NCBI GenBank assembly: GCA_004297825.1
Contig: SCSX01000014.1
Span: 1 to 64,000, forward strand
DNA: 64,000 nt
Direction: 5' to 3'
Origin: Spirochaetota bacterium
Lineage (GTDB): Bacteria; Spirochaetota; UBA4802; UBA5368
Below are positions 1 to 64,000 of the stretch, in pieces. A program made the position numbers and the translations under genes. Positions within the stretch are counted from its first letter, which is position 1, and every line of letters starts with the position of its first letter. The notes beneath the pieces are model-generated. The model searched no databases, had not been told where the DNA came from, and saw only the letters and a program-made list of their open reading frames with translations.

Positions 1-2
1 AA

Positions 3-80
3 CTCAAACAGGCCCGTAATGCAAGATTTGAACGAAACAGGGGATTGAACAGCATTCTACTGGAGGATTTACCAGCTTAA
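3..80 (+). pseudogene. possible 3' end of a gene cut by the window edge
   Basis: This frame is open from the window edge to a TAA at 78-80 and encodes about 25 residues, ending ...SILLEDLPA. The piece is rich in Arg and Asn. It lies just left of the insertion sequence and stops 39 bases before it, so the insertion did not cut it. The fragment is too short to assign to a family and could be a chance open frame. The other two forward frames are interrupted by stops. Confidence 0.2.
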
Positions 81-119
81 TTCAACCGAAAATAATTCCC
101 ATTTGGGTGAAGCGAAACA

Positions 120-148
120 GAGGGTGTCAGATTCTTTGTGTAAACGGC
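120..148 (+). repeat. left terminal inverted repeat of the IS256-family element
   Basis: This is the outer end of the element next to the transposase stop. Its first 8 and last 12 bases match the right repeat exactly, while the central 9 bases diverge. Confidence 0.9.
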
Positions 149-153
149 ATTGA

Positions 154-1377
154 TCACAAGGGCACTCTCTCGCCGAAGTAAATCGCAAATTGATTCAGAG
201 CAGCCCCCCAATCTCGTATAGGCATCGTCCACTTTTTCGAGGCGTTTGTCAATGCCAAATACAAGAGCTTCATGACCGCTTCGTCTGTGGGGAATGCCGC
301 CCTGTTTTTCGTCACTTTCCTCAGACTGAAATTAAGGGACTCGATCGCGTTCGTCGTGTAAATAGCTTTCCGTATTTCATCGGGATACGAAAAGAACTCA
401 TTGAGATTTTCCCAGTTCACCCGCCACGATTTGCTAATGCTCGGATATTTCTTGTCCCATTTTTCGGCAAAGGCGTCGAGCTGGTCGGCCCCCTGGCGTT
501 CGGTGGCTGCGGTATAGATTTTTTTCAGATCGGCACAGAGTACTTTGCGTTCCTTGTACGATACGTACTTTGCAGAATTACGGACCATGTGAACGATGCA
601 CAACTGGATTCTTGTGCCGGGATAAAGCGCGTTAATCGCCTCCGGGAGGCCTTTAAGCCCGTCGATGCAGGCAATCAGGATGTCAGCAAGTCCACGGTTT
701 TTCAGCTCGGTCATGATCCCCGCCCAGAATTTGGCGCCCTCGTTTTCGCTTATCCACAGGCCCAAAGCCTCCTTTTTCCCCTGTAAATTCACCCCTATAG
801 CGGTATATACGGCCTTATTTGTTACCCGGCCATCGTTGCGAGCCTTGACCACAATGGCGTCGAAGTACACAATGGCATAGAATGGATCCAAGGGGTGATT
901 CTGCCATTCCTTGACGTCTTCGATAACCGCATCGGTGACCGTTGAAATGAATTCCGGTGAAACCTCAACGCCATAGATATGTTTCAAGTGACCCTGAATA
1001 TCCCGCGTGGTCATCCCGCGACCGTACATCGAGATGATCTGATCGTCGAACCCGTCAAATCGTTTCTGGTGTTTTTTGATGATTTGGGGCTCGAACTCGC
1101 TGTTGCGGTCGCGGGGTACGTCGATGTGCACGTCGCCCTGCTCGGTTATTATGGTCTTGGTGCTTTTTCCGTTGCGGGAATTGCCGTTGTTCTTGCCGGC
1201 GGGGTCGTGTTTTGCATAGCCGAGATGCTGATCCATCTCGGCTGTCATCGCCTTCTCAACGATTCGCTTGGTAAGAATTTTTAGAAGCCCATCCTTCCCG
1301 GTGATCTGCTCGGCGGTGAGATTCTTGAAATCGATACCATCCAGCAGTTTCTCAAGTTCTTCTTCTCTCGTGGCCAT
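154..1377 (-). CDS. IS256-family (mutator type) transposase
   Basis: The 407-residue protein is full length for IS256 transposases, which are usually about 390-420 residues and use a DDE mechanism to cut and join the element ends. The family catalytic residues can be placed: Asp173 in YFDAIVVKAR, Asp239 in ACIDGLKGLPEAI and Glu346 in TTNAIESLN. The N-terminal third carries the helical DNA-binding part and a charged linker rich in Lys and Asn (about residues 55-75). Translation starts at an ATG preceded by a purine-rich AAGGAGAACC. The frame shows no shift or stop, so the element could be autonomous. Confidence 0.96.
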   Translation of the reverse strand: MATREEELEKLLDGIDFKNLTAEQITGKDGLLKILTKRIVEKAMTAEMDQHLGYAKHDPAGKNNGNSRNGKSTKTIITEQGDVHIDVPRDRNSEFEPQIIKKHQKRFDGFDDQIISMYGRGMTTRDIQGHLKHIYGVEVSPEFISTVTDAVIEDVKEWQNHPLDPFYAIVYFDAIVVKARNDGRVTNKAVYTAIGVNLQGKKEALGLWISENEGAKFWAGIMTELKNRGLADILIACIDGLKGLPEAINALYPGTRIQLCIVHMVRNSAKYVSYKERKVLCADLKKIYTAATERQGADQLDAFAEKWDKKYPSISKSWRVNWENLNEFFSYPDEIRKAIYTTNAIESLNFSLRKVTKNRAAFPTDEAVMKLLYLALTNASKKWTMPIRDWGAALNQFAIYFGERVPL

Positions 1378-1400
1378 AAGGTTCTCCTTATATTATTATG

Positions 1401-1429
1401 GCCGTTTACACAATCTTTATTACACCCTC
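1401..1429 (-). repeat. right terminal inverted repeat of the IS256-family element
   Basis: This copy lies just upstream of the transposase start. Read on the minus strand it begins GAGGGTGTAATAAAG and ends TGTGTAAACGGC. Confidence 0.9.
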
Positions 1430-1443
1430 GCGAAACTGTATAC

Positions 1444-2802
1444 CTAACGCCATCCCCCGGACTTCAGGTCGATTATAATGTTGTTGTCGGCAGGGGGAAG
1501 GTCGGTATTCCAACCCTCGATCAGATTGCCCTGGAATTTCATCGCCACCTTGCCCAATAATCCCAGGCCTTCGGTATCGATCGGCTTCTCCGGCTTAATC
1601 TCGTCACCGCGCAGATGCGCAACATACGCGCGTGCTATTTCCGGCGCAACTGTCTCGATGTCCCTCGCGGAGACCCAGAATTTACCCAGGGCTTTCTCTA
1701 CCATTCCCAGGGTGCCCGTGTAGGCATAATCGTACGTATACTTTTCGAAACCTTCCCTCCTGGAAGCGATGGAAGTAATAAACCGGCTCTCGACGCGGAC
1801 TGTCTGGTCCCTGTTGATTCCGATCACCCTGAAGGGACAGGGATGCGTCACAAACGAACCCGTCTCAATATCGAACACAAAACGGCCCGGCGCTTCCAGC
1901 TTTTTCATCGTGATATCCTGGGCGTGATAATGGCCGGTGAATACCAGCCTGACCCCGTATTCCGCGAAAAGGTTCGATACCGTCTCGAACTGGTTGACGA
2001 TGAACCTCCCGTAATACTTCTCATTATGGGGATAGTGCTCGACTATCCCATGGTGCATGAATACGATGACTGCCTTCTTCTCCTTCTTGGACCGGATGAG
2101 CATCGTTTCTATCCATTTCAGCGTGGATTCGGAGAATTCGCCCTGTGTCTCCGGGTGTTTGCCCGGTTTATTATTCCTGTATATGCACGAGTCCAGGGCA
2201 AGCAGCCAGAGCCCTCCCGTGGGTTCGACGACGTAGCTCAGCGACGAAACATCCCTCGCCAGGGCGCCCCCGAAACCAAAGTCGGTGTATATCTTCGCGA
2301 ATTCCTCCGGCGAGACGGCATCGACCGGTTCGGTCGCGTCGCTGTGGTACCTGCACGCCATGCCGTTGTTGACGTCGTGGTTTCCCGGTATCACGAAAAT
2401 CTTTGGAACAAGTTTCATCAGCGTGCCCAACCTGTCCCTGAACCGTTCGTGGTTTATCTTCTCCCCGTCCTTGGTGAGGTCGCCGGGAATGACGATGAAA
2501 TCGGGCTTCTCGGCCGCGATCTTTGCAAGGCCCGCGTCGAAAATCTCGCCGCTCAGGTGAAGCATCTTATTGTCGTCCTTGAGATATTTCGCGTATGCCT
2601 CGCCCGAGCTGCCAAGAGAGGGGTCGTGGTAATGGGTGTCGGATACAACGACGAACCGAACCGGGGGGTAGTCGGGCATAATGCCGAGAAGTTCCCGAAC
2701 CCTGGGGTCCTTCTGGTATTCCAGGGCGGTCGATCTATTGCAGGTTAAGGATACAGCTGAAACCAGTGCAATGACGGCAAACGTGATTGTAAATTTTTTC
2801 AT
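1444..2802 (-). CDS. calcineurin-like metallophosphoesterase lipoprotein
   Basis: I take the start at 2802, which gives 452 residues opening with MKKFTITFAVIALVSA and a lipobox-like SLTC at Cys21. The frame stays open further upstream to 2985 but that part looks non-coding. A GGAG lies about 12 bases before this ATG. The metal-binding motifs of the calcineurin-like phosphoesterase fold appear in order: SDTHYH (Asp55, His57), PGDLTKDG (about 106-112), PGNHD (139-143), MHHG, and FTGHYH. The protein is therefore probably a dinuclear-metal phosphohydrolase anchored in the envelope. The substrate cannot be read from sequence. The gene ends 15 bases before the insertion sequence. Confidence 0.88.
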   Translation of the reverse strand: MKKFTITFAVIALVSAVSLTCNRSTALEYQKDPRVRELLGIMPDYPPVRFVVVSDTHYHDPSLGSSGEAYAKYLKDDNKMLHLSGEIFDAGLAKIAAEKPDFIVIPGDLTKDGEKINHERFRDRLGTLMKLVPKIFVIPGNHDVNNGMACRYHSDATEPVDAVSPEEFAKIYTDFGFGGALARDVSSLSYVVEPTGGLWLLALDSCIYRNNKPGKHPETQGEFSESTLKWIETMLIRSKKEKKAVIVFMHHGIVEHYPHNEKYYGRFIVNQFETVSNLFAEYGVRLVFTGHYHAQDITMKKLEAPGRFVFDIETGSFVTHPCPFRVIGINRDQTVRVESRFITSIASRREGFEKYTYDYAYTGTLGMVEKALGKFWVSARDIETVAPEIARAYVAHLRGDEIKPEKPIDTEGLGLLGKVAMKFQGNLIEGWNTDLPPADNNIIIDLKSGGWR

Positions 2803-3258
2803 GGCGGCGCGCAACTCCTGCTGGTATCCGATATGCGATGGGTAATTCCTTCCCGGGCCACAGGTGCAGTGAAATTCTCCTGGCCCAATGGTACGCCTGC
2901 CGGGAAATCCTTTCAGTCCGCACCAGTATGAAGCTTCGGCTTTTTTTTTCAAGCTATTCAGGCGGACCCACGGCATAATAATCAAGGAATTCGCGCGCCC
3001 GAAAAACGCGCGCCGTTGATCCGGGGAGAGCTTACCCGCGTAAACCAGTGTATCGGCACCCCGCTCTTTGATAAGCCTCGTTCGCCAACGGTCCGATCAT
3101 CGGGACCTCGCAGCGCTCAATACTGTTTCGATGCGACCGATAATGCCTGCGCGACGACGGGCCCTGCCTCGATTTCGTCCTGTTAATTCTACTGGACACC
3201 CCGCCAGGATTTTATTTCATGGTTTCCATCATTATCCAGATCCCCGAGGTCACATGCC
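2803..3258. other. 456-bp intergenic region between divergent genes
   Basis: This region separates the metallophosphoesterase (minus) from the CoA-binding protein (plus). I see no convincing coding frame or RNA gene. A short tract at about 3020-3055 beginning CCGGGGAGAG partly resembles a tract at about 6373-6408. A ribosome-binding GAGGT at 3246-3250 belongs to the plus-strand gene. Promoters for both genes must lie here but none stands out. Confidence 0.5.
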
Positions 3259-4707
3259 ATGTCACACAACCCGCTCCAAGAAATAATGAACGCGCGCTCC
3301 ATCGCTTTTTTTGGCGCCTCCAGTTCTATGGCGAAGATGGGAACCGGCCAGTTGGTGACGCTGCTGTGCAATCATTATCCAGGCGCCATCTACCCCATCC
3401 ATCCGAGGGAAGAGGAGATTTTCGGACTGCGCGCCTACCGGCGTGTGGGCGATATCGGGAAGCCCGTCGATCTCGCCGTCATTATTCTGCCGGCGAAACT
3501 CGTTCCCGGGATCGTGCGCGAGTTGGGCGAGGCGGGAATCCGGCGCGCCGTAATCGTCACTGCCGGCTTCAGCGAGGCGGGCGGCGGCGATCTGCAGCGC
3601 GAACTGGACGATGCCTCGAAGAGCGCCGGCCTCCGCTATGTGGGGCCCAACTGCATCGGTGTCGCGAATCTCCACCAAAGCTACAATTTTACCATATTCC
3701 CCTTCGAAGGGAAGCCGGGCACCCTGGGGATGCTTTCCCATTCCGGGACATTCGTGACGCACCTTATGCCCTACCTGAACGCGCGCCGCCTCAACTGGGC
3801 GGAGGCGATCAGCCTGGGAAACGAGGGCGACCTCGATATCGTCGACGGGCTCGATTACATGGCCGGACGCGAACCCATCAAGGCCATCACCTGCTATATA
3901 GAGACCATCCGGCGAGGGCGGGACTTTATGGAAAAGGCCGCCGCGGTTTCCCGGGTTAAGCCGGTCATCGCGCTGTACGCGAGCGGTACAGAGGCAAGTG
4001 CCCGCGCAACGGCCTCGCATACGGCGGCCATAGCCACGCCCGAGGGCGTCATCAACGGCATGTTCAGCCAGACCGGGATCGTGCGTGCAGACTCGCTCGA
4101 GGAAATGTTCGACTTCGCCTGCGTGCTCTCCCGCTGCAGCCTGCCGAAAGGCCGCCGTGTGGGCATACTCACCAACAGCGGCGGCCCCGGCGCCATCATG
4201 GCGGGCACGGTAGCGCGCTGCGGGATGAGCCTTCCCCGGTTTTCACCGGCCCTCCAGCAGGCCATCGCCGCATACGCGCCGCCCACCGCCTCGCTCTCCA
4301 ATCCCGTCGACTTCACCTTTATCAACGACTGGGAGGGCTATTTCAGCAAGGTGCCGCGGCTCATCGCCGAATCCGGCGAGGTGGACGTGCTCCTCTACTA
4401 CGGCTTCTTTGGCGTGGAGACCTTCCTCCATTACAGCGATCACCCCTCGGTGGCGCCCAGCCTTGACCGCGCCATCATCGACGCCGCCATGAAGATCGGC
4501 GACTCCCTCAAGCACACCATCGCCGATACGCTCAAGGGCCTTCCGGTACCGATCATCTGTTCGACCTTTCTCGACCTGGACGAATCCCTCATCGCGCACC
4601 TGATCGAACACGACGTCCCCTTCCTGCCCACGCCGGAACGGGCCGCCCGCGCCGCATGGGCGCTCTGCCGCTACGCCGAGTGGCGGAGGAACCGCATATC
4701 CGACTGA
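3259..4707 (+). CDS. CoA-binding protein, alpha part of NDP-forming acyl-CoA synthetase
   Basis: The 482-residue protein resembles the alpha part of ADP-forming acetyl-CoA synthetases and related succinyl-CoA synthetase alpha folds. An N-terminal Rossmann CoA-binding domain begins ARSIAFFGASSSMAKMGTG. It is followed by two ligase-CoA domains with GMLSHSGTF, AEAISLGNEGDLD and ASHTAAIATPEG; the His in that last motif matches the phosphohistidine region (SHTGALAG) of relatives. The ATP-grasp beta part found in the roughly 700-residue fused enzymes is absent, and no beta-subunit gene is adjacent. The protein may work with a partner encoded elsewhere. The start is backed by GAGGT eight bases upstream. 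The exact substrate is unknown. Confidence 0.85.
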   Translation: MSHNPLQEIMNARSIAFFGASSSMAKMGTGQLVTLLCNHYPGAIYPIHPREEEIFGLRAYRRVGDIGKPVDLAVIILPAKLVPGIVRELGEAGIRRAVIVTAGFSEAGGGDLQRELDDASKSAGLRYVGPNCIGVANLHQSYNFTIFPFEGKPGTLGMLSHSGTFVTHLMPYLNARRLNWAEAISLGNEGDLDIVDGLDYMAGREPIKAITCYIETIRRGRDFMEKAAAVSRVKPVIALYASGTEASARATASHTAAIATPEGVINGMFSQTGIVRADSLEEMFDFACVLSRCSLPKGRRVGILTNSGGPGAIMAGTVARCGMSLPRFSPALQQAIAAYAPPTASLSNPVDFTFINDWEGYFSKVPRLIAESGEVDVLLYYGFFGVETFLHYSDHPSVAPSLDRAIIDAAMKIGDSLKHTIADTLKGLPVPIICSTFLDLDESLIAHLIEHDVPFLPTPERAARAAWALCRYAEWRRNRISD

Positions 4708-4785
4708 GTGCGACTTTGGTACTGTGGGGTCGGGGAAGGGTGCGATCTGGTCTCCTCTCCCGTGCAGGGCAGAGGCCACTTATAT

Positions 4786-5022
4786 TCATTTGCTTTTGTC
4801 TCTAATCAACCTGGTAACCAGGCCCTTCGCGGGGAAGCTGTGATCACTGGTCTCCTGTTTGCTATAAATCAGTTTTCCGTCGCATTTAATATCGAACACC
4901 CCGCCGCTTCCCCGTATCAACTCGATTTTCGAATCCGGGAAATCCATTAAAAGCTCTGCTTCCACACGGGAAGCCTCGGGCAGGTAGTTTCAGCTGGTGC
5001 AATACTTGATTGAGATATTCAT
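4786..5022 (-). CDS. SelW/Rdx-family selenoprotein with in-frame UGA (Sec11)
   Basis: Reading from the ATG at 5020-5022 gives a 78-residue protein if the in-frame TGA at 4990-4992 is read as selenocysteine. The N-terminus is then MNISIKYCTSUNYLPEAS. The CxxU redox motif followed by NYLP is typical of bacterial SelW-like (Rdx) thioredoxin-fold proteins. The family's later features follow: GSGGVFDIKCDGKLIYSK and SFPAKGLV. The stop is TGA at 4786-4788. A strong AGGAGG sits 4 bases before the ATG. A hairpin placed like a bacterial SECIS lies 15 bases after the UGA. Rdx proteins are thought to be thiol-disulphide oxidoreductases, but their substrates are poorly known. The reading implies SelA, SelB and tRNA-Sec elsewhere in the genome. 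Confidence 0.93.
4958..4974 (-). promoter_or_regulatory. SECIS-like hairpin for selenocysteine insertion
   Basis: On the minus strand GCUUCC and GGAAGC form a perfect 6-bp stem around a 5-base loop CGUGU. It begins 15 bases after the UGA codon at 4990-4992. A small stem, a short loop with G in its first two positions, and a distance of about 15-40 bases from the UGA are the usual features of bacterial SECIS elements, which bind SelB. Confidence 0.8.
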
Positions 5023-5133
5023 TATTCCTCCTGTGCGCAGCCTTTATAGCGTTAATAGGAAATACCGGTTTTTCAAGCATAATATTCATTGCGCGGAATA
5101 GGCCTCTTCCTGATGCTCCCTTCGCAGCTTGTT

Positions 5134-6303
5134 TTAAGGCTTCGCCTTCATGTGTTCAATGAAATGCCAAAGCGGTGCCACGGTAATGTTTTTCGGCAAT
5201 GGATAGGGACCGGGTACGGGAGCGATGACCCATGATTCGGTTATTGCAAGGGCCTCCCTTGCGTGGTAAAACCCCCTTCCCAGCTCGGGTGCCGAGGAAA
5301 CCTTGAATTCCACGGCGATTCTTTTTTGTCCCTTTTCCAGTATCAGGTCGATCTCCGCTCCCGTTGAAGCGCGGTAAAAGGAAGCGGACCATGAGGAAAG
5401 CGCCGATAGAATGTTTTCCATCGCGAACCCTTCCCACGAATACCCGTACACGGGATGCCCCAGGAGATCGTTCCACGTTTCTATTTCGAGCAGCGAATGC
5501 AACAGGCCCGAATCCCTGATATAGCATTTGGGCGACTTGATAACACGCTTTTTTGCATTTGTGCTATATGCAGGAAGTATCCGGACAAGAAAGGTCTGGG
5601 CAAGTATATCGATGTACGATCGCACGGTATTGTGACTCACTCCCAGGGACTCGCCTATTTTCGAGTAGTTGAGTGTTTGCCCGTGAGAGTGTGCGCACAT
5701 GGTCCACAGCCGTCTCATAGACGCGGCGGGGATGTTGAATCCAAGCTGGGGAATGTCCCTTTCCAGGTATGTCCTGATAAAATCCGAACGCCACGGCGAG
5801 CTCGCGGCCGATGCGGCAAGATAGCTCCTGGGATAGCCGCCCCTGAGCCAGATTTTGCGCAACAGGGCCGCGTCGTGCCCCGGGTTTACCTCGGAAAGTA
5901 AAAAGGGAGTGAGTTCAAGATAGGATATTCTTCCGGCCAGTGACTCGGAGCTCTGGCGCAGAAGGTCACGCGAGGCGGACCCGAGGATAAGGAGCCGGCC
6001 GTTCATGCCGCTCCTGTCGAGTATGCTTCGCAGCGCCGGAAAAATTTCCGGCGCGCGCTGGACTTCATCGAGACATACAAGGCAGTCCGCATTTATCTCA
6101 AAAAAGGCCTCAATATCCTCTATTTTACGCAGATCCGAGGGCCTTTCGAGGTCGAGAAATACCGCGTTCTTGTGGGAAGCGAGTATCGAGCGCGCCAGCG
6201 TCGATTTCCCGCACTGTCTCGGTCCCAAGATCGCCACAGCTGGATTGTTTTTCAGTCTTTCTGTTAATACAGGGGCCATGGCCCGTGGAATGGAACTCTG
6301 CAT
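5134..6303 (-). CDS. AAA_14/DUF4143-type ATP-binding protein
   Basis: The 389-residue protein belongs to the widespread family with an N-terminal AAA-type ATPase and a C-terminal DUF4143 nuclease-like domain. Walker A is GPRQCGKS (about 27-34) and Walker B is CLVCLDEV (about 74-81). The sensor-like region LLILGSASRDLL follows. The C-terminal region contains the usual ...EIDLILEKGQKRIAVEFKVS stretch, which resembles a PD-(D/E)xK core (Glu, Asp, then Glu and Lys). The cellular role of this family is not settled; members are often mobile and patchily distributed. A strong promoter and a 28-base inverted repeat overlap the start codon, and no Shine-Dalgarno sequence is present, so the mRNA may be leaderless. 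Confidence 0.88.
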   Translation of the reverse strand: MQSSIPRAMAPVLTERLKNNPAVAILGPRQCGKSTLARSILASHKNAVFLDLERPSDLRKIEDIEAFFEINADCLVCLDEVQRAPEIFPALRSILDRSGMNGRLLILGSASRDLLRQSSESLAGRISYLELTPFLLSEVNPGHDAALLRKIWLRGGYPRSYLAASAASSPWRSDFIRTYLERDIPQLGFNIPAASMRRLWTMCAHSHGQTLNYSKIGESLGVSHNTVRSYIDILAQTFLVRILPAYSTNAKKRVIKSPKCYIRDSGLLHSLLEIETWNDLLGHPVYGYSWEGFAMENILSALSSWSASFYRASTGAEIDLILEKGQKRIAVEFKVSSAPELGRGFYHAREALAITESWVIAPVPGPYPLPKNITVAPLWHFIEHMKAKP

Positions 6304-6334
6304 ATTGATAATGATAATTACAATATGCAGAGTT
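6294..6334. repeat. 14-bp perfect inverted repeat spanning the ATPase promoter and start
   Basis: AACTCTGCATATTG at 6294-6307 is the exact reverse complement of 6321-6334, with a 13-base AT-rich spacer. One arm contains the start codon of the ATPase gene and the other sits between its -35 and -10 hexamers. It could be an operator for autoregulation or a hairpin over the start codon. Confidence 0.75.
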
Positions 6335-6340
6335 TGTCAA
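6311..6340 (-). promoter_or_regulatory. probable promoter of the AAA_14 ATPase gene
   Basis: On the minus strand TTGACA (6335-6340) is followed after 18 bases by TATCAT (6311-6316). The -10 hexamer ends 7 bases before the ATG at 6301-6303. The predicted transcript would start at or next to the initiation codon. Confidence 0.65.
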
Positions 6341-6623
6341 GTGCTTTAAATCAAGGAAACTGCGTCCTCTTTCCGGGGAGAGTTCCCTGACATAAACCTG
6401 CTTCTCGGAAGTGTGCTCCTCAAAGAAGCTGCCCTTCCCCGTTAAAAATCCCTCAGACAGAGGGCTTAAAATTTGCGATGTCCCAAAATCGCGCTTTTTT
6501 CAAAAGCCTGGGCAAAACGGCCCTCGGCCGTTTCACAGATTGTGCATTACGGTGATGAAAAGTCAATGTATTATCGAAATGAGGAACGAATCCGGCACTA
6601 CCTTCGTCCAGGGCGTCCCTCTC
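6341..6623. other. intergenic region between ATPase promoter and ilv terminator
   Basis: I see no supported gene here. Open frames that cross it continue into the antisense of ilvC and have no recognisable content. It contains the second copy of the loosely repeated CCGGGGAGAG tract (about 6373-6408). Confidence 0.5.
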
Positions 6624-6661
6624 AAAAAAACAAAGGCGCGGAATTTTTCTCCGCGCCTTTG
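6624..6661 (-). terminator. intrinsic terminator of the ilvBNC operon
   Basis: A 12-bp stem CAAAGGCGCGGA / TCCGCGCCTTTG (6631-6642 and 6650-6661) with a 7-base loop is followed on the minus strand by seven T. It lies 28 bases after the ilvC stop. Confidence 0.9.
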
Positions 6662-6688
6662 TTGCATGTACCGGTTATTAGTGAAGTC

Positions 6689-7684
6689 CTACTTCGCGTT
6701 GATCCACTTCATCATCTTGCGCAGCTCCGCGCCCACCTTCTCGATCTTGTGGTTCTTGTTTTCCTCGCGCACCTTGTTGAAGAAGGGGCGCCCGTCCTCG
6801 TTCTCCTTGATCCAGCGCTTCGCGAACGAGCCGTCCTGGACCTCGGCGAGGATCTTCTTCATTTCCTTGCGGGTCTCCGCGTTGATGATGCGCGGGCCGC
6901 TCACGTAGTCGCCGAACTCGGCGGTGTCCGATACCGAGTAGCGCATGTAGTTGATCCCGCCCTGGTAGAAGAGGTCCACGATGAGCTTGAGCTCGTGCAG
7001 GCACTCGAAGTACGCGATCTCCGGCTGGTACCCGGCCTCGACGAGCGTATCGAACCCGGCTTTGACGAGCTCGGACGCGCCGCCGCAGAGTACGGCCTGT
7101 TCGCCGAAGAGGTCGGTCTCGGTTTCTTCTTTAAAGGTGGTCTCGATTACGCCCGCGCGCGTCGCCCCGATTCCCTTCGCATAGGCGAGCGAAATCTTCC
7201 TGGCGTTTCCGGACGCGTCGTTGTGGATGGCGATGAGGCAGGGGACGCCCGCGCCCTTTTCGTATTCGCTGCGTACCAGGTGGCCTGGTCCCTTGGGCGC
7301 GACCATGATCACGTCCACGTCCTTGGGCGGCACGATCTGGCCGAAATGGATATTGAAGCCGTGGGAGAACACAAGGGTCTTGCCGGCCTTGAGGCTTGGT
7401 TCCACGTCGTTTTTGTAGAGCTTTGCCTGGATGTGGTCCTGCGCGAGTATCTGGATGATGTCGGCCTTCGCGGCCGCCTCGGCGGCGGTCACGGGCTTGA
7501 AGCCATGCGATTCCGCAAGCTTGAAGTTTTCCGTCCCCGGGAGCTCGGCGATCATGACCTGGAGACCGCTGTCGCGCAGGTTCTGCGCCTGGGCGTGGCC
7601 CTGGCTCCCGTATCCCACGACGGCGATGAGTTTATTCTTGAGCACCCCGAGATCGGCGTCGTTGTCGTAATACATTTTAGCCAT
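6689..7684 (-). CDS. ilvC: ketol-acid reductoisomerase (NADP+)
   Basis: IlvC converts 2-acetolactate or 2-aceto-2-hydroxybutyrate into the dihydroxy acid precursor of valine, leucine and isoleucine. The 331-residue length fits the short class I form. The NADPH-binding loop GYGSQGHA lies at about 24-31 and the [15 protein letters not shown] segment at about 125-140. The C-terminal helical domain contains the metal-binding region around [13 protein letters not shown] and [13 protein letters not shown] very strong GGAGGAATT precedes the ATG. It is the last gene of the ilvB-ilvN-ilvC operon, separated from ilvN by about 200 bases and followed directly by a terminator. Confidence 0.98.
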
Positions 7685-7888
7685 ACAATTCCTCCTTGCG
7701 GATTAGATGCGCGGGCTTCAGGTTTCGGACGCGCGTCCCCGCTCTGCGCGCGGCGCGGTTCCCGCGAAATAACAACCAGCACGTGACATTGTGAGCGGGA
7801 CCCGGTTTCCGGAGACGCCTATGATCACGAAGAGGCGGCTTCTGTCAATAGTTTTATCGGCCCCCATGCCGTGGGCCTTGCCGCGCGG

Positions 7889-8362
7889 TCACTCCTTGCC
7901 CATCGAAACGCGGCCGGTCCGGATCATCTCCTTGATCGCGTACGGCCGCAGGAGCTCGATGAAGCTGTCGATGCGCCCCGGCTCGCCGGTGACCTCGAGG
8001 GTCATGGTCTTGACCGATATGTCGACGATCTCGGCCCTGAAAATCTCCGCGATCTGGTAGACTTCGGTGCGCTTCGCGGGCTGCGCGTTGACCTTCACGA
8101 GGGCGAGCTCCCTCTGCACCGCGGAAAACTCGTTGTGGTCGGTCACCTTGATGATATCGATGAGCTTGTTGAGCTGCTTTTTAACCTGCTCGATAATGCG
8201 GTCGTCGCCCCTCACGACGATCGTCATGACCGATATATCCTCCTGCTCCGTCTGGCTCACGGTGAGGGAGTCGATATTATATCCCCGCGCCGAAAAGAGG
8301 CCCGCGACCCTGGCCAGCACGCCGAACTTGTTTTCAACCTTGACCGAAATGACGTGCCTCAT
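7889..8362 (-). CDS. ilvN: acetolactate synthase small (regulatory) subunit
   Basis: This 157-residue protein begins with an ACT domain, VENKFGVLARVAGLFSARGYN, the site where valine binds to inhibit acetohydroxyacid synthase in relatives. The C-terminal half, with ...VDISVKTMTLEVTGEPGRIDSF, matches the second domain of IlvH/IlvN. Its ATG overlaps the ilvB stop codon in an ATGA arrangement (8359-8362), so the two subunits are probably translationally coupled and made in similar amounts. The length agrees with the usual 155-175 residues. Confidence 0.97.
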   Translation of the reverse strand: MRHVISVKVENKFGVLARVAGLFSARGYNIDSLTVSQTEQEDISVMTIVVRGDDRIIEQVKKQLNKLIDIIKVTDHNEFSAVQRELALVKVNAQPAKRTEVYQIAEIFRAEIVDISVKTMTLEVTGEPGRIDSFIELLRPYAIKEMIRTGRVSMGKE

Positions 8363-10038
8363 ACCAGCTCCCTCGTGATCATATCCTTGACCGATTTACC
8401 CGCGGGAATGATCGGGTAGACGTTTTCCTCGCGGTCGACGTGAAAGTCGAGGATGACGGGCTTTTCGGTTTCGGAGAGCGCCCTGCGGATGGCCTCGTCC
8501 ACCTCCTCCCGCTTCTCCACGCGAATCCCCACCGCGCCGTAGGCCTCGGCGAGCTTCACGAAATCCGGGGAAAAACTGATACAGCTGTGCGAGTAGCGCT
8601 TGTCGAAGAAGAGCTGCTGCCACTGCCGCACCATGCCCAGGAACCCGTTATTCAGAATCGCAATGATTATGGGAAGCCTGTGCTGGACCGCGACGATGAG
8701 CTCCTGGATGTTCATCTGGATGGAGCCGTCGCCGGCGATATCGATCACCCGCTTGTCCGGGCGCGCGAGCTGCGCGCCGATCGCCGCGGGAAACCCGAAC
8801 CCCATTGTGCCAAGTCCCCCGGAGCTTATGAAGCTTCGCGGCTGGGTGTACTGGTAGAATTGCGCGGCCCACATCTGGTTCTGACCCACCTCGGTGGTGA
8901 TCACCGCGTCTCCCTTCGTCAATTCGTATATCCGCTCCACCACGTACTGGGGCTTGATCCTGGTCCCGTCGCTGCCGTAGGTGAGCGGGTTTTCTTTTTT
9001 CATCTTGAGTATGGCGTCAACCCACTCCTGTATCTGCGGGGGCTTCACGATCTTCGTCATCTCGTGCAGCACCGCCTTGCAGTCACCCACGATGGGAATA
9101 TCCACCTGCACGCTCTTGGAGACCGAGGCGGGGTCGATATCGATGTGGATGACCTTCGCCTCCGGGATGAATTCGGACACGTTCCCGGTGACGCGGTCGT
9201 CGAACCGCGCGCCCACGGCGATGAGGAGATCGGAATCATGGACAGCCTGGTTTGCGTAGAAGGTCCCGTGCATCCCGAGCATCTTGAGCGCCAACGGATC
9301 GGTTTCAGGGTACGCGCCCAGTCCCATGAGCGTGGTAGTGATCGGGATGCCGGTTTTTTTCACGAACTCCGCGAGCTCGGCCGCGGCATTGGAGGCGATG
9401 ACGCCCCCGCCCGCGTAGATCACGGGTCGCTTCGAGGTCTCGATAAGCCTGCACGCCTTCTCGATCTGCACCGGGTGTCCCTTGTAGACGGGCTTGTAGC
9501 TGCGGAGCTTCACCTCTTCCGGGTAAACAAACTTCGTTTCGGCTTTCGAGACGTCCACGGGGATGTCGATCACGACCGGTCCGGGCCTCCCCGTCGAGGC
9601 GATGAAGAACGCCTCCTTCACGATGCGGGCGAGCTCTTCCACGTTCTGGACCAGGAAGTTGTGCTTGGTCACGGGACGGGTGATGCCCGTAGTGTCCGCC
9701 TCCTGGAAGGCGTCGTTCCCGATCATCGCCGTCGACACCTGCCCGGTGATGACCACCAGCGGCACGGAGTCCATGTACGCGGTCGCGATCCCGGTGACGG
9801 CGTTCGTCGCCCCTGGGCCGGACGTCGTGAGCGCGACCCCCACCTTGCCCGACGCGCGTGCGTATCCGTCCGCCGCATGCACGGCCCCCTGTTCGTGGCG
9901 GGCCAGTATGAACTTGAACGGGGCGTTGAATATATGATGGAAGATAGGTATGACCACCCCGCCGGGATAGCCGAACATGACCTCCACCCCTTCCTTCTTC
10001 AGGCATTCTATGAGTATCTCGGCGCCGGAAATCTTCAA
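8359..10038 (-). CDS. ilvB: acetolactate synthase large (catalytic) subunit
   Basis: This is the thiamine diphosphate enzyme that condenses pyruvate with pyruvate or 2-oxobutyrate. Visible motifs are the N-terminal MFGYPGGVVIP with RHEQGAVHAADGYARA (catalytic Glu), the FAD-binding middle domain, and the ThDP signature GDGSIQMNIQELIVAV ending in NN. I prefer a TTG start at 10038, giving 559 residues beginning (M)KISGAEIL, because GAGGT lies seven bases upstream and homologues begin there; an ATG 12 codons upstream (10074) lacks such a site. It is the first gene of the operon with ilvN and ilvC. Confidence 0.96.
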   Translation of the reverse strand: MKISGAEILIECLKKEGVEVMFGYPGGVVIPIFHHIFNAPFKFILARHEQGAVHAADGYARASGKVGVALTTSGPGATNAVTGIATAYMDSVPLVVITGQVSTAMIGNDAFQEADTTGITRPVTKHNFLVQNVEELARIVKEAFFIASTGRPGPVVIDIPVDVSKAETKFVYPEEVKLRSYKPVYKGHPVQIEKACRLIETSKRPVIYAGGGVIASNAAAELAEFVKKTGIPITTTLMGLGAYPETDPLALKMLGMHGTFYANQAVHDSDLLIAVGARFDDRVTGNVSEFIPEAKVIHIDIDPASVSKSVQVDIPIVGDCKAVLHEMTKIVKPPQIQEWVDAILKMKKENPLTYGSDGTRIKPQYVVERIYELTKGDAVITTEVGQNQMWAAQFYQYTQPRSFISSGGLGTMGFGFPAAIGAQLARPDKRVIDIAGDGSIQMNIQELIVAVQHRLPIIIAILNNGFLGMVRQWQQLFFDKRYSHSCISFSPDFVKLAEAYGAVGIRVEKREEVDEAIRRALSETEKPVILDFHVDREENVYPIIPAGKSVKDMITRELV

Positions 10039-10090
10039 CTGGTATACCTCGGAACGTCTTGAATCACCGCGCACGGCGGAAAATACAGGA

Positions 10091-10120
10091 ATTGAATGTG
10101 CTCCGCCCCGGTGATGTCAA
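10091..10120 (-). promoter_or_regulatory. possible ilvB operon promoter
   Basis: On the minus strand TTGACA (10115-10120) and TTCAAT (10091-10096) are 18 bases apart, 52 bases before the preferred TTG start. The -10 match is only 4 of 6. No T-box or leader-peptide attenuator is recognisable in the leader. Confidence 0.4.
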
Positions 10121-10134
10121 CATAATTTACATCA
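10112..10134. promoter_or_regulatory. operator-like inverted repeat at the ilvB promoter
   Basis: TGATGT-N11-ACATCA is a perfect hexamer palindrome that extends inward as TGATGTnAA-N5-TTnACATCA. It overlaps the -35 element of the putative ilvB promoter, the expected place for a repressor site. The regulator is not known. Confidence 0.4.
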
Positions 10135-10312
10135 TCAGCCGGCATGTGTCCATAAAAAATAGCCGGGAAAATTGTTTGCCTAAAATCGCGATTAATTCTT
10201 CACTGCCTGCGAAGCGGCCCGATTAAGATTTGATTCTTTTTTCCGGGCGCGTTATATTTACCTAATGCAGTCCCGGGGGGAAGGGGCATACTTGAGAGCA
10301 CGGAAAGCACAC

Positions 10313-10822
10313 ATGACCACACGACTCGTTTACTACGGCAACCCGACGCTCAGGCAGGTCGCGAAGGAGATAGAAACCGTCGACCAGCGACATATCGAGC
10401 TGATTGAATCCATGTTCAATACCATGTACAAGGCCGGCGGCATAGGGCTTGCCGCACCGCAGGTGAACCACGGGGAGCGCATCATCGTCATCGACCTGGA
10501 ATATTACAAGGGGCCCTCGCTGGCGCTCATCAATCCCGTCATAACGGAACGCTCCCGCGAGGTCGAACCCTACGAGGAGGGATGCCTCTCGGTTCCCGGG
10601 ATCATGGCCGATATCATACGACCCGTCGAAATATCGGTCAACGCGATCTCACAGGAGGGGGAGGAGCTTTCCTTCGACGCGGACGGGCTCCTCGCGCGCG
10701 TCATCCAGCACGAGGTAGACCACCTGGACGGAATACTGTTCATCGACTACCTGGAGGATTTCACCAGGAAAGAGCTCACCGCCGAACTGAAAAAGATCAA
10801 GAAGCTCAACAAGGCCTCATGA
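10313..10822 (+). CDS. def: peptide deformylase
   Basis: Def removes the formyl group from the N-terminal methionine of new proteins. All three family motifs are present: GIGLAAPQ (43-50), EGCLS (89-93, with metal ligand Cys91) and QHEVDH (132-137, with ligands His133 and His137 and catalytic Glu134). I choose the ATG at 10313 (169 residues, MTTRLVYYGNP) because homologues start there; the frame also has an upstream ATG at 10265. The stop overlaps the fmt start as ATGA, so def and fmt are coupled and together complete the formylation cycle. Confidence 0.97.
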   Translation: MTTRLVYYGNPTLRQVAKEIETVDQRHIELIESMFNTMYKAGGIGLAAPQVNHGERIIVIDLEYYKGPSLALINPVITERSREVEPYEEGCLSVPGIMADIIRPVEISVNAISQEGEELSFDADGLLARVIQHEVDHLDGILFIDYLEDFTRKELTAELKKIKKLNKAS

Positions 10823-11769
10823 AGATCGGCTTCTTCGGCACGCCCGAAATCGCCGCCCATGCGCTTGAAAGGCTCGCGGAGCGTTTCGATATCGCCTTCG
10901 TGGTGACGGGAGAGGATAAGCCGATTGGGCGACACCTGCACGTGCAGCCCTGTCCCGCAAAAGCCGCCGCTTCCGCGCGCAACATCGAAACGCTTCACCC
11001 GGCGAAGCTCCGTGACGAACAATTCGTATCGGCACTGCGCCCGCACGGCGCGGATATCTTCGTCGTCGTGGCGTACGGCAGGCTCATCCCCCGCGAGGTC
11101 TTCGCCATGCCGCGCCTGGGCACCATCAACCTGCACCCCTCACTCCTTCCGCGCTATCGCGGCGCAGCCCCGGTCGAATGGGCCCTCATCCGTGGTGAGA
11201 CCGAGACCGGTGTGACCGTGCAGCTCATCAACGATCGGCTCGACGCGGGCGACATCGTCATACAGAAAAAAATCCCGCTGGACGACGCCGTCACCGCGGG
11301 CGGGCTCTATAAAATCGTAACGCCCCTGGGGGCCGATATGCTCGTGGAGGCGATCGAGCTCCTCGATTCGGGGAAGGCGGCGCCCGTGAAGCAGGATGAA
11401 TCCCAGGCGACCTTTTGCGGGAAGATCACCGCAGAAACCGCGGGCATCGACTGGTCCCGGCTTTCCCTTGAAATTCACAACCTCGTGCGCGGCCTCAATC
11501 CCAAACCAGGGGCGTCCACCGGCTTCAGGGAGATGCTTGTCAAGATATGGACGACCGCGCCCTTCCCCGAGCCGCCGCGCGAGCCCCGGGCCGCCGGGTC
11601 GCTTATCGTACACCAGAAGAAGCGCCTGCTCGCGGCTACCGGCGACGGCTGTGTCGAAATCCTCACCCTCCAGCCCGAGCGGAAAAAGATTATGGACGCC
11701 CTTTCGTTCATCAACGGATACAGGCTCCAGCCGGACTCGCGATTCGAACCCCATACGGCGGCAGGGTAG
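10819..11769 (+). CDS. fmt: methionyl-tRNA formyltransferase
   Basis: Fmt transfers a formyl group from 10-formyltetrahydrofolate to initiator Met-tRNA. The 316-residue protein starts MKIGFFGTPEIA at an ATG that overlaps the def stop. The catalytic signature is NLHPSLLPRYRGAAP (about residues 101-115), preceded by VVVAYGRLIP. The C-terminal OB-like domain begins near KITAETAGIDW and recognises the tRNA acceptor in the family. The frame is open further upstream inside def, but that extension is an artefact of overlap. The length matches the usual 310-320 residues. Confidence 0.97.
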   Translation: MKIGFFGTPEIAAHALERLAERFDIAFVVTGEDKPIGRHLHVQPCPAKAAASARNIETLHPAKLRDEQFVSALRPHGADIFVVVAYGRLIPREVFAMPRLGTINLHPSLLPRYRGAAPVEWALIRGETETGVTVQLINDRLDAGDIVIQKKIPLDDAVTAGGLYKIVTPLGADMLVEAIELLDSGKAAPVKQDESQATFCGKITAETAGIDWSRLSLEIHNLVRGLNPKPGASTGFREMLVKIWTTAPFPEPPREPRAAGSLIVHQKKRLLAATGDGCVEILTLQPERKKIMDALSFINGYRLQPDSRFEPHTAAG

Positions 11770-11773
11770 CACC

Positions 11774-12124
11774 ATGGGATACAAGGACGAGAACAGGGAC
11801 AGGCGAAGACCGCGGCGGGCTTCCGCGCCGGCGGCGACTCCCGGCGCCCCCTCCGGTGGCGGGCACGAAAAACACAGGGCGCGGGAATTGCGCCAATCGG
11901 CGTGGTGGAGGAAAAAAACCGCCGCGGGAAAATGCCACTACTGCGGAACAATCGTCGGCCACGCGGGACTCACGATGGATCACATAATTCCCCTTTCGCG
12001 CGGCGGGACCTCGGAGCGGTTCAATATCGTCCCCGCCTGCAAGGATTGTAACAATAAAAAGAGCTACCTCCTCCCCGCTGAATGGGACGATTACCTCGAG
12101 TCCATAAAAAACACCCCCCGATAA
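11774..12124 (+). CDS. HNH endonuclease-domain protein
   Basis: The 116-residue protein begins 4 bases after the fmt stop (MGYKDENRDRRRP). Its first 40 residues are basic and low in complexity. The C-terminal half is an HNH domain with a zinc site: CHYC (54-57), MDHIIPLSRGG (Asp69-His70) and CKDCN (89-93), with an Asn-rich NIVPACKDCNNKK end. Proteins of this form include small nicking endonucleases and many uncharacterised genes next to housekeeping loci. The position suggests co-transcription with def-fmt, but no target can be inferred. Confidence 0.85.
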   Translation: MGYKDENRDRRRPRRASAPAATPGAPSGGGHEKHRARELRQSAWWRKKTAAGKCHYCGTIVGHAGLTMDHIIPLSRGGTSERFNIVPACKDCNNKKSYLLPAEWDDYLESIKNTPR

Positions 12125-12233
12125 AATTATTTATTGAAAATTATTCCGATTTTAAGGTAAGGTGAAGGTTCGTAGCATGCGTCACCTCCCGGGCGCACCA
12201 AAAATACACACCAGGGGAAGGAACCGGGGAAAA

Positions 12234-14699
12234 ATGGCCGATAACAGGGGCGAAAATATCCGCAGCGGCGAGCTGCTGATCGTTCAGGGAAGCGAACCGA
12301 AGTACATCTATTACCTTCAAAGCGGCGCGGTCGAAATCCTTTCGGCGCCCGACGAATTTAACGAGCTTCATCCCGACATACTCGTCTCCAGGAGCAAGCG
12401 CGTGGGCGTCATCCGGGAGAAGGGCGTCATCTCGGGGATGAGCCTCCTGTTCAACGAGCCCTACAAGAAGTCCATCCGGGTGATCGAGGATTCCGTAGTG
12501 GCGAAACACCCCATCCGCGAGGGCGGCATCATGCAGGTCCTCAAAGAGAATCCCCAGATGGCGATGAGCCTTTTCACCCACATGACCAGGAGAATCAAGC
12601 TCTCGATCGCCGACGCGGGAAAATACGCGCGGCTCTATCAAAATCTGGCCCTCGTGAACGATAACCTCGGGCTCGTCTACAGGAAAAACGCCGTGGGCGA
12701 CGCCCCGGACCGGCTTCAGCAGCGCGCCGATGCGCTTTACGCCACCTACGTGAAAAACGGGGGCGACTTCCCGTCCGTCATCGACGCCAAGTTTCTCATC
12801 CGTGATAACTCGAGCCTTCTAAAAAAGAAATACGCGTACCAGGGGCTCCCGCTCGAATCCCTTGTCGATATGCGGCAGTGTACCTTTCTTACGCAGATAT
12901 CGAACCTTGACCCCGGCCTGCTCCAGCCCATCATCAACAGCGATCCCGCGATTCCCAGTTACATTTTCGAAACGGTCGCCGAAAACCTGATCAAGGTGCT
13001 GGACCGCATCGAGGCCATCCATAACGAGATCGACGAAGAGCTCTCTCAGCTTTTCGGCTCCGAGGCGAGCTGGGTGACCTTCCTGGTCGACGGCGGCGAG
13101 CTCACCGCCTGGCAGAAACGGGGGAGGATATCCGAGGACTTCGTGAAGAATTTCCTCTCGGTGGCCGTTAAGTTCCACAACTTCTTCGAGGAAATATCCG
13201 GCAAGAAGCTCACCGTCGAATACCCCGCGTTCCGGAAGCTTCACGAATATTACAGCGGCCGCAAGGACCTCCCGGCCGCGGCGCCGGCCCAGAACGAAAC
13301 CAGGCGGCAGGAGACGGCCGCATCCCCGGGCCGGTCCCGCGCCACGGGAACGCTTTATCAGAATTCGATGCAGCAGATATTCGAATTCGCGGTGGTCGAA
13401 AAGGAATTCCAGAAGAGCCTCCTCATGGCGCTCACCGAGTTCAAGAAAAGCTCCAATCCCTTCAACACCGAAATCGAGGGGAGGAAAATCCGCCGCGCGA
13501 TCACGAAGATGTACTTCGACCTCTACAAGCAGGTATTCATCCGTACGAAAAAGGAGTCCTCGGCGCCCGCGCCCGTGAAACTCATGCTCAACTTCGGCTT
13601 TCTCGACGAGGCCATGCTTGAAGAGGGCCAGATCTCCGAGCTCCACTCGCTCACCCTGCGCGCGCACGAGATCACGGAATTGCCAATTTATTTCGAAGAG
13701 GATTTCCTCACCCTCATCTATGAAGGCAAGGAGAACCCGAGCATTAACGAAATGGGCATGACCTACGAAGCACACCTTCGCGAAGAGGAAAAGCACCGTA
13801 AGGCCAAGGACGACGGCGCCGCGAGTATCGACGAAAACCTGAAGCGGGTGATGTACGAGATCGACCACAGGCTGCTCAATACGCTGGCGGTCTGTTCGGG
13901 CTCGACCGCGACGGCGTTCCCCATTCTCACCAACATGACCATGAAGGGAAACCCGGCGAATTTCTACACCTCGAAGAAGAAGCTCGAATCGATCGCGCAG
14001 GGCTTAAAGGAGATCGATTACTCGGTCTTCTACCGGGAGATAATCGAGAAGGTCGGGGAGGCGCGCGAGATCATAGAGGAGGAGGTGCTCCCCAGCTTCG
14101 TCCTCATCCCCTCGTTCGGGACCAAGAGCATGCTCTGGCAGGAGCTCGACGGCACAAACCGGAAGAGCCGGGGACGCATCGTGGTCCCCATCCTGTTCAT
14201 GGGGGATCTCCAGAAAAACCTCGCCCACACCTTCGCCTGTTTCCGCTGGGAGCTCAACCGCACCCTCAAAGGGGCCATGTGGGCCGACCCGGTGGAGGGC
14301 GGGCTTACCGGCGTCTACTTCGACTACGTGAACTTTTTCAAGAAGATGTCCAAGCTTTCCGTGGAGACCAAGTCATACATCGAGGAGCGCTTCAAGAGCA
14401 TCCGCACCAACCGCGACCGCTTCGCCGACGATTACATCATGTGGCTCCTCTACGAGCGTGAAGGCATCATGAAGTGCAACTCGGTCGTGCGTGAGATGAT
14501 GTACCGATACGTCCCCTTCAGGAAGGATGTGCGGAACAGGCTGGAGAACATGCCCGCCTTCGCCGAAATCGGCACCAAGTTCAAGAACATCCGGACCCGG
14601 GAGATCACCGGGTACCAGCGCAAGTTCAAGAAATACATGGACGGCGAAGGGCGGCTCCCCGAGGCCCTGCAGCGCTTCCTTGATTTCATGCAGAACTGA
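12234..14699 (+). CDS. large cyclic-nucleotide-binding-domain protein
   Basis: The 821-residue protein starts with a Crp-like cNMP-binding domain: GELLIVQGSEPKYIYYLQSGA, then GVIREKGVISGMSLLFNEPYKK and a helical MSLFTHMTRRIKL end (about residues 10-125). No DNA-binding helix-turn-helix follows. The remaining roughly 690 residues, largely helical and charged, match no family I know. A low-complexity Ala/Pro/Arg linker lies near residues 345-375. I use the ATG at 12234 (MADNRG), preceded by GGGG; an earlier ATG at 12177 has an equally good GAAGG and cannot be excluded. The protein may act as a cytoplasmic signal-responsive scaffold or enzyme. Confidence 0.75.
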   Translation: MADNRGENIRSGELLIVQGSEPKYIYYLQSGAVEILSAPDEFNELHPDILVSRSKRVGVIREKGVISGMSLLFNEPYKKSIRVIEDSVVAKHPIREGGIMQVLKENPQMAMSLFTHMTRRIKLSIADAGKYARLYQNLALVNDNLGLVYRKNAVGDAPDRLQQRADALYATYVKNGGDFPSVIDAKFLIRDNSSLLKKKYAYQGLPLESLVDMRQCTFLTQISNLDPGLLQPIINSDPAIPSYIFETVAENLIKVLDRIEAIHNEIDEELSQLFGSEASWVTFLVDGGELTAWQKRGRISEDFVKNFLSVAVKFHNFFEEISGKKLTVEYPAFRKLHEYYSGRKDLPAAAPAQNETRRQETAASPGRSRATGTLYQNSMQQIFEFAVVEKEFQKSLLMALTEFKKSSNPFNTEIEGRKIRRAITKMYFDLYKQVFIRTKKESSAPAPVKLMLNFGFLDEAMLEEGQISELHSLTLRAHEITELPIYFEEDFLTLIYEGKENPSINEMGMTYEAHLREEEKHRKAKDDGAASIDENLKRVMYEIDHRLLNTLAVCSGSTATAFPILTNMTMKGNPANFYTSKKKLESIAQGLKEIDYSVFYREIIEKVGEAREIIEEEVLPSFVLIPSFGTKSMLWQELDGTNRKSRGRIVVPILFMGDLQKNLAHTFACFRWELNRTLKGAMWADPVEGGLTGVYFDYVNFFKKMSKLSVETKSYIEERFKSIRTNRDRFADDYIMWLLYEREGIMKCNSVVREMMYRYVPFRKDVRNRLENMPAFAEIGTKFKNIRTREITGYQRKFKKYMDGEGRLPEALQRFLDFMQN

Positions 14700-14770
14700 A
14701 ACCGCTTGACAGAAACGTGTCCCGCCCTGTAAAAATCGCACAAACCAAGTGCCGCTGGCAGGCTATACCT

Positions 14771-15445
14771 ATGAATAAATTCGTGATCGTTGCGTCGCTT
14801 TTGCTCATTTCCTCCCCCTTCTCGATCGCTGCGCAGTGCGGATCGGCGTCGGAGCGGGAGCTCGCGCTCCTGGAGGAGTCCCGGCGCATGAACGCGGAGA
14901 ACGCGTCGGTCCAGGACGAGGCGGCGCGCGACCCGTCGGCGCGGGCGCTGCTCGCGGAGCCGGAAAAGTACACCGGCGGCGGCGCGGCCCTTCACCGCAA
15001 GTACGAGCGCTGCCTGCTCGCGGTCGCCTACGTGCTCACCGGGAAAAAGAAACTCGCCGTGGCCAGGGGCAGTATCGGGCTCTACCACGACCGGAAGGAG
15101 GCGCGGGGGAACAGGTTTTACCTGGGGATGGACATCGCCGCGCCGCGCGGATCGTACGGCGGGAAGGACCCCTTCGAAAAAAGCGCACTTCGCATCCTCG
15201 AGGCGCACCTGGGGGACGTGATCGCGGTCGCGCACTCCTGCACCTCGCTTTTCAGCGAGGAGTCGGTGGCGGGTATGGCAGTTCGCTTCCTGTGGGAGGG
15301 GCCGGGGGGGGCCGATTCTCTGGTCGTCTGGATGGACGAGCGCGATCTCCGGAAATACGAGAAAAGCGAGCTTCTGCTGAAAGAGCTTATCGGCAAAAGC
15401 GGTATCACCGATGCGAAGGGAAAGCTCGTCAGGCTGATACCATAG
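14771..15445 (+). CDS. secreted protein of unknown function
   Basis: The 224-residue product has a clear signal peptide, MNKFVIVASLLLISSPFSIAAQC, with cleavage or lipidation possible near AAQC. The mature part starts with a charged helical stretch and continues with a mixed alpha/beta region. I recognise no domain. The frame extends 18 codons upstream, but the internal ATG gives the signal peptide. Its 3' end overlaps the convergent hisC gene by 17 bases. Confidence 0.7.
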   Translation: MNKFVIVASLLLISSPFSIAAQCGSASERELALLEESRRMNAENASVQDEAARDPSARALLAEPEKYTGGGAALHRKYERCLLAVAYVLTGKKKLAVARGSIGLYHDRKEARGNRFYLGMDIAAPRGSYGGKDPFEKSALRILEAHLGDVIAVAHSCTSLFSEESVAGMAVRFLWEGPGGADSLVVWMDERDLRKYEKSELLLKELIGKSGITDAKGKLVRLIP

Positions 15446-16481
15446 AAGAAAGCTCCTTCACGAGCGTCCGAATCTCCATCATCGTCCCCACGCTGATGCG
15501 CACGTATTCCGACTGCACGGGCCCGGAGAAATAGCGCACCAGGATCCTGCGCTCCTTGAGTCCTTCGTATATCTGCTTCGCGCCCGTCTTCGGGTGCTTC
15601 ACGAAAAGAAAATTCGATTTCGAGGGCACCACAATGAACCCCAGCCCCGCGAGCTTTTCCTCGAGAAACTCCTTGTTGTCGCGCACCATCTGCATATTGG
15701 CCTTGAGGCTTCTCGTGTCCGCGAGCGCGGCGAGCGCGCCCGCCTCCGCGAGCCGGTCTACATTATAGGAATCCTTGAGCTTGATGAGCCCGTCGATGAT
15801 GCCGGGCTGGGAGATCGCGAGCCCCACCCGCAGTCCCGCGAGCGAGTACGACTTCGAGAAGGTGCGCGTCACGATCAGGTTCTTGAACTGGCCCACCAGA
15901 CCGATCGCCGATTCCCCGTAGAAGTCCACGTACGCCTCGTCCACGACCAGCAGCCCCTTGAATTTCGCGAGGAAGCTTTTTATCGCGCCCACGTCGACGC
16001 CCCTACCGGTGGGATTGTTCGGGTTGGCGATGATCACCAGGTTATGCTTTTTCTTGAGGAAATCGGGAAGGTTCACATCGAGATTTTTGTCCAGGTTGAT
16101 CTTCTCGTAGGCGATCCCGTTCGCCTCCGCGAGCGTGTAATAGAGCGAATAGGAGGGATACGCGAAGGCGGCCTTCCCGTCCGGCTCGATGAGGCCGCGA
16201 AATATAAGCGTAAAGATTTCGTCGGAGCCGTTCGCGACGAACACGTTCTCGGGACCAAGCCCGTTTTGCTTCGCGAAAAGCTCGCGCACCTTCATGGCCG
16301 TGGGGTTCGGGTAGCGGCGCAGCTTCTCGTTGCAGGCCTTGCGTAGCGCCTCGATCACCGCGGGCGAGGGCGGAAACGGGTTTTCGTTCGTGTTGAGCTT
16401 GATGAAATCGTCGATGTCCTCGGGCTGCTCGCCCGGGGTGTACTCGGCCATGATCTTGAGGCGCGTGTTCCAGTAATTCAT
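15429..16481 (-). CDS. hisC: histidinol-phosphate aminotransferase
   Basis: HisC is a PLP-dependent class I/II aminotransferase that makes L-histidinol phosphate. The 350-residue protein shows IKLNTNENPFPPSP at the N-terminus, NPNNPTGRG, DEAYVDFYG, and the PLP lysine motif TFSKSYSLAGLRVG. C-terminal Arg residues in VRISVGTM and the FSGPV region match substrate-phosphate binding in the family. It lies 20 bases downstream of pyrD, so both genes are probably in one transcript. Related enzymes can also act on phenylalanine or cobalamin precursors, but the sequence is typical of HisC. Confidence 0.94.
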   Translation of the reverse strand: MNYWNTRLKIMAEYTPGEQPEDIDDFIKLNTNENPFPPSPAVIEALRKACNEKLRRYPNPTAMKVRELFAKQNGLGPENVFVANGSDEIFTLIFRGLIEPDGKAAFAYPSYSLYYTLAEANGIAYEKINLDKNLDVNLPDFLKKKHNLVIIANPNNPTGRGVDVGAIKSFLAKFKGLLVVDEAYVDFYGESAIGLVGQFKNLIVTRTFSKSYSLAGLRVGLAISQPGIIDGLIKLKDSYNVDRLAEAGALAALADTRSLKANMQMVRDNKEFLEEKLAGLGFIVVPSKSNFLFVKHPKTGAKQIYEGLKERRILVRYFSGPVQSEYVRISVGTMMEIRTLVKELSSMVSA

Positions 16482-16501
16482 GAGTTCTCCTCGCGTATCG
16501 G

Positions 16502-17449
16502 TCAGTTATCGCACGGGACGCCGGCGGTATCGCCGTTCCGCGGACCCTGGGCGCGCCCTATTATTTCAGTGATATCGGACACCCCCTTTTCGCGCATGTA
16601 GCCTTCGAGCCGTTCGATGCAATTGACGGAGGTGAGCGGGTCGACGAGCGACATGGTGCCTATGGACACGGCGCAGGCGCCTGCCATGAGAAACTCGATC
16701 ACGTCCTCGAGCGTTCCTATCCCACCGATCGCGACGACCGGGATGTCGACCCGTGCGCATATCTCGTAGACGATCCTGAGCGCGATGGGCCGGATTGCCG
16801 GCCCGGAAAGCCCCGCCACGGTATTTCTAAAGTAGGGCCTGCCCTTCTCGATGTCAATCTTCATGCCCAGGAACGTGTTCACGGCCGAGACGGCGTCGGC
16901 CCCGCAGTCCTTCGCGGCGCGCGCGAACTCCGCGGGATCGGTAACGTTAGGCGAAAGCTTCACGATGAGGGGGACCGTGGTCACGCGGCGCACCGCGGCG
17001 ACGAGCGGCGCGAAGGTGGGCACGCTCTTGCCGAAGGCGATGCCGCCCTCCTTCACGTTGGGACAGCTCACGTTGAGCTCTATGGCCGCGACGCCCGGAA
17101 CGCCCGTGAGCCTGCGGCAGAGTTCCACGTTTTCGTCCACGGAATGCCCCGCCACGTTCGGGATCACAGTCGCGCCCTTCTCCCGGAGGAAGGGCATCTT
17201 TTTTTCAAGGAACGCATCGATCCCCACGTTCTCGAGGCCGATCGAGTTCAGCATGCCGGAAGGGGTTTCCAGGATGCGCGGGCCGCGGTTCCCCGGGCGC
17301 GGCTCGATCGAGAGCCCCTTCGTGAAGATGGCGCCCAACCGCGCGATGTCGAAATAGCCCGCGAGCTCCTCCCCGTAACCGGCTGTCCCGGACGCGACGG
17401 TGATCGGGTTCTTGAGCGTGAGGCTTCCTATGGTGACGTACGTGTTCAT
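16502..17449 (-). CDS. pyrD: dihydroorotate dehydrogenase, class 1 catalytic subunit
   Basis: PyrD oxidises dihydroorotate to orotate in pyrimidine synthesis using FMN. The 315-residue TIM-barrel protein carries LKNPITVASGTAGYG near its start, the catalytic cysteine in LNVSCPNVKEGG, and the FMN-phosphate-binding IGGIGTLEDVIEFLMAGA. A Cys rather than Ser as catalytic base places it in class 1. The general sequence (SGPAIRPIALR) fits class 1B, which needs an electron-transfer partner PyrK; no pyrK is adjacent. It precedes hisC in the same orientation. Confidence 0.95.
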   Translation of the reverse strand: MNTYVTIGSLTLKNPITVASGTAGYGEELAGYFDIARLGAIFTKGLSIEPRPGNRGPRILETPSGMLNSIGLENVGIDAFLEKKMPFLREKGATVIPNVAGHSVDENVELCRRLTGVPGVAAIELNVSCPNVKEGGIAFGKSVPTFAPLVAAVRRVTTVPLIVKLSPNVTDPAEFARAAKDCGADAVSAVNTFLGMKIDIEKGRPYFRNTVAGLSGPAIRPIALRIVYEICARVDIPVVAIGGIGTLEDVIEFLMAGACAVSIGTMSLVDPLTSVNCIERLEGYMREKGVSDITEIIGRAQGPRNGDTAGVPCDN

Positions 17450-17530
17450 TCGCAGTTATTCCAAATTTCGGCGCGGTATAGAAAAGCGTAGCCGGGGAAG
17501 TCCGTCAAGAAATAAAAGGGACGTGCGCGC

Positions 17531-17788
17531 TTACTTCCCATCCCGATAATGTTCGCTATACCTGTCCAGCACCGCCTTTATCATCACCTGGTAAGGGACG
17601 CCGTTCATTTTAGCGCGGCTCTTGAAAAAATTTACACTCGCCTTGCTGAGTAAAATGGTCACTTTCACGGATTCCTCTTTTTTCACCAGCATTTCGGGTG
17701 CGGGCAGAAAGTCCGCAATTACCCTGGATTCCCTGATGGCGAGTGAAACGCTTTTAGGCGCTTTAGTATAGTCTAATTTCCTCTTCAT
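17531..17788 (-). CDS. BrnA-like ribbon-helix-helix antitoxin
   Basis: The 85-residue protein follows the BrnT toxin gene and overlaps it by 26 bases. The C-terminal half, VKVTILLSKASVNFFKSRAKMNG, fits a ribbon-helix-helix DNA-binding motif like those of BrnA/CopG antitoxins. The N-terminal half is polar and would contact the toxin. In known brnTA pairs the antitoxin neutralises the ribonuclease and, with it, represses the shared promoter. The gene order here, toxin first, is the usual brnT-brnA order. Confidence 0.85.
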   Translation of the reverse strand: MKRKLDYTKAPKSVSLAIRESRVIADFLPAPEMLVKKEESVKVTILLSKASVNFFKSRAKMNGVPYQVMIKAVLDRYSEHYRDGK

Positions 17789-18044
17789 ATCGCTTCTTGC
17801 CCTCTCTCCAGTATCCCGCGCCGATTATCCTTATCGCGGACGCTCGAACCGTAAATCTGACCGTGAGAATCCTATCCAGAACATTCCCATAGCAAAAGTA
17901 TCGTTTTTCGTTTTGTGTACTTTGTTTCACATCTAACGCGATAACCCTATGTGCATCCAGGAAGGCATTCTGTGCCTCATAGAATGAAACTCCATGCTTG
18001 GCTATATTCTGCGCGTTTTTGGATTCTTCCCACTCGAACTCCAT
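17763..18044 (-). CDS. BrnT-family toxin (ribonuclease)
   Basis: The 93-residue protein has the BrnT pattern: FEWEESKNAQNIAKHGVSF, then AFLDAHR, NEKRYFCYG, and a final RFTVRASAIRIIGAGYW...RYEE. BrnT toxins are RelE-fold ribonucleases that stop translation. The usual IISARRA segment reads IIGAGYW here, so activity may be altered. I start at the ATG at 18044 because it aligns with relatives. A strong promoter places transcription start almost on this codon and no Shine-Dalgarno is visible, so the mRNA may be leaderless. An 11-codon upstream extension would lie inside the promoter. Confidence 0.85.
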   Translation of the reverse strand: MEFEWEESKNAQNIAKHGVSFYEAQNAFLDAHRVIALDVKQSTQNEKRYFCYGNVLDRILTVRFTVRASAIRIIGAGYWREGKKRYEEEIRLY

Positions 18045-18049
18045 GATTA

Positions 18050-18077
18050 ATAATACATATAAATATATGTATGTCAA
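18050..18077 (-). promoter_or_regulatory. brnT promoter with overlapping AT-rich palindromes
   Basis: On the minus strand TTGACA (18072-18077) and TATTAT (18050-18055) are 16 bases apart. The -10 ends 5 bases before the ATG at 18042-18044. Repeated TACATATA/TATATGTA half-sites fill the spacer and flank it, a likely operator for the toxin-antitoxin complex. Confidence 0.65.
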
Positions 18078-18087
18078 TACATATATT

Positions 18088-18197
18088 TGACTTGTTGCGA
18101 AACTGCCGTCTCGCGCTCGCAGGGAATTCCTGCGAGGCGCTTTTTATGGGGCTTCGCCCCTTATACCCCGTAAACAATTGAGTTACGCAACAAGTCA
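18088..18197. repeat. MITE-like palindromic element 1
   Basis: The element is 110 bp with 12-bp perfect terminal inverted repeats, TGACTTGTTGCG (18088-18099) and its complement (18186-18197). Inside are two more hairpins: CTCGCAGG/CCTGCGAG and GGGGC/GCCCC. It contains no ORF of its own. It lies between the brnT promoter and apbE and shares its terminal sequence GAnTTGTTGCnAAACTG with the element at 18302-18395. Confidence 0.6.
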
Positions 18198-18301
18198 GAT
18201 ATTCCACCATCTCTGACGGGGCCGTTGGGCTTCGTTATAATACACCTTTGCAAATGCCAGGCGTATTTAAATGACCACATCATCCTTTTTTCATTGAATA
18301 A

Positions 18302-18395
18302 ATAATCGAGTTGTTACATGCCTAATAAATCGCTCCTCCCCCGCCTGCGGCGGGGGAGGAGCGATTTATTTCCAGTTTTGCAACAACTCTATTAT
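18302..18395. repeat. MITE-like palindromic element 2 with 22-bp hairpin
   Basis: Outer arms ATAATcGAGTTGTT (18302-18315) and AACAACTCtATTAT (18382-18395) pair with one mismatch. The core is a perfect 22-bp stem (18324-18345 with 18349-18370) and a 3-base loop. The right arm read outward-in, GAGTTGTTGCAAAACTG, matches the end of element 1. It may also fold as a transcription barrier upstream of apbE. Confidence 0.6.
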
Positions 18396-18441
18396 GCTGT
18401 CATAATTATGAACATACTTTGCTGAGAGGACGACAACCATC

Positions 18442-19461
18442 ATGATCTATCGAAATCTCACTGCGCTTTTGGCGGCATTTATCTCGATCCTGACCGCGTG
18501 CTCAGGCGGGGGCACTCACACCTACTCACGCCCGCTCATGGGCACGATCGTGAACATCACGATCATCGCGGACTCGAAGCGCGAGGCCGACGCGGCGTCG
18601 GAAAAAGCGTTCGGGGCCATCGAGGAGATCGAGCGGCTCATGAGCCCGAAGAGCGAGGCCGGGGACGTGTATCGCCTGAACGAGCAGGCGGCGTACAGGC
18701 CCGTGAGGGTATCGGACGGGACATTCATGCTCGTCAGGCGCGCGAACGAGGTGGCGGCGCGGACGGGCGGGGCGTTCGATATCAGCTTCGCCGCGCTCGA
18801 GAGGCTTTGGAACTGGAAGGACCCGAATTTCATCCCGCCCAATGCGATGGAGGTCGCGCGCGCACTGGCCCTGGTGAATTATCGGTACATACGCCTTAAT
18901 TCGGCCGCCTCCGAGATCTCGTTCGCGGTTCCGGGCATGCGCATCGGGCTCGGGGGCATCGCCAAGGGCTACGCGGCGATGCGCGGCATGGAGGAGCTCA
19001 AGGCAGCGGGCGTCACGAACGCGATCGTCGCGGCGGCGGGCGACATGCAGGTCGCGGGCTCGAAGGACGGCGGGCCGTGGCGCGTAGGGCTCATGCACCC
19101 GCGGAAAAAGGAGCTGATCTGCACGCTGCTCATGCGCGACGGGGACGCGGTTTCCACGAGCGGCGATTACGAGCGCTTCGCCGAGTACGGCGGGGTCCGC
19201 TACCACCACATCATCGACCCGAAGACCGGCTACCCCGCGCGGGGCTTCGTATCGGTATCGGTGATCTCGAAGAGCCCGGTCGATTCGGACGCGTACTCCA
19301 CGGCGCTGTTCGTAATGGGGCCGGGGAAGGCCGCGGGATTCATGAAGGAGCATCCGGAGCTGGAGGTGGTGCTTATCGATGAGGATTTACGCATGAGCGC
19401 GTCGAAGGGGTTGAGGGAGAGGATTGTGTTTGAGGAGGTGGTGGGGGTGGCGTGGCGGTGA
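18442..19461 (+). CDS. apbE: FAD:protein FMN transferase (lipoprotein)
   Basis: ApbE proteins attach FMN covalently to target flavoproteins such as the NqrB/NqrC or RnfG/RnfD subunits, using Mg2+ and FAD. The 339-residue protein starts with a lipoprotein signal, MIYRNLTALLAAFISILTAC, so it works on the outer face of the inner membrane. Family motifs include SRPLMGTIVNITI, GGAFDISFAAL, GLGGIAKGYA, and HHIIDPKTGYPARG, followed by the acidic SDAYSTALFVMG. No Rnf or Nqr genes are adjacent. A GAGAGG lies about 12 bases before the ATG. Confidence 0.95.
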   Translation: MIYRNLTALLAAFISILTACSGGGTHTYSRPLMGTIVNITIIADSKREADAASEKAFGAIEEIERLMSPKSEAGDVYRLNEQAAYRPVRVSDGTFMLVRRANEVAARTGGAFDISFAALERLWNWKDPNFIPPNAMEVARALALVNYRYIRLNSAASEISFAVPGMRIGLGGIAKGYAAMRGMEELKAAGVTNAIVAAAGDMQVAGSKDGGPWRVGLMHPRKKELICTLLMRDGDAVSTSGDYERFAEYGGVRYHHIIDPKTGYPARGFVSVSVISKSPVDSDAYSTALFVMGPGKAAGFMKEHPELEVVLIDEDLRMSASKGLRERIVFEEVVGVAWR

Positions 19462-19667
19462 GGAGTTAAAAGTAAAAATTTATTGTGATTAATCGGTACC
19501 AAAATAAGTTGCACTTCTATGATCGATGCACGGTATTTCCAAAATACGGTGAGAGCCTTCTTGATTTGGTCAAAATTCGGATTCCTGTATTGAAGGAAAT
19601 ATTGCTTGAAGGCATATCCCTGGTAGGCTATATTTGAGTAGATCGGCCCAGGTGGCCGAATAGAGTC

Positions 19668-22600
19668 ATGAGGCCGTTCAATATATATAGAGATATCCCT
19701 GCCTTATTCCTGGCATTATTAACGTTTTTTCCAGCCTGCGCCAAACAGGCTGCGGATTTCGCCGCGCCCTCAAACGTGAGCGCGACGGATGGAAGCTATA
19801 CCGACCGTGTGAAAATTTCCTGGAATTCAGTTTCCAAGGCGGAAAAGTACTATATCTACCGTTCTACAACGGCAAACGATCCAAACCCGACAGAAATCGA
19901 CGATTCATGGGATACCACGGTTGATGATTACAGTGCAGGCATTGGAACCACCTATTACTACAGTATAAAATCCTGGTCTTATGCGGATGGATTTTCCGGA
20001 TTCAGTAACGACGATTCGGGGTTTACGGGAAATCCTATCGCGGTCCTGACACCGCCATCCGTGAACGCGACCGATGGAGGCACGGCACTTGTCGACCGAA
20101 TCTCCCTCGATTGGGCCGCCGTCCCGGGCGCGACTAAATACTACGTCTACCGGTCCGATGCGGCTCCAGGGACATACACGCTGATCAAAATCCTTTCCGC
20201 GCTCACCTTCGACGATATGGATGTGGTTACAGGCGACCAGTACTATTATAAGGTCCGGGCCTGGGATACAACCGGGTACAGTAACTACAGCGTGGCGGAA
20301 TATGGAGAAACGCTTGCGCTGCTTGGCACACCTGCCGGTGTCGCCGCTTCGGATGGTACCTTTGGTGATTATGTACGCATTACCTGGACCGGCGTGACCG
20401 GTCCCCCGGTTGCAGACAGTTATGATATCTATCGATCCGATGATACATCCACGCCACTCAATACGGTGGCACATCCCACCGTATTATACGACGATACGAC
20501 CGCCCTCCCGGGAACAATATACTCTTACTATGTTAAGGCGCACTCGGCGATTAACGGTGACAGCCTGGGCAGCATCCCCAATACCGGCTACCGGGCGGTA
20601 ATGGGCGTACCCCCTGTCATTGCGGCCACTGACGGCGATATCGCTCTAGCTACAATGGTAAGGATCAGCTGGGCGGCCGTGCCGGGGGCTACCAAGTACG
20701 AGATCCAGCGCGGGAACACCCCGGTTGGACCCTGGTCCGACCTCGATTTGAACGTGTTGGGGACCAGCAAGGATGACTTAACCGCAGTGGTCGCAACAGC
20801 GTACTATTACCAGGTAAGGGCCTATAATGCGGGTACGGTGACCTATAGCGCCTACAGCAACGTCGACCTGGGGTTCAGATACTCCAGTTCCGATATGACC
20901 ACCCATGTTCCCCAGAATATCTCGGCAACGAGCGCCTACACCGATAAGGTGCGCATCACCTGGGGCAGTGCCGCCGATGCGACCGAGTATCGAATATATC
21001 GCGCCGGCGCACTCGCAGGACCATACGGCCAGCTTGCCCCCGGGACGGTGGGACCAACAACTTTCTTCTATGATGACACCACTGGTATACCCGGAACAAC
21101 CTACTACTACAAGGTCACGGCATATAACTCAGTTATTACCTCCGAGACCGACATAACTCTTGTAACCGCGGCCACCGGGGTTATAGTGTCTACCTTGAGC
21201 GCGCCACTGGCACCAACTGGCACGACACTTCTTGATGACCGGATCACACTGACGTGGGCGGCGGTCGCAGGGGCGTCGCAGTATTTTATTTATCGATCAA
21301 CGACGCTCCTTGGCACCTATACGGAGATCGGAAACGCGGTAGTGTTGACCTTTGACGATACCTCGATACCGGCGGGAGACACGTCTACCTATTATTACAA
21401 GTTGAAAGCATGGAATGCTGCCGCAGGATACAGCGCCCTTGGCCCCGCGGGTTCAGGAAACAAGCTGGCTTTGGGAGTTCCCGTCGTAACCGCCTCGGAC
21501 GGGACATTCCTTGACAGTATCGTGGTGAGTTGGACGGCGGTCGGGGGAGCTACGGAATATCATATCGGCAGGTCGACGGTCACCGGCGGGCCGTATCCTG
21601 AAATCGCGGTGGTGACATCAGGGACTTCATATGCGGACAGCGATCCCACGCTCACGCCCGGCGCGAATTACTACTACACGGTAAGGGCCTGGTCCCCGGA
21701 TACGCTCTATGGGCTGATTAGCGCGGAGGATATCGGCTATGTTCACACAGAGCTCGACCAGCCCACAGCCACGGCGGCGACTGATTTTACCGATACGACC
21801 AGGATTACGGTAACATGGACGCATATAAACTGGGTTCCATTCGCGGGCACACGCAATTACTACATTTACCGTAAGAATACTGATATCGCCGGTAACTATG
21901 TCGAAATGGGCAGTGTCCTTAATACTGTAAATACCTGGGACGATTTGACCGCGGTTGCCGGTACCAATTATGACTATAAAATCAAGGCATATAATAATGA
22001 CGGAATCCTGACCCAGTTCAGTCCCGACAGTGCACCGGATAACGGATGCCAACGGCTGCTGGCGCCGACCGGACAAGCCGCTACCGATTTTACTTCCACC
22101 ACACAAATCGGCGTATCCTGGAATGTTGTCACAGGCGCAAATACTTATGAAGTTCTCCGCGATGGGGTAACAATTCAGACCGGAATAGCCGGACTCACCT
22201 ATAACGACACGGCTCTCGATGCCGTCGTGGTTCCTGGCAACACTTATTCCTATACGATTATCGCCCATGACACCAACCCTGCAGGAAATATCAGTGTTGC
22301 GAGCGCAGCCGATATCGGTTCCAAACGCCTTACCATTCCCGTTGGAGTTGCGGCCACGAATGGGTCGTCGACTACCCAGGTTGACGTATCCTGGACAGCG
22401 GTGACCGGCGCTGACAGCTACGAGGTATTCCGTAACGGCGCTTCCATCGCGTCCGGAATCGGCGCGATCACGTATTCCGACACGGCTAATGATGTAACTG
22501 TGGTACCCGGCACGGTGTACAACTATACCGTACTGGCACATAACTCCGACGCGGGAGCGGTTCACGATACCGCACAAAGCGCGTTGGACAGCGGATATAA

Positions 22601-24749
22601 GTTCCTGTCGACTCCCACCGGCGTAGCGGCAGATGACGGCGTATCGCTGACCCAGATCGCCGTTTCATGGAACGCGATCGCCGGCGCGGACAGCTACGAG
22701 ATTTACCGGGATGGGGTATCCATAGCATCAGGTATTCTGGTTACATCATATACCGATAACGCGGGCGCGGGCATCGTGATTCCCGGAAATGCATACACGT
22801 ATACAGTCAGGGCGCATAACTCTGATGCGGGAGCGGTTCATGATACACCGCAAAGCGCAGGCGATACCGGTTACAAGCTCCTGGCGACACCCACAGGTGT
22901 TTCAGCCACGGACGGCACTTCAACCACCGATGTCAACATAACCTGGTTCGCAGTCACCGGTGCCGACAGCTACGAGGTATACCGCAACGGCGTTTCGATA
23001 GCCTCCGGTGTCGCTGGACCGGCATATACCGATAACGCAAACGATGCGACCGTGGTGCCGGGCGTCGTGTATTCGTACACGGTGCGGGCCCATAATTCCG
23101 ATGCGGGCGCCGTACACGATACCGCTCAAAGCGCTGCGGATACCGGCTATAAGAGACTTACCGCCCCGACAGGTGTATCGGCCAGCGACGGGACCTCGAA
23201 CGTACATGTTCAGATAAGCTGGAACGCCACGGTCACCGGCGCAGACAGCTACAGGATTTACCGCAGCGATGACGGTTACGTGACTCCAATTATAACAGGA
23301 CTTGTCGCATCGCCGTATAACGATACAACTGCGGCTCCAGGAATACAATACTCGTACATGGTGAAGGCATATGCGACATCCTCCTCTGCCGAGGGAGACG
23401 GGAGTCTTACGGATTCCGGGTATCGTCAGGTGCTTGCTCCTACCCTTGTAACTGCTTCAGACGGAGGGTTCACCGATCACGTAAACATAACCTGGGTTGC
23501 TTCCGCTAACGCGAACAATTACGAAGTATTCCGTAACGGGGTTTCGATAGTTTCGGGTGTGGCGGGAACCTCGTACGATGATTACCTGGCGCCGTTGCAG
23601 GGCGTCGCCTATTCATACACGGTTGTGGCGCATGTTAACCTCCCGGCTCATGACAGTGTCCCCAGCGCCGCCGATAACGGTTACATGAGCCTTAACGCTC
23701 CCGTCAATGTACTCGCGTCCGACGGGACATCGACCGTTCAAGTGAATATATCCTGGGACGCCGTAACCGGTGCCGAGAGCTACGAAGTATTCCGCAACGG
23801 GGCTTCGATCGCGTCCGGTATTGCGGTTCTCTCGTACACGGATTCAGCGGACGATCTGACTGTTGTACCGGGAACGACATATTCTTATACCGTTCGCGCT
23901 CATAACACGGATATCAACGCAGTGCATGACTCCGCTCAGAGTGCCGCGAACACCGGTTATAAGGGTATTTCCGCGCCGACCGCCGTGAGCGCGACCGACT
24001 TCACGCGGACTACCGATGTCCGCATTACCTGGACGGCTTCCACCGGCGCCGACAACTATGACGTGTATCGCGACTTGGCACTTCTTCCCGCTGGCACCGG
24101 GGTCACTTCGCCGTTCGATGACGCCACCGCGGTCCCGGGCACCTCGTACTCGTACACCGTAGTCGCCCATGACCTTTCACCCGATCATTACAGCGCGGCG
24201 AGCGCCGCGGATACGGGAACACGACAGATTTCCGCGCCGTCGGCTGTGAGCGCGACCGACTTCACGCGGACTACCGATGTCCGCATTACCTGGACGGCTT
24301 CCACCGGCGCCGACAATTATGACGTGTATCGCGATGCGATTATTCTGGCCGCAGGCACCGGGGTCACTTCTCCGTTCGATGACGCCACCGCGGTCCCGGG
24401 TACCTCGTACTCGTACACCGTGGTCGCCCATGACCTTTCGCCCGATCATTACAGCGCGGCGAGCGCCGCGGATACGGGGACGCGCCAATTGTCAGCCCCT
24501 ACCGCGGTAAGCGCCACCGACGGGCTTACGGATCGGGTAACAATTAGCTGGACGGCCTCAACTGGCGCGGACAGCTATACCATTAATCGCGATGGGTCGC
24601 CTATCGCGACTGCGATTGCCGGGTCCCCCTATGATGATTTTACCGCCGTAGTAAGCACGACATATGTGTATACGGTCGTTGCTCACGACGACTCCCCTGT
24701 TCATGACAGCGCTGATAGTGCCCCCGATAACGGCACTCGAGTTCCGTAG
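19668..24749 (+). CDS. giant lipoprotein of 18 fibronectin type III-like repeats
   Basis: The 1693-residue protein has a lipoprotein signal (ALFLALLTFFPAC) followed almost entirely by repeats of about 84-105 residues. I count 18. Each starts like APTgVsATDGT..D.V.ISW and continues with ..GADSYEVYR, a turn, and VPGTxYSYTVRAH, the pattern of FnIII sandwiches (conserved Trp and Tyr). Repeats 9-12 and 15 resemble each other strongly, and repeats 16 and 17 are almost identical even in DNA. Such proteins are usually surface adhesins or scaffolds. No catalytic or anchoring domain is seen at the C-terminus. Base composition is lower in GC than the flanking housekeeping genes. The ribosome-binding site is weak. 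Confidence 0.88.
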   Translation: MRPFNIYRDIPALFLALLTFFPACAKQAADFAAPSNVSATDGSYTDRVKISWNSVSKAEKYYIYRSTTANDPNPTEIDDSWDTTVDDYSAGIGTTYYYSIKSWSYADGFSGFSNDDSGFTGNPIAVLTPPSVNATDGGTALVDRISLDWAAVPGATKYYVYRSDAAPGTYTLIKILSALTFDDMDVVTGDQYYYKVRAWDTTGYSNYSVAEYGETLALLGTPAGVAASDGTFGDYVRITWTGVTGPPVADSYDIYRSDDTSTPLNTVAHPTVLYDDTTALPGTIYSYYVKAHSAINGDSLGSIPNTGYRAVMGVPPVIAATDGDIALATMVRISWAAVPGATKYEIQRGNTPVGPWSDLDLNVLGTSKDDLTAVVATAYYYQVRAYNAGTVTYSAYSNVDLGFRYSSSDMTTHVPQNISATSAYTDKVRITWGSAADATEYRIYRAGALAGPYGQLAPGTVGPTTFFYDDTTGIPGTTYYYKVTAYNSVITSETDITLVTAATGVIVSTLSAPLAPTGTTLLDDRITLTWAAVAGASQYFIYRSTTLLGTYTEIGNAVVLTFDDTSIPAGDTSTYYYKLKAWNAAAGYSALGPAGSGNKLALGVPVVTASDGTFLDSIVVSWTAVGGATEYHIGRSTVTGGPYPEIAVVTSGTSYADSDPTLTPGANYYYTVRAWSPDTLYGLISAEDIGYVHTELDQPTATAATDFTDTTRITVTWTHINWVPFAGTRNYYIYRKNTDIAGNYVEMGSVLNTVNTWDDLTAVAGTNYDYKIKAYNNDGILTQFSPDSAPDNGCQRLLAPTGQAATDFTSTTQIGVSWNVVTGANTYEVLRDGVTIQTGIAGLTYNDTALDAVVVPGNTYSYTIIAHDTNPAGNISVASAADIGSKRLTIPVGVAATNGSSTTQVDVSWTAVTGADSYEVFRNGASIASGIGAITYSDTANDVTVVPGTVYNYTVLAHNSDAGAVHDTAQSALDSGYKFLSTPTGVAADDGVSLTQIAVSWNAIAGADSYEIYRDGVSIASGILVTSYTDNAGAGIVIPGNAYTYTVRAHNSDAGAVHDTPQSAGDTGYKLLATPTGVSATDGTSTTDVNITWFAVTGADSYEVYRNGVSIASGVAGPAYTDNANDATVVPGVVYSYTVRAHNSDAGAVHDTAQSAADTGYKRLTAPTGVSASDGTSNVHVQISWNATVTGADSYRIYRSDDGYVTPIITGLVASPYNDTTAAPGIQYSYMVKAYATSSSAEGDGSLTDSGYRQVLAPTLVTASDGGFTDHVNITWVASANANNYEVFRNGVSIVSGVAGTSYDDYLAPLQGVAYSYTVVAHVNLPAHDSVPSAADNGYMSLNAPVNVLASDGTSTVQVNISWDAVTGAESYEVFRNGASIASGIAVLSYTDSADDLTVVPGTTYSYTVRAHNTDINAVHDSAQSAANTGYKGISAPTAVSATDFTRTTDVRITWTASTGADNYDVYRDLALLPAGTGVTSPFDDATAVPGTSYSYTVVAHDLSPDHYSAASAADTGTRQISAPSAVSATDFTRTTDVRITWTASTGADNYDVYRDAIILAAGTGVTSPFDDATAVPGTSYSYTVVAHDLSPDHYSAASAADTGTRQLSAPTAVSATDGLTDRVTISWTASTGADSYTINRDGSPIATAIAGSPYDDFTAVVSTTYVYTVVAHDDSPVHDSADSAPDNGTRVP
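23973..24494 (+). repeat. tandem duplication of a 261-bp FnIII module
   Basis: Residues 1436-1522 and 1523-1609 of the FnIII protein are encoded by two adjacent 261-bp units (23973-24233 and 24234-24494) that are nearly identical in DNA. They differ mainly around the ...VYRDLALLPAG / VYRDAIILAAG segment. This is a recent in-frame duplication. Confidence 0.9.
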
Positions 24750-24791
24750 AAACTGATAACACGGCCACTAAATTTATCTACTTTGCATTAA

Positions 24792-24817
24792 AAAACCCTG
24801 CTTAATAGCAGGGTTTT
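24792..24817. terminator. bidirectional intrinsic terminator
   Basis: AAAACCCTGC and GCAGGGTTTT form a 10-bp stem around a 6-base loop TTAATA, with A- and T-runs on the two sides. It lies between the convergent FnIII-repeat gene (plus) and the Ig-like lipoprotein gene (minus) and can serve both. Confidence 0.85.
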
Positions 24818-24862
24818 ATTTTTAAGATATACGGTAAATTGACTATCATTCACCTACACGAT

Positions 24863-27800
24863 TTAATCGTTCACATTCTGAAAATAAATATCCGTCCCCG
24901 TACCCCTCTGGTCGAGCCAGTAAAGCACGCCCGAATTCGGGGCCGCGGCATCGTTCCAGCGGAAAATACCGTGCTCTATCGCCGTATAGATGTTCACGCC
25001 GGTAAGCGAATCAAGCACGGGTATCCCCACGAAATAATCATCTCCCCACTGACGGGTCGGCGCAAAATTAGTAAAATGTTGACCAAAAATGGCATAGGCC
25101 ATGGAGGGAGCATATTTCATCTCGAACCACGAAACCATCGCGCCTACATTACCATCGGATGCGATATGCGGATTCAGTTGCGCTATCGCCTGGTTTGCCG
25201 AACGTACATTGATCGCGCCGCCAACCACTGCAGGGGTATTGATGTATCTCTGCACGAAAATTCGCGGTACAGTTTCGGTGGCTACCACTGTGAGCACTTC
25301 ATATGCTACCGCAATGTTGGCCGCCGTTATGGCGGTCATGTCCGGGTGATCGGCATCGGTGAGGATTGGCAGGACAGTAGGAACGCCTGCATTTGAAATA
25401 TGCGCGACCCCCGAACGCTTGGTCGTGGCATCGTGGGAGGTATAGAGCACCCACACCCCGCCATTTCCGTCAGGAAGAACCTTCTGGATAAGGTCATCGC
25501 GCGCTGCATTTGCAACAATGGAAGTTCCATCTCCGGCAAGGCCCCAGACCACCTGACCACTGCCGGTTACCTTTTTCGCGAAAATGTTAATATTACCGCC
25601 CATCTGAGCTTCATACACTACGATTGCATTACCTTCAACGCCGCTTACGATAAATGGATTCTGCTTTGCGTTAACGCCGCTGGGAGAAACGATAAAGTTG
25701 CCGGCAACCGTTCCCGGATCTATCAATGCGTTGGTGAGCGCATTTGTGTCCATCAACGCACCGGTATTCGCATCTATCGTCCTGCCTCTAATATCACCTG
25801 CCTGGGCCCATACGAACGTAATGCCTTTGTACCTTAATATTATGTAATTCTCCCCAGCTCCTCCAAATATCTGGCTTGCCATGGTGATGGTTGTGGCTGC
25901 TACCGCAGTCGTTTCGGTATAACGATTAGTGGTAAGGTTGTAGACCACATCCCCGGCAAGTACACCTTCCACCATAAAACTGCGACCCGCCTCGGTCATG
26001 GTAAGCGCTCCTGTCGCAGTACTCAGTCCGCTCGTGACAAAGGTCGTGTGGTCCGGTAAACGTAAGATCTGGTACTGGTCAGCCGCTGTATCGAACAGGT
26101 ATTTGGCCGGATCACTGAGCAAGAGCAGGTTCGTATTGGCTCCATAAACGCTTACTGCCTTGTCATACTCTGCGCTCCCACTGACGTTCGAGTGAAAAAC
26201 AATATCATTTACAAGGATGCCAGTCCCCAGCGGGCCTACCGTAGAGAAATTGATGCCGTTATCGAAAAGAAAATTTGTTTCCATTGTCCCATTTGCGATG
26301 TAGTCATAAGTAATAAGTGCCTCGGTATTAAGAAAACCTGAATTAATCGCGGTAGCTTGAGAATACCATGGCGAGCCCCCAAGCCAGATCGCCGGACCCG
26401 TAAGGTAAGAATAATTCGTGCTATTTGTGACGATATCTGTCTGATCAAAAAGTCCATTGTTATAAAATATCGTTGCCCCGACGGCATTTGCGGAAGCGGT
26501 ATCCGATTCCTGAACATCGTCGTCACCGATCCGATATTGCCGGTTTGCCGAAGTGATAATGGAAGCAAGCAGCACCAGCAAATTAATTCCATCTATCGAT
26601 GTAATGGTGGTGTGACCTGTAAGCGTCGCCTGGTTGATTACGTGGTCACCAGGGTCAAGCGCGGGAGCCAGTGTGGAAAAATCAATACTGCTGTCATAAA
26701 TGACATTCCTGTCTACTGTGCCGCTTGTTATCTCAGCTACGTATCCGCTGTAGGTGATCGCCGCGCGCACGTGGGAAATCGCAGTTCCGCCGTTATCGAA
26801 TGCCGTAATGCCGGTGCCGCCGCTCCCCCAGTCAAATGCGAGCGTTCCACCGCTGTCGTATACGGAAGCAGCATATATCTCCCCGGCAGCATTATCAATC
26901 CTCGCCACGACAACACTTCCAAATGTACCGGCAATGGCACGCACATCATTGCCCCCGGATGAGAACACCTGGACACCAGTGTTTGCCGCTGTAGTTGGCC
27001 ACTTGTCCCACGTGTCGGAAGCACCCGCGGCCGAATCGATAAATTGGCCTCGCACTTCGCCGCTCGAATCGAGCCAGAACATGTAAGACTCGTCCTGGTT
27101 GTTCTGGACGAGCCGGATATTCGATTTGGCGTTATTGTTAACCGCCAGTTGAAAGTTTCCGGATGCGCCCTCGGCCGTATCCGGAAGCGTGCGGAAGACC
27201 GCGTTAAATGTCTGTGTCGCGTCGAAGGGACCGCCCACGGGAGTCGTGGTCTCGTTATCGGCCGCCAGGCGGATGCTGTAAAGCGTGTTCGGTGTAAGCC
27301 CGGCGACGGTTTCGCTGAATGTATCGGCGAGGGTGGTATCGTGCACGGTGACAGTTGCAGCAACGAAGGCCGCGGCGTCATCCAGCTCGATATGTTTGAT
27401 TGAGGCGCGACTCGTGGACCAGGTAATAGTCGCGCTGGTAGAAGTGACCGCGGTTATTTCATAATCTGATACCGCCGGATCTCCTTCAGGCGCAGTTGTG
27501 AAGGTCACCGAATCATAGGCAAGCGCGTTTCCGGACATGTCGGTGATTGCATCGCCTACCGAAACGTTAAGCCTGTAGTTTGTACCATACTCAAGCATGC
27601 TATCCGGGTAGAAACGATAGGTTGAGAGGTTAGCAACAGTAGGATCAAGGAACACAGCCCCTGAAACCGCGAGCGAATCGGTCACATTATACAACGTCAC
27701 GGAGGCTGAATTCACGGTTGTGGGATCGATCATTGGAGATACAGCATCATTCATCACGAACTGAATATATCCGTTTGGATTTAGATCCACCGCGACCCCG

Positions 27801-28399
27801 ACTGCAAGATCTACCGGCGTAGTCGACTGTAGCGTGGGTGCGATCTGGTCCGCAGGGGTTTCCGAACCAGTCTGGAATTCATATTCCACATACGAAGGAT
27901 TCAATGGATTCAGGGGATTCCCGACTGAGCCAAGATTATCGAATACGAGCGTGGTCGAAGGAAATCCGTTCTCATAAGCGGAATTATATATTCTTATAAC
28001 ATAGTTTGTATTTTCGGACAATGCGCCAAGGGGAATCAGGTTGAAAGAGAATGAGGAGGCACCAGCAGGATTAAGCGTAAAAGGTAAATTCACCGCCCCC
28101 TGTAATAATTCTATGGAGAAATACATCTCTCCGCCGTCATTCTCTATTTCCCTAGTAAAAACCAGGACAATACCTGGATTATTTGGCGATATGCCCGTAT
28201 CCACTGCTTGTGGCGCTGTAAGGGTCTGGAGCCCCCCCGGCACTACAAGCTGTATCTGCGGATAAATAATGCCGGAGTCATCGGTAGGATTCGTAGTGCG
28301 CACGATCGTGGGAGGAACGGTCGGCGCTATATCCGAACAGGCCAGGGTAAAAGCCATCGCGCATAAAACTATACTCCGAACCAGATCCGATGCTCTCAT
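24863..28399 (-). CDS. large lipoprotein with Ig-like and FnIII domains
   Basis: The product has 1178 residues if started at MRASDLVRSIVLCAMAFTLAC, a lipoprotein signal with a TLAC lipobox; the frame runs 19 codons further upstream. The N-terminal part (about 25-310) contains two Ig-like segments of the SbsA/Big_5 kind, for example ...TPVDLAVGVAVDLNP...FVMNDAVSP and a matching VTFTT end. An FnIII-like domain follows with ITAVTSTSATITWST. The large C-terminal region has repeated YxVxxxxxG and WVxYTSHDATT strands that suggest a beta-propeller or beta-helix. No enzyme motif is seen. It is probably exposed on the cell surface and is transcribed divergently from the next secreted protein gene. Confidence 0.82.
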   Translation of the reverse strand: MRASDLVRSIVLCAMAFTLACSDIAPTVPPTIVRTTNPTDDSGIIYPQIQLVVPGGLQTLTAPQAVDTGISPNNPGIVLVFTREIENDGGEMYFSIELLQGAVNLPFTLNPAGASSFSFNLIPLGALSENTNYVIRIYNSAYENGFPSTTLVFDNLGSVGNPLNPLNPSYVEYEFQTGSETPADQIAPTLQSTTPVDLAVGVAVDLNPNGYIQFVMNDAVSPMIDPTTVNSASVTLYNVTDSLAVSGAVFLDPTVANLSTYRFYPDSMLEYGTNYRLNVSVGDAITDMSGNALAYDSVTFTTAPEGDPAVSDYEITAVTSTSATITWSTSRASIKHIELDDAAAFVAATVTVHDTTLADTFSETVAGLTPNTLYSIRLAADNETTTPVGGPFDATQTFNAVFRTLPDTAEGASGNFQLAVNNNAKSNIRLVQNNQDESYMFWLDSSGEVRGQFIDSAAGASDTWDKWPTTAANTGVQVFSSGGNDVRAIAGTFGSVVVARIDNAAGEIYAASVYDSGGTLAFDWGSGGTGITAFDNGGTAISHVRAAITYSGYVAEITSGTVDRNVIYDSSIDFSTLAPALDPGDHVINQATLTGHTTITSIDGINLLVLLASIITSANRQYRIGDDDVQESDTASANAVGATIFYNNGLFDQTDIVTNSTNYSYLTGPAIWLGGSPWYSQATAINSGFLNTEALITYDYIANGTMETNFLFDNGINFSTVGPLGTGILVNDIVFHSNVSGSAEYDKAVSVYGANTNLLLLSDPAKYLFDTAADQYQILRLPDHTTFVTSGLSTATGALTMTEAGRSFMVEGVLAGDVVYNLTTNRYTETTAVAATTITMASQIFGGAGENYIILRYKGITFVWAQAGDIRGRTIDANTGALMDTNALTNALIDPGTVAGNFIVSPSGVNAKQNPFIVSGVEGNAIVVYEAQMGGNINIFAKKVTGSGQVVWGLAGDGTSIVANAARDDLIQKVLPDGNGGVWVLYTSHDATTKRSGVAHISNAGVPTVLPILTDADHPDMTAITAANIAVAYEVLTVVATETVPRIFVQRYINTPAVVGGAINVRSANQAIAQLNPHIASDGNVGAMVSWFEMKYAPSMAYAIFGQHFTNFAPTRQWGDDYFVGIPVLDSLTGVNIYTAIEHGIFRWNDAAAPNSGVLYWLDQRGTGTDIYFQNVND

Positions 28400-28495
28400 A
28401 TTCCGCCCTATTCCGCGCTCTTCTAAACCTATCTTTTTTACTTGAAGAAATATCACTCAGCAGGGATAATTACTTACCCGGTCCGGCCGGAGTGA

Positions 28496-28524
28496 AGTAT
28501 ACTATAAATAAACGGGCTTTTCAA
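28496..28524 (-). promoter_or_regulatory. promoter of the Ig-like lipoprotein gene
   Basis: On the minus strand TTGAAA (28519-28524) and TATACT (28496-28501) are 17 bases apart, a near-consensus sigma-70 pair. The predicted leader is about 90 bases long before the ATG at 28399. Confidence 0.6.
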
Positions 28525-28538
28525 CGCTCCCATCGATT

Positions 28539-31037
28539 ATGAGCCACAATGCAATAATACCAGCACCGCGCCCCAAAGGGAAACTTTTTTTTGGGCTTTT
28601 CGCGCTTCTTGCAGCGCTTATACTGAACACAACAAGCGCTTTTGCCCAGCTTGGCTCAGTGACCCTTACAGTACCTACACCCAACCTGATGTCTAATGGC
28701 GGTCGTTATTACCTTGCACACGGGGCGACTGCGTATAGCTTCCAGATTAACGCAACCAACCCTGCTGCGACGGCGCTTACGGATTATGAGTACTTTCAGT
28801 TGACCATTCCGACCACTGCCGGGAACCTGATCATTCGCTACACTACGGCCACCGCCGTTACAACTGCCACCATCGGTGCAACGAATGTTCTGCCTGACCT
28901 TGCTATTACCCCCTCGAACGATGGCAACTGGACCAATCTCACATTCACATTTCAGGTCAGGTTCCGATGGAGAAACGCTCCGGCGCTCGATTTTTCAACT
29001 GTAAATGCTTCGAGAACCATTACCGCGCAGGTGAAACAGACCGGCATCGCTACAACTAAAACCGACACCAAAACTCAGGCCTATGGCATATCAGTGAGTA
29101 TAAAAGCGTACAACTTTGCCCAGGACGGAATTGCAGCCGACGGATTTATCAGTCCAACACGAAGCGCCGATTTTAATGTTACCGGCACCATCGTCTACGA
29201 CCTGCCTGGGTACAATCTTGAGAATGCATCCGATAGTACGGAAAACCCAACATCGGTATCACTACGATTGATAAGACGTACACTGGGAACTATGGCAATC
29301 TCAATTGCAGGAGGTGCAACAGCAGCATTCAGCGGATTAGTTCCAATGGCGACACCCATAGCAATTCTGGGAAACGGTTATTATTGGATCGCCCGCGCTG
29401 ATTTTGGGGGCCAGACGAAGGATAGTCCAAATTCGCTTGCCCTTGAATCAAACCTTGCTCAAGTTTCGTCATTCGTTTTTCGCGGCGGTGCGGGACGCGG
29501 ACCGACCCATCCCGCCCCGGATAATATCGCCGACTATTACCGGGCCTACGGCCAGACGGGAACGCTCATCGAGCTGAATGTGACCATGCAGGTAAGCGGG
29601 GGAACTGGCCTCGCAATGCACGGTGACACGACATTCAATGTCCGATTCACCGATGGCGTTCTCACCGAGAATCTCTTAGTGACGGTTCCCTCCGGGTTCA
29701 GCCAGAAGATAATCGCGATACCTTACAATAATACGGGTTATCCCAATTTCCTGGTGGCGGCCAATGATACTGTGGGCTGGTCCTACCAGATCACTTCGAT
29801 TACCGGGGGTGCCTTCGAATTAAACCAGCCCGATGACGGGAACGGCGCGGCGATCACACATACCATCTATTGGGATAATGGACTTTCGCCGGACGCGGAT
29901 ACAGGGGTGACAATAAATACAGAAACTCCCGATGCCTCCGCCACGAGCGTCACGTTCTGGTGGATTCCTTTAAATACGGCTTCGGGCACTGATAACGGCG
30001 ACCTTTATGAATACAGGGTCTATTTCCGAAAAGGAGCACTGCCGTACCGGCAATGGAACGGCAACGACGACAGCTCGCTGAGATTTGGAAATCCTCCAAA
30101 TATTAACGCCGGCCGGCAGTATACGGTAATACCGGACCTTGACATTTTTACCCCGTACGATTTTTATATAACGGCGGTAGACGTATTCGGAAATGAATCA
30201 CCGCCCATTATTGGCAGGATAGTGAGCACCACGGCTTACCAGATCAACGTTTCTATCAGCGACGGGATCGTCCACCCCTATGACACCTTCACACCTGCAT
30301 TATTGCCGGGTGACGCAGCTACCCGCCCTGTAAGAGAATCAAATATCAGGATCGAGATGAGCATTATTACTGCCGATGATGTACCGGACGAAATCAATGT
30401 CTGGTATACAGAAGATATGACCGCCACAAACATTATTGGGGTCGGACCGGCACCGGACCTGTTAATCTTTCCCGGACCTCCATATCTACTCTCTGCCAAA
30501 GCAGAACGTATTTCACCTAACAAGTGGGTCGCTTATTTGCCGACTAATCCGACCTCAACATCTATCATCAAGAATGGAAATCAGATAAGATTTGTGCTGG
30601 AAACCGTTCAGAAGAGGGCGATCCCACCGGATATCAAGGCTTATTCGGATATAGATGCTTCCGTCGATTCTGATCCAAATAATCACGAGTGGTCTTTCTC
30701 GATAACTAATAAACCCGATTTCAAGCCATGGCCTACACGCATTTTAAACAATGTGATCACGAAAACTCATCGAAAGGCCTATCCGTCATATTACCTTTCC
30801 GAAGATGCAGATGTTACCATAATCGTCTATGACATCAAAGGGAGACCGGTTGCAACACTCCTCGACAGCGCCTTTAGAAAAGGCGGTCAGAACATAAAAG
30901 AAGAGGGTTGGGATGGGAGGAACAAATCGGACAAGTCTCTTGGTGTGGGACTATACTATATTCAGATAAAAGCGAAAGGAAAGACTTCGAATAAAATGAT
31001 CCTGAATTCGTTCGAGAAAGTTGTAATCGCCAAATAG
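28539..31037 (+). CDS. secreted protein with FlgD-like C-terminal domain
   Basis: The 832-residue protein has a signal peptide, FFGLFALLAALILNTTSAFA, then QLGSV. The body is rich in Thr, Asn and beta-strand patterns with no enzyme motif; an FnIII-like strand set appears near ISTTAYQ and ...YDFYITAVDVFGNESPP (about residues 545-570). The last 90 residues, DVTIIVYDIKGRPVATLLD...GWDGRNKSDKSLGVGLYYIQI, match the FlgD-Ig-like sorting or stalk domain at the C-termini of many secreted proteins. This fits a cell-surface or secreted role. The start has no clear Shine-Dalgarno. It ends 8 bases from the convergent radical SAM gene. Confidence 0.8.
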   Translation: MSHNAIIPAPRPKGKLFFGLFALLAALILNTTSAFAQLGSVTLTVPTPNLMSNGGRYYLAHGATAYSFQINATNPAATALTDYEYFQLTIPTTAGNLIIRYTTATAVTTATIGATNVLPDLAITPSNDGNWTNLTFTFQVRFRWRNAPALDFSTVNASRTITAQVKQTGIATTKTDTKTQAYGISVSIKAYNFAQDGIAADGFISPTRSADFNVTGTIVYDLPGYNLENASDSTENPTSVSLRLIRRTLGTMAISIAGGATAAFSGLVPMATPIAILGNGYYWIARADFGGQTKDSPNSLALESNLAQVSSFVFRGGAGRGPTHPAPDNIADYYRAYGQTGTLIELNVTMQVSGGTGLAMHGDTTFNVRFTDGVLTENLLVTVPSGFSQKIIAIPYNNTGYPNFLVAANDTVGWSYQITSITGGAFELNQPDDGNGAAITHTIYWDNGLSPDADTGVTINTETPDASATSVTFWWIPLNTASGTDNGDLYEYRVYFRKGALPYRQWNGNDDSSLRFGNPPNINAGRQYTVIPDLDIFTPYDFYITAVDVFGNESPPIIGRIVSTTAYQINVSISDGIVHPYDTFTPALLPGDAATRPVRESNIRIEMSIITADDVPDEINVWYTEDMTATNIIGVGPAPDLLIFPGPPYLLSAKAERISPNKWVAYLPTNPTSTSIIKNGNQIRFVLETVQKRAIPPDIKAYSDIDASVDSDPNNHEWSFSITNKPDFKPWPTRILNNVITKTHRKAYPSYYLSEDADVTIIVYDIKGRPVATLLDSAFRKGGQNIKEEGWDGRNKSDKSLGVGLYYIQIKAKGKTSNKMILNSFEKVVIAK

Positions 31038-31045
31038 CCCCCCCT

Positions 31046-31978
31046 TCACCCAAACACATCCCCCCTCCCAAAATCCGGCAGGTAGCTTCCGCTACTCTCC
31101 ATCTCCTGCACCCAGCCCCGGTAAAAACCCAGCCTGTAAAACTCCTCCAGCACCGTCTCGTACTCGTCCCGCGTGATCGTCCGCCCGAGCACCGGGTGCG
31201 CGCGCACGGCGTCGGTCGGGTGATACTGTGCCATGAGCGACACGTGCACGGAGGCCGACAGCTCTTCGGCGATCGCGCGCAGGCACGCGATGCTGTTTTC
31301 CACGTGGCCGGGAAGAATCAGGTGCCGGATAACGAGCCCCGACCGGATGATCCCGGCGTCGTCCAGCGCCAGGTTCGACCCCTTCTGGCGGTACATCTCG
31401 CGGAGTGCCGCGAGCGCGATCCCCGGGTAGCCGGGCGTCCGCGAGTACTTGCGCGCGAGCGCCTCGTCCATGTACTTGAGATCGGGCAGGTACACGTCCA
31501 TCTCGTCCTCGAGCGACGAGATGGTCTCGCGCCGGTCGTACGCGCCCGTGTTCATGACGGCGACCGCCCACGGCGCGGACCGCTTGACAATCGCGATCGT
31601 CTCCCGCATCTGCGGAACGAAGTGTGAGGGTGAGACGAATCCCACACAGGGGCGGTCGGGGCCGATACGCGTACGTATCGATTCGGCGAGCGTTTCCGCA
31701 TCCGTGTGCCCGGCCTCGCCGGAATTCACGCTTATCTGCGAATTCTGGCAATACACGCACTGCATCGTGCAATGATAAAAGAAGACATTGCACATCCCCT
31801 CCGGACCGAACACCGGCTCCTCGCCCCGGTGCACGCATACCGATGCAACCTCCGGCAGGACGCCGCTGTTGCAATAGCCAAAGGCGCCATCTGCCCTGGG
31901 CGCGCCGCACGCACGGGGACACATCGTACACCTCGCGGAGGCGGTATCGGCGCCATTTAATAATGCATAGTTATGCAT
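31046..31978 (-). CDS. radical SAM protein (PflA/AmmeMemoRadiSam-like)
   Basis: The protein has 310 residues from the ATG at 31978 (MHNYALLNGADTASAR); another ATG lies 14 codons upstream. The SAM-binding [4Fe-4S] motif is CTMQCVYCQN (CxxxCxxC). A second cysteine set, CTMCPRACG...GYC, precedes it, as in proteins annotated as pyruvate-formate lyase activase-like. The segment GFVSPSHFVPQM and ...YLPDLKYMDEALARKYS also match that family. The glycyl-radical or other target is not encoded nearby, so the substrate stays open. Confidence 0.88.
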   Translation of the reverse strand: MHNYALLNGADTASARCTMCPRACGAPRADGAFGYCNSGVLPEVASVCVHRGEEPVFGPEGMCNVFFYHCTMQCVYCQNSQISVNSGEAGHTDAETLAESIRTRIGPDRPCVGFVSPSHFVPQMRETIAIVKRSAPWAVAVMNTGAYDRRETISSLEDEMDVYLPDLKYMDEALARKYSRTPGYPGIALAALREMYRQKGSNLALDDAGIIRSGLVIRHLILPGHVENSIACLRAIAEELSASVHVSLMAQYHPTDAVRAHPVLGRTITRDEYETVLEEFYRLGFYRGWVQEMESSGSYLPDFGRGDVFG

Positions 31979-32094
31979 CGCATCCCAAACTATATAAAAT
32001 TTTTCGCCGGAAGCGAACATTATTTTGTCGGTTCCAGGTCCATTCCCTCACTATAGTATACGCCCCGGCGCAATTCAGATCGCGAGGATTCCTC

Positions 32095-32505
32095 ATGTGC
32101 ACCAAAGATCCAAACCGGTATTATACCCTCGGTTTCGAGGAGACCGATTCCCTTGAGGACGATCAGGGGATTTCCTGCCGTCTCGAACCAGGATTCTGTA
32201 ATCCCCGCGGCCCGACGTGCCATGCATCGAACTTTGCGATCCATGATGCAAATCACGGGCAGCTCGACCGGCCTCGAGTCCGATCCCTCGAATACCTGTA
32301 CCGATATGGCAGGATCCCCGCCCTCCCGGCCGATTTCCTGCCGGAGGCGTCCCTGGACGACGCGCTTTTCATGAACCTCGAAAACTTTCACATCGAGGGC
32401 GCGGTCCTCTCGACCTCCGCGGACCTGATCTCCGAATTCGCGGCGGTCGACGACAACGAACCCCATCTTGACCTTGCGCCCGTGATCGACGAATTTTCAT
32501 CATGA
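32095..32505 (+). CDS. hypothetical protein
   Basis: The 136-residue product starts MCTKDPNRYYTLGFEETD at an ATG with GAGG seven bases upstream. Codon use matches the neighbouring GC-rich genes better than the overlapping minus-strand frame does. The protein is acidic, with six Cys in the first half (for example CRLEPGFC and TC) and a C-terminal ...LSTSADLISEFAAVDDNEP. I do not recognise the family. It overlaps the end of the convergent mutY-like gene by 6 bases. Confidence 0.6.
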   Translation: MCTKDPNRYYTLGFEETDSLEDDQGISCRLEPGFCNPRGPTCHASNFAIHDANHGQLDRPRVRSLEYLYRYGRIPALPADFLPEASLDDALFMNLENFHIEGAVLSTSADLISEFAAVDDNEPHLDLAPVIDEFSS

Positions 32506-33363
32506 GAGAACATACGCGCGTCCCTTCTTGCGTATAAAACCCTCGCGTTCGAGCTCGTCCAGCAGACCGCCTGCCGTTTCGATATCGACCCCCAGGAGCG
32601 CGGCGGCCCCGGCGATGCCCAGCGGACCCGATTCTACCAGGCGCGCGAGTATCCGTCCGCGCTTCTGGCGCCGGGAGTTCTTGAAGGGCGCCTGCGGCCT
32701 GTAGGCTGCGCTCTTCCTCGAGGGATTGGCATTTTCCTTTTTCAGCATCACGCCGTAGTCCATGAGCGCGTTGTACCAGCGCGATGGGTTCTTCCTGTCG
32801 AGGGTGCGCTCGACGAGCGGGAGGATTTCCGCGTCCGGAACGTTTTCCGCGCCAGGGAAGAAAAAATGTATGAAGACGCTGCGGATATTGGTCTCGATGA
32901 ACACGACGGGCTCGTTGAACGCGAAGGCGGCGATGGAGCGCGCGGTCGCCTTCCCTATTCCCGGGAGCGCCTCGAGCTCCTCGATATGAATAGGCAGTGC
33001 GCCGCCGTGCTTCTCGACGATGATCTTCGCGGCGCGGTGCAACGAGAGCGCCCTCCGGTTGTAGCCCATCCCCTGCCAGGCCGCGACGACCTCTCCCGCA
33101 GTGGAGTCCGCGAGCGCCCTGAAGTCCGGAAACCGCGCCAGGAATGTCGGAAATTTATTGACCACGCGCTCGACCTGGGTCTGCTGCAGCATGATCTCGG
33201 ATACGAAGACCTCGTAGGGGGTGGGGGCGTTTCTCCACGGCAGTGCCCGGCCGTGTTTTTTGTAGTGGTCATAGATAATCCGCCTGAAGGCGGCCTTCGC
33301 GTCCTGCGGCGCGTGCGCGTCCCTTATCAGGCCGGAGAGTTCCTCATGCGTATAGCGTGACAT
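32500..33363 (-). CDS. MutY-like HhH-GPD DNA glycosylase lacking the Fe-S cluster
   Basis: The 287-residue protein (start MSRYTHEELSG at 33363) has an HhH-GPD fold. The catalytic Glu is Glu56 in VSEIMLQQTQV, and LPGIGKATA (133-141) is the helix-hairpin-helix. Two features differ from textbook MutY. The position of the catalytic Asp (VDGNV) reads IETN, with Glu157. The C-terminal four-cysteine [4Fe-4S] loop is replaced by a basic stretch, KKENANPSRKSAAYRPQ. The NUDIX-like domain that reads 8-oxoG is also missing; instead the protein ends with a winged-helix-like region. It probably repairs base damage, but adenine opposite 8-oxoG is not assured. Confidence 0.82.
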   Translation of the reverse strand: MSRYTHEELSGLIRDAHAPQDAKAAFRRIIYDHYKKHGRALPWRNAPTPYEVFVSEIMLQQTQVERVVNKFPTFLARFPDFRALADSTAGEVVAAWQGMGYNRRALSLHRAAKIIVEKHGGALPIHIEELEALPGIGKATARSIAAFAFNEPVVFIETNIRSVFIHFFFPGAENVPDAEILPLVERTLDRKNPSRWYNALMDYGVMLKKENANPSRKSAAYRPQAPFKNSRRQKRGRILARLVESGPLGIAGAAALLGVDIETAGGLLDELEREGFIRKKGRAYVLS

Positions 33364-33398
33364 GTGGGACCTGCCCCTCCTCGTGCGGCGCAGGCGTA

Positions 33399-34466
33399 TC
33401 AGACATTGAACCTGAAATTCATGATATCGCCGTCGCGCACCTCGTAATCCTTTCCCATCACCCCGAGCTTTCCGGCCTTTTTCACCGCGTCCTCGCCGCC
33501 CAGCGAAATAAGGTCGTCGTACTTGATCACCTCCGCGCGTATGAAGCCGCGCGCGATGTCGGTATGGATCACCCCGCCCGCCTCCGGCGCGAGCGCGCCC
33601 CGGCGTACCTGCCACTGGCGCACCTCGTCCTCGCCCACGGTGAAATACGAGATGAGCCCCAGCGCCTCCATGCAGAGCCGCGAGAGGAGGTTCACGGCGG
33701 GCTCCACGATTCCGGCCTCGGCCATGAACTCGGCGCGCTCCTCCGGGGTTTCCAGCGCGGCGATTTCGAGCTCGAGCCGCGCGGAGATCTGCATCAGGGC
33801 GACGCCCTCCTGCCCGTACTTTGCGGAAAGCTCGTCCAGCATCGCGCGCGCGCCCGCGTCGCCGTCGGCGACGTTCAGGACGATAAGCACGGGCTTCATC
33901 GTCACGAAGGGATAGCTCGCGATGAGCTTCGTCTCCTCGTCGCTCACCGGTTCCCCGCGCAGCGGGCGGTTCGCGTCCAGGCGCTCCTTGAAGCGCAGGA
34001 GCAGGTCCTCCTCCTTCTTCGCGAGCTCCGCGCCCTGCTTCTTTTTTCCCGCCGCGAGGCGTTCGAGTCGCTTCTCGACGAAGAGCATGTCATGGAGTAT
34101 GAGCTCGGAGCTGATGCGCTCGATATCGCGGGCCGGGTTCACGCTCCCGCTCACATGGTAGACGGCCTCGTCCCGAAACGCGCGCACCACGTGACACAGG
34201 GCGTCGGTGTCGGCGATGTTCTTGAAGATATCGCCCTCCACCGCCGAATCCGGTTCCAGCTTGGGAAGCAGGTCGATATTGATCCGCGCGCGGGTCCGCT
34301 TTTTAGGGTTGTACATCGCGGCGAGCCGGTCGAACCGCGGATCGAAAATTTCCGCGACCCCCGTAACCGCTTTCTGCGCGTCCGGCGATGAGGCCGCGGC
34401 GCCCGTGAGGAGTCCGAAAAGGGTCTTTTTCCCCGTCTGCGGCAATCCGAAAATTCCAAGCTTCAT
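33399..34466 (-). CDS. YchF/Obg-like protein with degenerate G domain (DUF933/TGS)
   Basis: The 355-residue protein follows the YchF (OLA1) layout: P-loop domain, helical insert (ELILHDMLFVEKRLERL), then a C-terminal TGS/DUF933 domain (LGLISYFTVGEDEVRQW, then IHTDIARGFIRAEVI). The nucleotide site is degenerate. The P-loop reads GLPQTGKKT, with Lys14 in place of the Mg2+-binding Ser. The G3 segment DIAGL is replaced by INIDLLPKLEPD. The G4 site is LNVADGD. It may be a ribosome-associated protein with little or no hydrolysis. I take MKLGIFG as start; an upstream in-frame ATG exists 21 codons earlier. Confidence 0.85.
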   Translation of the reverse strand: MKLGIFGLPQTGKKTLFGLLTGAAASSPDAQKAVTGVAEIFDPRFDRLAAMYNPKKRTRARINIDLLPKLEPDSAVEGDIFKNIADTDALCHVVRAFRDEAVYHVSGSVNPARDIERISSELILHDMLFVEKRLERLAAGKKKQGAELAKKEEDLLLRFKERLDANRPLRGEPVSDEETKLIASYPFVTMKPVLIVLNVADGDAGARAMLDELSAKYGQEGVALMQISARLELEIAALETPEERAEFMAEAGIVEPAVNLLSRLCMEALGLISYFTVGEDEVRQWQVRRGALAPEAGGVIHTDIARGFIRAEVIKYDDLISLGGEDAVKKAGKLGVMGKDYEVRDGDIMNFRFNV

Positions 34467-34648
34467 TGTCTGTCCATCCCATGATCCGATATGTGTGTCT
34501 CTATACAGAGATTGTCCGCCCGCGCGCAACCATATTTCAGCCCCGCCGCCATAATTTATTCATTACGCGCATACCGCGGCAAATTATTTTGACATGCGCC
34601 GCCCCGCTTGCCTACATTACAATCGTATCGGTGAACGGAGGACCTCAC

Positions 34649-35803
34649 ATGGACGATGATTCGCGAACAGGAGCGCAGGCCGCCGCATCCCCGGAAGACG
34701 CAAAAAGGTACGCACGCATAAAGCTTGTCGTGGGGCTTGTCGACGGCGTTCTCGATCTCGCGTGCCTCGCGCTGTTCGCCTTCAGCGGCATTGCCGCGCG
34801 CCTCGCGGCGCTTTCGGCCGGACTCGCCGCCGGGGAATATTCCCGGTTTCTCGTGTTTTTCGCGATCGCGGGGGCCTGCTTCGGAATACTGGGGGCGCCG
34901 CTTTCCTTTTACTCCGGCTATGTCATCGAGCATCGGTTCGGCTTGTCGACCCTGAGCGTGTTTGGGTGGCTCCGCGACCGCCTCAAGTCGGCGATTCTCT
35001 CGATCGTGATCGGCGTTCCCGTGGCGCTCCTCTTTTATTTCCTCCTGAAATCCGCGGGATCGTCGTGGTGGATGTATTTCGGCGCCGGCGTCTTCGTGCT
35101 CGGGATTGTGTTCGCGCGGCTGGCGCCCCTCGTGATCTTCCCGCTCTTCTACACCTTCACGCCGCTGGAACCGGGCCAGGTCAGGGAGGCGCTCGAAGGA
35201 CTCCTCTCGCGCGAGGGCGTCTCCATAAGCGGAATATTCGTGTTCGACATGAGCAGGGAAACGCGGAAGGCCAACGCCGGTTTCACGGGGCTGGGCAAAG
35301 GCAGGCGCATCATCCTGGGCGATACGCTTCTACGGGAATTTTCCGCGGACGAGATTCGCGTCATCTTCGCGCACGAGCTCGGTCACCTCTCCGGGCGCCA
35401 CATTCCCAAAAATATCCTCATCTCCGGCGCGCTGATATTTCTTTCGCTCGGGGCATGCAGCGCGGCGTACAGCGCGGCGATATCCTCCCTGGGTCTCGCG
35501 GGCCCGCACGACCTCGCCGCGATACCGATACTGCTCTTCTTTCTTTCGGTGCTCTCCCTCGCCCTCATGCCGTTCACGAACGCCGTATCCCGCGCCTTCG
35601 AGCGCGCCGCCGACCGGCACGCCCTCGAAGTGACCAACGACCCGTCATCCTTCATCTCGGCGATGGAAAAAATCGCGGTGCGAAACCTCGCGGACCGCGA
35701 GCCCCATCCGGCGGTGGAGTTCTTTTTTCACGGTCATCCCTCGATCGGGAAGAGAATCCAGTTCGCGCGCGCCGGAATTCAGGAAGGCTTGCCGGTGAAA
35801 TAG
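34649..35803 (+). CDS. M48-family membrane metalloprotease (Ste24-like)
   Basis: The 384-residue protein begins MDDDSRTGAQ after GGAGG. At least six hydrophobic segments fill residues 30-170 and about 260-320. The zinc site is HELGH at 242-246, with the third ligand in the ERAADRHAL segment (about 315-325). EHRFGLST, at about 94, is a hallmark of Ste24/CAAX prenyl-protease-like M48A enzymes. Bacterial relatives act in membrane protein quality control. Its 3' end overlaps the convergent gene by 25 bases. Confidence 0.92.
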   Translation: MDDDSRTGAQAAASPEDAKRYARIKLVVGLVDGVLDLACLALFAFSGIAARLAALSAGLAAGEYSRFLVFFAIAGACFGILGAPLSFYSGYVIEHRFGLSTLSVFGWLRDRLKSAILSIVIGVPVALLFYFLLKSAGSSWWMYFGAGVFVLGIVFARLAPLVIFPLFYTFTPLEPGQVREALEGLLSREGVSISGIFVFDMSRETRKANAGFTGLGKGRRIILGDTLLREFSADEIRVIFAHELGHLSGRHIPKNILISGALIFLSLGACSAAYSAAISSLGLAGPHDLAAIPILLFFLSVLSLALMPFTNAVSRAFERAADRHALEVTNDPSSFISAMEKIAVRNLADREPHPAVEFFFHGHPSIGKRIQFARAGIQEGLPVK

Positions 35804-36699
35804 ATCGCGTGGTTCACGGTTTTTTCAAGCGCGTAGAGCTCGCCCTCGTGACCGGCGAGCCCGGCGTCCTGCTCCGCGTGCGATTTCACCGTCTGGATCA
35901 TCTCCTTGAGCATTAACAGGTCCGAACGCTTGTTGAGCTGGCCGTCCTTCACGAGCTTCTCGATGTAGGAAAACTGGTACTTGCGCAGGTTCACCTGCAG
36001 GAAAAAATTCGTTCCGTATATTTTGATAATTCGCTGCAGCGGGTAGTTCCGGCTGCGGGACGCGAATTCATCGTACTTGGCGGAATCGACCGCGCGCACC
36101 ATCTTGGTTTTCCGCGCCGGGTGCGCGGCCTGCTGCTTCTTTTCCTCGGCGGCCTTCTGCGACAGGGCCGCCTGCTCGTTCAGGTTGGAGTGGGACAGCT
36201 CGATATCGAGCCGTTTTTCCTTCCATTCCTCGGTATATTCCTCGAACCGTTTCTCCATGAGTTTTTCGAACTCTTCGAGCATGATCGCCTTGTTGGCGAC
36301 CATCCCCAGGGCCGTATTGTTGAGGCTTCGCATCATGGGAAAAATATCCTTCACGATCTGGTGCGTCATCTGGCGCTTGTTGAACTGTTTCTCGTATTCG
36401 ATCATGAGCTCGTTCTGAAAATAATTTTTGAGCTTGCGGATATCGGTGAGGTTCGCGGAAACGTAGCCCTCGATCGGGGGAACGTCGTGGGTCTTGTCCT
36501 CGGCGGTCACCTCCATCGAGAAAACCCTGTGCGAGTTTACGAGGACCTGGATGATGGTCTTCGCGAGATCCGGATCGATCCCCATGGACGACTGGACGAA
36601 CTTGTACAGCTCGTCCGAATGCGGTATGGAACCGGTCCCCACGCTCGAATTGCGCCTGCGGATTTCCTGGTAAATCTCCTCGACTAGCTTGTTCCCCAT
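35779..36699 (-). CDS. conserved-looking cytoplasmic protein of unknown function
   Basis: The 306-residue product starts MGNKLVEEIYQEIRRRN. It is soluble and mostly helical, with a coiled-coil-like stretch EKRLDIELSHSNLNEQAALSQKAAEE near the middle and an ordered C-terminal part (YPLQRIIKIYGTNFFLQVNLRKYQF). I recognise no domain. No signal peptide or membrane segment is present. It is the only minus-strand gene between the M48 protease and the tRNA. Confidence 0.75.
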   Translation of the reverse strand: MGNKLVEEIYQEIRRRNSSVGTGSIPHSDELYKFVQSSMGIDPDLAKTIIQVLVNSHRVFSMEVTAEDKTHDVPPIEGYVSANLTDIRKLKNYFQNELMIEYEKQFNKRQMTHQIVKDIFPMMRSLNNTALGMVANKAIMLEEFEKLMEKRFEEYTEEWKEKRLDIELSHSNLNEQAALSQKAAEEKKQQAAHPARKTKMVRAVDSAKYDEFASRSRNYPLQRIIKIYGTNFFLQVNLRKYQFSYIEKLVKDGQLNKRSDLLMLKEMIQTVKSHAEQDAGLAGHEGELYALEKTVNHAIYFTGKPS

Positions 36700-36739
36700 A
36701 TGCCCCTGCGGTTCGCCGGAAAATTAATCGAAAATATCA

Positions 36740-36768
36740 TTGACAATAAAAGCGCCCTTGGCTTTAAC
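36740..36768 (+). promoter_or_regulatory. probable tRNA-Asp promoter
   Basis: TTGACA (36740-36745) and TTTAAC (36763-36768) are 17 bases apart; the -10 is 18 bases upstream of the mature tRNA 5' end. Confidence 0.6.
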
Positions 36769-36786
36769 TGATCGTGCCTTGCGCAA

Positions 36787-36861
36787 GGGGTGTTAGCTCA
36801 GTTTGGTTAGAGTGCCTGCCTGTCACGCAGGAGGTCGCGAGTTCGAGCCTCGTACACCCCG
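36787..36861 (+). tRNA. tRNA-Asp (anticodon GTC)
   Basis: The acceptor stem GGGGTGT pairs with ACACCCC (36854-36860) and the discriminator base is G, as expected for tRNA-Asp. The anticodon arm CCTGC-CTGTCAC-GCAGG gives anticodon GTC. The T arm GCGAG-TTCGAGC-CTCGT closes with one G-U pair. The D arm GCTC...GAGT is normal. CCA is not encoded. Confidence 0.97.
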
Positions 36862-36872
36862 AACTTAAAACG

Positions 36873-36900
36873 GAACCGCATACTGCGGTTCTTTTTATTT
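36873..36900 (+). terminator. intrinsic terminator after tRNA-Asp
   Basis: GAACCGCA (36873-36880) pairs with TGCGGTTC (36884-36891) around a 3-base loop and is followed by TTTTATTTT. It lies 12 bases after the tRNA and ends at the convergent moaA stop. Confidence 0.88.
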
Positions 36901-37898
36901 TATCCCCCAATCTGGGACATCTGCCTGCGCGCCGCGAGCGAAACGCACCCGTCTCCTTCTCCCCCGCATTCGAGGGTGTGCTCCCTGGGTTTATCGGCCA
37001 CGGCCTCAGCGATAATTCCGCGTATCGCGTCGTCCCCCAAACCCATGCGCAGGGGGGTTTTTAGATCGTACTCCTTCCGGCTGTGCAGGCACACCCTGAG
37101 CAGTCCGTCGCAGGTTAAACGAAGCCTGTTGCACCGTCCGCAAAACTTGTGCGTCATGGGGGGAATGACGCCCACGCGCATACGGTGAAGCCCCTTGTAA
37201 AGAAATGAGTACATGACCGCGACGGAGGTGTCGATACTGGTGTTCCGCTCCAGCGTTCCGCGCTGTTCCAGCATACGCACAAGCTCCCCGAATCCCGTGA
37301 AGCCCTCCGCGCCCGGTTCGCCGTTGAACGGCATCCGTTCGATGAAGCGGAGCGTGACGTCCCGGTCCCTGAAGTAATCGAGCATGCCGTCCAGCTCGTC
37401 CAGGGTCTCACGGAACAGCACGGCGTTTATTTTCACGCTGAAGCGGCCGGCTTCCAGTGCGCGGTCTATCGCATCGAGAACATCGTCGATGCGGTCGCTG
37501 CCCGTGATCGCGCGGAACCTGGTCCTGTCGATCGTGTCCAGGCTGATATTCAGTTTCGAAACCCCGTTCCCTGCGAGTCCCGGGAGGGCCTGCCCCAGAA
37601 GCATGCCGTTCGTCGTGAGGCCCATTATGAGCGACGGGTGCGCCGCGCGCGCGCGGGAGACGATATCCAGGAAGCCCTTCCTGAGCAGCGGTTCCCCGCC
37701 CGTGAAACGCACCTTGGCGATCCCCATGTCCGCGAAGATCCCCGCCAGGCGCACGAATTCCTCGTTCCTGAGCACCTCGTTATGCAGGAGCGGGCGCACC
37801 CCTCCCTGCGGCATGCAGTACACGCAGCGAAGATTGCACTTGTCGGTCACCGACACGCGCAGATAATCGAGCTTCCTGTTGAATCCGTCGACCAGCAT
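36900..37898 (-). CDS. moaA: GTP 3',8-cyclase (molybdenum cofactor)
   Basis: MoaA uses radical SAM chemistry to start molybdopterin synthesis from GTP. The 332-residue protein has the N-terminal cluster motif CNLRCVYC, the SAM-binding FTGGEPLLR, and the C-terminal cluster ligands in FCGRCNRLR...VCLHS. It ends MSQIGG; the C-terminal Gly-Gly tail is needed for activity in the family. It is the last gene of a run that starts at gatA, one base after the preceding stop. moaC lies about 10 kb away in a different operon. Confidence 0.97.
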   Translation of the reverse strand: MLVDGFNRKLDYLRVSVTDKCNLRCVYCMPQGGVRPLLHNEVLRNEEFVRLAGIFADMGIAKVRFTGGEPLLRKGFLDIVSRARAAHPSLIMGLTTNGMLLGQALPGLAGNGVSKLNISLDTIDRTRFRAITGSDRIDDVLDAIDRALEAGRFSVKINAVLFRETLDELDGMLDYFRDRDVTLRFIERMPFNGEPGAEGFTGFGELVRMLEQRGTLERNTSIDTSVAVMYSFLYKGLHRMRVGVIPPMTHKFCGRCNRLRLTCDGLLRVCLHSRKEYDLKTPLRMGLGDDAIRGIIAEAVADKPREHTLECGGEGDGCVSLAARRQMSQIGG

Positions 37899-37899
37899 A

Positions 37900-38661
37900 T
37901 CAAAACCTGCAGGAATAGCCCGCGTTGAAGCGGAAGTCCCATTGATTCAGTGTAGCACACGACATCGCAATGTCAAACGTGGGAATGGTTTTCTCGTTTA
38001 TTTTTTCGACCTGTATCCAGGTATACGCGAACGAAATGGCGAACGCCGCCGCGGTCCCGAACGCCGCAAAGGTGATGTTCTGCGCCGCGCGATCGTAATC
38101 GTGGCGCATCTGTTCCACGGTTTTGTATCCCTCCCCGGGCACCCTGAATCGAAGCTCGTGATCGGGATCCAGCGCCTTGTTGGCCTTGCGGGCCGAACGG
38201 TAAAGGGATTGCCGATACTCCCACTCCCGGTAAAAATAATAGATCGACCAGACGCCGCCCAGCTTCGCCGCCGCGAAGAGCGCCCCGGCATAGTAATTCT
38301 CGTGGTAGAACATGCCTCCGCCGGGCACGAAAAAATCCACCGCAAGCGCCTCGGGCAGGGATATCCCCCGGCGCACAACGGGCGATTTCGCTTCGATATC
38401 CATCGGGCGCGTCCGGTTCTCTTTTATCGAGCCCCCTTTATCGTCCTTGTCGCCCGCGATCTCGTCCGCGACCTTGACCGCAGGTTTTTTTTCCTCGACC
38501 TTTCCGTCCCCGGCCTGCTTCTGCCGGTCGTCGGGAATCGCGGCCTTTTCCACTGCTGCCGCATCAGCGGCAAACAGGGGGGCCGATGCGCAGGTTGCCG
38601 CCGCGATCATGCACGCGAGCACGATCATGACGCACGGGAGCACACGCGATCCGGAATTCAT
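37900..38661 (-). CDS. exported membrane protein of unknown function (DUF5683-like)
   Basis: The 253-residue protein (MNSGSRVLPCVMIVLACMI) has a signal peptide, then an acidic-basic low-complexity segment (EKKPAVKVADEIAGDKDDKGG). The C-terminal part has two hydrophobic stretches, NYYAGALFAAAKLGGVWSIYYFYR and ITFAAFGTAAAFAISFAYTWI. The layout of GGGMFYH..YY.GAL and AYTWIQVEK resembles the DUF5683 family. The ATG starts one base after the stop of the upstream lipoprotein gene (TGAcATG), which suggests coupled translation. Confidence 0.65.
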   Translation of the reverse strand: MNSGSRVLPCVMIVLACMIAAATCASAPLFAADAAAVEKAAIPDDRQKQAGDGKVEEKKPAVKVADEIAGDKDDKGGSIKENRTRPMDIEAKSPVVRRGISLPEALAVDFFVPGGGMFYHENYYAGALFAAAKLGGVWSIYYFYREWEYRQSLYRSARKANKALDPDHELRFRVPGEGYKTVEQMRHDYDRAAQNITFAAFGTAAAFAISFAYTWIQVEKINEKTIPTFDIAMSCATLNQWDFRFNAGYSCRF

Positions 38662-38662
38662 G

Positions 38663-39169
38663 TCACGGAACATCGACAAACTCCACGTTCGAATGATCGC
38701 TCTCCCTTCCCCCGTCGTAGGAGGTCATCCAGAACCAGAGTCTCCCGGAAAACGCGGGGTTTACGAAGAAGGTCACTCCCTTGTTGGTGGTGTCCGGGTC
38801 CGTGTAGTCCGATTCGCGGACATAGCCGATATAATAGAGCACGCTGTAGTATTCGGGCTCCGAAAGGCCCGTCGCGGGGTCCTGGTCCCAATAATAAACC
38901 AAGTAGTAAAGATTATCGTTGGTCCCTGTTTCTGGGTCCAGTGTCTCTACCGGGACTGGTATGCCATCGGTGGGATCAGTATTGAAGGTGAGCGTCAATT
39001 TATCATCCAGGACGCTCGCGCTCAGGAGATTCGGCGGACCAGGCTTTTCTCCGCCATCAACCTTGTCAAGGTCATTGAAGTACTCTTCCCCGACAGGAGA
39101 ATCTATGGAGCACCCCGAAAGCGCGATAACGAGTAGGAATACCGCGAAGATCGTGAGATCAGTTTTCAT
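38663..39169 (-). CDS. lipoprotein of unknown function
   Basis: The 168-residue product has a typical lipoprotein signal, MKTDLTIFAVFLLVIALSGC. The mature part looks like a single beta-sandwich (FnIII-like) domain: PPNLLSASVLDDKLTLTF, YYLVYYW, and a RLWFWMTSYDGGRES end. The family is not recognised. It overlaps the preceding TPR lipoprotein gene by 11 bases and sits one base ahead of the next gene, so the three form one unit. Confidence 0.72.
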   Translation of the reverse strand: MKTDLTIFAVFLLVIALSGCSIDSPVGEEYFNDLDKVDGGEKPGPPNLLSASVLDDKLTLTFNTDPTDGIPVPVETLDPETGTNDNLYYLVYYWDQDPATGLSEPEYYSVLYYIGYVRESDYTDPDTTNKGVTFFVNPAFSGRLWFWMTSYDGGRESDHSNVEFVDVP

Positions 39170-39644
39170 CGTTATGGATCCGGTACAGGAAATTGTCGCG
39201 GAAGCGCTCGTTCCCCGGATTCAGCACGCAGGCGCGCGCGTACAGGCGGAATGCCTCCTCTTCGCGGCCGAAAAGCTCGCTGATCACCGCGGCGTTGTTG
39301 TACGCGGCCGCCATGGCGGGATCCTCGGCGATCGCTTCCTCGAAGAGCTTCTGCGCCTCGCGGAACTCGCCCCTCAGGGCCGCATCGACGCCCATGTTGT
39401 TGATGCGCTCCGCGGCGTTCGCGAAGCCTATTCCCGCGAGGTACTTTTTCTGAAACAGTCGCGGGCGGATTTCCGGGGATGACGCGCGGACGGCGGACGT
39501 TTTAGTATCGGACCCCCTGCCTGAATACGCCCCGGGGTCCACGTGCTTGACGACGCGGATGGGGGCGTAGGAATAGCACCCGAGCGCGCACAGCGCGAGG
39601 AGCAGGGACGCGCTACATGCGCGGAACAACGGGCCCGGATACAC
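39159..39644 (-). CDS. TPR-containing lipoprotein
   Basis: The 161-residue protein has a signal ending LLLALCALGC, so it is probably lipidated at Cys23. The C-terminal half holds about two TPR units: RINNMGVDAALRGEFREAQKLFEEAI and AAAYNNAAVISELFGREEEAFRLYARA. TPRs mediate protein contacts; the partner is unknown. The first 32 bases of the gene overlap the end of gatA. Confidence 0.75.
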   Translation of the reverse strand: MYPGPLFRACSASLLLALCALGCYSYAPIRVVKHVDPGAYSGRGSDTKTSAVRASSPEIRPRLFQKKYLAGIGFANAAERINNMGVDAALRGEFREAQKLFEEAIAEDPAMAAAYNNAAVISELFGREEEAFRLYARACVLNPGNERFRDNFLYRIHNDEN

Positions 39645-41061
39645 GTTCGACCGCCTTTGCGATTTCCAGAATTTTTCTTTCCTGGAAGTGGTTGCCCATG
39701 ACCTGGAGGCCTATGGGGAGCCCCTCCCGGTCGACCCCCGCGGGCACGCTGATGCCCGGAATCCCCGCGAGATTCGCGGAAATGGTGAGTATGTCGGACA
39801 TGTACATCTCCAGGGGGTTGCTTATTTTTTCGCCTATCTTGAACGCGGTCGTCGTCGTCACCGGGGTCACGATCGCGTCCACCTTCGAGAACGCCTCGCG
39901 GAAATCCCGGATGATGAGCGTCCTGCCCTTGAGCGCCTTCAAATAATACGCGTCATAATATCCGGAGCTCAGCGAAAACGTCCCCAGGATGATCCGCCGC
40001 TTGACCTCTTTGCCGAAACCCTCGTTCCGGGTCTTGCGGTAAAGATCGTCGAGCGTCCCGGCGTGCGGGGTGTGGAAGCCGTAGCGTATGCCGTCGTAGC
40101 GCGCGAGATTGGACGAGGCCTCGGCCGTCGCGATGAGATAATAGACGGGAATCGCGTAATCGGTGTAGCGCAGCGAAATGGGCTGCGTGCGCGCGCCCGC
40201 GTCCTCGAGGGCCTTCACCCTCGCCAGAACCCCGTCCCTGACCTCGTCCGAAACCCCCCGGTAGTATTCCTCCGGTATGCCGATCACCATGCCCTTCACG
40301 TTACCGGTGAGACCTTCCGGGCCGAAATCGATGTCGCGTGCTATTGATGTGGAATCCTTCGTATCGGCACCCGAGATGACGCCAAGCACGAGCGCCGCGT
40401 CGTCCACCGAGCGCGCGAAGCTTCCTATCTGGTCGAGCGACGACGCGTACGCGACGAGCCCGTAGCGCGACACCCTTCCGTACGTGGGCTTGATCCCCAC
40501 CACGCCGCAGAACGAGGCCGGTTGCCGGATGGAGCCCCCCGTGTCGGAACCGAGCGCGGCGGGCGCCATTCCCGATGCGACCGCGACCGCCGAGCCGCCC
40601 GAGCTCCCCCCGGGGACGCGCGCCGGGTCGAAGGGATTTTTCGCGGGGCCAAAGAACGAGGTCTCGGTGGTGGATCCCATCGCGAACTCGTCCATGTTCG
40701 TTTTCCCGAGCGTTACGAATCCCGCGTCCTTGAGGTTCGCGTACGAGGTCGCGTCGTAGGGCGGGATGAAGTCGCGCAGTATCCCGGAGCCGCAGGTGGT
40801 CCGGAGTCCCCTGGTGCAGATGTTGTCCTTGATCGCGATGGGAAGGCCGTCATGGCCGGAAAGAAGCGTCCCCTTTTTCCTGCGCGCGTCGGAGGCCGCT
40901 GCCTCGGCGAGGGCGCCCTCCTCGTTCAGCGTGATGAAGGCGTTAAGCCCCGCGTTCATGGCGCGCGATTTTTCCAGGAGTTCGCGCGCGATTTCGACCG
41001 AGGAAACCTCGCCCCGTGCCAGCAGCGCGGCGAGCTCGGTAAGCGTCTTGTTCGTTAGCAT
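39613..41061 (-). CDS. gatA: Asp-tRNA(Asn)/Glu-tRNA(Gln) amidotransferase subunit A
   Basis: GatA is the amidase that supplies ammonia to convert Glu-tRNA(Gln) or Asp-tRNA(Asn) to the correct aminoacyl-tRNA. The 482-residue protein shows the amidase triad regions: Lys in PIAIKDNIC, and two Ser in GGSSGGSAVAVASG and GSDTGGSIRQPASFCG. Later GatA features VSRYGLVAYASSLDQIG and GLPIGLQVMG are present. Two ATG codons are adjacent; I use the second (41061), six bases after GGGAGG. gatB and gatC are not in the window. The gene heads a run through lipoproteins to moaA. Confidence 0.96.
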   Translation of the reverse strand: MLTNKTLTELAALLARGEVSSVEIARELLEKSRAMNAGLNAFITLNEEGALAEAAASDARRKKGTLLSGHDGLPIAIKDNICTRGLRTTCGSGILRDFIPPYDATSYANLKDAGFVTLGKTNMDEFAMGSTTETSFFGPAKNPFDPARVPGGSSGGSAVAVASGMAPAALGSDTGGSIRQPASFCGVVGIKPTYGRVSRYGLVAYASSLDQIGSFARSVDDAALVLGVISGADTKDSTSIARDIDFGPEGLTGNVKGMVIGIPEEYYRGVSDEVRDGVLARVKALEDAGARTQPISLRYTDYAIPVYYLIATAEASSNLARYDGIRYGFHTPHAGTLDDLYRKTRNEGFGKEVKRRIILGTFSLSSGYYDAYYLKALKGRTLIIRDFREAFSKVDAIVTPVTTTTAFKIGEKISNPLEMYMSDILTISANLAGIPGISVPAGVDREGLPIGLQVMGNHFQERKILEIAKAVERVSGPVVPRM

Positions 41062-41276
41062 CATGTGCCTCCCGCACGCGGGTGAATGAAGTTCCTGGCG
41101 CATCGCTTCGGGTACCCGCCTCGGAGCATGGTGCCGGCCGTCCGATAAGATCAAGATATATCGGGCGGCGCTGCGCGGCAAGGACGAACCGCCCGGAAGC
41201 GCCCATAAGTGTATGCAGGGACGCGGGCGACGGGTCAATAATTTTTTTAATCGACGCGGCCTTCCCATAATTATTA

Positions 41277-41305
41277 TTGACGTTTTGCCGGTTCGGAACT
41301 ATCAG
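41277..41305 (+). promoter_or_regulatory. promoter of the C-terminal processing protease gene
   Basis: TTGACG (41277-41282) and TATCAG (41300-41305) are 17 bases apart. The predicted transcript includes a 7-codon mini-ORF (ATG at 41322) whose TGA overlaps the ATG of the protease gene. Confidence 0.55.
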
Positions 41306-41341
41306 TAAGGAATATCCGATAATGAGGAGTCCATCCCCCCT

Positions 41342-43327
41342 ATGATCAATAAAAGGTTCAACGCCGCGATCACGGCGGTCATTACGCTGGTGATCGTATT
41401 CAGCTGCTCCAAGGGTTCCACCGGTCTGCGGCAGTCCGATATACGTCCCGTGGTCGAAATTTTTCTCTCCAAGCACGTGAAATACCACGCCATCGACAAG
41501 GACATTTCCAGGAAAGCGTTCACCAACCTGGTCGGTTTTATCGACCCCGGGAAATATTATTTCTTCAAGGCGGATATCGAAAAGTTCGCGCCCTACGCGG
41601 AAAAAATGGACGAAATCATCGCGAAGGAAGATTACCGCTTCGTCTTTGAGCTGTTCACGCTTTACAAGAAGCGGTTCGACGAGAACCTCAAAATATTCGA
41701 AGAATTGGTGAAGCGGGACTACGACTTCACGGTTGACGAGACCATCAACACCGACAGCGACAAAACCGATTTCGCGGCGAACCAGGCGGACATGTCCGAA
41801 CGCTGGCGCAAGAGCATCAAGCTCCAACTGCTGAATTACCTGTCGGCGGGAAAAAATATCGCCGAGGCCAGGGAGAAGCTGCTCAACAAGTACCGGCTCA
41901 CCAAGAAGCGCGTAGAGGAAATCGACGACGATCGGATAATCGCGCTGTTCATCAACGCCGTATCGACGGCGCTCGATCCCCATTCCAATTACCTTTCGCA
42001 GGAAGAGCACGAGGACTTCATGATTTCCACGAAGCTCAAGCTCGAAGGAATCGGTGTGCTCCTGCGCTCCGAGGACGGGTTCGTCTACGTGGACTCCATC
42101 ATGCCCGGCGGGGCGGCCGCGAAGCTTCCCGCGAACATCCAGCTCAAACCCAACGACCAGATCGTCGCGGTAGCCCAGGGGGACAGCGAGCCGGCCGACG
42201 TTATCGACATGGATTTACGTGACGTGGTGAAGCTCATCCGCGGCAAGAAGGGCAAGCTTGTAAAGCTCACCCTCACGCGCAAATCCACCGAGACCGGAAA
42301 ACAGGAAAGGCTCGTGATCCCCATCGTCCGCGAGGAGATCAGGCTCGAGGACAAGGCGGCCAGGTCCGAGATCTACACGGTGACCAAGGGCACCCGCGCC
42401 ATACGGATAGGCTATGTCCGCCTTCCCGGATTTTACCTGGATTTCGACGCCGTGCAGCGCAACGATCCCGCGGCGCGCAGCTCGTATATCGATATGATTG
42501 AAAACATCAAGAAGCTCACGGATCAAAAACTCGACGGCATGGTCGTCGATCTTCGCGGCAATCCCGGCGGCGCGCTCACCGAGGCGGTAAACGTCGCCGG
42601 CCTGTTCATCGACCGCGGGCCCGTCGTCCAGGTTAAGGACAGCGGCCGCTCCGTTGAGGTTCTCAACGACGAGGAACCGGGCGTCGCCTACGACGGGCCG
42701 CTGGTCGTCCTCATCGATAAATTCAGCGCGAGCGCCTCCGAGATTTTCGCCGGCGCCATCAAGGATTACCGGCGCGGAATAATAGTCGGCTCCTCCTCCA
42801 CGTTTGGCAAGGGAACGGTACAGAGCTACAATCCCCAGCAGCCCAAGAAGGGCGCGATTAAAATCACCACCGCGATCTTCTACCAGCCGGGGGGCACCTC
42901 GAACCAAATGGGAGGCGTCGCGCCCGACGTCACGATCACGGATATCAGCTCGGTATGGGATATAGGCGAGGACAAGCTCCGCAACCCGCTCGTGTGGGAG
43001 CGCATCAAGAGCGCGGTGTTCGCCCCCTACAAAAATTTCGTCAACCCCCAGGTCGTGACCGCGCTGCAGGGCGCCTCCCAGCGCCGCGTGGCGACGGACA
43101 AGGATTTCACCGCACTCAACGAGAGGATCGCATCGCTTAAAAAGGTCGTCAACTCCAAGGAGATCAGCCTCAAGGAGGACTCCGCGGTGGAAAAGAACAA
43201 AATGAAGGATCTCGAAAAGCAGCTGAAACGCGACAGCGAGGATAAACTCATAGACACGGCGAGCGATATATTTCTAAGGGAGGCGTTCAACGTCGCCGCG
43301 GACTATATCGAGATGATGGGCCGGTAA
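41342..43327 (+). CDS. S41 C-terminal processing protease (Prc/CtpA-like) lipoprotein
   Basis: The 661-residue protein begins with a lipoprotein signal (AITAVITLVIVFSC). An N-terminal helical region of about 200 residues is followed by a PDZ domain (LEGIGVLLRSEDGFVYVDSIMPGGAAAK) and the S41 peptidase domain. Catalytic Ser and Lys appear as DKFSASASEIFAG and STFGKGTVQ. DLRGNPGGALTEAVNVAGLF is the expected substrate-pocket segment. The length and DPHSNYLS motif fit the Prc type, which degrades or trims envelope proteins. The start codon lies 12 bases after GAGGAG and overlaps the stop of a mini-ORF. Confidence 0.95.
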   Translation: MINKRFNAAITAVITLVIVFSCSKGSTGLRQSDIRPVVEIFLSKHVKYHAIDKDISRKAFTNLVGFIDPGKYYFFKADIEKFAPYAEKMDEIIAKEDYRFVFELFTLYKKRFDENLKIFEELVKRDYDFTVDETINTDSDKTDFAANQADMSERWRKSIKLQLLNYLSAGKNIAEAREKLLNKYRLTKKRVEEIDDDRIIALFINAVSTALDPHSNYLSQEEHEDFMISTKLKLEGIGVLLRSEDGFVYVDSIMPGGAAAKLPANIQLKPNDQIVAVAQGDSEPADVIDMDLRDVVKLIRGKKGKLVKLTLTRKSTETGKQERLVIPIVREEIRLEDKAARSEIYTVTKGTRAIRIGYVRLPGFYLDFDAVQRNDPAARSSYIDMIENIKKLTDQKLDGMVVDLRGNPGGALTEAVNVAGLFIDRGPVVQVKDSGRSVEVLNDEEPGVAYDGPLVVLIDKFSASASEIFAGAIKDYRRGIIVGSSSTFGKGTVQSYNPQQPKKGAIKITTAIFYQPGGTSNQMGGVAPDVTITDISSVWDIGEDKLRNPLVWERIKSAVFAPYKNFVNPQVVTALQGASQRRVATDKDFTALNERIASLKKVVNSKEISLKEDSAVEKNKMKDLEKQLKRDSEDKLIDTASDIFLREAFNVAADYIEMMGR

Positions 43328-43334
43328 CGCTCCT

Positions 43335-44369
43335 TCAGGCGCTCCGGTGCACCTCGCGCAGGTATTCCGCGGTAACGGCGGCGGCATCCGCACTGCGCGC
43401 GATAATCGGATCGATGCCCGCACGCATGAGCCGGGCGCGCAGGTATTCCAGCTCTTCGCCCCGCGGACCGCAGAGCGAATCGGCGAGAAAAACCACCGCC
43501 TCGATCCCGTAATTTTTCAATTGGCTGTACACGAGCTCGAATCGCTCCCTCGCCGCGCGCACGCCGAACGGAAAGGCCTTGTACGAATATGCGTTGAGCA
43601 GCTCGAAATGAAGGTAGTCCGACGATTCGTCCAGGGTTATGTCGAACTGCCTTCTTCCGTCCGCGAGATCGTCTTCCGTCACCAGGCAGGAGTCCCGCTC
43701 TATTTCGTCGATAAGCGACCAGCATCCGCAATATCCCCCCGCGATCATGACCCGCGGCAGGGAGGTCTCGACGGGAGGAATTCCGTTCAGGATATCAAGT
43801 ATTTTTAATAGCTCCGGCCTGATCCTTTCACTCGGCACCGTGAGCGCCGATTCAAATATTTCCTGGAGAGCCGCGTTTCCAAGCTCCGAATTTCTTTCCA
43901 AGCGCAGCAGTGAAATCCCTCTCACCGCTCGTCGGATTTCATTAAATTCACCGACGGAACGCCGCAGGCTATCGAGGCTCACCCCCAGCGCCTCCCCGGC
44001 TCCCATCGCCGAAAGCGCCATGTTTATGCGCGCATGTATCGCTTCCGCCGCCTGCTCTCCGTAGCCGTGGATCGCCGGAAGCGCGATAATATTTTTCGTC
44101 TGGAATGAGGACTGGACGAACTCCTTCATATATTCTGGGACGATCAGCCATTCGTATAAATCAACCGGCGCTTTCCCATCGACGGGGAGACCTGAGAATA
44201 CCGCGGAAGGCACCTTCAGGGGAAGGATTCCACTTGCCCGGAGAATTTCAGAAGGCATCACATCGCCCAGGATGCCGGCCACGGGTAAGCCCGAGTTTGC
44301 CGCGATCTCGGGAATTCCGGCTTGCAAAGCCCTGATCCGGACCAGGGCCGATTCCAGCGAATTCAGCAT
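43335..44369 (-). CDS. HgdB-like (2-hydroxyacyl-CoA dehydratase family) protein, degenerate
   Basis: The 344-residue protein matches the fold of the D-component family of 2-hydroxyacyl-CoA dehydratases, with MPSEILRASGILPLKVPS near the N-terminus and DSLCGPRGEELEYLRARLMRAGIDP near the C-terminus. True dehydratase subunits carry three cysteines that hold a [4Fe-4S] cluster. Here the N-terminal Cys and the middle one have no counterpart (ALPAIHGYGEQ); only the C-terminal LCGPR Cys remains. No partner subunit or activator ATPase is adjacent. It could be a non-catalytic relative, or related to benzoyl-CoA reductase-type electron proteins. I start at MLNSLES; a longer frame runs 16 codons upstream. 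Confidence 0.75.
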   Translation of the reverse strand: MLNSLESALVRIRALQAGIPEIAANSGLPVAGILGDVMPSEILRASGILPLKVPSAVFSGLPVDGKAPVDLYEWLIVPEYMKEFVQSSFQTKNIIALPAIHGYGEQAAEAIHARINMALSAMGAGEALGVSLDSLRRSVGEFNEIRRAVRGISLLRLERNSELGNAALQEIFESALTVPSERIRPELLKILDILNGIPPVETSLPRVMIAGGYCGCWSLIDEIERDSCLVTEDDLADGRRQFDITLDESSDYLHFELLNAYSYKAFPFGVRAARERFELVYSQLKNYGIEAVVFLADSLCGPRGEELEYLRARLMRAGIDPIIARSADAAAVTAEYLREVHRSA

Positions 44370-44531
44370 CCAGGCTCCTTGGCTGTCGACATGTGATGAG
44401 GATTGGCAAGGCTCCAATTTACCGCAATTAAAATTGGCCCCTTCCGGGTAAAAAATGTTTGCTCTCAGGTTTTACCCATATACCCTGTATCCAGTATGAA
44501 TATTCCACCGTTTCCGTTCCAGGAGTCTGGC

Positions 44532-45510
<979 letters not shown>

Positions 45511-45512
<2 letters not shown>

Positions 45513-45566
45513 AGAAGGGGGGGTGTAGAGACGCGATTAATCGCGTCTCTACACCCCCCCTTCTTT
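45511..45566. terminator. perfect 28-bp palindromic bidirectional terminator
   Basis: The 56 bases form an uninterrupted palindrome centred at 45538/45539, with a run of seven G pairing with seven C and a core GTAGAGACGCGATT/AATCGCGTCTCTAC. T-rich flanks on both sides suit termination of the glycosyltransferase (plus) and groL (minus). It overlaps the glycosyltransferase stop codon. Confidence 0.85.
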
Positions 45567-45585
45567 TTTGGTGTTGTGCCGTTTC

Positions 45586-47229
<1,644 letters not shown>

Positions 47230-47251
47230 TTATCGATAATGTGTTATTGGT

Positions 47252-47536
47252 TTACTCGACGATCGCGAGAATGTCGCTTTCCCTGACGATGAGATATTCC
47301 TTTCCATCGTGCTTAATTTCAGTGCCCGAATATTTGCCGAACAGTATGGTATCGCCCGCCTTTACGTCCAGGGGGATCCATTTCCCGTCCTCGTAACGTC
47401 CCTTCCCCACCGAAATGACCTTTCCCTGCTGGGGCTTTTCCTTCGCGGTGTCGGGAATGAAGAGCGATCCCTGTTTGGTGATCTCTTCTTCCAATACCTC
47501 GATAAGAGCGCGATCTCCTAACGGTTTAATAGCCAC
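47252..47536 (-). CDS. groS: co-chaperonin GroES
   Basis: The 94-residue protein starts [18 protein letters not shown] and contains the mobile-loop region [21 protein letters not shown] and the roof motif [18 protein letters not shown]. It caps the GroEL ring. It is the first gene of the groS-groL operon, about 150 bases from the CIRCE site. Confidence 0.99.
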
Positions 47537-47684
47537 TTTGAGCCTCCTTTTATAAAAATATATTCTTAGAATTTTTTATCTCATTTCTGCGAGAGCACCG
47601 CGTCTTGAAGCCTTAAATAGATAGTGCAGGCGCTTTACAGAAAATTGGATTCCCGTTAGCAGATGAATTTAATTCCTGGATTTG

Positions 47685-47710
47685 TTAGCACTCATCAAAG
47701 AGAGTGCTAA
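47685..47710. promoter_or_regulatory. CIRCE element (HrcA operator) with 8-base spacer
   Basis: TTAGCACTC (47685-47693) and GAGTGCTAA (47702-47710) are exact consensus half-sites. They are separated by 8 bases instead of the usual 9. The site lies between a possible promoter and groS, so HrcA probably represses the operon in the absence of heat or folding stress. Confidence 0.93.
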
Positions 47711-47719
47711 CAAGAATAA

Positions 47720-47747
47720 GATATATACAATTCCTTTTAGTATGCAA
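47720..47747 (-). promoter_or_regulatory. possible groS-groL promoter
   Basis: On the minus strand TTGCAT (47742-47747) and TATATC (47720-47725) are 16 bases apart just upstream of CIRCE. The match is moderate. Confidence 0.4.
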
Positions 47748-47810
47748 ACCTAGATATAGGACGATAATGTAATTTATTAGTAAATATAGGCATTTATTGG
47801 CAATTATGAC

Positions 47811-47828
47811 CTAATTTCATGAAATTAG
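47811..47828. repeat. perfect 18-bp palindrome upstream of groE
   Basis: CTAATTTCATGAAATTAG is a perfect palindrome 15 bases after the STAS gene stop. It has no following T-run on either strand, so it looks more like a binding site than a terminator. Confidence 0.45.
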
Positions 47829-47843
47829 AAATTAATTCACGAA

Positions 47844-48173
47844 TCAGGAATATTTTTGCAGTTCTGAGGGCTCGTAATCTATGTTTATTTTATCAATAAG
47901 GCCTTTTACAACCAGAAGCTTTAGCAGATACAGGTTGGGGTGCTGAATCCTGATATTATAGCCGCGCTGCGTAAATTTCTGAATCAGCCTGTAAAGGATG
48001 TCCACCCCGTGATCGTCTATGCGTTCCATTTCGCCCATATCGATTTTCACCCGCCGTATTTCCGAACCGCTTATGGCGTTCCCCACTTCCTCGTAAAGGG
48101 CGTCATCGTTCATAATTACGCTGTCCTTGATGAGGATGAGAAGGTGCTTATCCACGCGGCTGGTGACTATCAT
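47844..48173 (-). CDS. STAS-like domain protein
   Basis: The 109-residue protein has the alternating strands and helices of a STAS (sulphate transporter and anti-sigma antagonist) domain: [45 protein letters not shown] and a closing helix. The conserved phosphorylatable Ser of SpoIIAA-type antagonists reads Asp-His (IDDHGVD) here, so classical kinase control is doubtful. The ATG overlaps the moaC stop (48170-48173). Confidence 0.6.
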
Positions 48174-48640
48174 ATCGAAAAATCCGACTTTCCGCCCCGT
48201 TTTTCAATAAGCCGGATATTTTCCACCACCATGGTTTTATCGACCGCTTTGCACATATCATACACGGTAAGAGCTGCCGCGGCCACGGCCGTCAGCGCCT
48301 CCATCTCGGCGCCGGTCCTGCCTTCGACCCTCACCTCCGACTCTATGCGAACGCCGGGCAGGCTTTCCTCGATGAAGAGCGAAACGTCCACGAAATTTAT
48401 GAGGAGGGGATGGCAGAGCGGAATCAGGTCGGAGGTTCTTTTCGCGGCGGAAATTCCCGCGATTTTTGCTATTTCAAAAAGATTTCCCTTGGGAAGGAGC
48501 CTGCTTGAAATAAGATCAAGCGTCTCGGCGCGCATGCGCACGAATCCGGACGCCCTTGCCTTTCTCGACGTCACTGACTTTCCGGAAACGTCCACCATGG
48601 TGGGGGAGCCCTCTCCGGAATAATGTGTGAACTCGGCCAT
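48170..48640 (-). CDS. moaC: cyclic pyranopterin monophosphate synthase
   Basis: MoaC turns the MoaA product into cyclic pyranopterin monophosphate in molybdenum cofactor synthesis. The 156-residue protein has [27 protein letters not shown] (active-site region) and the C-terminal [20 protein letters not shown] with KSDF near the end. All hallmark residues seem present. It sits between pssA (12-base gap) and the STAS gene (4-base overlap). Confidence 0.97.
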
Positions 48641-48652
48641 GGAATCCGCGGT

Positions 48653-49366
48653 TCAGTACTTATGATCCTGAATGAACTGAATTACGAATGAAAGGATTCC
48701 CGAAAGTACATATAAAAAGAGGACCGCGAATACCGCCCATTGTCGCAGAAACACGACGAGGAGAATGATGACGATAAGGAAGATCAGCAGCTTGATGCCA
48801 TGGATGTTCTTAACCAGGGCCGATTGCGGTTTCGTATATTTAAATGTGGAAACCATGAGGAGCCCGATAAGCGCGTAAAACAGACCGAACGCGAGCTTGG
48901 GGATCATTATCGTCCCGAAGCTGACCGGCACCAGGGCCATGATCACCCCGGCCACAGGCGAGGGAAGACCGCTGAACGAATCGGTCGCATGGACCACGTT
49001 GAACCGGGCCAGCCGGTACGCGGCGCATACAGGATATATGGATGCAATGAGAATTCCGAAATCGAATGCAAATCCGAATTCCGGTATATAGATGCCCGAA
49101 AGGTATGCCTTGTATGCCAGGTAACCCGGCGCAACCCCGAAGGTTACGCAATCTGCGAGGGAATCCAGCTCCATTCCAAGCTTGCTCTCCACCTTGAGCG
49201 CCCTTGCCACCTGGCCGTCAAGTCCGTCCAGTAGCGCCGCCCCGAGTATCAGGAGTCCTGCAACAAGGTACCCCCCCGGTGAGCCGTTGCTCGAAAACAC
49301 CAGTGAAATAAAACCGCATACTAAATTTCCCATCGTAAGGGAATTCGGGATCCACGCTAGGTTCAT
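48653..49366 (-). CDS. pssA: CDP-diacylglycerol-serine O-phosphatidyltransferase
   Basis: PssA makes phosphatidylserine, the precursor of phosphatidylethanolamine. The 237-residue membrane protein carries the CDP-alcohol phosphotransferase signature DGLDGQVARALKVESKLGMELDSLADC (shortened here: DG...AR...G...D...D), with several membrane helices after it. I start at 49366 (MNLAWIPNSLTMGNLVCGF), where an AAGG lies eight bases upstream; a further ATG six codons earlier is possible. It is the first gene of a pssA-moaC-STAS run. No psd gene is seen nearby. Confidence 0.92.
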   Translation of the reverse strand: MNLAWIPNSLTMGNLVCGFISLVFSSNGSPGGYLVAGLLILGAALLDGLDGQVARALKVESKLGMELDSLADCVTFGVAPGYLAYKAYLSGIYIPEFGFAFDFGILIASIYPVCAAYRLARFNVVHATDSFSGLPSPVAGVIMALVPVSFGTIMIPKLAFGLFYALIGLLMVSTFKYTKPQSALVKNIHGIKLLIFLIVIILLVVFLRQWAVFAVLFLYVLSGILSFVIQFIQDHKY

Positions 49367-49483
49367 GCTTTCTACCTTTTCCATACGATTCAGGGTATTC
49401 GCCGATACTACTGTCGTTCAAACCGGACTCACAAATATCCCATTAAAACCGGATGTCAATGAAAAAATGACCGGCAAGCCTTA

Positions 49484-50155
49484 TCAACCAATCGGATGCA
49501 TTGTTTCAAGGCGCCCGGACAGATAATCAAGAAGCTCCCGGTGATTTTGAACCACGATATCTGCGGCGGCAAGGTGCTCCCTTCCGAGCGTGGTCTGTAC
49601 CGCCACACAGAAAATTCCCGCTCTTTTCGCCGAAATCACTCCCATCGGCGCATTTTCAATTACGAGAGCCTCTCCTGGAGCTACCCCAATTACCCGGGCT
49701 GCCTTCAGGTAGGGATCCGGATCGGGTTTCCCTCTCTCGACATCCTCGATCGTGATGATTGCGTCGAAGAACGAGCGGATTTCCAAATCCAGTTCGAATT
49801 CAACCGTTCGGCGCAGCGAGCCGGTGACGAGCGCCATTGATAGTCCATGGTCTCTAATGAGGAGCAGTATATCGGCCACCCCGGGGAAAAGCCCTATGGT
49901 GTGATTCTCGAACATGATGAGCTTTCGCTCAAGCATTCCGGCAAGCGTGCCGTCGTCGGGTACGCTCAGTCCCCGCTCCCGGAAGATGTCGATAATCGAG
50001 CCTATCCCCGACATGCCCTCGCGCCTGAAAATTTCATCCGGTGTAATTTCAATTCCCTGTTCCGCCAGTATCGCTATCCACGAATCGGCATGGATCCTCA
50101 TGGAATCGACTACCACACCGTCCAGGTCGAAAAATACGGCTTTAAGCTGTTTCAT
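49484..50155 (-). CDS. HAD-superfamily hydrolase (beta-phosphoglucomutase-like)
   Basis: The 223-residue protein begins MKQLKAVFFDLDGVVVDSM, the HAD motif I with nucleophile Asp10 and Asp12. Motif II is ALVTGSLRR, Lys appears in the ...RGKPDPDPYLKAA segment, and the acidic motif IV is VIENAPMGVISAK. A four-helix cap lies between motifs I and II, the arrangement of phosphoglycolate phosphatase and beta-phosphoglucomutase relatives. The substrate cannot be decided. It is 19 bases downstream of ddl and is probably the last gene of the lysC-ddl operon. Confidence 0.92.
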   Translation of the reverse strand: MKQLKAVFFDLDGVVVDSMRIHADSWIAILAEQGIEITPDEIFRREGMSGIGSIIDIFRERGLSVPDDGTLAGMLERKLIMFENHTIGLFPGVADILLLIRDHGLSMALVTGSLRRTVEFELDLEIRSFFDAIITIEDVERGKPDPDPYLKAARVIGVAPGEALVIENAPMGVISAKRAGIFCVAVQTTLGREHLAAADIVVQNHRELLDYLSGRLETMHPIG

Positions 50156-50174
50156 GGTTGCATCGGGATAAGTT

Positions 50175-51281
50175 TCAGCGGGTGAAATCGGTCTGGACGG
50201 CAAGCCTGGCCCTATGACGCTCGAGGGCAAGATCGACCAGGCGGTCCAGCAGGTCCGCATACGAGAGACCGCTTGCCTCCCAGAGTTTGGGGTACATGCT
50301 GATGGAGGTGAATCCGGGCAGGGTATTTATCTCGTTGAGAAAAAATTCCCCCGTATTTTTTTCCAGAAAAAAGTCGACCCTCGCCATTCCTCCACACCCA
50401 AGGGCGCTGTAGCCCCGGCATGCCGTATCGCGAATCGTCTCCGCGAGACGCGGCGAAATATCCGCGGGAATCCTGAGCTCGGCGCCGTTGGGATCGATAT
50501 ACTTGGCTTCGTAGGAGTAGAACTCGTGCCTGGGCACTATTTCGCCCAGGACCGATGCCTGGGGACGCTCATTTCCCAATACCGCGCACTCGATCTCCCG
50601 GCACTGCACAGCTTTTTCAATGAGGACGCGCGTATCGAATTTGAACGCCTTCGTCATCGCGTCGTCCAGGGCATCTCTACTCTTTACCTTGCTGATCCCC
50701 ACCGATGAGCCGGTACATGCCGGCTTGATGAACATCGGAAGCCCAAGTTCGGATTGAGCCTGTTCCGTTATGGACGCTCGTGCGGCGATCCAATCCGATT
50801 TATGCACGGTGATCCAGGGAACTACCGGCACCCGGGCGCTCTCGAGCAGGCGTTTCGCCACGTCCTTATCCATTCCTACCGACGAGCCCAGGACGTCCGC
50901 CCCCACGTACGGCACCATCGCAAGCTCCAGGAGACCCTGAAGCGTTCCGTCCTCGCCATAGGTTCCATGGAGCACGGGGAATACCACGTCCGCCGAGACC
51001 GATTTCCCGCTCGCGGGGTTCAGCATGACGAGCTTATTTTCGCGTTCGTAATGATTGACGAGCCATGGTCCCGTACGCGCCATCGCCAGTTTCCTGCCGA
51101 ATTCCGGATCATCGACGATGCTCGGCTCTTCCTGCACATGCCAGACGCCCCGCTTGTCGATACCGACCGCGATTATTGAATACTTCTGCTTGTCCAGGAA
51201 CGAGACGACGGACGCGGCCGAACACAGCGAAACCTCGTGTTCGCCCGACCTCCCCCCGTATAATACCGCAATCGTCACCAT
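50175..51281 (-). CDS. ddl: D-alanine-D-alanine ligase
   Basis: Ddl joins two D-Ala residues with ATP for peptidoglycan. The 368-residue ATP-grasp protein starts MVTIAVLYGGRSGEHEVSL. Later motifs include FPVLHGTYGEDGTLQGLLE, GSSVGISKVKS, and EINTLPGFTSISMYPKLWEASG. All agree with the DdlA type. It begins 3 bases after the lysC stop, so the two cell-wall-related genes are co-transcribed. Confidence 0.97.
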   Translation of the reverse strand: MVTIAVLYGGRSGEHEVSLCSAASVVSFLDKQKYSIIAVGIDKRGVWHVQEEPSIVDDPEFGRKLAMARTGPWLVNHYERENKLVMLNPASGKSVSADVVFPVLHGTYGEDGTLQGLLELAMVPYVGADVLGSSVGMDKDVAKRLLESARVPVVPWITVHKSDWIAARASITEQAQSELGLPMFIKPACTGSSVGISKVKSRDALDDAMTKAFKFDTRVLIEKAVQCREIECAVLGNERPQASVLGEIVPRHEFYSYEAKYIDPNGAELRIPADISPRLAETIRDTACRGYSALGCGGMARVDFFLEKNTGEFFLNEINTLPGFTSISMYPKLWEASGLSYADLLDRLVDLALERHRARLAVQTDFTR

Positions 51282-51284
51282 GGT

Positions 51285-52505
51285 TTATTTTTCCAGGAAT
51301 TCCCCGTGAATGACCTTGCAGGCAAGCTCGACGTACTTGGGGTCGATAACGCAGGAGATACCGATCTCCGAGGTGGATATCATTTCGATGTTGATGCCGT
51401 GTTCGGCGAGCACCTTGAATACCCTGCCGGCAACGCCGTAGGACGAGGTCATCCCCACCCCGACCGCCGAAACGATCGCGATGTTCTCCTTGGAATCTAT
51501 GGAGCTTGCGCCAAGGTCGGCCTTCAGGCTTTCGCATATTTCAATGGTTTTTTTAAGTTCGGCCTTGAGCACCGTGAATGATATCGATGCCTTCCCGTCC
51601 ACCCCTGTCGCCTGCACGATCATGTTCACCGATATCATCTGCTCGCCAAGCTTTCCGAAGAGTGAAGCCGCAATTCCCGGCCTGTCGGCCATATTGCGAA
51701 TGGTCACCTTGGCTTCGTCGGCCTTGGAGGTGATTCCGCTGATAATGAATTTCTCCATCATTTCCTCCATGGGCATCACCACGGTGCCCTCTTCGTAATT
51801 GAAACTCGACCTCACGATGAGCCTGATGTTATACTTTTTCGCGAACTCGACCGATCGCGAATGCAGCACCTTCGCGCCCAGTCGCGCGAGCTCCAGCATT
51901 TCATCGTAGCTGATTTCTTTCAGTTTTTTCGGGTTTTCGATAACCCGCGGATCGGCGGTGTATACGCCGTCCACGTCCGTGTAGATTTCGCAATCGCGCG
52001 TCCCTATCGCCGCGGCCAGGGCCACGGCCGACGTGTCCGACCCTCCGCGGCCCAGGGTGGTGATGTTCTCGTCCCCGTCGATCCCCTGGAACCCCGCGAC
52101 GATCACCACCTTGTTTTGTCGCAGGGAATTCATGATGCGGTCCGTGGAGATGCTCTGTATGCGCGCGTTGGAAAAGTTCCCGTCCGTCATCATGCGCACC
52201 TGGGAACCGGTATAGGAAATGGCGTCGATCCCTATGGTATGGAGCGTCATGGCCAGGAGCGCGATGGTGACCTGCTCGCCGGTTGACAGCAGCATGTCAA
52301 GCTCGCGTTTGTCGGGATTCTCGGTTATTTCTTTCGAGAGCTTGATGAGGCCGTCGGTAGTTTTTCCCATGGCGGAAACGACCACGACAACGCGATAATC
52401 ATCTTCAACATATTTCTTGATGCGGTCGGCGACGGCCTTGATACGCTCCGTGGTTGCCACGGAAGAACCGCCGTATTTTTGTACGATGATTTTCATTTCG
52501 GACAT
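51285..52505 (-). CDS. lysC: aspartate kinase
   Basis: LysC phosphorylates aspartate, the first step to lysine, diaminopimelate, threonine and methionine. The 406-residue protein shows MKIIVQKYGGSSVATTERI near its start, GRGGSDTSAVALAAAIG, and VYTADPRVI, then two ACT domains: VTIRNMADRPGIAASLFGKLGE and VSAVGVGMTSSYGVAGRVFKVL. The ACT pair indicates feedback control by end products. I use the ATG at 52505; one five codons upstream and one three codons downstream are also possible. It follows the lipoprotein gene by 25 bases. Confidence 0.96.
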   Translation of the reverse strand: MSEMKIIVQKYGGSSVATTERIKAVADRIKKYVEDDYRVVVVVSAMGKTTDGLIKLSKEITENPDKRELDMLLSTGEQVTIALLAMTLHTIGIDAISYTGSQVRMMTDGNFSNARIQSISTDRIMNSLRQNKVVIVAGFQGIDGDENITTLGRGGSDTSAVALAAAIGTRDCEIYTDVDGVYTADPRVIENPKKLKEISYDEMLELARLGAKVLHSRSVEFAKKYNIRLIVRSSFNYEEGTVVMPMEEMMEKFIISGITSKADEAKVTIRNMADRPGIAASLFGKLGEQMISVNMIVQATGVDGKASISFTVLKAELKKTIEICESLKADLGASSIDSKENIAIVSAVGVGMTSSYGVAGRVFKVLAEHGINIEMISTSEIGISCVIDPKYVELACKVIHGEFLEK

Positions 52506-52530
52506 GCGGGCTAATTCCAAATAAAGTATA

Positions 52531-53865
52531 TTATGGTATATCTATTGTGTTAGTTCCGGTGATAATTGTTATGGGAGAAGAGTTCGCTGCTGAGGCGGTC
52601 CATCCCGCATTTATGTGCATATTGCCATCAGGAATTGCTGCTATACTATACAGCTTATATTTTTTTCCAATAGGCACATTCACCAGCGTATAGGTTGTAC
52701 CAGTGGAAAAAGTAGCTATGGGCGGAATCTTGTATGTTTTAACATCGTCCTCATAGGCGTCCCATTGCGTCTCATAGGTGCCATCTTCCACCCTTGGAAC
52801 AAATAAATTGAATCGGTATTTGTATTGTTCGTATTTCAGATAATAATCCAGGAATGATTCGGGGCTGTTCCCAGCCGGAAGATATGGTGTCTTTGGCTTA
52901 TCATAGCAATTAGTATCATTGCATACCGGGCGCGCGGCCTGAGCAGAAATAAAATAACTGCTGATAGTTTTATCGGCCGGGATGGCGACGACATAGCTGT
53001 TCGCTGTAACAGATCCCTGGATCGTCCCCGTCTTTCCCGGCACGTACGCCCTGGCCGTTGCGATCAGGTTTCCCCCCAGATCGCTCTCGTCCGCCTGCAT
53101 GTCACGCAGCCAATCCGAAACCGCATAATAATGCCCGATCTGGTGATATCCATCGTCATTGTAGGAATCGTATTCATACAGCTTCACGAAATTCTTGATT
53201 ACGAAACGAACCTCGAGTACGGTCTCCTCTTCGTCATTATCGAAGTCAAGTCCCCCGTCGTCTATTTCAATACTCAGTGGAAATACCTTGTTAATGCTAT
53301 CCGCCTGGTCGAGCAGGCTGTCGTAGTGACTGTTGACCAGGAGCTGGTTGAAATCGAAGCCCTCAACCGTGTGTTCTTTAAAAATAGAACTTAGATCGCC
53401 GTCGGCCGTCCAGGTTCCCACGGGGTCAAGGTGGTACAGAAGCCCCTGGTCGAAGATGAGCTTTCTTAAATAAATGTGGAGCATACCATGATGCTTGGGT
53501 GACGGGTCGTCGCACACGAATTCCACCCCGGTTCCATTGAAGAACGGATCGGTATTTGTAGTATCAAAGGCATACGTCTGGCGATAGTTTGCGAACGGGC
53601 TTCTCCCCAGCTTCATTTCCGCGATGTCGACCATGAACCGTGTGGGATCCAGGTTGGAAGTAGTAAAATCATTCACCGAATCATCTACAGGGTATGTTCC
53701 GCTCCAATCTTTTGGACCATTCGATTCAAACGTGCCCTTGATCACGACCTTGAGCCTGTTGGTCGCCAGTTCGTCGAACAGCGGTTTATCCCCGCAACCG
53801 GGCAGGGACGCCGCGGCAAGCAGGCCGGCCAGGAATATATTTTTTATCGCGCCGTTATTCATCAT
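52531..53865 (-). CDS. lipoprotein of unknown function
   Basis: The 444-residue product has a lipoprotein signal (MMNNGAIKNIFLAGLLAAASLPGC). The mature part is acidic and rich in Asp, Tyr and beta strands, and contains aspartate-rich loops such as IDDGGLDFDNDEEE that might bind Ca2+. I recognise no domain. Its ATG overlaps the stop of the upstream beta-barrel gene (ATGA, 53862-53865), so the two are translationally coupled and may form an outer-membrane complex. Confidence 0.72.
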   Translation of the reverse strand: MMNNGAIKNIFLAGLLAAASLPGCGDKPLFDELATNRLKVVIKGTFESNGPKDWSGTYPVDDSVNDFTTSNLDPTRFMVDIAEMKLGRSPFANYRQTYAFDTTNTDPFFNGTGVEFVCDDPSPKHHGMLHIYLRKLIFDQGLLYHLDPVGTWTADGDLSSIFKEHTVEGFDFNQLLVNSHYDSLLDQADSINKVFPLSIEIDDGGLDFDNDEEETVLEVRFVIKNFVKLYEYDSYNDDGYHQIGHYYAVSDWLRDMQADESDLGGNLIATARAYVPGKTGTIQGSVTANSYVVAIPADKTISSYFISAQAARPVCNDTNCYDKPKTPYLPAGNSPESFLDYYLKYEQYKYRFNLFVPRVEDGTYETQWDAYEDDVKTYKIPPIATFSTGTTYTLVNVPIGKKYKLYSIAAIPDGNMHINAGWTASAANSSPITIITGTNTIDIP

Positions 53866-54425
53866 CCGCCCACATTGAAGAAAAGGGTTATGCCCGTATT
53901 GACGATGTGCCCGCCCCGCTGGGCCCCCTTGATATAACCTTCATAAATATAGAGGTAATCTATGCGGAACCCGATATTGATCACGCGTCCTGCCGGGAAT
54001 GAGCCTTCGAAACCGAGTGTGAACATCGGGTCCCACTGCGAAATGCCGTCCGGCATGATCTCCATACGGCTTCCGCCGGCGCCTGCCTTCAACTGGAACA
54101 TGAGCGCGAATTTCAGGGGTATTCTATACAGAAAACTTCCGTAGACCGGCCACATCGTGAGGGAATTCACGCCCTTGGAGGGAAAATACTGGTAGCTTCC
54201 GTCTATCCCGATCTTAAGCGGCCTGTACGGAGTCGTATATCGGAAAAACAATCCGCCTCCCAGGTTTGTATCCAGTACCTGGTTTGTCTCGAACACGGGG
54301 GTGACGGGACCAAACCAAAGCCCCAGCTGCGGCTTGGCAAAATAGTCGGCCTCGCGACGTTCGGCAAATGCCGCGCTCACGCCCATGACGCAACAGAATA
54401 TCACTATCGATTGTAAAAGCTTCAT
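53862..54425 (-). CDS. small outer-membrane beta-barrel protein
   Basis: The 187-residue protein has a signal peptide, MKLLQSIVIFCCVMGVSAAFA, then alternating hydrophobic-polar strands: PQLGLWFGPVTPVFE, GGLFFRYTTPY, LKIGIDGSYQYF, ALMFQLKAGAGG, FTLGFEGSF, NIGFRIDYLYIYEGY. It ends with GITLFFNVGG. This pattern suits an eight-strand beta-barrel. No family name can be given. It is the first gene of the run into the lipoprotein, lysC, ddl and HAD genes. Confidence 0.75.
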   Translation of the reverse strand: MKLLQSIVIFCCVMGVSAAFAERREADYFAKPQLGLWFGPVTPVFETNQVLDTNLGGGLFFRYTTPYRPLKIGIDGSYQYFPSKGVNSLTMWPVYGSFLYRIPLKFALMFQLKAGAGGSRMEIMPDGISQWDPMFTLGFEGSFPAGRVINIGFRIDYLYIYEGYIKGAQRGGHIVNTGITLFFNVGG

Positions 54426-54535
54426 TCGTTTATCAGGTTTATGAATCTGGTGTTCGCGGTTGATATAAGTTACGCAATGCCGCGGAATAAAATCAAGGTA
54501 CTATCGTGGGAGGGGTAGTATCTGTCAATAAATTA

Positions 54536-55345
54536 TTAATACGCCGCGGGCATCGACGAGAGCGGCGGGTCGTACCAGACCCTGTTCAGGTAAAGTCCGC
54601 AGGGCGGTGCCGTGATCCCGCCCGCGTCCCTGTCCCTTGCCAGCACTATGCCGTCCAGGTATTCCGGTTCCCGCCTCTCCCCGTGCATCTCGAGGAGCGT
54701 TCCGGCGATGCTCCGGACCATATTGTGAAGGAAGGCGTTGCCCTTGATCCTCATGACGACGAGCTCGTCCATCCTGGTGAACTCGATTTCGTCGACACGC
54801 CGCACGGTGTTTCCCTCGGCCGAGATTTTCTTGCAGAACGATTTAAAGTCATGTTCGCCGATAAGGCGGGATGCCACCCGACGCAGGTAGTCCGTGTCCA
54901 GGGGCTCGCGGAGCCACATTGCCCGGTGGATCATGAACGGGTTCCGCTGGGGGTGGTTGTGGATCAGGTACAGATACTCCCGTGCGATCGCCCGGTAACG
55001 GGCATGGAAATCCCCGGGGACCAGGTACGCATTCTTCACGGAGATGCTTTTCGGCAGCAACCCGTTAAGCCCCGCGCACATTCGTTTGAGCGGAATGTCG
55101 GTGGTATCGTCGAAATGGGCGATCTGGCAGTGGGCATGGACTCCGGCGTCGGTGCGTCCCGACCCCGTAACCCGCTTCTCCTGTCGCGTGAGCACCGCAA
55201 TGGCACGCTCGAGCTCGCCCTGGACAGTCAGCCCGCCAACCTGGACCTGCCATCCGTTATAGGCCGTCCCGTCATACTGTATGAGAAGGGCTATCCTGCG
55301 ACAGGGGGCGTCGGGGGCGCTTCCGGTTCCAGTTCCTTTTTCCAT
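54536..55345 (-). CDS. truA: tRNA pseudouridine(38-40) synthase
   Basis: TruA isomerises uridines 38-40 in the anticodon arm of tRNAs. The 269-residue protein contains IQYDGTAYNGWQVQ, the catalytic Asp in GSGRTDAGVHAHCQ, and RAIAREYLYLIHN. The C-terminal motif FLHNMVRSIAGTL is also typical. The start ATG lies 55 bases inside the end of the DUF2225 gene, with GGAAGA just before it; the first 15 residues are low in complexity and the real start could be later. Confidence 0.95.
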   Translation of the reverse strand: MEKGTGTGSAPDAPCRRIALLIQYDGTAYNGWQVQVGGLTVQGELERAIAVLTRQEKRVTGSGRTDAGVHAHCQIAHFDDTTDIPLKRMCAGLNGLLPKSISVKNAYLVPGDFHARYRAIAREYLYLIHNHPQRNPFMIHRAMWLREPLDTDYLRRVASRLIGEHDFKSFCKKISAEGNTVRRVDEIEFTRMDELVVMRIKGNAFLHNMVRSIAGTLLEMHGERREPEYLDGIVLARDRDAGGITAPPCGLYLNRVWYDPPLSSMPAAY

Positions 55346-56184
55346 TCTTCCAGCAGGGTGTTCATCCGGTCATAAAGGTCGCGGGTCATGTCTATCAGGG
55401 CGCCCGGCTTATTGCGGGATGACTTTCCGCTCCCAAACAGCCTGCTCAGGTAGCGCTTGGTGACCTCGAACTGATCGACGCGTTTGGCAATATCGGGTTC
55501 TTTAATTCCAATCTTCAGCGTCAGCGCCGCGATCATGTAAAGGATGCCCTCGTATCCCCAGTTCTTATCGATATCGGGTCCGATATGGCCCGCGGCTTCG
55601 AGGGACTCCCCGCCCTTCTGGGTGAGCTCGAGTATCTGCGGATAAAACTGGTAGGCCTTGTGGTAGAAAAAATCCGATATTTTCTGATACGGTTTATCCG
55701 GAACAAGCCTGGCAAGATCGCCGAACATCCACGCCGCCCGGATGCACGAGATGGCCTTCTTTATCGTCGGCGCCACATTTTTAACCCGAAAGGCATAACA
55801 GTCCACCGCAAGCAGGTACGATGCGGCCCCAAGCGGAAGGTCGCGATTGCTTTCAAAGCTCACATCGCCAAAAAACTTTTTAACGGAATTGATCCGCGCC
55901 TGCATGGTCGCCTTTATCTTGTCGGCCTCAGCGGGGGTAATAATGGCGAAATCCTTCGGATATGCGGTATAAAGGCACCTCGGGCATACGGTGAGGACGT
56001 ATGCAAGCGGGTAGATTACGCCCCATTTTTCATTTTTATCGTAGAGCCGCCTCAGCTCATCCGACAGCTTGCCGGCGATGAGCCGTCCCCCGCCGGTGAG
56101 CATTTCCTCTCGGTGGAACTCATTCCCGCACACCGGGCACTTGGTCGGGTCTTTCAGCCTGTAGGAGACCTTTTTTTCGTCCAT
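55291..56184 (-). CDS. DUF2225 family protein
   Basis: The 297-residue protein has two CxxC-type zinc-binding pairs: CPVCG near residue 18 and TVCPRCLYTAYPKDF near 66, the hallmark of DUF2225. A long TPR-like helical region follows, with RAAWMFGDLARLVPD and a C-terminal charged tail rich in Pro and Ala. The family occurs in Firmicutes and spirochaetes with no established function. It overlaps truA. Confidence 0.85.
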   Translation of the reverse strand: MDEKKVSYRLKDPTKCPVCGNEFHREEMLTGGGRLIAGKLSDELRRLYDKNEKWGVIYPLAYVLTVCPRCLYTAYPKDFAIITPAEADKIKATMQARINSVKKFFGDVSFESNRDLPLGAASYLLAVDCYAFRVKNVAPTIKKAISCIRAAWMFGDLARLVPDKPYQKISDFFYHKAYQFYPQILELTQKGGESLEAAGHIGPDIDKNWGYEGILYMIAALTLKIGIKEPDIAKRVDQFEVTKRYLSRLFGSGKSSRNKPGALIDMTRDLYDRMNTLLEEWKKELEPEAPPTPPVAG

Positions 56185-56378
56185 TTATAAATTCTTTGCC
56201 TAGTAGTAGTATTAAAGGATGAATTATTCCTATACCCCAGTATACTAATTATGCAATCAAAATTTTACCTGACCTGTTTATAAACAGGCAGGCCTAATTG
56301 CTTTTTTAGGACAATTTTTTATACAAAATGAACAAAAATATTACGATAATAAGAAAAATGCAGCACCCGAGGTTAATC

Positions 56379-57236
56379 ATGCGTGGGAAAATACTCATTA
56401 TCTTCTGCATCATCCTGTTCCAGGCGGTTGTCCATCCCGCTCCCGGGTTTGCCGTTTCGACCGCCGTAAAAACCCAATTTGATTACATGTTCACACTCGA
56501 TGTTCTGCGCAATCTGAGGATTTTCATCGAAAATTTCGGAACCGAAGAACAAAAGACAAAATACGAAGAAATTAAAAAGCTGTTCAATGACGCCTCGGAA
56601 AGCTACTATGCGCAGAGTTTTTCGGTTTCGCATCAGAAATACTTTGGGGTTAAGGAGCGGCTTTCCGAGCTGCTTGAAATCATAGCCGGTGCATATCTCA
56701 AGAGAACCAGGGAAATTCTCGATTCAACGTCAAAAAACTCGTTCGATATCATTCTCAAGTACGGAAAAAACTCCGGTTTGAAAAAATATCTGTCCATGCC
56801 GTACGATCCCATCGAAGGAATAAAACCCATCAAGGAAGATGAATATCACTTTTTCTACGACAAGGAAGCGATTGAAACCTACCTTCGTTCCGGTTATAAA
56901 CGACTCGAGCTGGCAAAATCCGTCTTCGAGGACCCAGAGCTGAAAATCGTGAAGGAAAAAAAGAACAAGACCTCGAGTAATCTTGACTTTATAATTGATC
57001 GCTACTGGAAAACAATCAGCAATTGCCGGGTGGCAAAGCAATATGGTATTGAAATTCACAAAATATTGAAAATCAACATGATCGGGGAAATTCTCAGAAA
57101 ATACAATCTTACTTCACAGGCTCTTTCACCGATATTCGACGACAGGATACCGGAAGAATACAAGATTGATGCGAACGACAATCTGCGATTGATACATTCC
57201 ATAGAAAAGGAACGCTTGACGAAGAAAACAAAATAG
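56379..57236 (+). CDS. exported protein of unknown function
   Basis: The 285-residue product begins MRGKILIIFCIILFQAVVHPAPGFA, a signal peptide. I choose this ATG because GAGG lies six bases upstream; an earlier ATG (56328) gives 17 extra residues. The mature protein is helical, basic and AT-rich, with two Lys-rich stretches and no recognised domain. It is the only plus-strand gene between DUF2225 and the ribosomal operon and ends at a terminator shared with rplQ. Confidence 0.72.
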   Translation: MRGKILIIFCIILFQAVVHPAPGFAVSTAVKTQFDYMFTLDVLRNLRIFIENFGTEEQKTKYEEIKKLFNDASESYYAQSFSVSHQKYFGVKERLSELLEIIAGAYLKRTREILDSTSKNSFDIILKYGKNSGLKKYLSMPYDPIEGIKPIKEDEYHFFYDKEAIETYLRSGYKRLELAKSVFEDPELKIVKEKKNKTSSNLDFIIDRYWKTISNCRVAKQYGIEIHKILKINMIGEILRKYNLTSQALSPIFDDRIPEEYKIDANDNLRLIHSIEKERLTKKTK

Positions 57237-57260
57237 AAATACTTTTTTCGGGTAAAAATA

Positions 57261-57290
57261 AAAAAAGCCCCGGACAAGCGGGGCTTTTTT
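57261..57290. terminator. bidirectional intrinsic terminator
   Basis: AAAAAAGCCCCG and CGGGGCTTTTTT form a 12-bp stem with a 6-base loop. It serves the exported protein gene (plus) and the ribosomal operon ending at rplQ (minus). Confidence 0.92.
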
Positions 57291-57306
57291 AATCAATAGC
57301 TAACGG

Positions 57307-57774
57307 CTATTTCTCTTTGCTTTCCTTGGGTTCCTTCTTTTTCTTCGTCTTTTCCTTTGATTTATCGGCGCCCTTGGCAGATTCCGCTTTCCTTTCAACC
57401 AACTCGACAATCGCCATCTCCGCCGCGTCGCCGGGGCGTCTGCCTAAAAGGTAAAGCCGGGTATAGCCGCCGTTCCGCGCCTGAAAGCGAATCGCAATAT
57501 CCTCGAAAAGTTTTTTTACAACATCGCGATTTTTAACGATGCGCATGACCATTCTCTTGTTATGAAGCTTTTTCCCGGCTTCGGCTTCCGCAAGGGAAAG
57601 ATTGTTTTTCGCCCTGGTGATGAGTTTCTCGGAAATCTTTTTCAATTCCCGGCCTTTTTGCTTTGTAGTGACGATGCGTTCTTCCTGCAGCAAAGATGTC
57701 ACCATGTTCGAAAACATGGCCTTTCTGTGTGAATGGGTTCTCCCAAGCTGGCGTACGCTGTTCTTGTGTCTCAT
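57307..57774 (-). CDS. rplQ: 50S ribosomal protein L17
   Basis: The 155-residue protein begins MRHKNSVRQLGRTHSHRKAMFSNM, the L17 signature. The last 30 residues form a Lys/Glu tail (KSKEKTKKKKEPKESKEK) beyond the usual length of about 120-130 residues. It is the last gene of the operon. Confidence 0.97.
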   Translation of the reverse strand: MRHKNSVRQLGRTHSHRKAMFSNMVTSLLQEERIVTTKQKGRELKKISEKLITRAKNNLSLAEAEAGKKLHNKRMVMRIVKNRDVVKKLFEDIAIRFQARNGGYTRLYLLGRRPGDAAEMAIVELVERKAESAKGADKSKEKTKKKKEPKESKEK

Positions 57775-57785
57775 CGCTATGCTCC

Positions 57786-58751
57786 TTACTCTTTCAAGCC
57801 CAGGCTGAGATGGTTCGATTCCAACTTGCCCTTGATTTCCTTGATAACCTGATCGCTAAAATGTTTCGATTTTCTCAATTCGTCCTCGGTCTTACGCACC
57901 AGGCTCTCAAGATCATGTATCTCAAGGCTCTTGAGGGTATTGTAAGATCTCACCGAGAGTTCCAGGTCATCGATCGATTTGAGCAGCATGCTCTTGATCT
58001 TTTCGATGCTTTCATCGACCACCTCGGCCTCTTCCTCAATCTCTTCCTCGAAATTGATGAAAATGGTCATATGGTCTTTAATGATCTTCGCGGCCTGCGC
58101 GAGCGCATCGTCCGGTGTTATGGATCCATCGGTCCATATTTCCAGGATCAGCTTATCATAGTCCGTGCGCTGTCCGACCCGCGTATCCTCGACCTTAACA
58201 TTGACCTTTCTCACCGGGGTATAGATCGCATCTATGGGAATGACCCCAATGCTTTCCGTATTCCCTTTATTCAATTCCGCGGGCACATAGCCACGGCCCC
58301 TTTCAATTTGAACTTCAATATCGATCTTCGCTTTTTCGGAAAGAGTCGCTATTTTCAATTCAGGGTTGAGAACCTCGATATCGGAATCCACGTTAAAATC
58401 TGCGCCCGATAAGTCACCGGACCCTTCTTTAATAACATGCAGCACCTTCGGTAATTCACCGAAATATTTAATGCGCATTTTCTTAAAATTAAGGATTAGC
58501 CTGGTAATATCCTCGTAAATGCCATCTATCGTAAAAAATTCGTGAGGCACGCCCTCGATTTTGATAGCGGTGATCGCCGCACCTTCTATAGACGACATCA
58601 ATACCCTGCGCAGGGAATTGCCTATGGTAAGACCATATCCCTTCTCGAAGGGCTCGGCGACGAATCTCCCGTAGTTTTGCTGCAATTCATCATGCTCAAA
58701 TACTATTTTGCTCGGTCGCTTGAAACCCTTTAAAAGGTTTTTCGAAGCCAT
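57786..58751 (-). CDS. rpoA: RNA polymerase alpha subunit
   Basis: The 321-residue protein is started at MASKNLLKGFKRPSK, where homologues begin. The N-terminal dimerisation domain includes GYGLTIGNSLRRVLMSSIEGAAI, and the C-terminal domain contains the ELSVRSYNTLKSLEIHDLESLV helix pair that contacts DNA UP elements. It follows rpsD and precedes rplQ. Confidence 0.98.
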   Translation of the reverse strand: MASKNLLKGFKRPSKIVFEHDELQQNYGRFVAEPFEKGYGLTIGNSLRRVLMSSIEGAAITAIKIEGVPHEFFTIDGIYEDITRLILNFKKMRIKYFGELPKVLHVIKEGSGDLSGADFNVDSDIEVLNPELKIATLSEKAKIDIEVQIERGRGYVPAELNKGNTESIGVIPIDAIYTPVRKVNVKVEDTRVGQRTDYDKLILEIWTDGSITPDDALAQAAKIIKDHMTIFINFEEEIEEEAEVVDESIEKIKSMLLKSIDDLELSVRSYNTLKSLEIHDLESLVRKTEDELRKSKHFSDQVIKEIKGKLESNHLSLGLKE

Positions 58752-58815
58752 TATAACCTCCAGTTGATACCGTCCCAGGCATATTCTCAATATGACTGCG
58801 ACATGCTACCGGCTA

Positions 58816-59445
58816 CTACTTGGAATACAACTCAACCACCATCTGCTCGTTGAAAGTGACAGTGAGATCCTGTCTGGTGGGCATTCTTAGAATTTTTCCC
58901 TTTTTGTTCTCGTAGTCAACCTCGATCCACTCGGGTACGGCGCTGAGCGCCTTGGCCAATTTAATCGAATCTTCCATTGTAACATTCGATTTGAATTTTT
59001 CGTCGATCTCGATTACCGCGCCGGCCTTGACCCTGAATGATGGAATATTAACGATCGTCCCATTCACGGTAATATGGCCGTGCTGAACCAGCTGACGAGC
59101 CTGCATCCTGGAGGACGCAAAACCCGCGCGATAGATAGTGTTGTCCAATCGACGCTCGAGCAATGACATCATGTTATCGCCCGTAACCCCCTTGCTGCTG
59201 GAGGCCTCTTCGAATATCAGTCTGAATTGCTTTTCGAGCATTCCATAATGACGTTTGATCTTCTGCTTTTCACGAAGCTGTACGCCGTATTCGGACAGTT
59301 TTCCCCGGCGTTTGCGAGGCGGTCCGGGCGGATATTTCTTCTTCTTCACTGCGCATTTGTCCGTGAGACAACGTTGCCCTTTCAGGAAAAGCGGCGTCAT
59401 TTCCCTTCTGCATAGCTTACATGATGGTCCGATATATTTTGCCAT
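58816..59445 (-). CDS. rpsD: 30S ribosomal protein S4
   Basis: The 209-residue protein starts MAKYIGPSCKLCRREM with zinc-type cysteines (CKLC and a later C), and ends with the S4 RNA-binding domain LERRLDNTIYRAGFASSR and VQHGHITVNG. It binds 16S rRNA early in assembly and often represses the alpha operon. Confidence 0.98.
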   Translation of the reverse strand: MAKYIGPSCKLCRREMTPLFLKGQRCLTDKCAVKKKKYPPGPPRKRRGKLSEYGVQLREKQKIKRHYGMLEKQFRLIFEEASSSKGVTGDNMMSLLERRLDNTIYRAGFASSRMQARQLVQHGHITVNGTIVNIPSFRVKAGAVIEIDEKFKSNVTMEDSIKLAKALSAVPEWIEVDYENKKGKILRMPTRQDLTVTFNEQMVVELYSK

Positions 59446-59461
59446 TATATCCTCGCTTACA

Positions 59462-59848
59462 TTAGACTCTTCTGCGTTTCGGCGGTCTGCAACCGTTGTG
59501 CGGAATAGGAGTCATGTCCTTGATCTTAGTAATAGTAAGTCCGCTCTGAGAAAGGGATCGTATCGCAGCCTCCCTTCCAATCCCCGGCCCCTTAACCAGG
59601 ACCTCTATGCTGCGAACGCCTGCCGAATCGATGGCCTTTTGAGCGGCAACCTTTGCGGCCGTTTGCGCGGCGAAGGGAGTTGATTTTCTGGAGCCGCGAA
59701 AACCCTCACCCCCGGAAGAGGCCCATGATATCACATTCCCCTGCATATCCGTCAGGGTGATTATCGTATTATTATAGGTGGCCTGAATAAAAGCTTTCCC
59801 CACCGGGACATTCTTCTTTTCCTTTTTTTTAACCTTTTTTTGCTTCAC
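59462..59848 (-). CDS. rpsK: 30S ribosomal protein S11
   Basis: The 128-residue protein contains [32 protein letters not shown] and the closing [12 protein letters not shown]. It belongs to the alpha operon (rpsM-rpsK-rpsD-rpoA-rplQ). Confidence 0.98.
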
Positions 59849-59860
59849 GGATATATCTCC

Positions 59861-60235
59861 TTATTTCGTCTTTTTCTTACCCATGAGCGGTTTTCGGTTT
59901 CCCTTGCGTGTATGGGCGTTATTTTTCGTATTCTGCCCGCGAACCGGCAATCCTCTCCGATGCCTGATGCCACGGTAACATCCAATATCCATAAGTCGTT
60001 TTATATTCATCGCGACCTCGGTGCGCAGGTCGCCTTCGACTTTGAAATTTTTTTCTATCGCCTGCCGAAGATAGCTGATCTCCTCGTCGGTGAGGTCCTT
60101 GACCCTGGTATTGGGATCAACTTTCGTCTCGGCGATGATCTTCTTGGCTGTAGAAGGACCAATGCCGTAGATATAGGTCAAAGCTACTTCCACCCTTTTT
60201 ACGTTTGGTAAATCGACACCGGAAATACGAGCCAT
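59861..60235 (-). CDS. rpsM: 30S ribosomal protein S13
   Basis: The 124-residue protein starts [21 protein letters not shown] and carries the H2TH segment and the C-terminal [20 protein letters not shown]. It contacts tRNA and 16S rRNA in the head of the small subunit. Confidence 0.98.
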
Positions 60236-60255
60236 AACTATCCTCTCAAGAATCC

Positions 60256-60384
60256 TTATTTAGCAGTTCTCTTCTTCTGACGTTGCTTGTGCCTGGGGTT
60301 AGAACAAATTACGCGCACAACCCCGTGTCGCTTGATAACCTTGCACTCGCTGCATATTTTTTTCACGGACACACGAACTTTCAT
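60256..60384 (-). CDS. rpmJ: 50S ribosomal protein L36
   Basis: The 42-residue protein [20 protein letters not shown]... has the zinc-ribbon ligands C11, C14, C27 and H32. The frame continues upstream, but L36 begins at this ATG. Confidence 0.95.
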
Positions 60385-60409
60385 TGTCTGCCTCTTTTTG
60401 CAAACTCGT

Positions 60410-60628
60410 TTATTTCGATCGAAACGTGATACGTCCCCTGCTGAGATCATACGGTGACAATTCAACCGTAACGCGATCCCCCGGCAATATCCTAATATAG
60501 TGCATTCTCATTTTTCCGGAAATATGCGCAAGCACCAGGTGCCCATTATCGAGCTTGACTCTGAACATCGCATTCGGAAGCGGTTCAACCACCACTCCTT
60601 CAACCTCAATGGGTTCCTCTTTGGGCAT
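60410..60628 (-). CDS. infA: translation initiation factor IF-1
   Basis: The 72-residue OB-fold protein contains [36 protein letters not shown] and the final [10 protein letters not shown]. It acts with IF-2 and IF-3 on the small subunit. It lies between map and rpmJ as in many bacteria. Confidence 0.98.
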
Positions 60629-60640
60629 TCTATTTACTTC

Positions 60641-61429
60641 CTAATTAAAGGTTTTACCCCTGGTTAAAATTATCGGCGCTTCTTCGAGGACAGCGACCGT
60701 ATGTTCAAAATGCGCCGATAAACTCCCGTCCCTCGTAACGACCGTCCACCCATCATCGAGTACCTTAACTTCCCACCCCCCGGCGTTAATCATTGGCTCG
60801 ATCGCAAACACCATTCCTTCCTTAAGACGAGGTCCTCGGGAGGGGGGTCCATAATTGGGAATCGAGGGCTCTTCGTGAAGATTTCTCCCGATTCCGTGTC
60901 CGACAAATTCATGCACAGGGGAATAGCCAAATGCGATCACATGCTGCTCGATCGCATACGATATATCGGAGACCCTGTTTCCTACCCTGCACAACTCGAT
61001 TCCCTTGTAAAGCGAACCCCGGGTAGCCTGTAATAATTGGTGTACGTTGTCTTCGGCTCGCCCGGCAATAAACGTTCGCGCGGTATCCCCATAAAACCCA
61101 TTGAAATATACACCTACGTCAACGCCTATAATATCTCCCTCATTCAGCCTGATACTCTTCTGGGGGATGCCATGAACGACTATCTCATTTATTGAAGTAC
61201 ATACCGACGCCGGAAAGCCTTTGTACCCTAGAAACGCCGGCTTCGCCCCGCGTGCCTTAATCACCCGGTTGGCGAGATCGTCAATTTCCGCTGTGCTGGT
61301 TCCGATGTCAATAATATTTTCAATTTCGTCAAGAACCGCAGCCGCGATCAGACAGGCTTCTTCAATCTTCTTGATCTGCTCACGGTTGTATGTATAGATC
61401 CCAACGCCGGTATTGAATGTATAACTCAG
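60641..61429 (-). CDS. map: methionine aminopeptidase type I, probable CUG start
   Basis: Map removes the initiator methionine. The conserved coding extends upstream of the GTG at 61264 with the family N-terminus (IYTYNREQIKKIEEACLIAA, then STAEIDDLANRVIKARGAKPAF). No ATG, GTG or TTG occurs in this frame upstream of that GTG back into secY. The best candidate is CTG at 61427-61429, which overlaps the secY TGA and follows AAGGGAAGATA; this gives 262 residues, the normal length. An ATC at 61399 is the alternative. Metal ligands fit the family: IIGVDVGVYFNGFYGDTARTF (two Asp), GHGIGRNLHEEPSIPNYG (His), and two Glu near the C-terminus (MVFAIEP, SAHFEHTVAV). Confidence 0.85.
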   Translation of the reverse strand: MSYTFNTGVGIYTYNREQIKKIEEACLIAAAVLDEIENIIDIGTSTAEIDDLANRVIKARGAKPAFLGYKGFPASVCTSINEIVVHGIPQKSIRLNEGDIIGVDVGVYFNGFYGDTARTFIAGRAEDNVHQLLQATRGSLYKGIELCRVGNRVSDISYAIEQHVIAFGYSPVHEFVGHGIGRNLHEEPSIPNYGPPSRGPRLKEGMVFAIEPMINAGGWEVKVLDDGWTVVTRDGSLSAHFEHTVAVLEEAPIILTRGKTFN

Positions 61430-62766
61430 TATCTTCCCTTGATCCTTCCCTTTTTGATAAACCCATCGTAGTGACGCATCAGCAATTGCGATTCAATCTG
61501 CTTCAGGGTGTCGAGCGCAACACCTACGATGATAAGCATGGATGTGCCGCCAAAAAGATAAGCCATCTCGTGCGATACTTCCTCTGGCCAGATATTTATA
61601 ATAAAATCCGGCATCACTGCGATGAGCGCCAGGAAGATCGATCCTGAGAGGGTTATTCTGTTAAGGATTCTCATTATAAAATCAGAGGTATTTTTCCCGG
61701 GGCGTATCCCTGGGATGAATCCGCCGTATTTTTTCAAGTTCTCGGCAATATCGACAGGATTAAACTGGATGGCCGTGTAAAAATAGCAGAAAAACACTAT
61801 CAGCATTCCGTATGTGAACATATACACGCCGTGTCCTGGAGAAAGCCAGTATTGGATTTTGTTCATGATCGCGTACTTGCTACCGCCAAGCATGTTGCTG
61901 ATCTGAGCCGGGAATAGTATTATCGATGATGCAAATATTATTGGTATGACGCCTGCCGCGTTGACACGAAGCGGGATGGCCTGAGATGTCATTTGAACCA
62001 TGCGTCGTCCGACGACCCTTTTACCGTATTGAACCGGTATTTTCCTGACGCCAAGAGTGAGCAATATTGACGCAGCAACCACCCCTACGAACAAACCCAG
62101 AAGAATGATGCCGATAATCGGATCGCTCCTGGAAATTATCCTGTTCATGGTGTCCATGAAAGCCGCCGGAACACGAACGACAATACCGGCGAATATTATC
62201 AGGGAGATGCCATTCCCGATTCCCTTTTCGGTAATCTGTTCACCAAGCCACATCAGAATCATTGTTCCCGTTGTTACGGTCAGGACAGAAATAATCACAA
62301 ACCCGATGCCGCTTTCGACCACTACCGGCCCCTTCGGCGACTGCATGTTTTTCATCCAAACCGTAAGTCCAAATGACTGTATGGCGCAAAGCAAAACCGT
62401 GCCGTAGCGCGTATAGGTGTTAATTTTTTTGTATCCTTCGGCACCCTCTTTGGCAAGCCGCTCGAGGGTCGGTATGACTATCGTAAGCAGTTGCATAATA
62501 ATAGAGGCCGAAATGTAGGGCATTATGCCAAGGGCAAAAATTGTGAACCGCTTGAGAGCCCCGCCTGCAAAAAGGTCAAAAAAATCCAGCAGGCCTCCCT
62601 GTGCGCTTTTTGCCGCCTGCTCGAAATAAGATTTTAGTGCCTCAACATTGATACCGGGAATCGGTATGTGAGCGCCCATCCTGTAGACAATAAGAACAAG
62701 AAGGGTAAACAGCACCCTTTTCCTGAGCTCAGGAATTTTAAAAATATTAATTACAGCGCTCGCCAT
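61426..62766 (-). CDS. secY: preprotein translocase subunit SecY
   Basis: SecY is the protein-conducting pore of the Sec translocase. The 446-residue protein has ten predicted membrane segments. Family motifs include LVLIVYRMGAHIPIPGI near the N-terminus, LQLLTIVIPTLERL, and the C-terminal GFIPGIRPGKNTSDFI. Its TGA overlaps the putative CUG start of map. rplO lies upstream. Confidence 0.98.
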   Translation of the reverse strand: MASAVINIFKIPELRKRVLFTLLVLIVYRMGAHIPIPGINVEALKSYFEQAAKSAQGGLLDFFDLFAGGALKRFTIFALGIMPYISASIIMQLLTIVIPTLERLAKEGAEGYKKINTYTRYGTVLLCAIQSFGLTVWMKNMQSPKGPVVVESGIGFVIISVLTVTTGTMILMWLGEQITEKGIGNGISLIIFAGIVVRVPAAFMDTMNRIISRSDPIIGIILLGLFVGVVAASILLTLGVRKIPVQYGKRVVGRRMVQMTSQAIPLRVNAAGVIPIIFASSIILFPAQISNMLGGSKYAIMNKIQYWLSPGHGVYMFTYGMLIVFFCYFYTAIQFNPVDIAENLKKYGGFIPGIRPGKNTSDFIMRILNRITLSGSIFLALIAVMPDFIINIWPEEVSHEMAYLFGGTSMLIIVGVALDTLKQIESQLLMRHYDGFIKKGRIKGRY

Positions 62767-62781
62767 TTCTTCCTCTTCGCT

Positions 62782-63237
62782 CTATTGCTGGGTCTTCAGC
62801 GCAATTCTTGCAAGCGCGGTCCCGCCCGCCTTTTGAATCTTATCCCTGGCTGTTGCCGAATACGCGTCGGCATAAATCTTGATCGCCTTAGCGATTGCGC
62901 CGGTTCCAAGTATCTTTATCAATTCATTCTCTTTTTTTACGAGCCCATGAGCGACCAATGCCGCAGGAGTGATCTCTTCCACATTCATCTTCGCGAGCTG
63001 GGCCAGATTGATAATCTGGTATTCAGTCTTGAAATTATTGTTAAAACCCCTCTTGGGAACACGCCTCTGCAAAGGCATCTGGCCGCCTTCAAACCACGGA
63101 CGCCTCTTGGCGCCTGAACGCGACATCTGACCTTTCTGTCCCCTGCAGCTTGTCTTCCCATGACCGCTGCTCATGCCACGACCAACTCTTTTGGCTTTCT
63201 TGATATATGACGGTTTTTTTAATCCAACAAGCTCCAT
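62782..63237 (-). CDS. rplO: 50S ribosomal protein L15
   Basis: The 151-residue protein contains the Gly-rich GRGMSSGHGKTSCRGQKGQMSR and the FEGGQMPLQRRVPKRGF signature. It sits in the spc-type order rpsE-rpmD-rplO-secY. Confidence 0.97.
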   Translation of the reverse strand: MELVGLKKPSYIKKAKRVGRGMSSGHGKTSCRGQKGQMSRSGAKRRPWFEGGQMPLQRRVPKRGFNNNFKTEYQIINLAQLAKMNVEEITPAALVAHGLVKKENELIKILGTGAIAKAIKIYADAYSATARDKIQKAGGTALARIALKTQQ

Positions 63238-63250
63238 AATACCCGCTCTC

Positions 63251-63436
63251 TTATTTGATCTCAGTTACTTCCACAAGATGCTTCACTACATCAATCATCC
63301 CGCGGATCACGGGAGTTTCTTCATGTTCACGCTCGGAATTAACCTTGCGAAGACCAAGTGCCCGCAGTGTCGCCTTCTGCTTCGGTTTTTTATGAGCTGT
63401 GCTTCTTAATTGTTTAATTTTGATCTTGCGTATCAT
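63251..63436 (-). CDS. rpmD: 50S ribosomal protein L30
   Basis: The 61-residue protein starts MIRKIKIKQLRSTAHKKPKQ and has ATLRALGLRKVN and RGMIDVVKHLVEV, all L30-typical. Confidence 0.97.
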   Translation of the reverse strand: MIRKIKIKQLRSTAHKKPKQKATLRALGLRKVNSEREHEETPVIRGMIDVVKHLVEVTEIK

Positions 63437-63448
63437 AGTATTTCCCTT

Positions 63449-63964
63449 CTACGCTTCCCAGAGTTTATTGAGGGGAATCTCCCGGAGGTCCGCAACTTCT
63501 TTGAGACTACGGAGCTGCTGGAGGCCGTCTATGGTGGCTTTTACCAGGTTGAGAGGATTTCTGGAGCCCTGCGCCTTCGTGAGCACATCGGAAATTCCAG
63601 CCCTTTCAATAACTGCGCGTACCGAGGCCCCTGCAATTATTCCCGTTCCGGGAGTGGCCGGTTTAAGAATGACCGTAGTCGCCTTGAACCTGCCTATCAC
63701 CGCATGAGGAATCGTGTGCTTTTGGCGCTTGACCTCATAAACATTCTTTTTCGCGCTTTCGACGCTTTTACGGATCGCATCGGGAACCTCGTTTGCCTTT
63801 CCAAAACCGACCCCGATATGCCCGTTGGCATCCCCCACTACTGATAAGGCGTTGAATGAAAATCGACGTCCGCCTTTCACCACTTTAGCGACACGGTTGA
63901 TGGATACAACTTTTTCGACCAGTTCCAAACCGTCAGTTTTAATTTTTTTCCTTTGAAGCTTCAT
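63449..63964 (-). CDS. rpsE: 30S ribosomal protein S5
   Basis: The 171-residue protein contains [41 protein letters not shown] and the [23 protein letters not shown]-binding part. It follows rplR. Confidence 0.98.
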
Positions 63965-63976
63965 GCGATATCACCC

Positions 63977-64000
63977 CTAGAATTCCAAGCCATGTTCGCG
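63977..64000 (-). CDS. rplR: 50S ribosomal protein L18 (3' end only)
   Basis: The last eight codons, REHGLEF and TAG, run off the window edge in the position expected for rplR just upstream of rpsE. The C-terminal ...GLEF is L18-like. The rest of the gene is outside the window. Confidence 0.8.
   Translation of the reverse strand, partial: REHGLEF

Follow-up and report, generated by a model that had tools for sequence, protein, structure and literature searches.

A predicted SelW-like selenoprotein gene with an in-frame UGA codon and a conserved SECIS-type hairpin in a genome of the phylum Spirochaetota

The window analysed in this study, which is the whole 64-kb stretch of DNA, lies on contig 14 of a host genome of 4.89 Mb (96 contigs, 95% complete). 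It contains a minus-strand frame that was proposed in the initial annotation as a missed selenoprotein gene of the SelW/Rdx type. The features of this locus and of the two adjacent genes are the following:

4786..5022, minus strand: predicted SelW-like/Rdx selenoprotein gene, 78 codons plus a TGA stop, with matches to PF10262, NF041051 and TIGR02174
4990..4992, minus strand: in-frame TGA at codon 11, read as selenocysteine (CxxU); the same codon is TGA in 34 aligned homologues
5027..5032, minus strand: Shine-Dalgarno sequence AGGAGG, 4 nt 5' of the ATG, read directly off the sequence
4958..4974, minus strand: putative bacterial SECIS hairpin GCUUCC-CGUGU-GGAAGC, 17 nt, with a 6-bp stem and a 5-nt loop, fitting the published bSECIS limits
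5134..6303, minus strand: upstream neighbour, an AAA_14/DUF4143 ATPase, for which a functional link to the selW-like gene is not thought likely
3259..4707, plus strand: convergent downstream neighbour, a CoA-binding/succinyl-CoA ligase-like protein, for which a link is likewise not thought likely

The frame of 78 codons was seen at 5022..4786 as initially described, with an ATG preceded by AGGAGG and a TGA at codon 11 within a CxxU motif, and the two quoted motifs, YCTSUNYLP and GSGGVFDIKCDGKLIYSK, both match its translation, MNISIKYCTSUNYLPEASRVEAELLMDFPDSKIELIRGSGGVFDIKCDGKLIYSKQETSDHSFPAKGLVTRLIRDKSK. The CxxU redox motif corresponds to C8-T-S-U11, near the N terminus of the protein, and the frame is terminated by a second TGA (4788-4786) after 67 codons beyond codon 11. 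Under translation table 11 the frame halts at codon 11, and it is plausible that plain ORF calling would miss or truncate the gene. A six-frame scan of the window for CxxU or Uxx[C/U] followed by at least 50 codons gave, by motif pattern alone, two candidates: the selW-like gene and another frame, on the plus strand, at 56515. The G+C content of the selW-like gene was 47%, compared with 55% for the window and 61% for ilvC/ilvB.

The SelW/Rdx pattern noted in the initial annotation was borne out by profile searches in which the TGA of codon 11 was translated as Cys. Three profiles were matched above their curated cut-offs, namely PF10262 (Rdx; 1.7e-19, 70.2 bits, cut-off 22.6), TIGR02174 (CXXU_selWTH; 4.7e-15, 55.6 bits, cut-off 34.2) and NF041051 (SelT/SelW/SelH family (seleno)protein; 7.8e-26, 90.1 bits, cut-off 88). 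Residues 2-75 of the window protein align to positions 1-74 of the 74 positions of the Rdx profile, and a match of this strength across the UGA rules out a chance resemblance of the protein. Among solved structures, a profile search retrieved 2fa8 (Atu0228; 4.4e-14), 3dex (SAV_2001; 4.3e-13), 2ljk (C17orf37; 8.8e-12) and 2npb (SelW; 4.7e-4), all of which have the domain in common with the window protein by profile, although their chains comprise 96-117 residues and the window protein is shorter, with 78. From the match to these solved relatives we infer a thioredoxin-like fold.

Sec-containing SelW-like proteins have been described since 2005 or earlier and rank among the commonest selenoproteins in marine metagenomes. 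SelW-like proteins were a previously known family when they were found to be, with 48 genes, the most abundant one in the Sargasso Sea data (PMC1088965). Ten bacterial Sec-containing sequences, including those of Desulfotalea and Geobacter, followed in 2006 (PMC1794560), as well as 427 SelW-like sequences from the GOS data (PMC2398784), and a 2026 review lists the family with PF10262 and CxxU as 'predicted with high confidence' (PMC13188914). The window protein shares with the bacterial SelW-like selenoproteins described in these four works a CxxU near the N terminus and a length of about 75-80 residues, and its gene shares with them the in-frame UGA, a SECIS element with G in its small apical loop and a Sec-utilising bacterial host. 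There is no essential difference from the family; the best identity to the homologues found, about 50%, marks a divergent member, and the sampled relatives of the window lineage lack the gene. It is an ordinary new member.

When 84,980 species genomes were scanned with short exact peptide patterns of the window protein (MNISIKYC among them), an approach that is biased to close relatives, five relatives were confirmed, with identities of 39-51%; they belong to Planctomycetota and Pseudomonadota. TGA occupies the codon 11 equivalent in all five, and selA was found in four of the five genomes. A profile made from these relatives and the window gene was then applied to the class of one of them, a Phycisphaerae MAG (L026), giving 65 matches that were spread over 60 of 298 genomes. 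An in-frame TGA was present in every one of the 65, so that this class yielded SelW-like genes in the UGA form alone, and the 29 additional matches that were aligned all had it at codon 11. The 34 aligned homologues comprise the five relatives (L023-L027) and these 29 sequences (L059-L087), giving 35 genes with that of the window. The initial annotation had named homologues with a true stop and no similarity downstream as the observation that would contradict it; instead, the homologues keep UGA at the same codon and their similarity continues downstream. Elsewhere in the phylum of the window homologues are rare (12 other genomes, of 393) and are Cys forms, whose Cys aligns with the UGA position of codon 11. 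Among plasmid records 29 distant matches were obtained, none of which reached 60% identity, and a scan of viral contigs gave no relative of the window gene.

The 17-base hairpin reported 15 bases past the UGA was confirmed at 4974-4958. The bSECIS model comprises a loop of 3-9 nt, a stem of 4-16 bp, a UGA-to-loop distance of 16-37 nt and a minimum free energy of -7.5 kcal/mol or lower; it further asks for a G at loop position 1 or 2, and the next base is often G or U (PMC13188914). The window hairpin lies within all these limits, with G-U (4967-4966) at loop positions 2 and 3 and 21 nt between UGA and loop. Its energy was -9.2 kcal/mol in a 48-nt stretch, while in longer stretches the program favours an alternative fold, and folding energy alone was no better than that of shuffles (z -0.4 to +0.6). 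Nothing was found in an Rfam scan of the locus; Rfam may not cover bacterial SECIS hairpins. The putative hairpin is convincing only through comparison with the homologues. The loop NGUNU was found in 35/35 Sec genes at an identical offset from the UGA, against 5.3-6.5 of 35 expected under synonymous-codon shuffling, which keeps the protein sequences unchanged (maximum 14, 1000 trials), and the loop with at least four inner base pairs in 31/35, against 0.7 expected (maximum 5); these counts are not independent, given that the 35 genes are mutually related. Covariation, calculated for the six sequences of greatest diversity, scored 0.50; shuffled partners gave 0.19 (none of 500 reached the observed score) and slid partners no more than 0.16. 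When only the window gene was shuffled synonymously, stem and loop appeared in 1.2% of the shuffles. At the loop the window protein has R-V and most relatives have S-L or G-L, and the G, U and U are nonetheless retained. As judged from these comparisons, the predicted SelW SECIS loop is constrained at the RNA level, beyond protein conservation.

The initial annotation also predicted a working Sec system in this organism, and the full set of selA, selB, selC and selD was located in the host genome. The tRNA-Sec (selC) scored 73.5 bits (cut-off 47) and was called by ARAGORN as tRNA-SeC with anticodon tca; selA was matched with 481.5 bits and selB, which adjoins it, with 281 bits and a SelB winged-helix domain (SelB-wing_3). 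These three genes are clustered on contig 37, and selD (380.7 bits) lies on contig 25. The organism should therefore have a functioning Sec system. The host selD (L018, G000:C25:35410-36336) carries one in-frame TGA, in VKGAG-U-ASKIGP, and is probably itself a selenoprotein; Sec-containing SelD is common. Within the order of the window, selA was also matched in most of the 45 other genomes searched (37 genomes, two of which gave partial matches only).

The sequence itself shows the match to the family, the genes of the Sec system and the conservation of both UGA and hairpin, and on this basis the locus almost certainly encodes a SelW-like (Rdx, SelT/SelW/SelH) selenoprotein of 78 residues and roughly 8.6 kDa with SelB-dependent Sec at codon 11. 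In the predicted mechanism, SelB would bind the hairpin 15 nt past the UGA and deliver Sec-tRNA(Sec) to codon 11; Sec at this position would complete the CxxU redox motif of a small protein with a thioredoxin-like fold, which most likely acts as a thiol/selenol oxidoreductase via C8/U11. Incorporation of Sec in vivo, redox activity and possible partners are to be taken as predictions. Three points were counted against this reading, the unexceptional energy of the isolated fold, the lack of the gene in all close relatives searched and the Cys forms elsewhere in the phylum.

The Cys forms also speak for a SelW pseudogene, that is, a Cys-type rdx disrupted by mutation of TGC/TGT to TGA or by a sequencing error, and the existence of relatives without the gene makes decay possible. 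However, the nearest homologues all have TGA at the same codon, no further stop or frameshift is present, the Shine-Dalgarno sequence is intact, the SECIS loop is conserved beyond protein constraint and the Sec system is complete, so a pseudogene is very improbable. That the UGA is a genuine stop, followed by a chance frame or a separate ORF, agrees with the end of the frame at codon 11 under table 11, but it is contradicted by the passage of the Rdx match through the UGA over the entire profile and by the similarity of the homologues on both sides of it, and its probability is negligible. Just as hard to credit is a general reassignment of UGA to another amino acid, Trp or Gly, in the host genome. 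No support for it was found, and it is opposed by the complete selA, selB, selC and selD set with the tca anticodon of selC, by the termination of the selW-like gene itself with a second UGA and by the alignment of the codon 11 position with Cys in the Cys forms.

With regard to gene context, no function is indicated, because the neighbourhoods of four of the relatives (L023, L024, L026 and L027) have no common theme (CinA plus amidase, Rho, DUF4389 and a metallo-beta-lactamase fold). In the same-genus genome G001 (contig 552; L049), the DUF4143 ATPase gene has on its far side a second ilvC 3' end of about 184 bp (93% identity) and is thus bracketed by direct ilvC-end repeats, as after integration or duplication (compare window 5134-7684); a search of window 2900-6299 found no such second copy. 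A short dispersed repeat of about 45-57 bp, partly inverted, precedes the ATPase gene at window 6294-6398; G001 has about ten more copies of it and the host genome has one at another place, and a REP-like or mobile repeat is the candidate class. Near the contig start, a probable IS256-type transposase was read in the sequence at 154-1377 on the minus strand.

The selW-like gene was found in none of the 45 other searched genomes of the order, including the single one of the same genus, in which the ATPase gene beside ilvC is present with no selW after it. Because the close relatives searched lack the gene, the window lineage has no near orthologue in which purifying selection could show. Absence from an order in which most genomes have selA suggests either horizontal gain or widespread loss; horizontal gain fits best, loss in other lineages being the alternative. 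In a tree of 47 Rdx proteins the window gene groups with the Pseudomonadota Sec forms L024/L025 (89/29), and these three sit inside a starred set of 11, of which 8 are Cys forms; the tree, of only 77 columns, does not separate a Sec-first from a Cys-first order or point to a donor. We tentatively propose, as a scenario that falls a little short of probable, that a Sec-containing selW-like gene was gained horizontally with its built-in NGUNU hairpin and could be used at once since the recipient lineage had Sec machinery. The tight hairpin, with its fixed offset and invariant G-U-x-U, would then represent one SECIS subtype of the SelW-like family, kept in Planctomycetota, Pseudomonadota and the window lineage.

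The present reading corrects a gene that is truncated by standard ORF calling and confirms the use of Sec in the host beyond selD. In addition, NGUNU provides a simple and specific pattern for finding further SelW-like selenoproteins.
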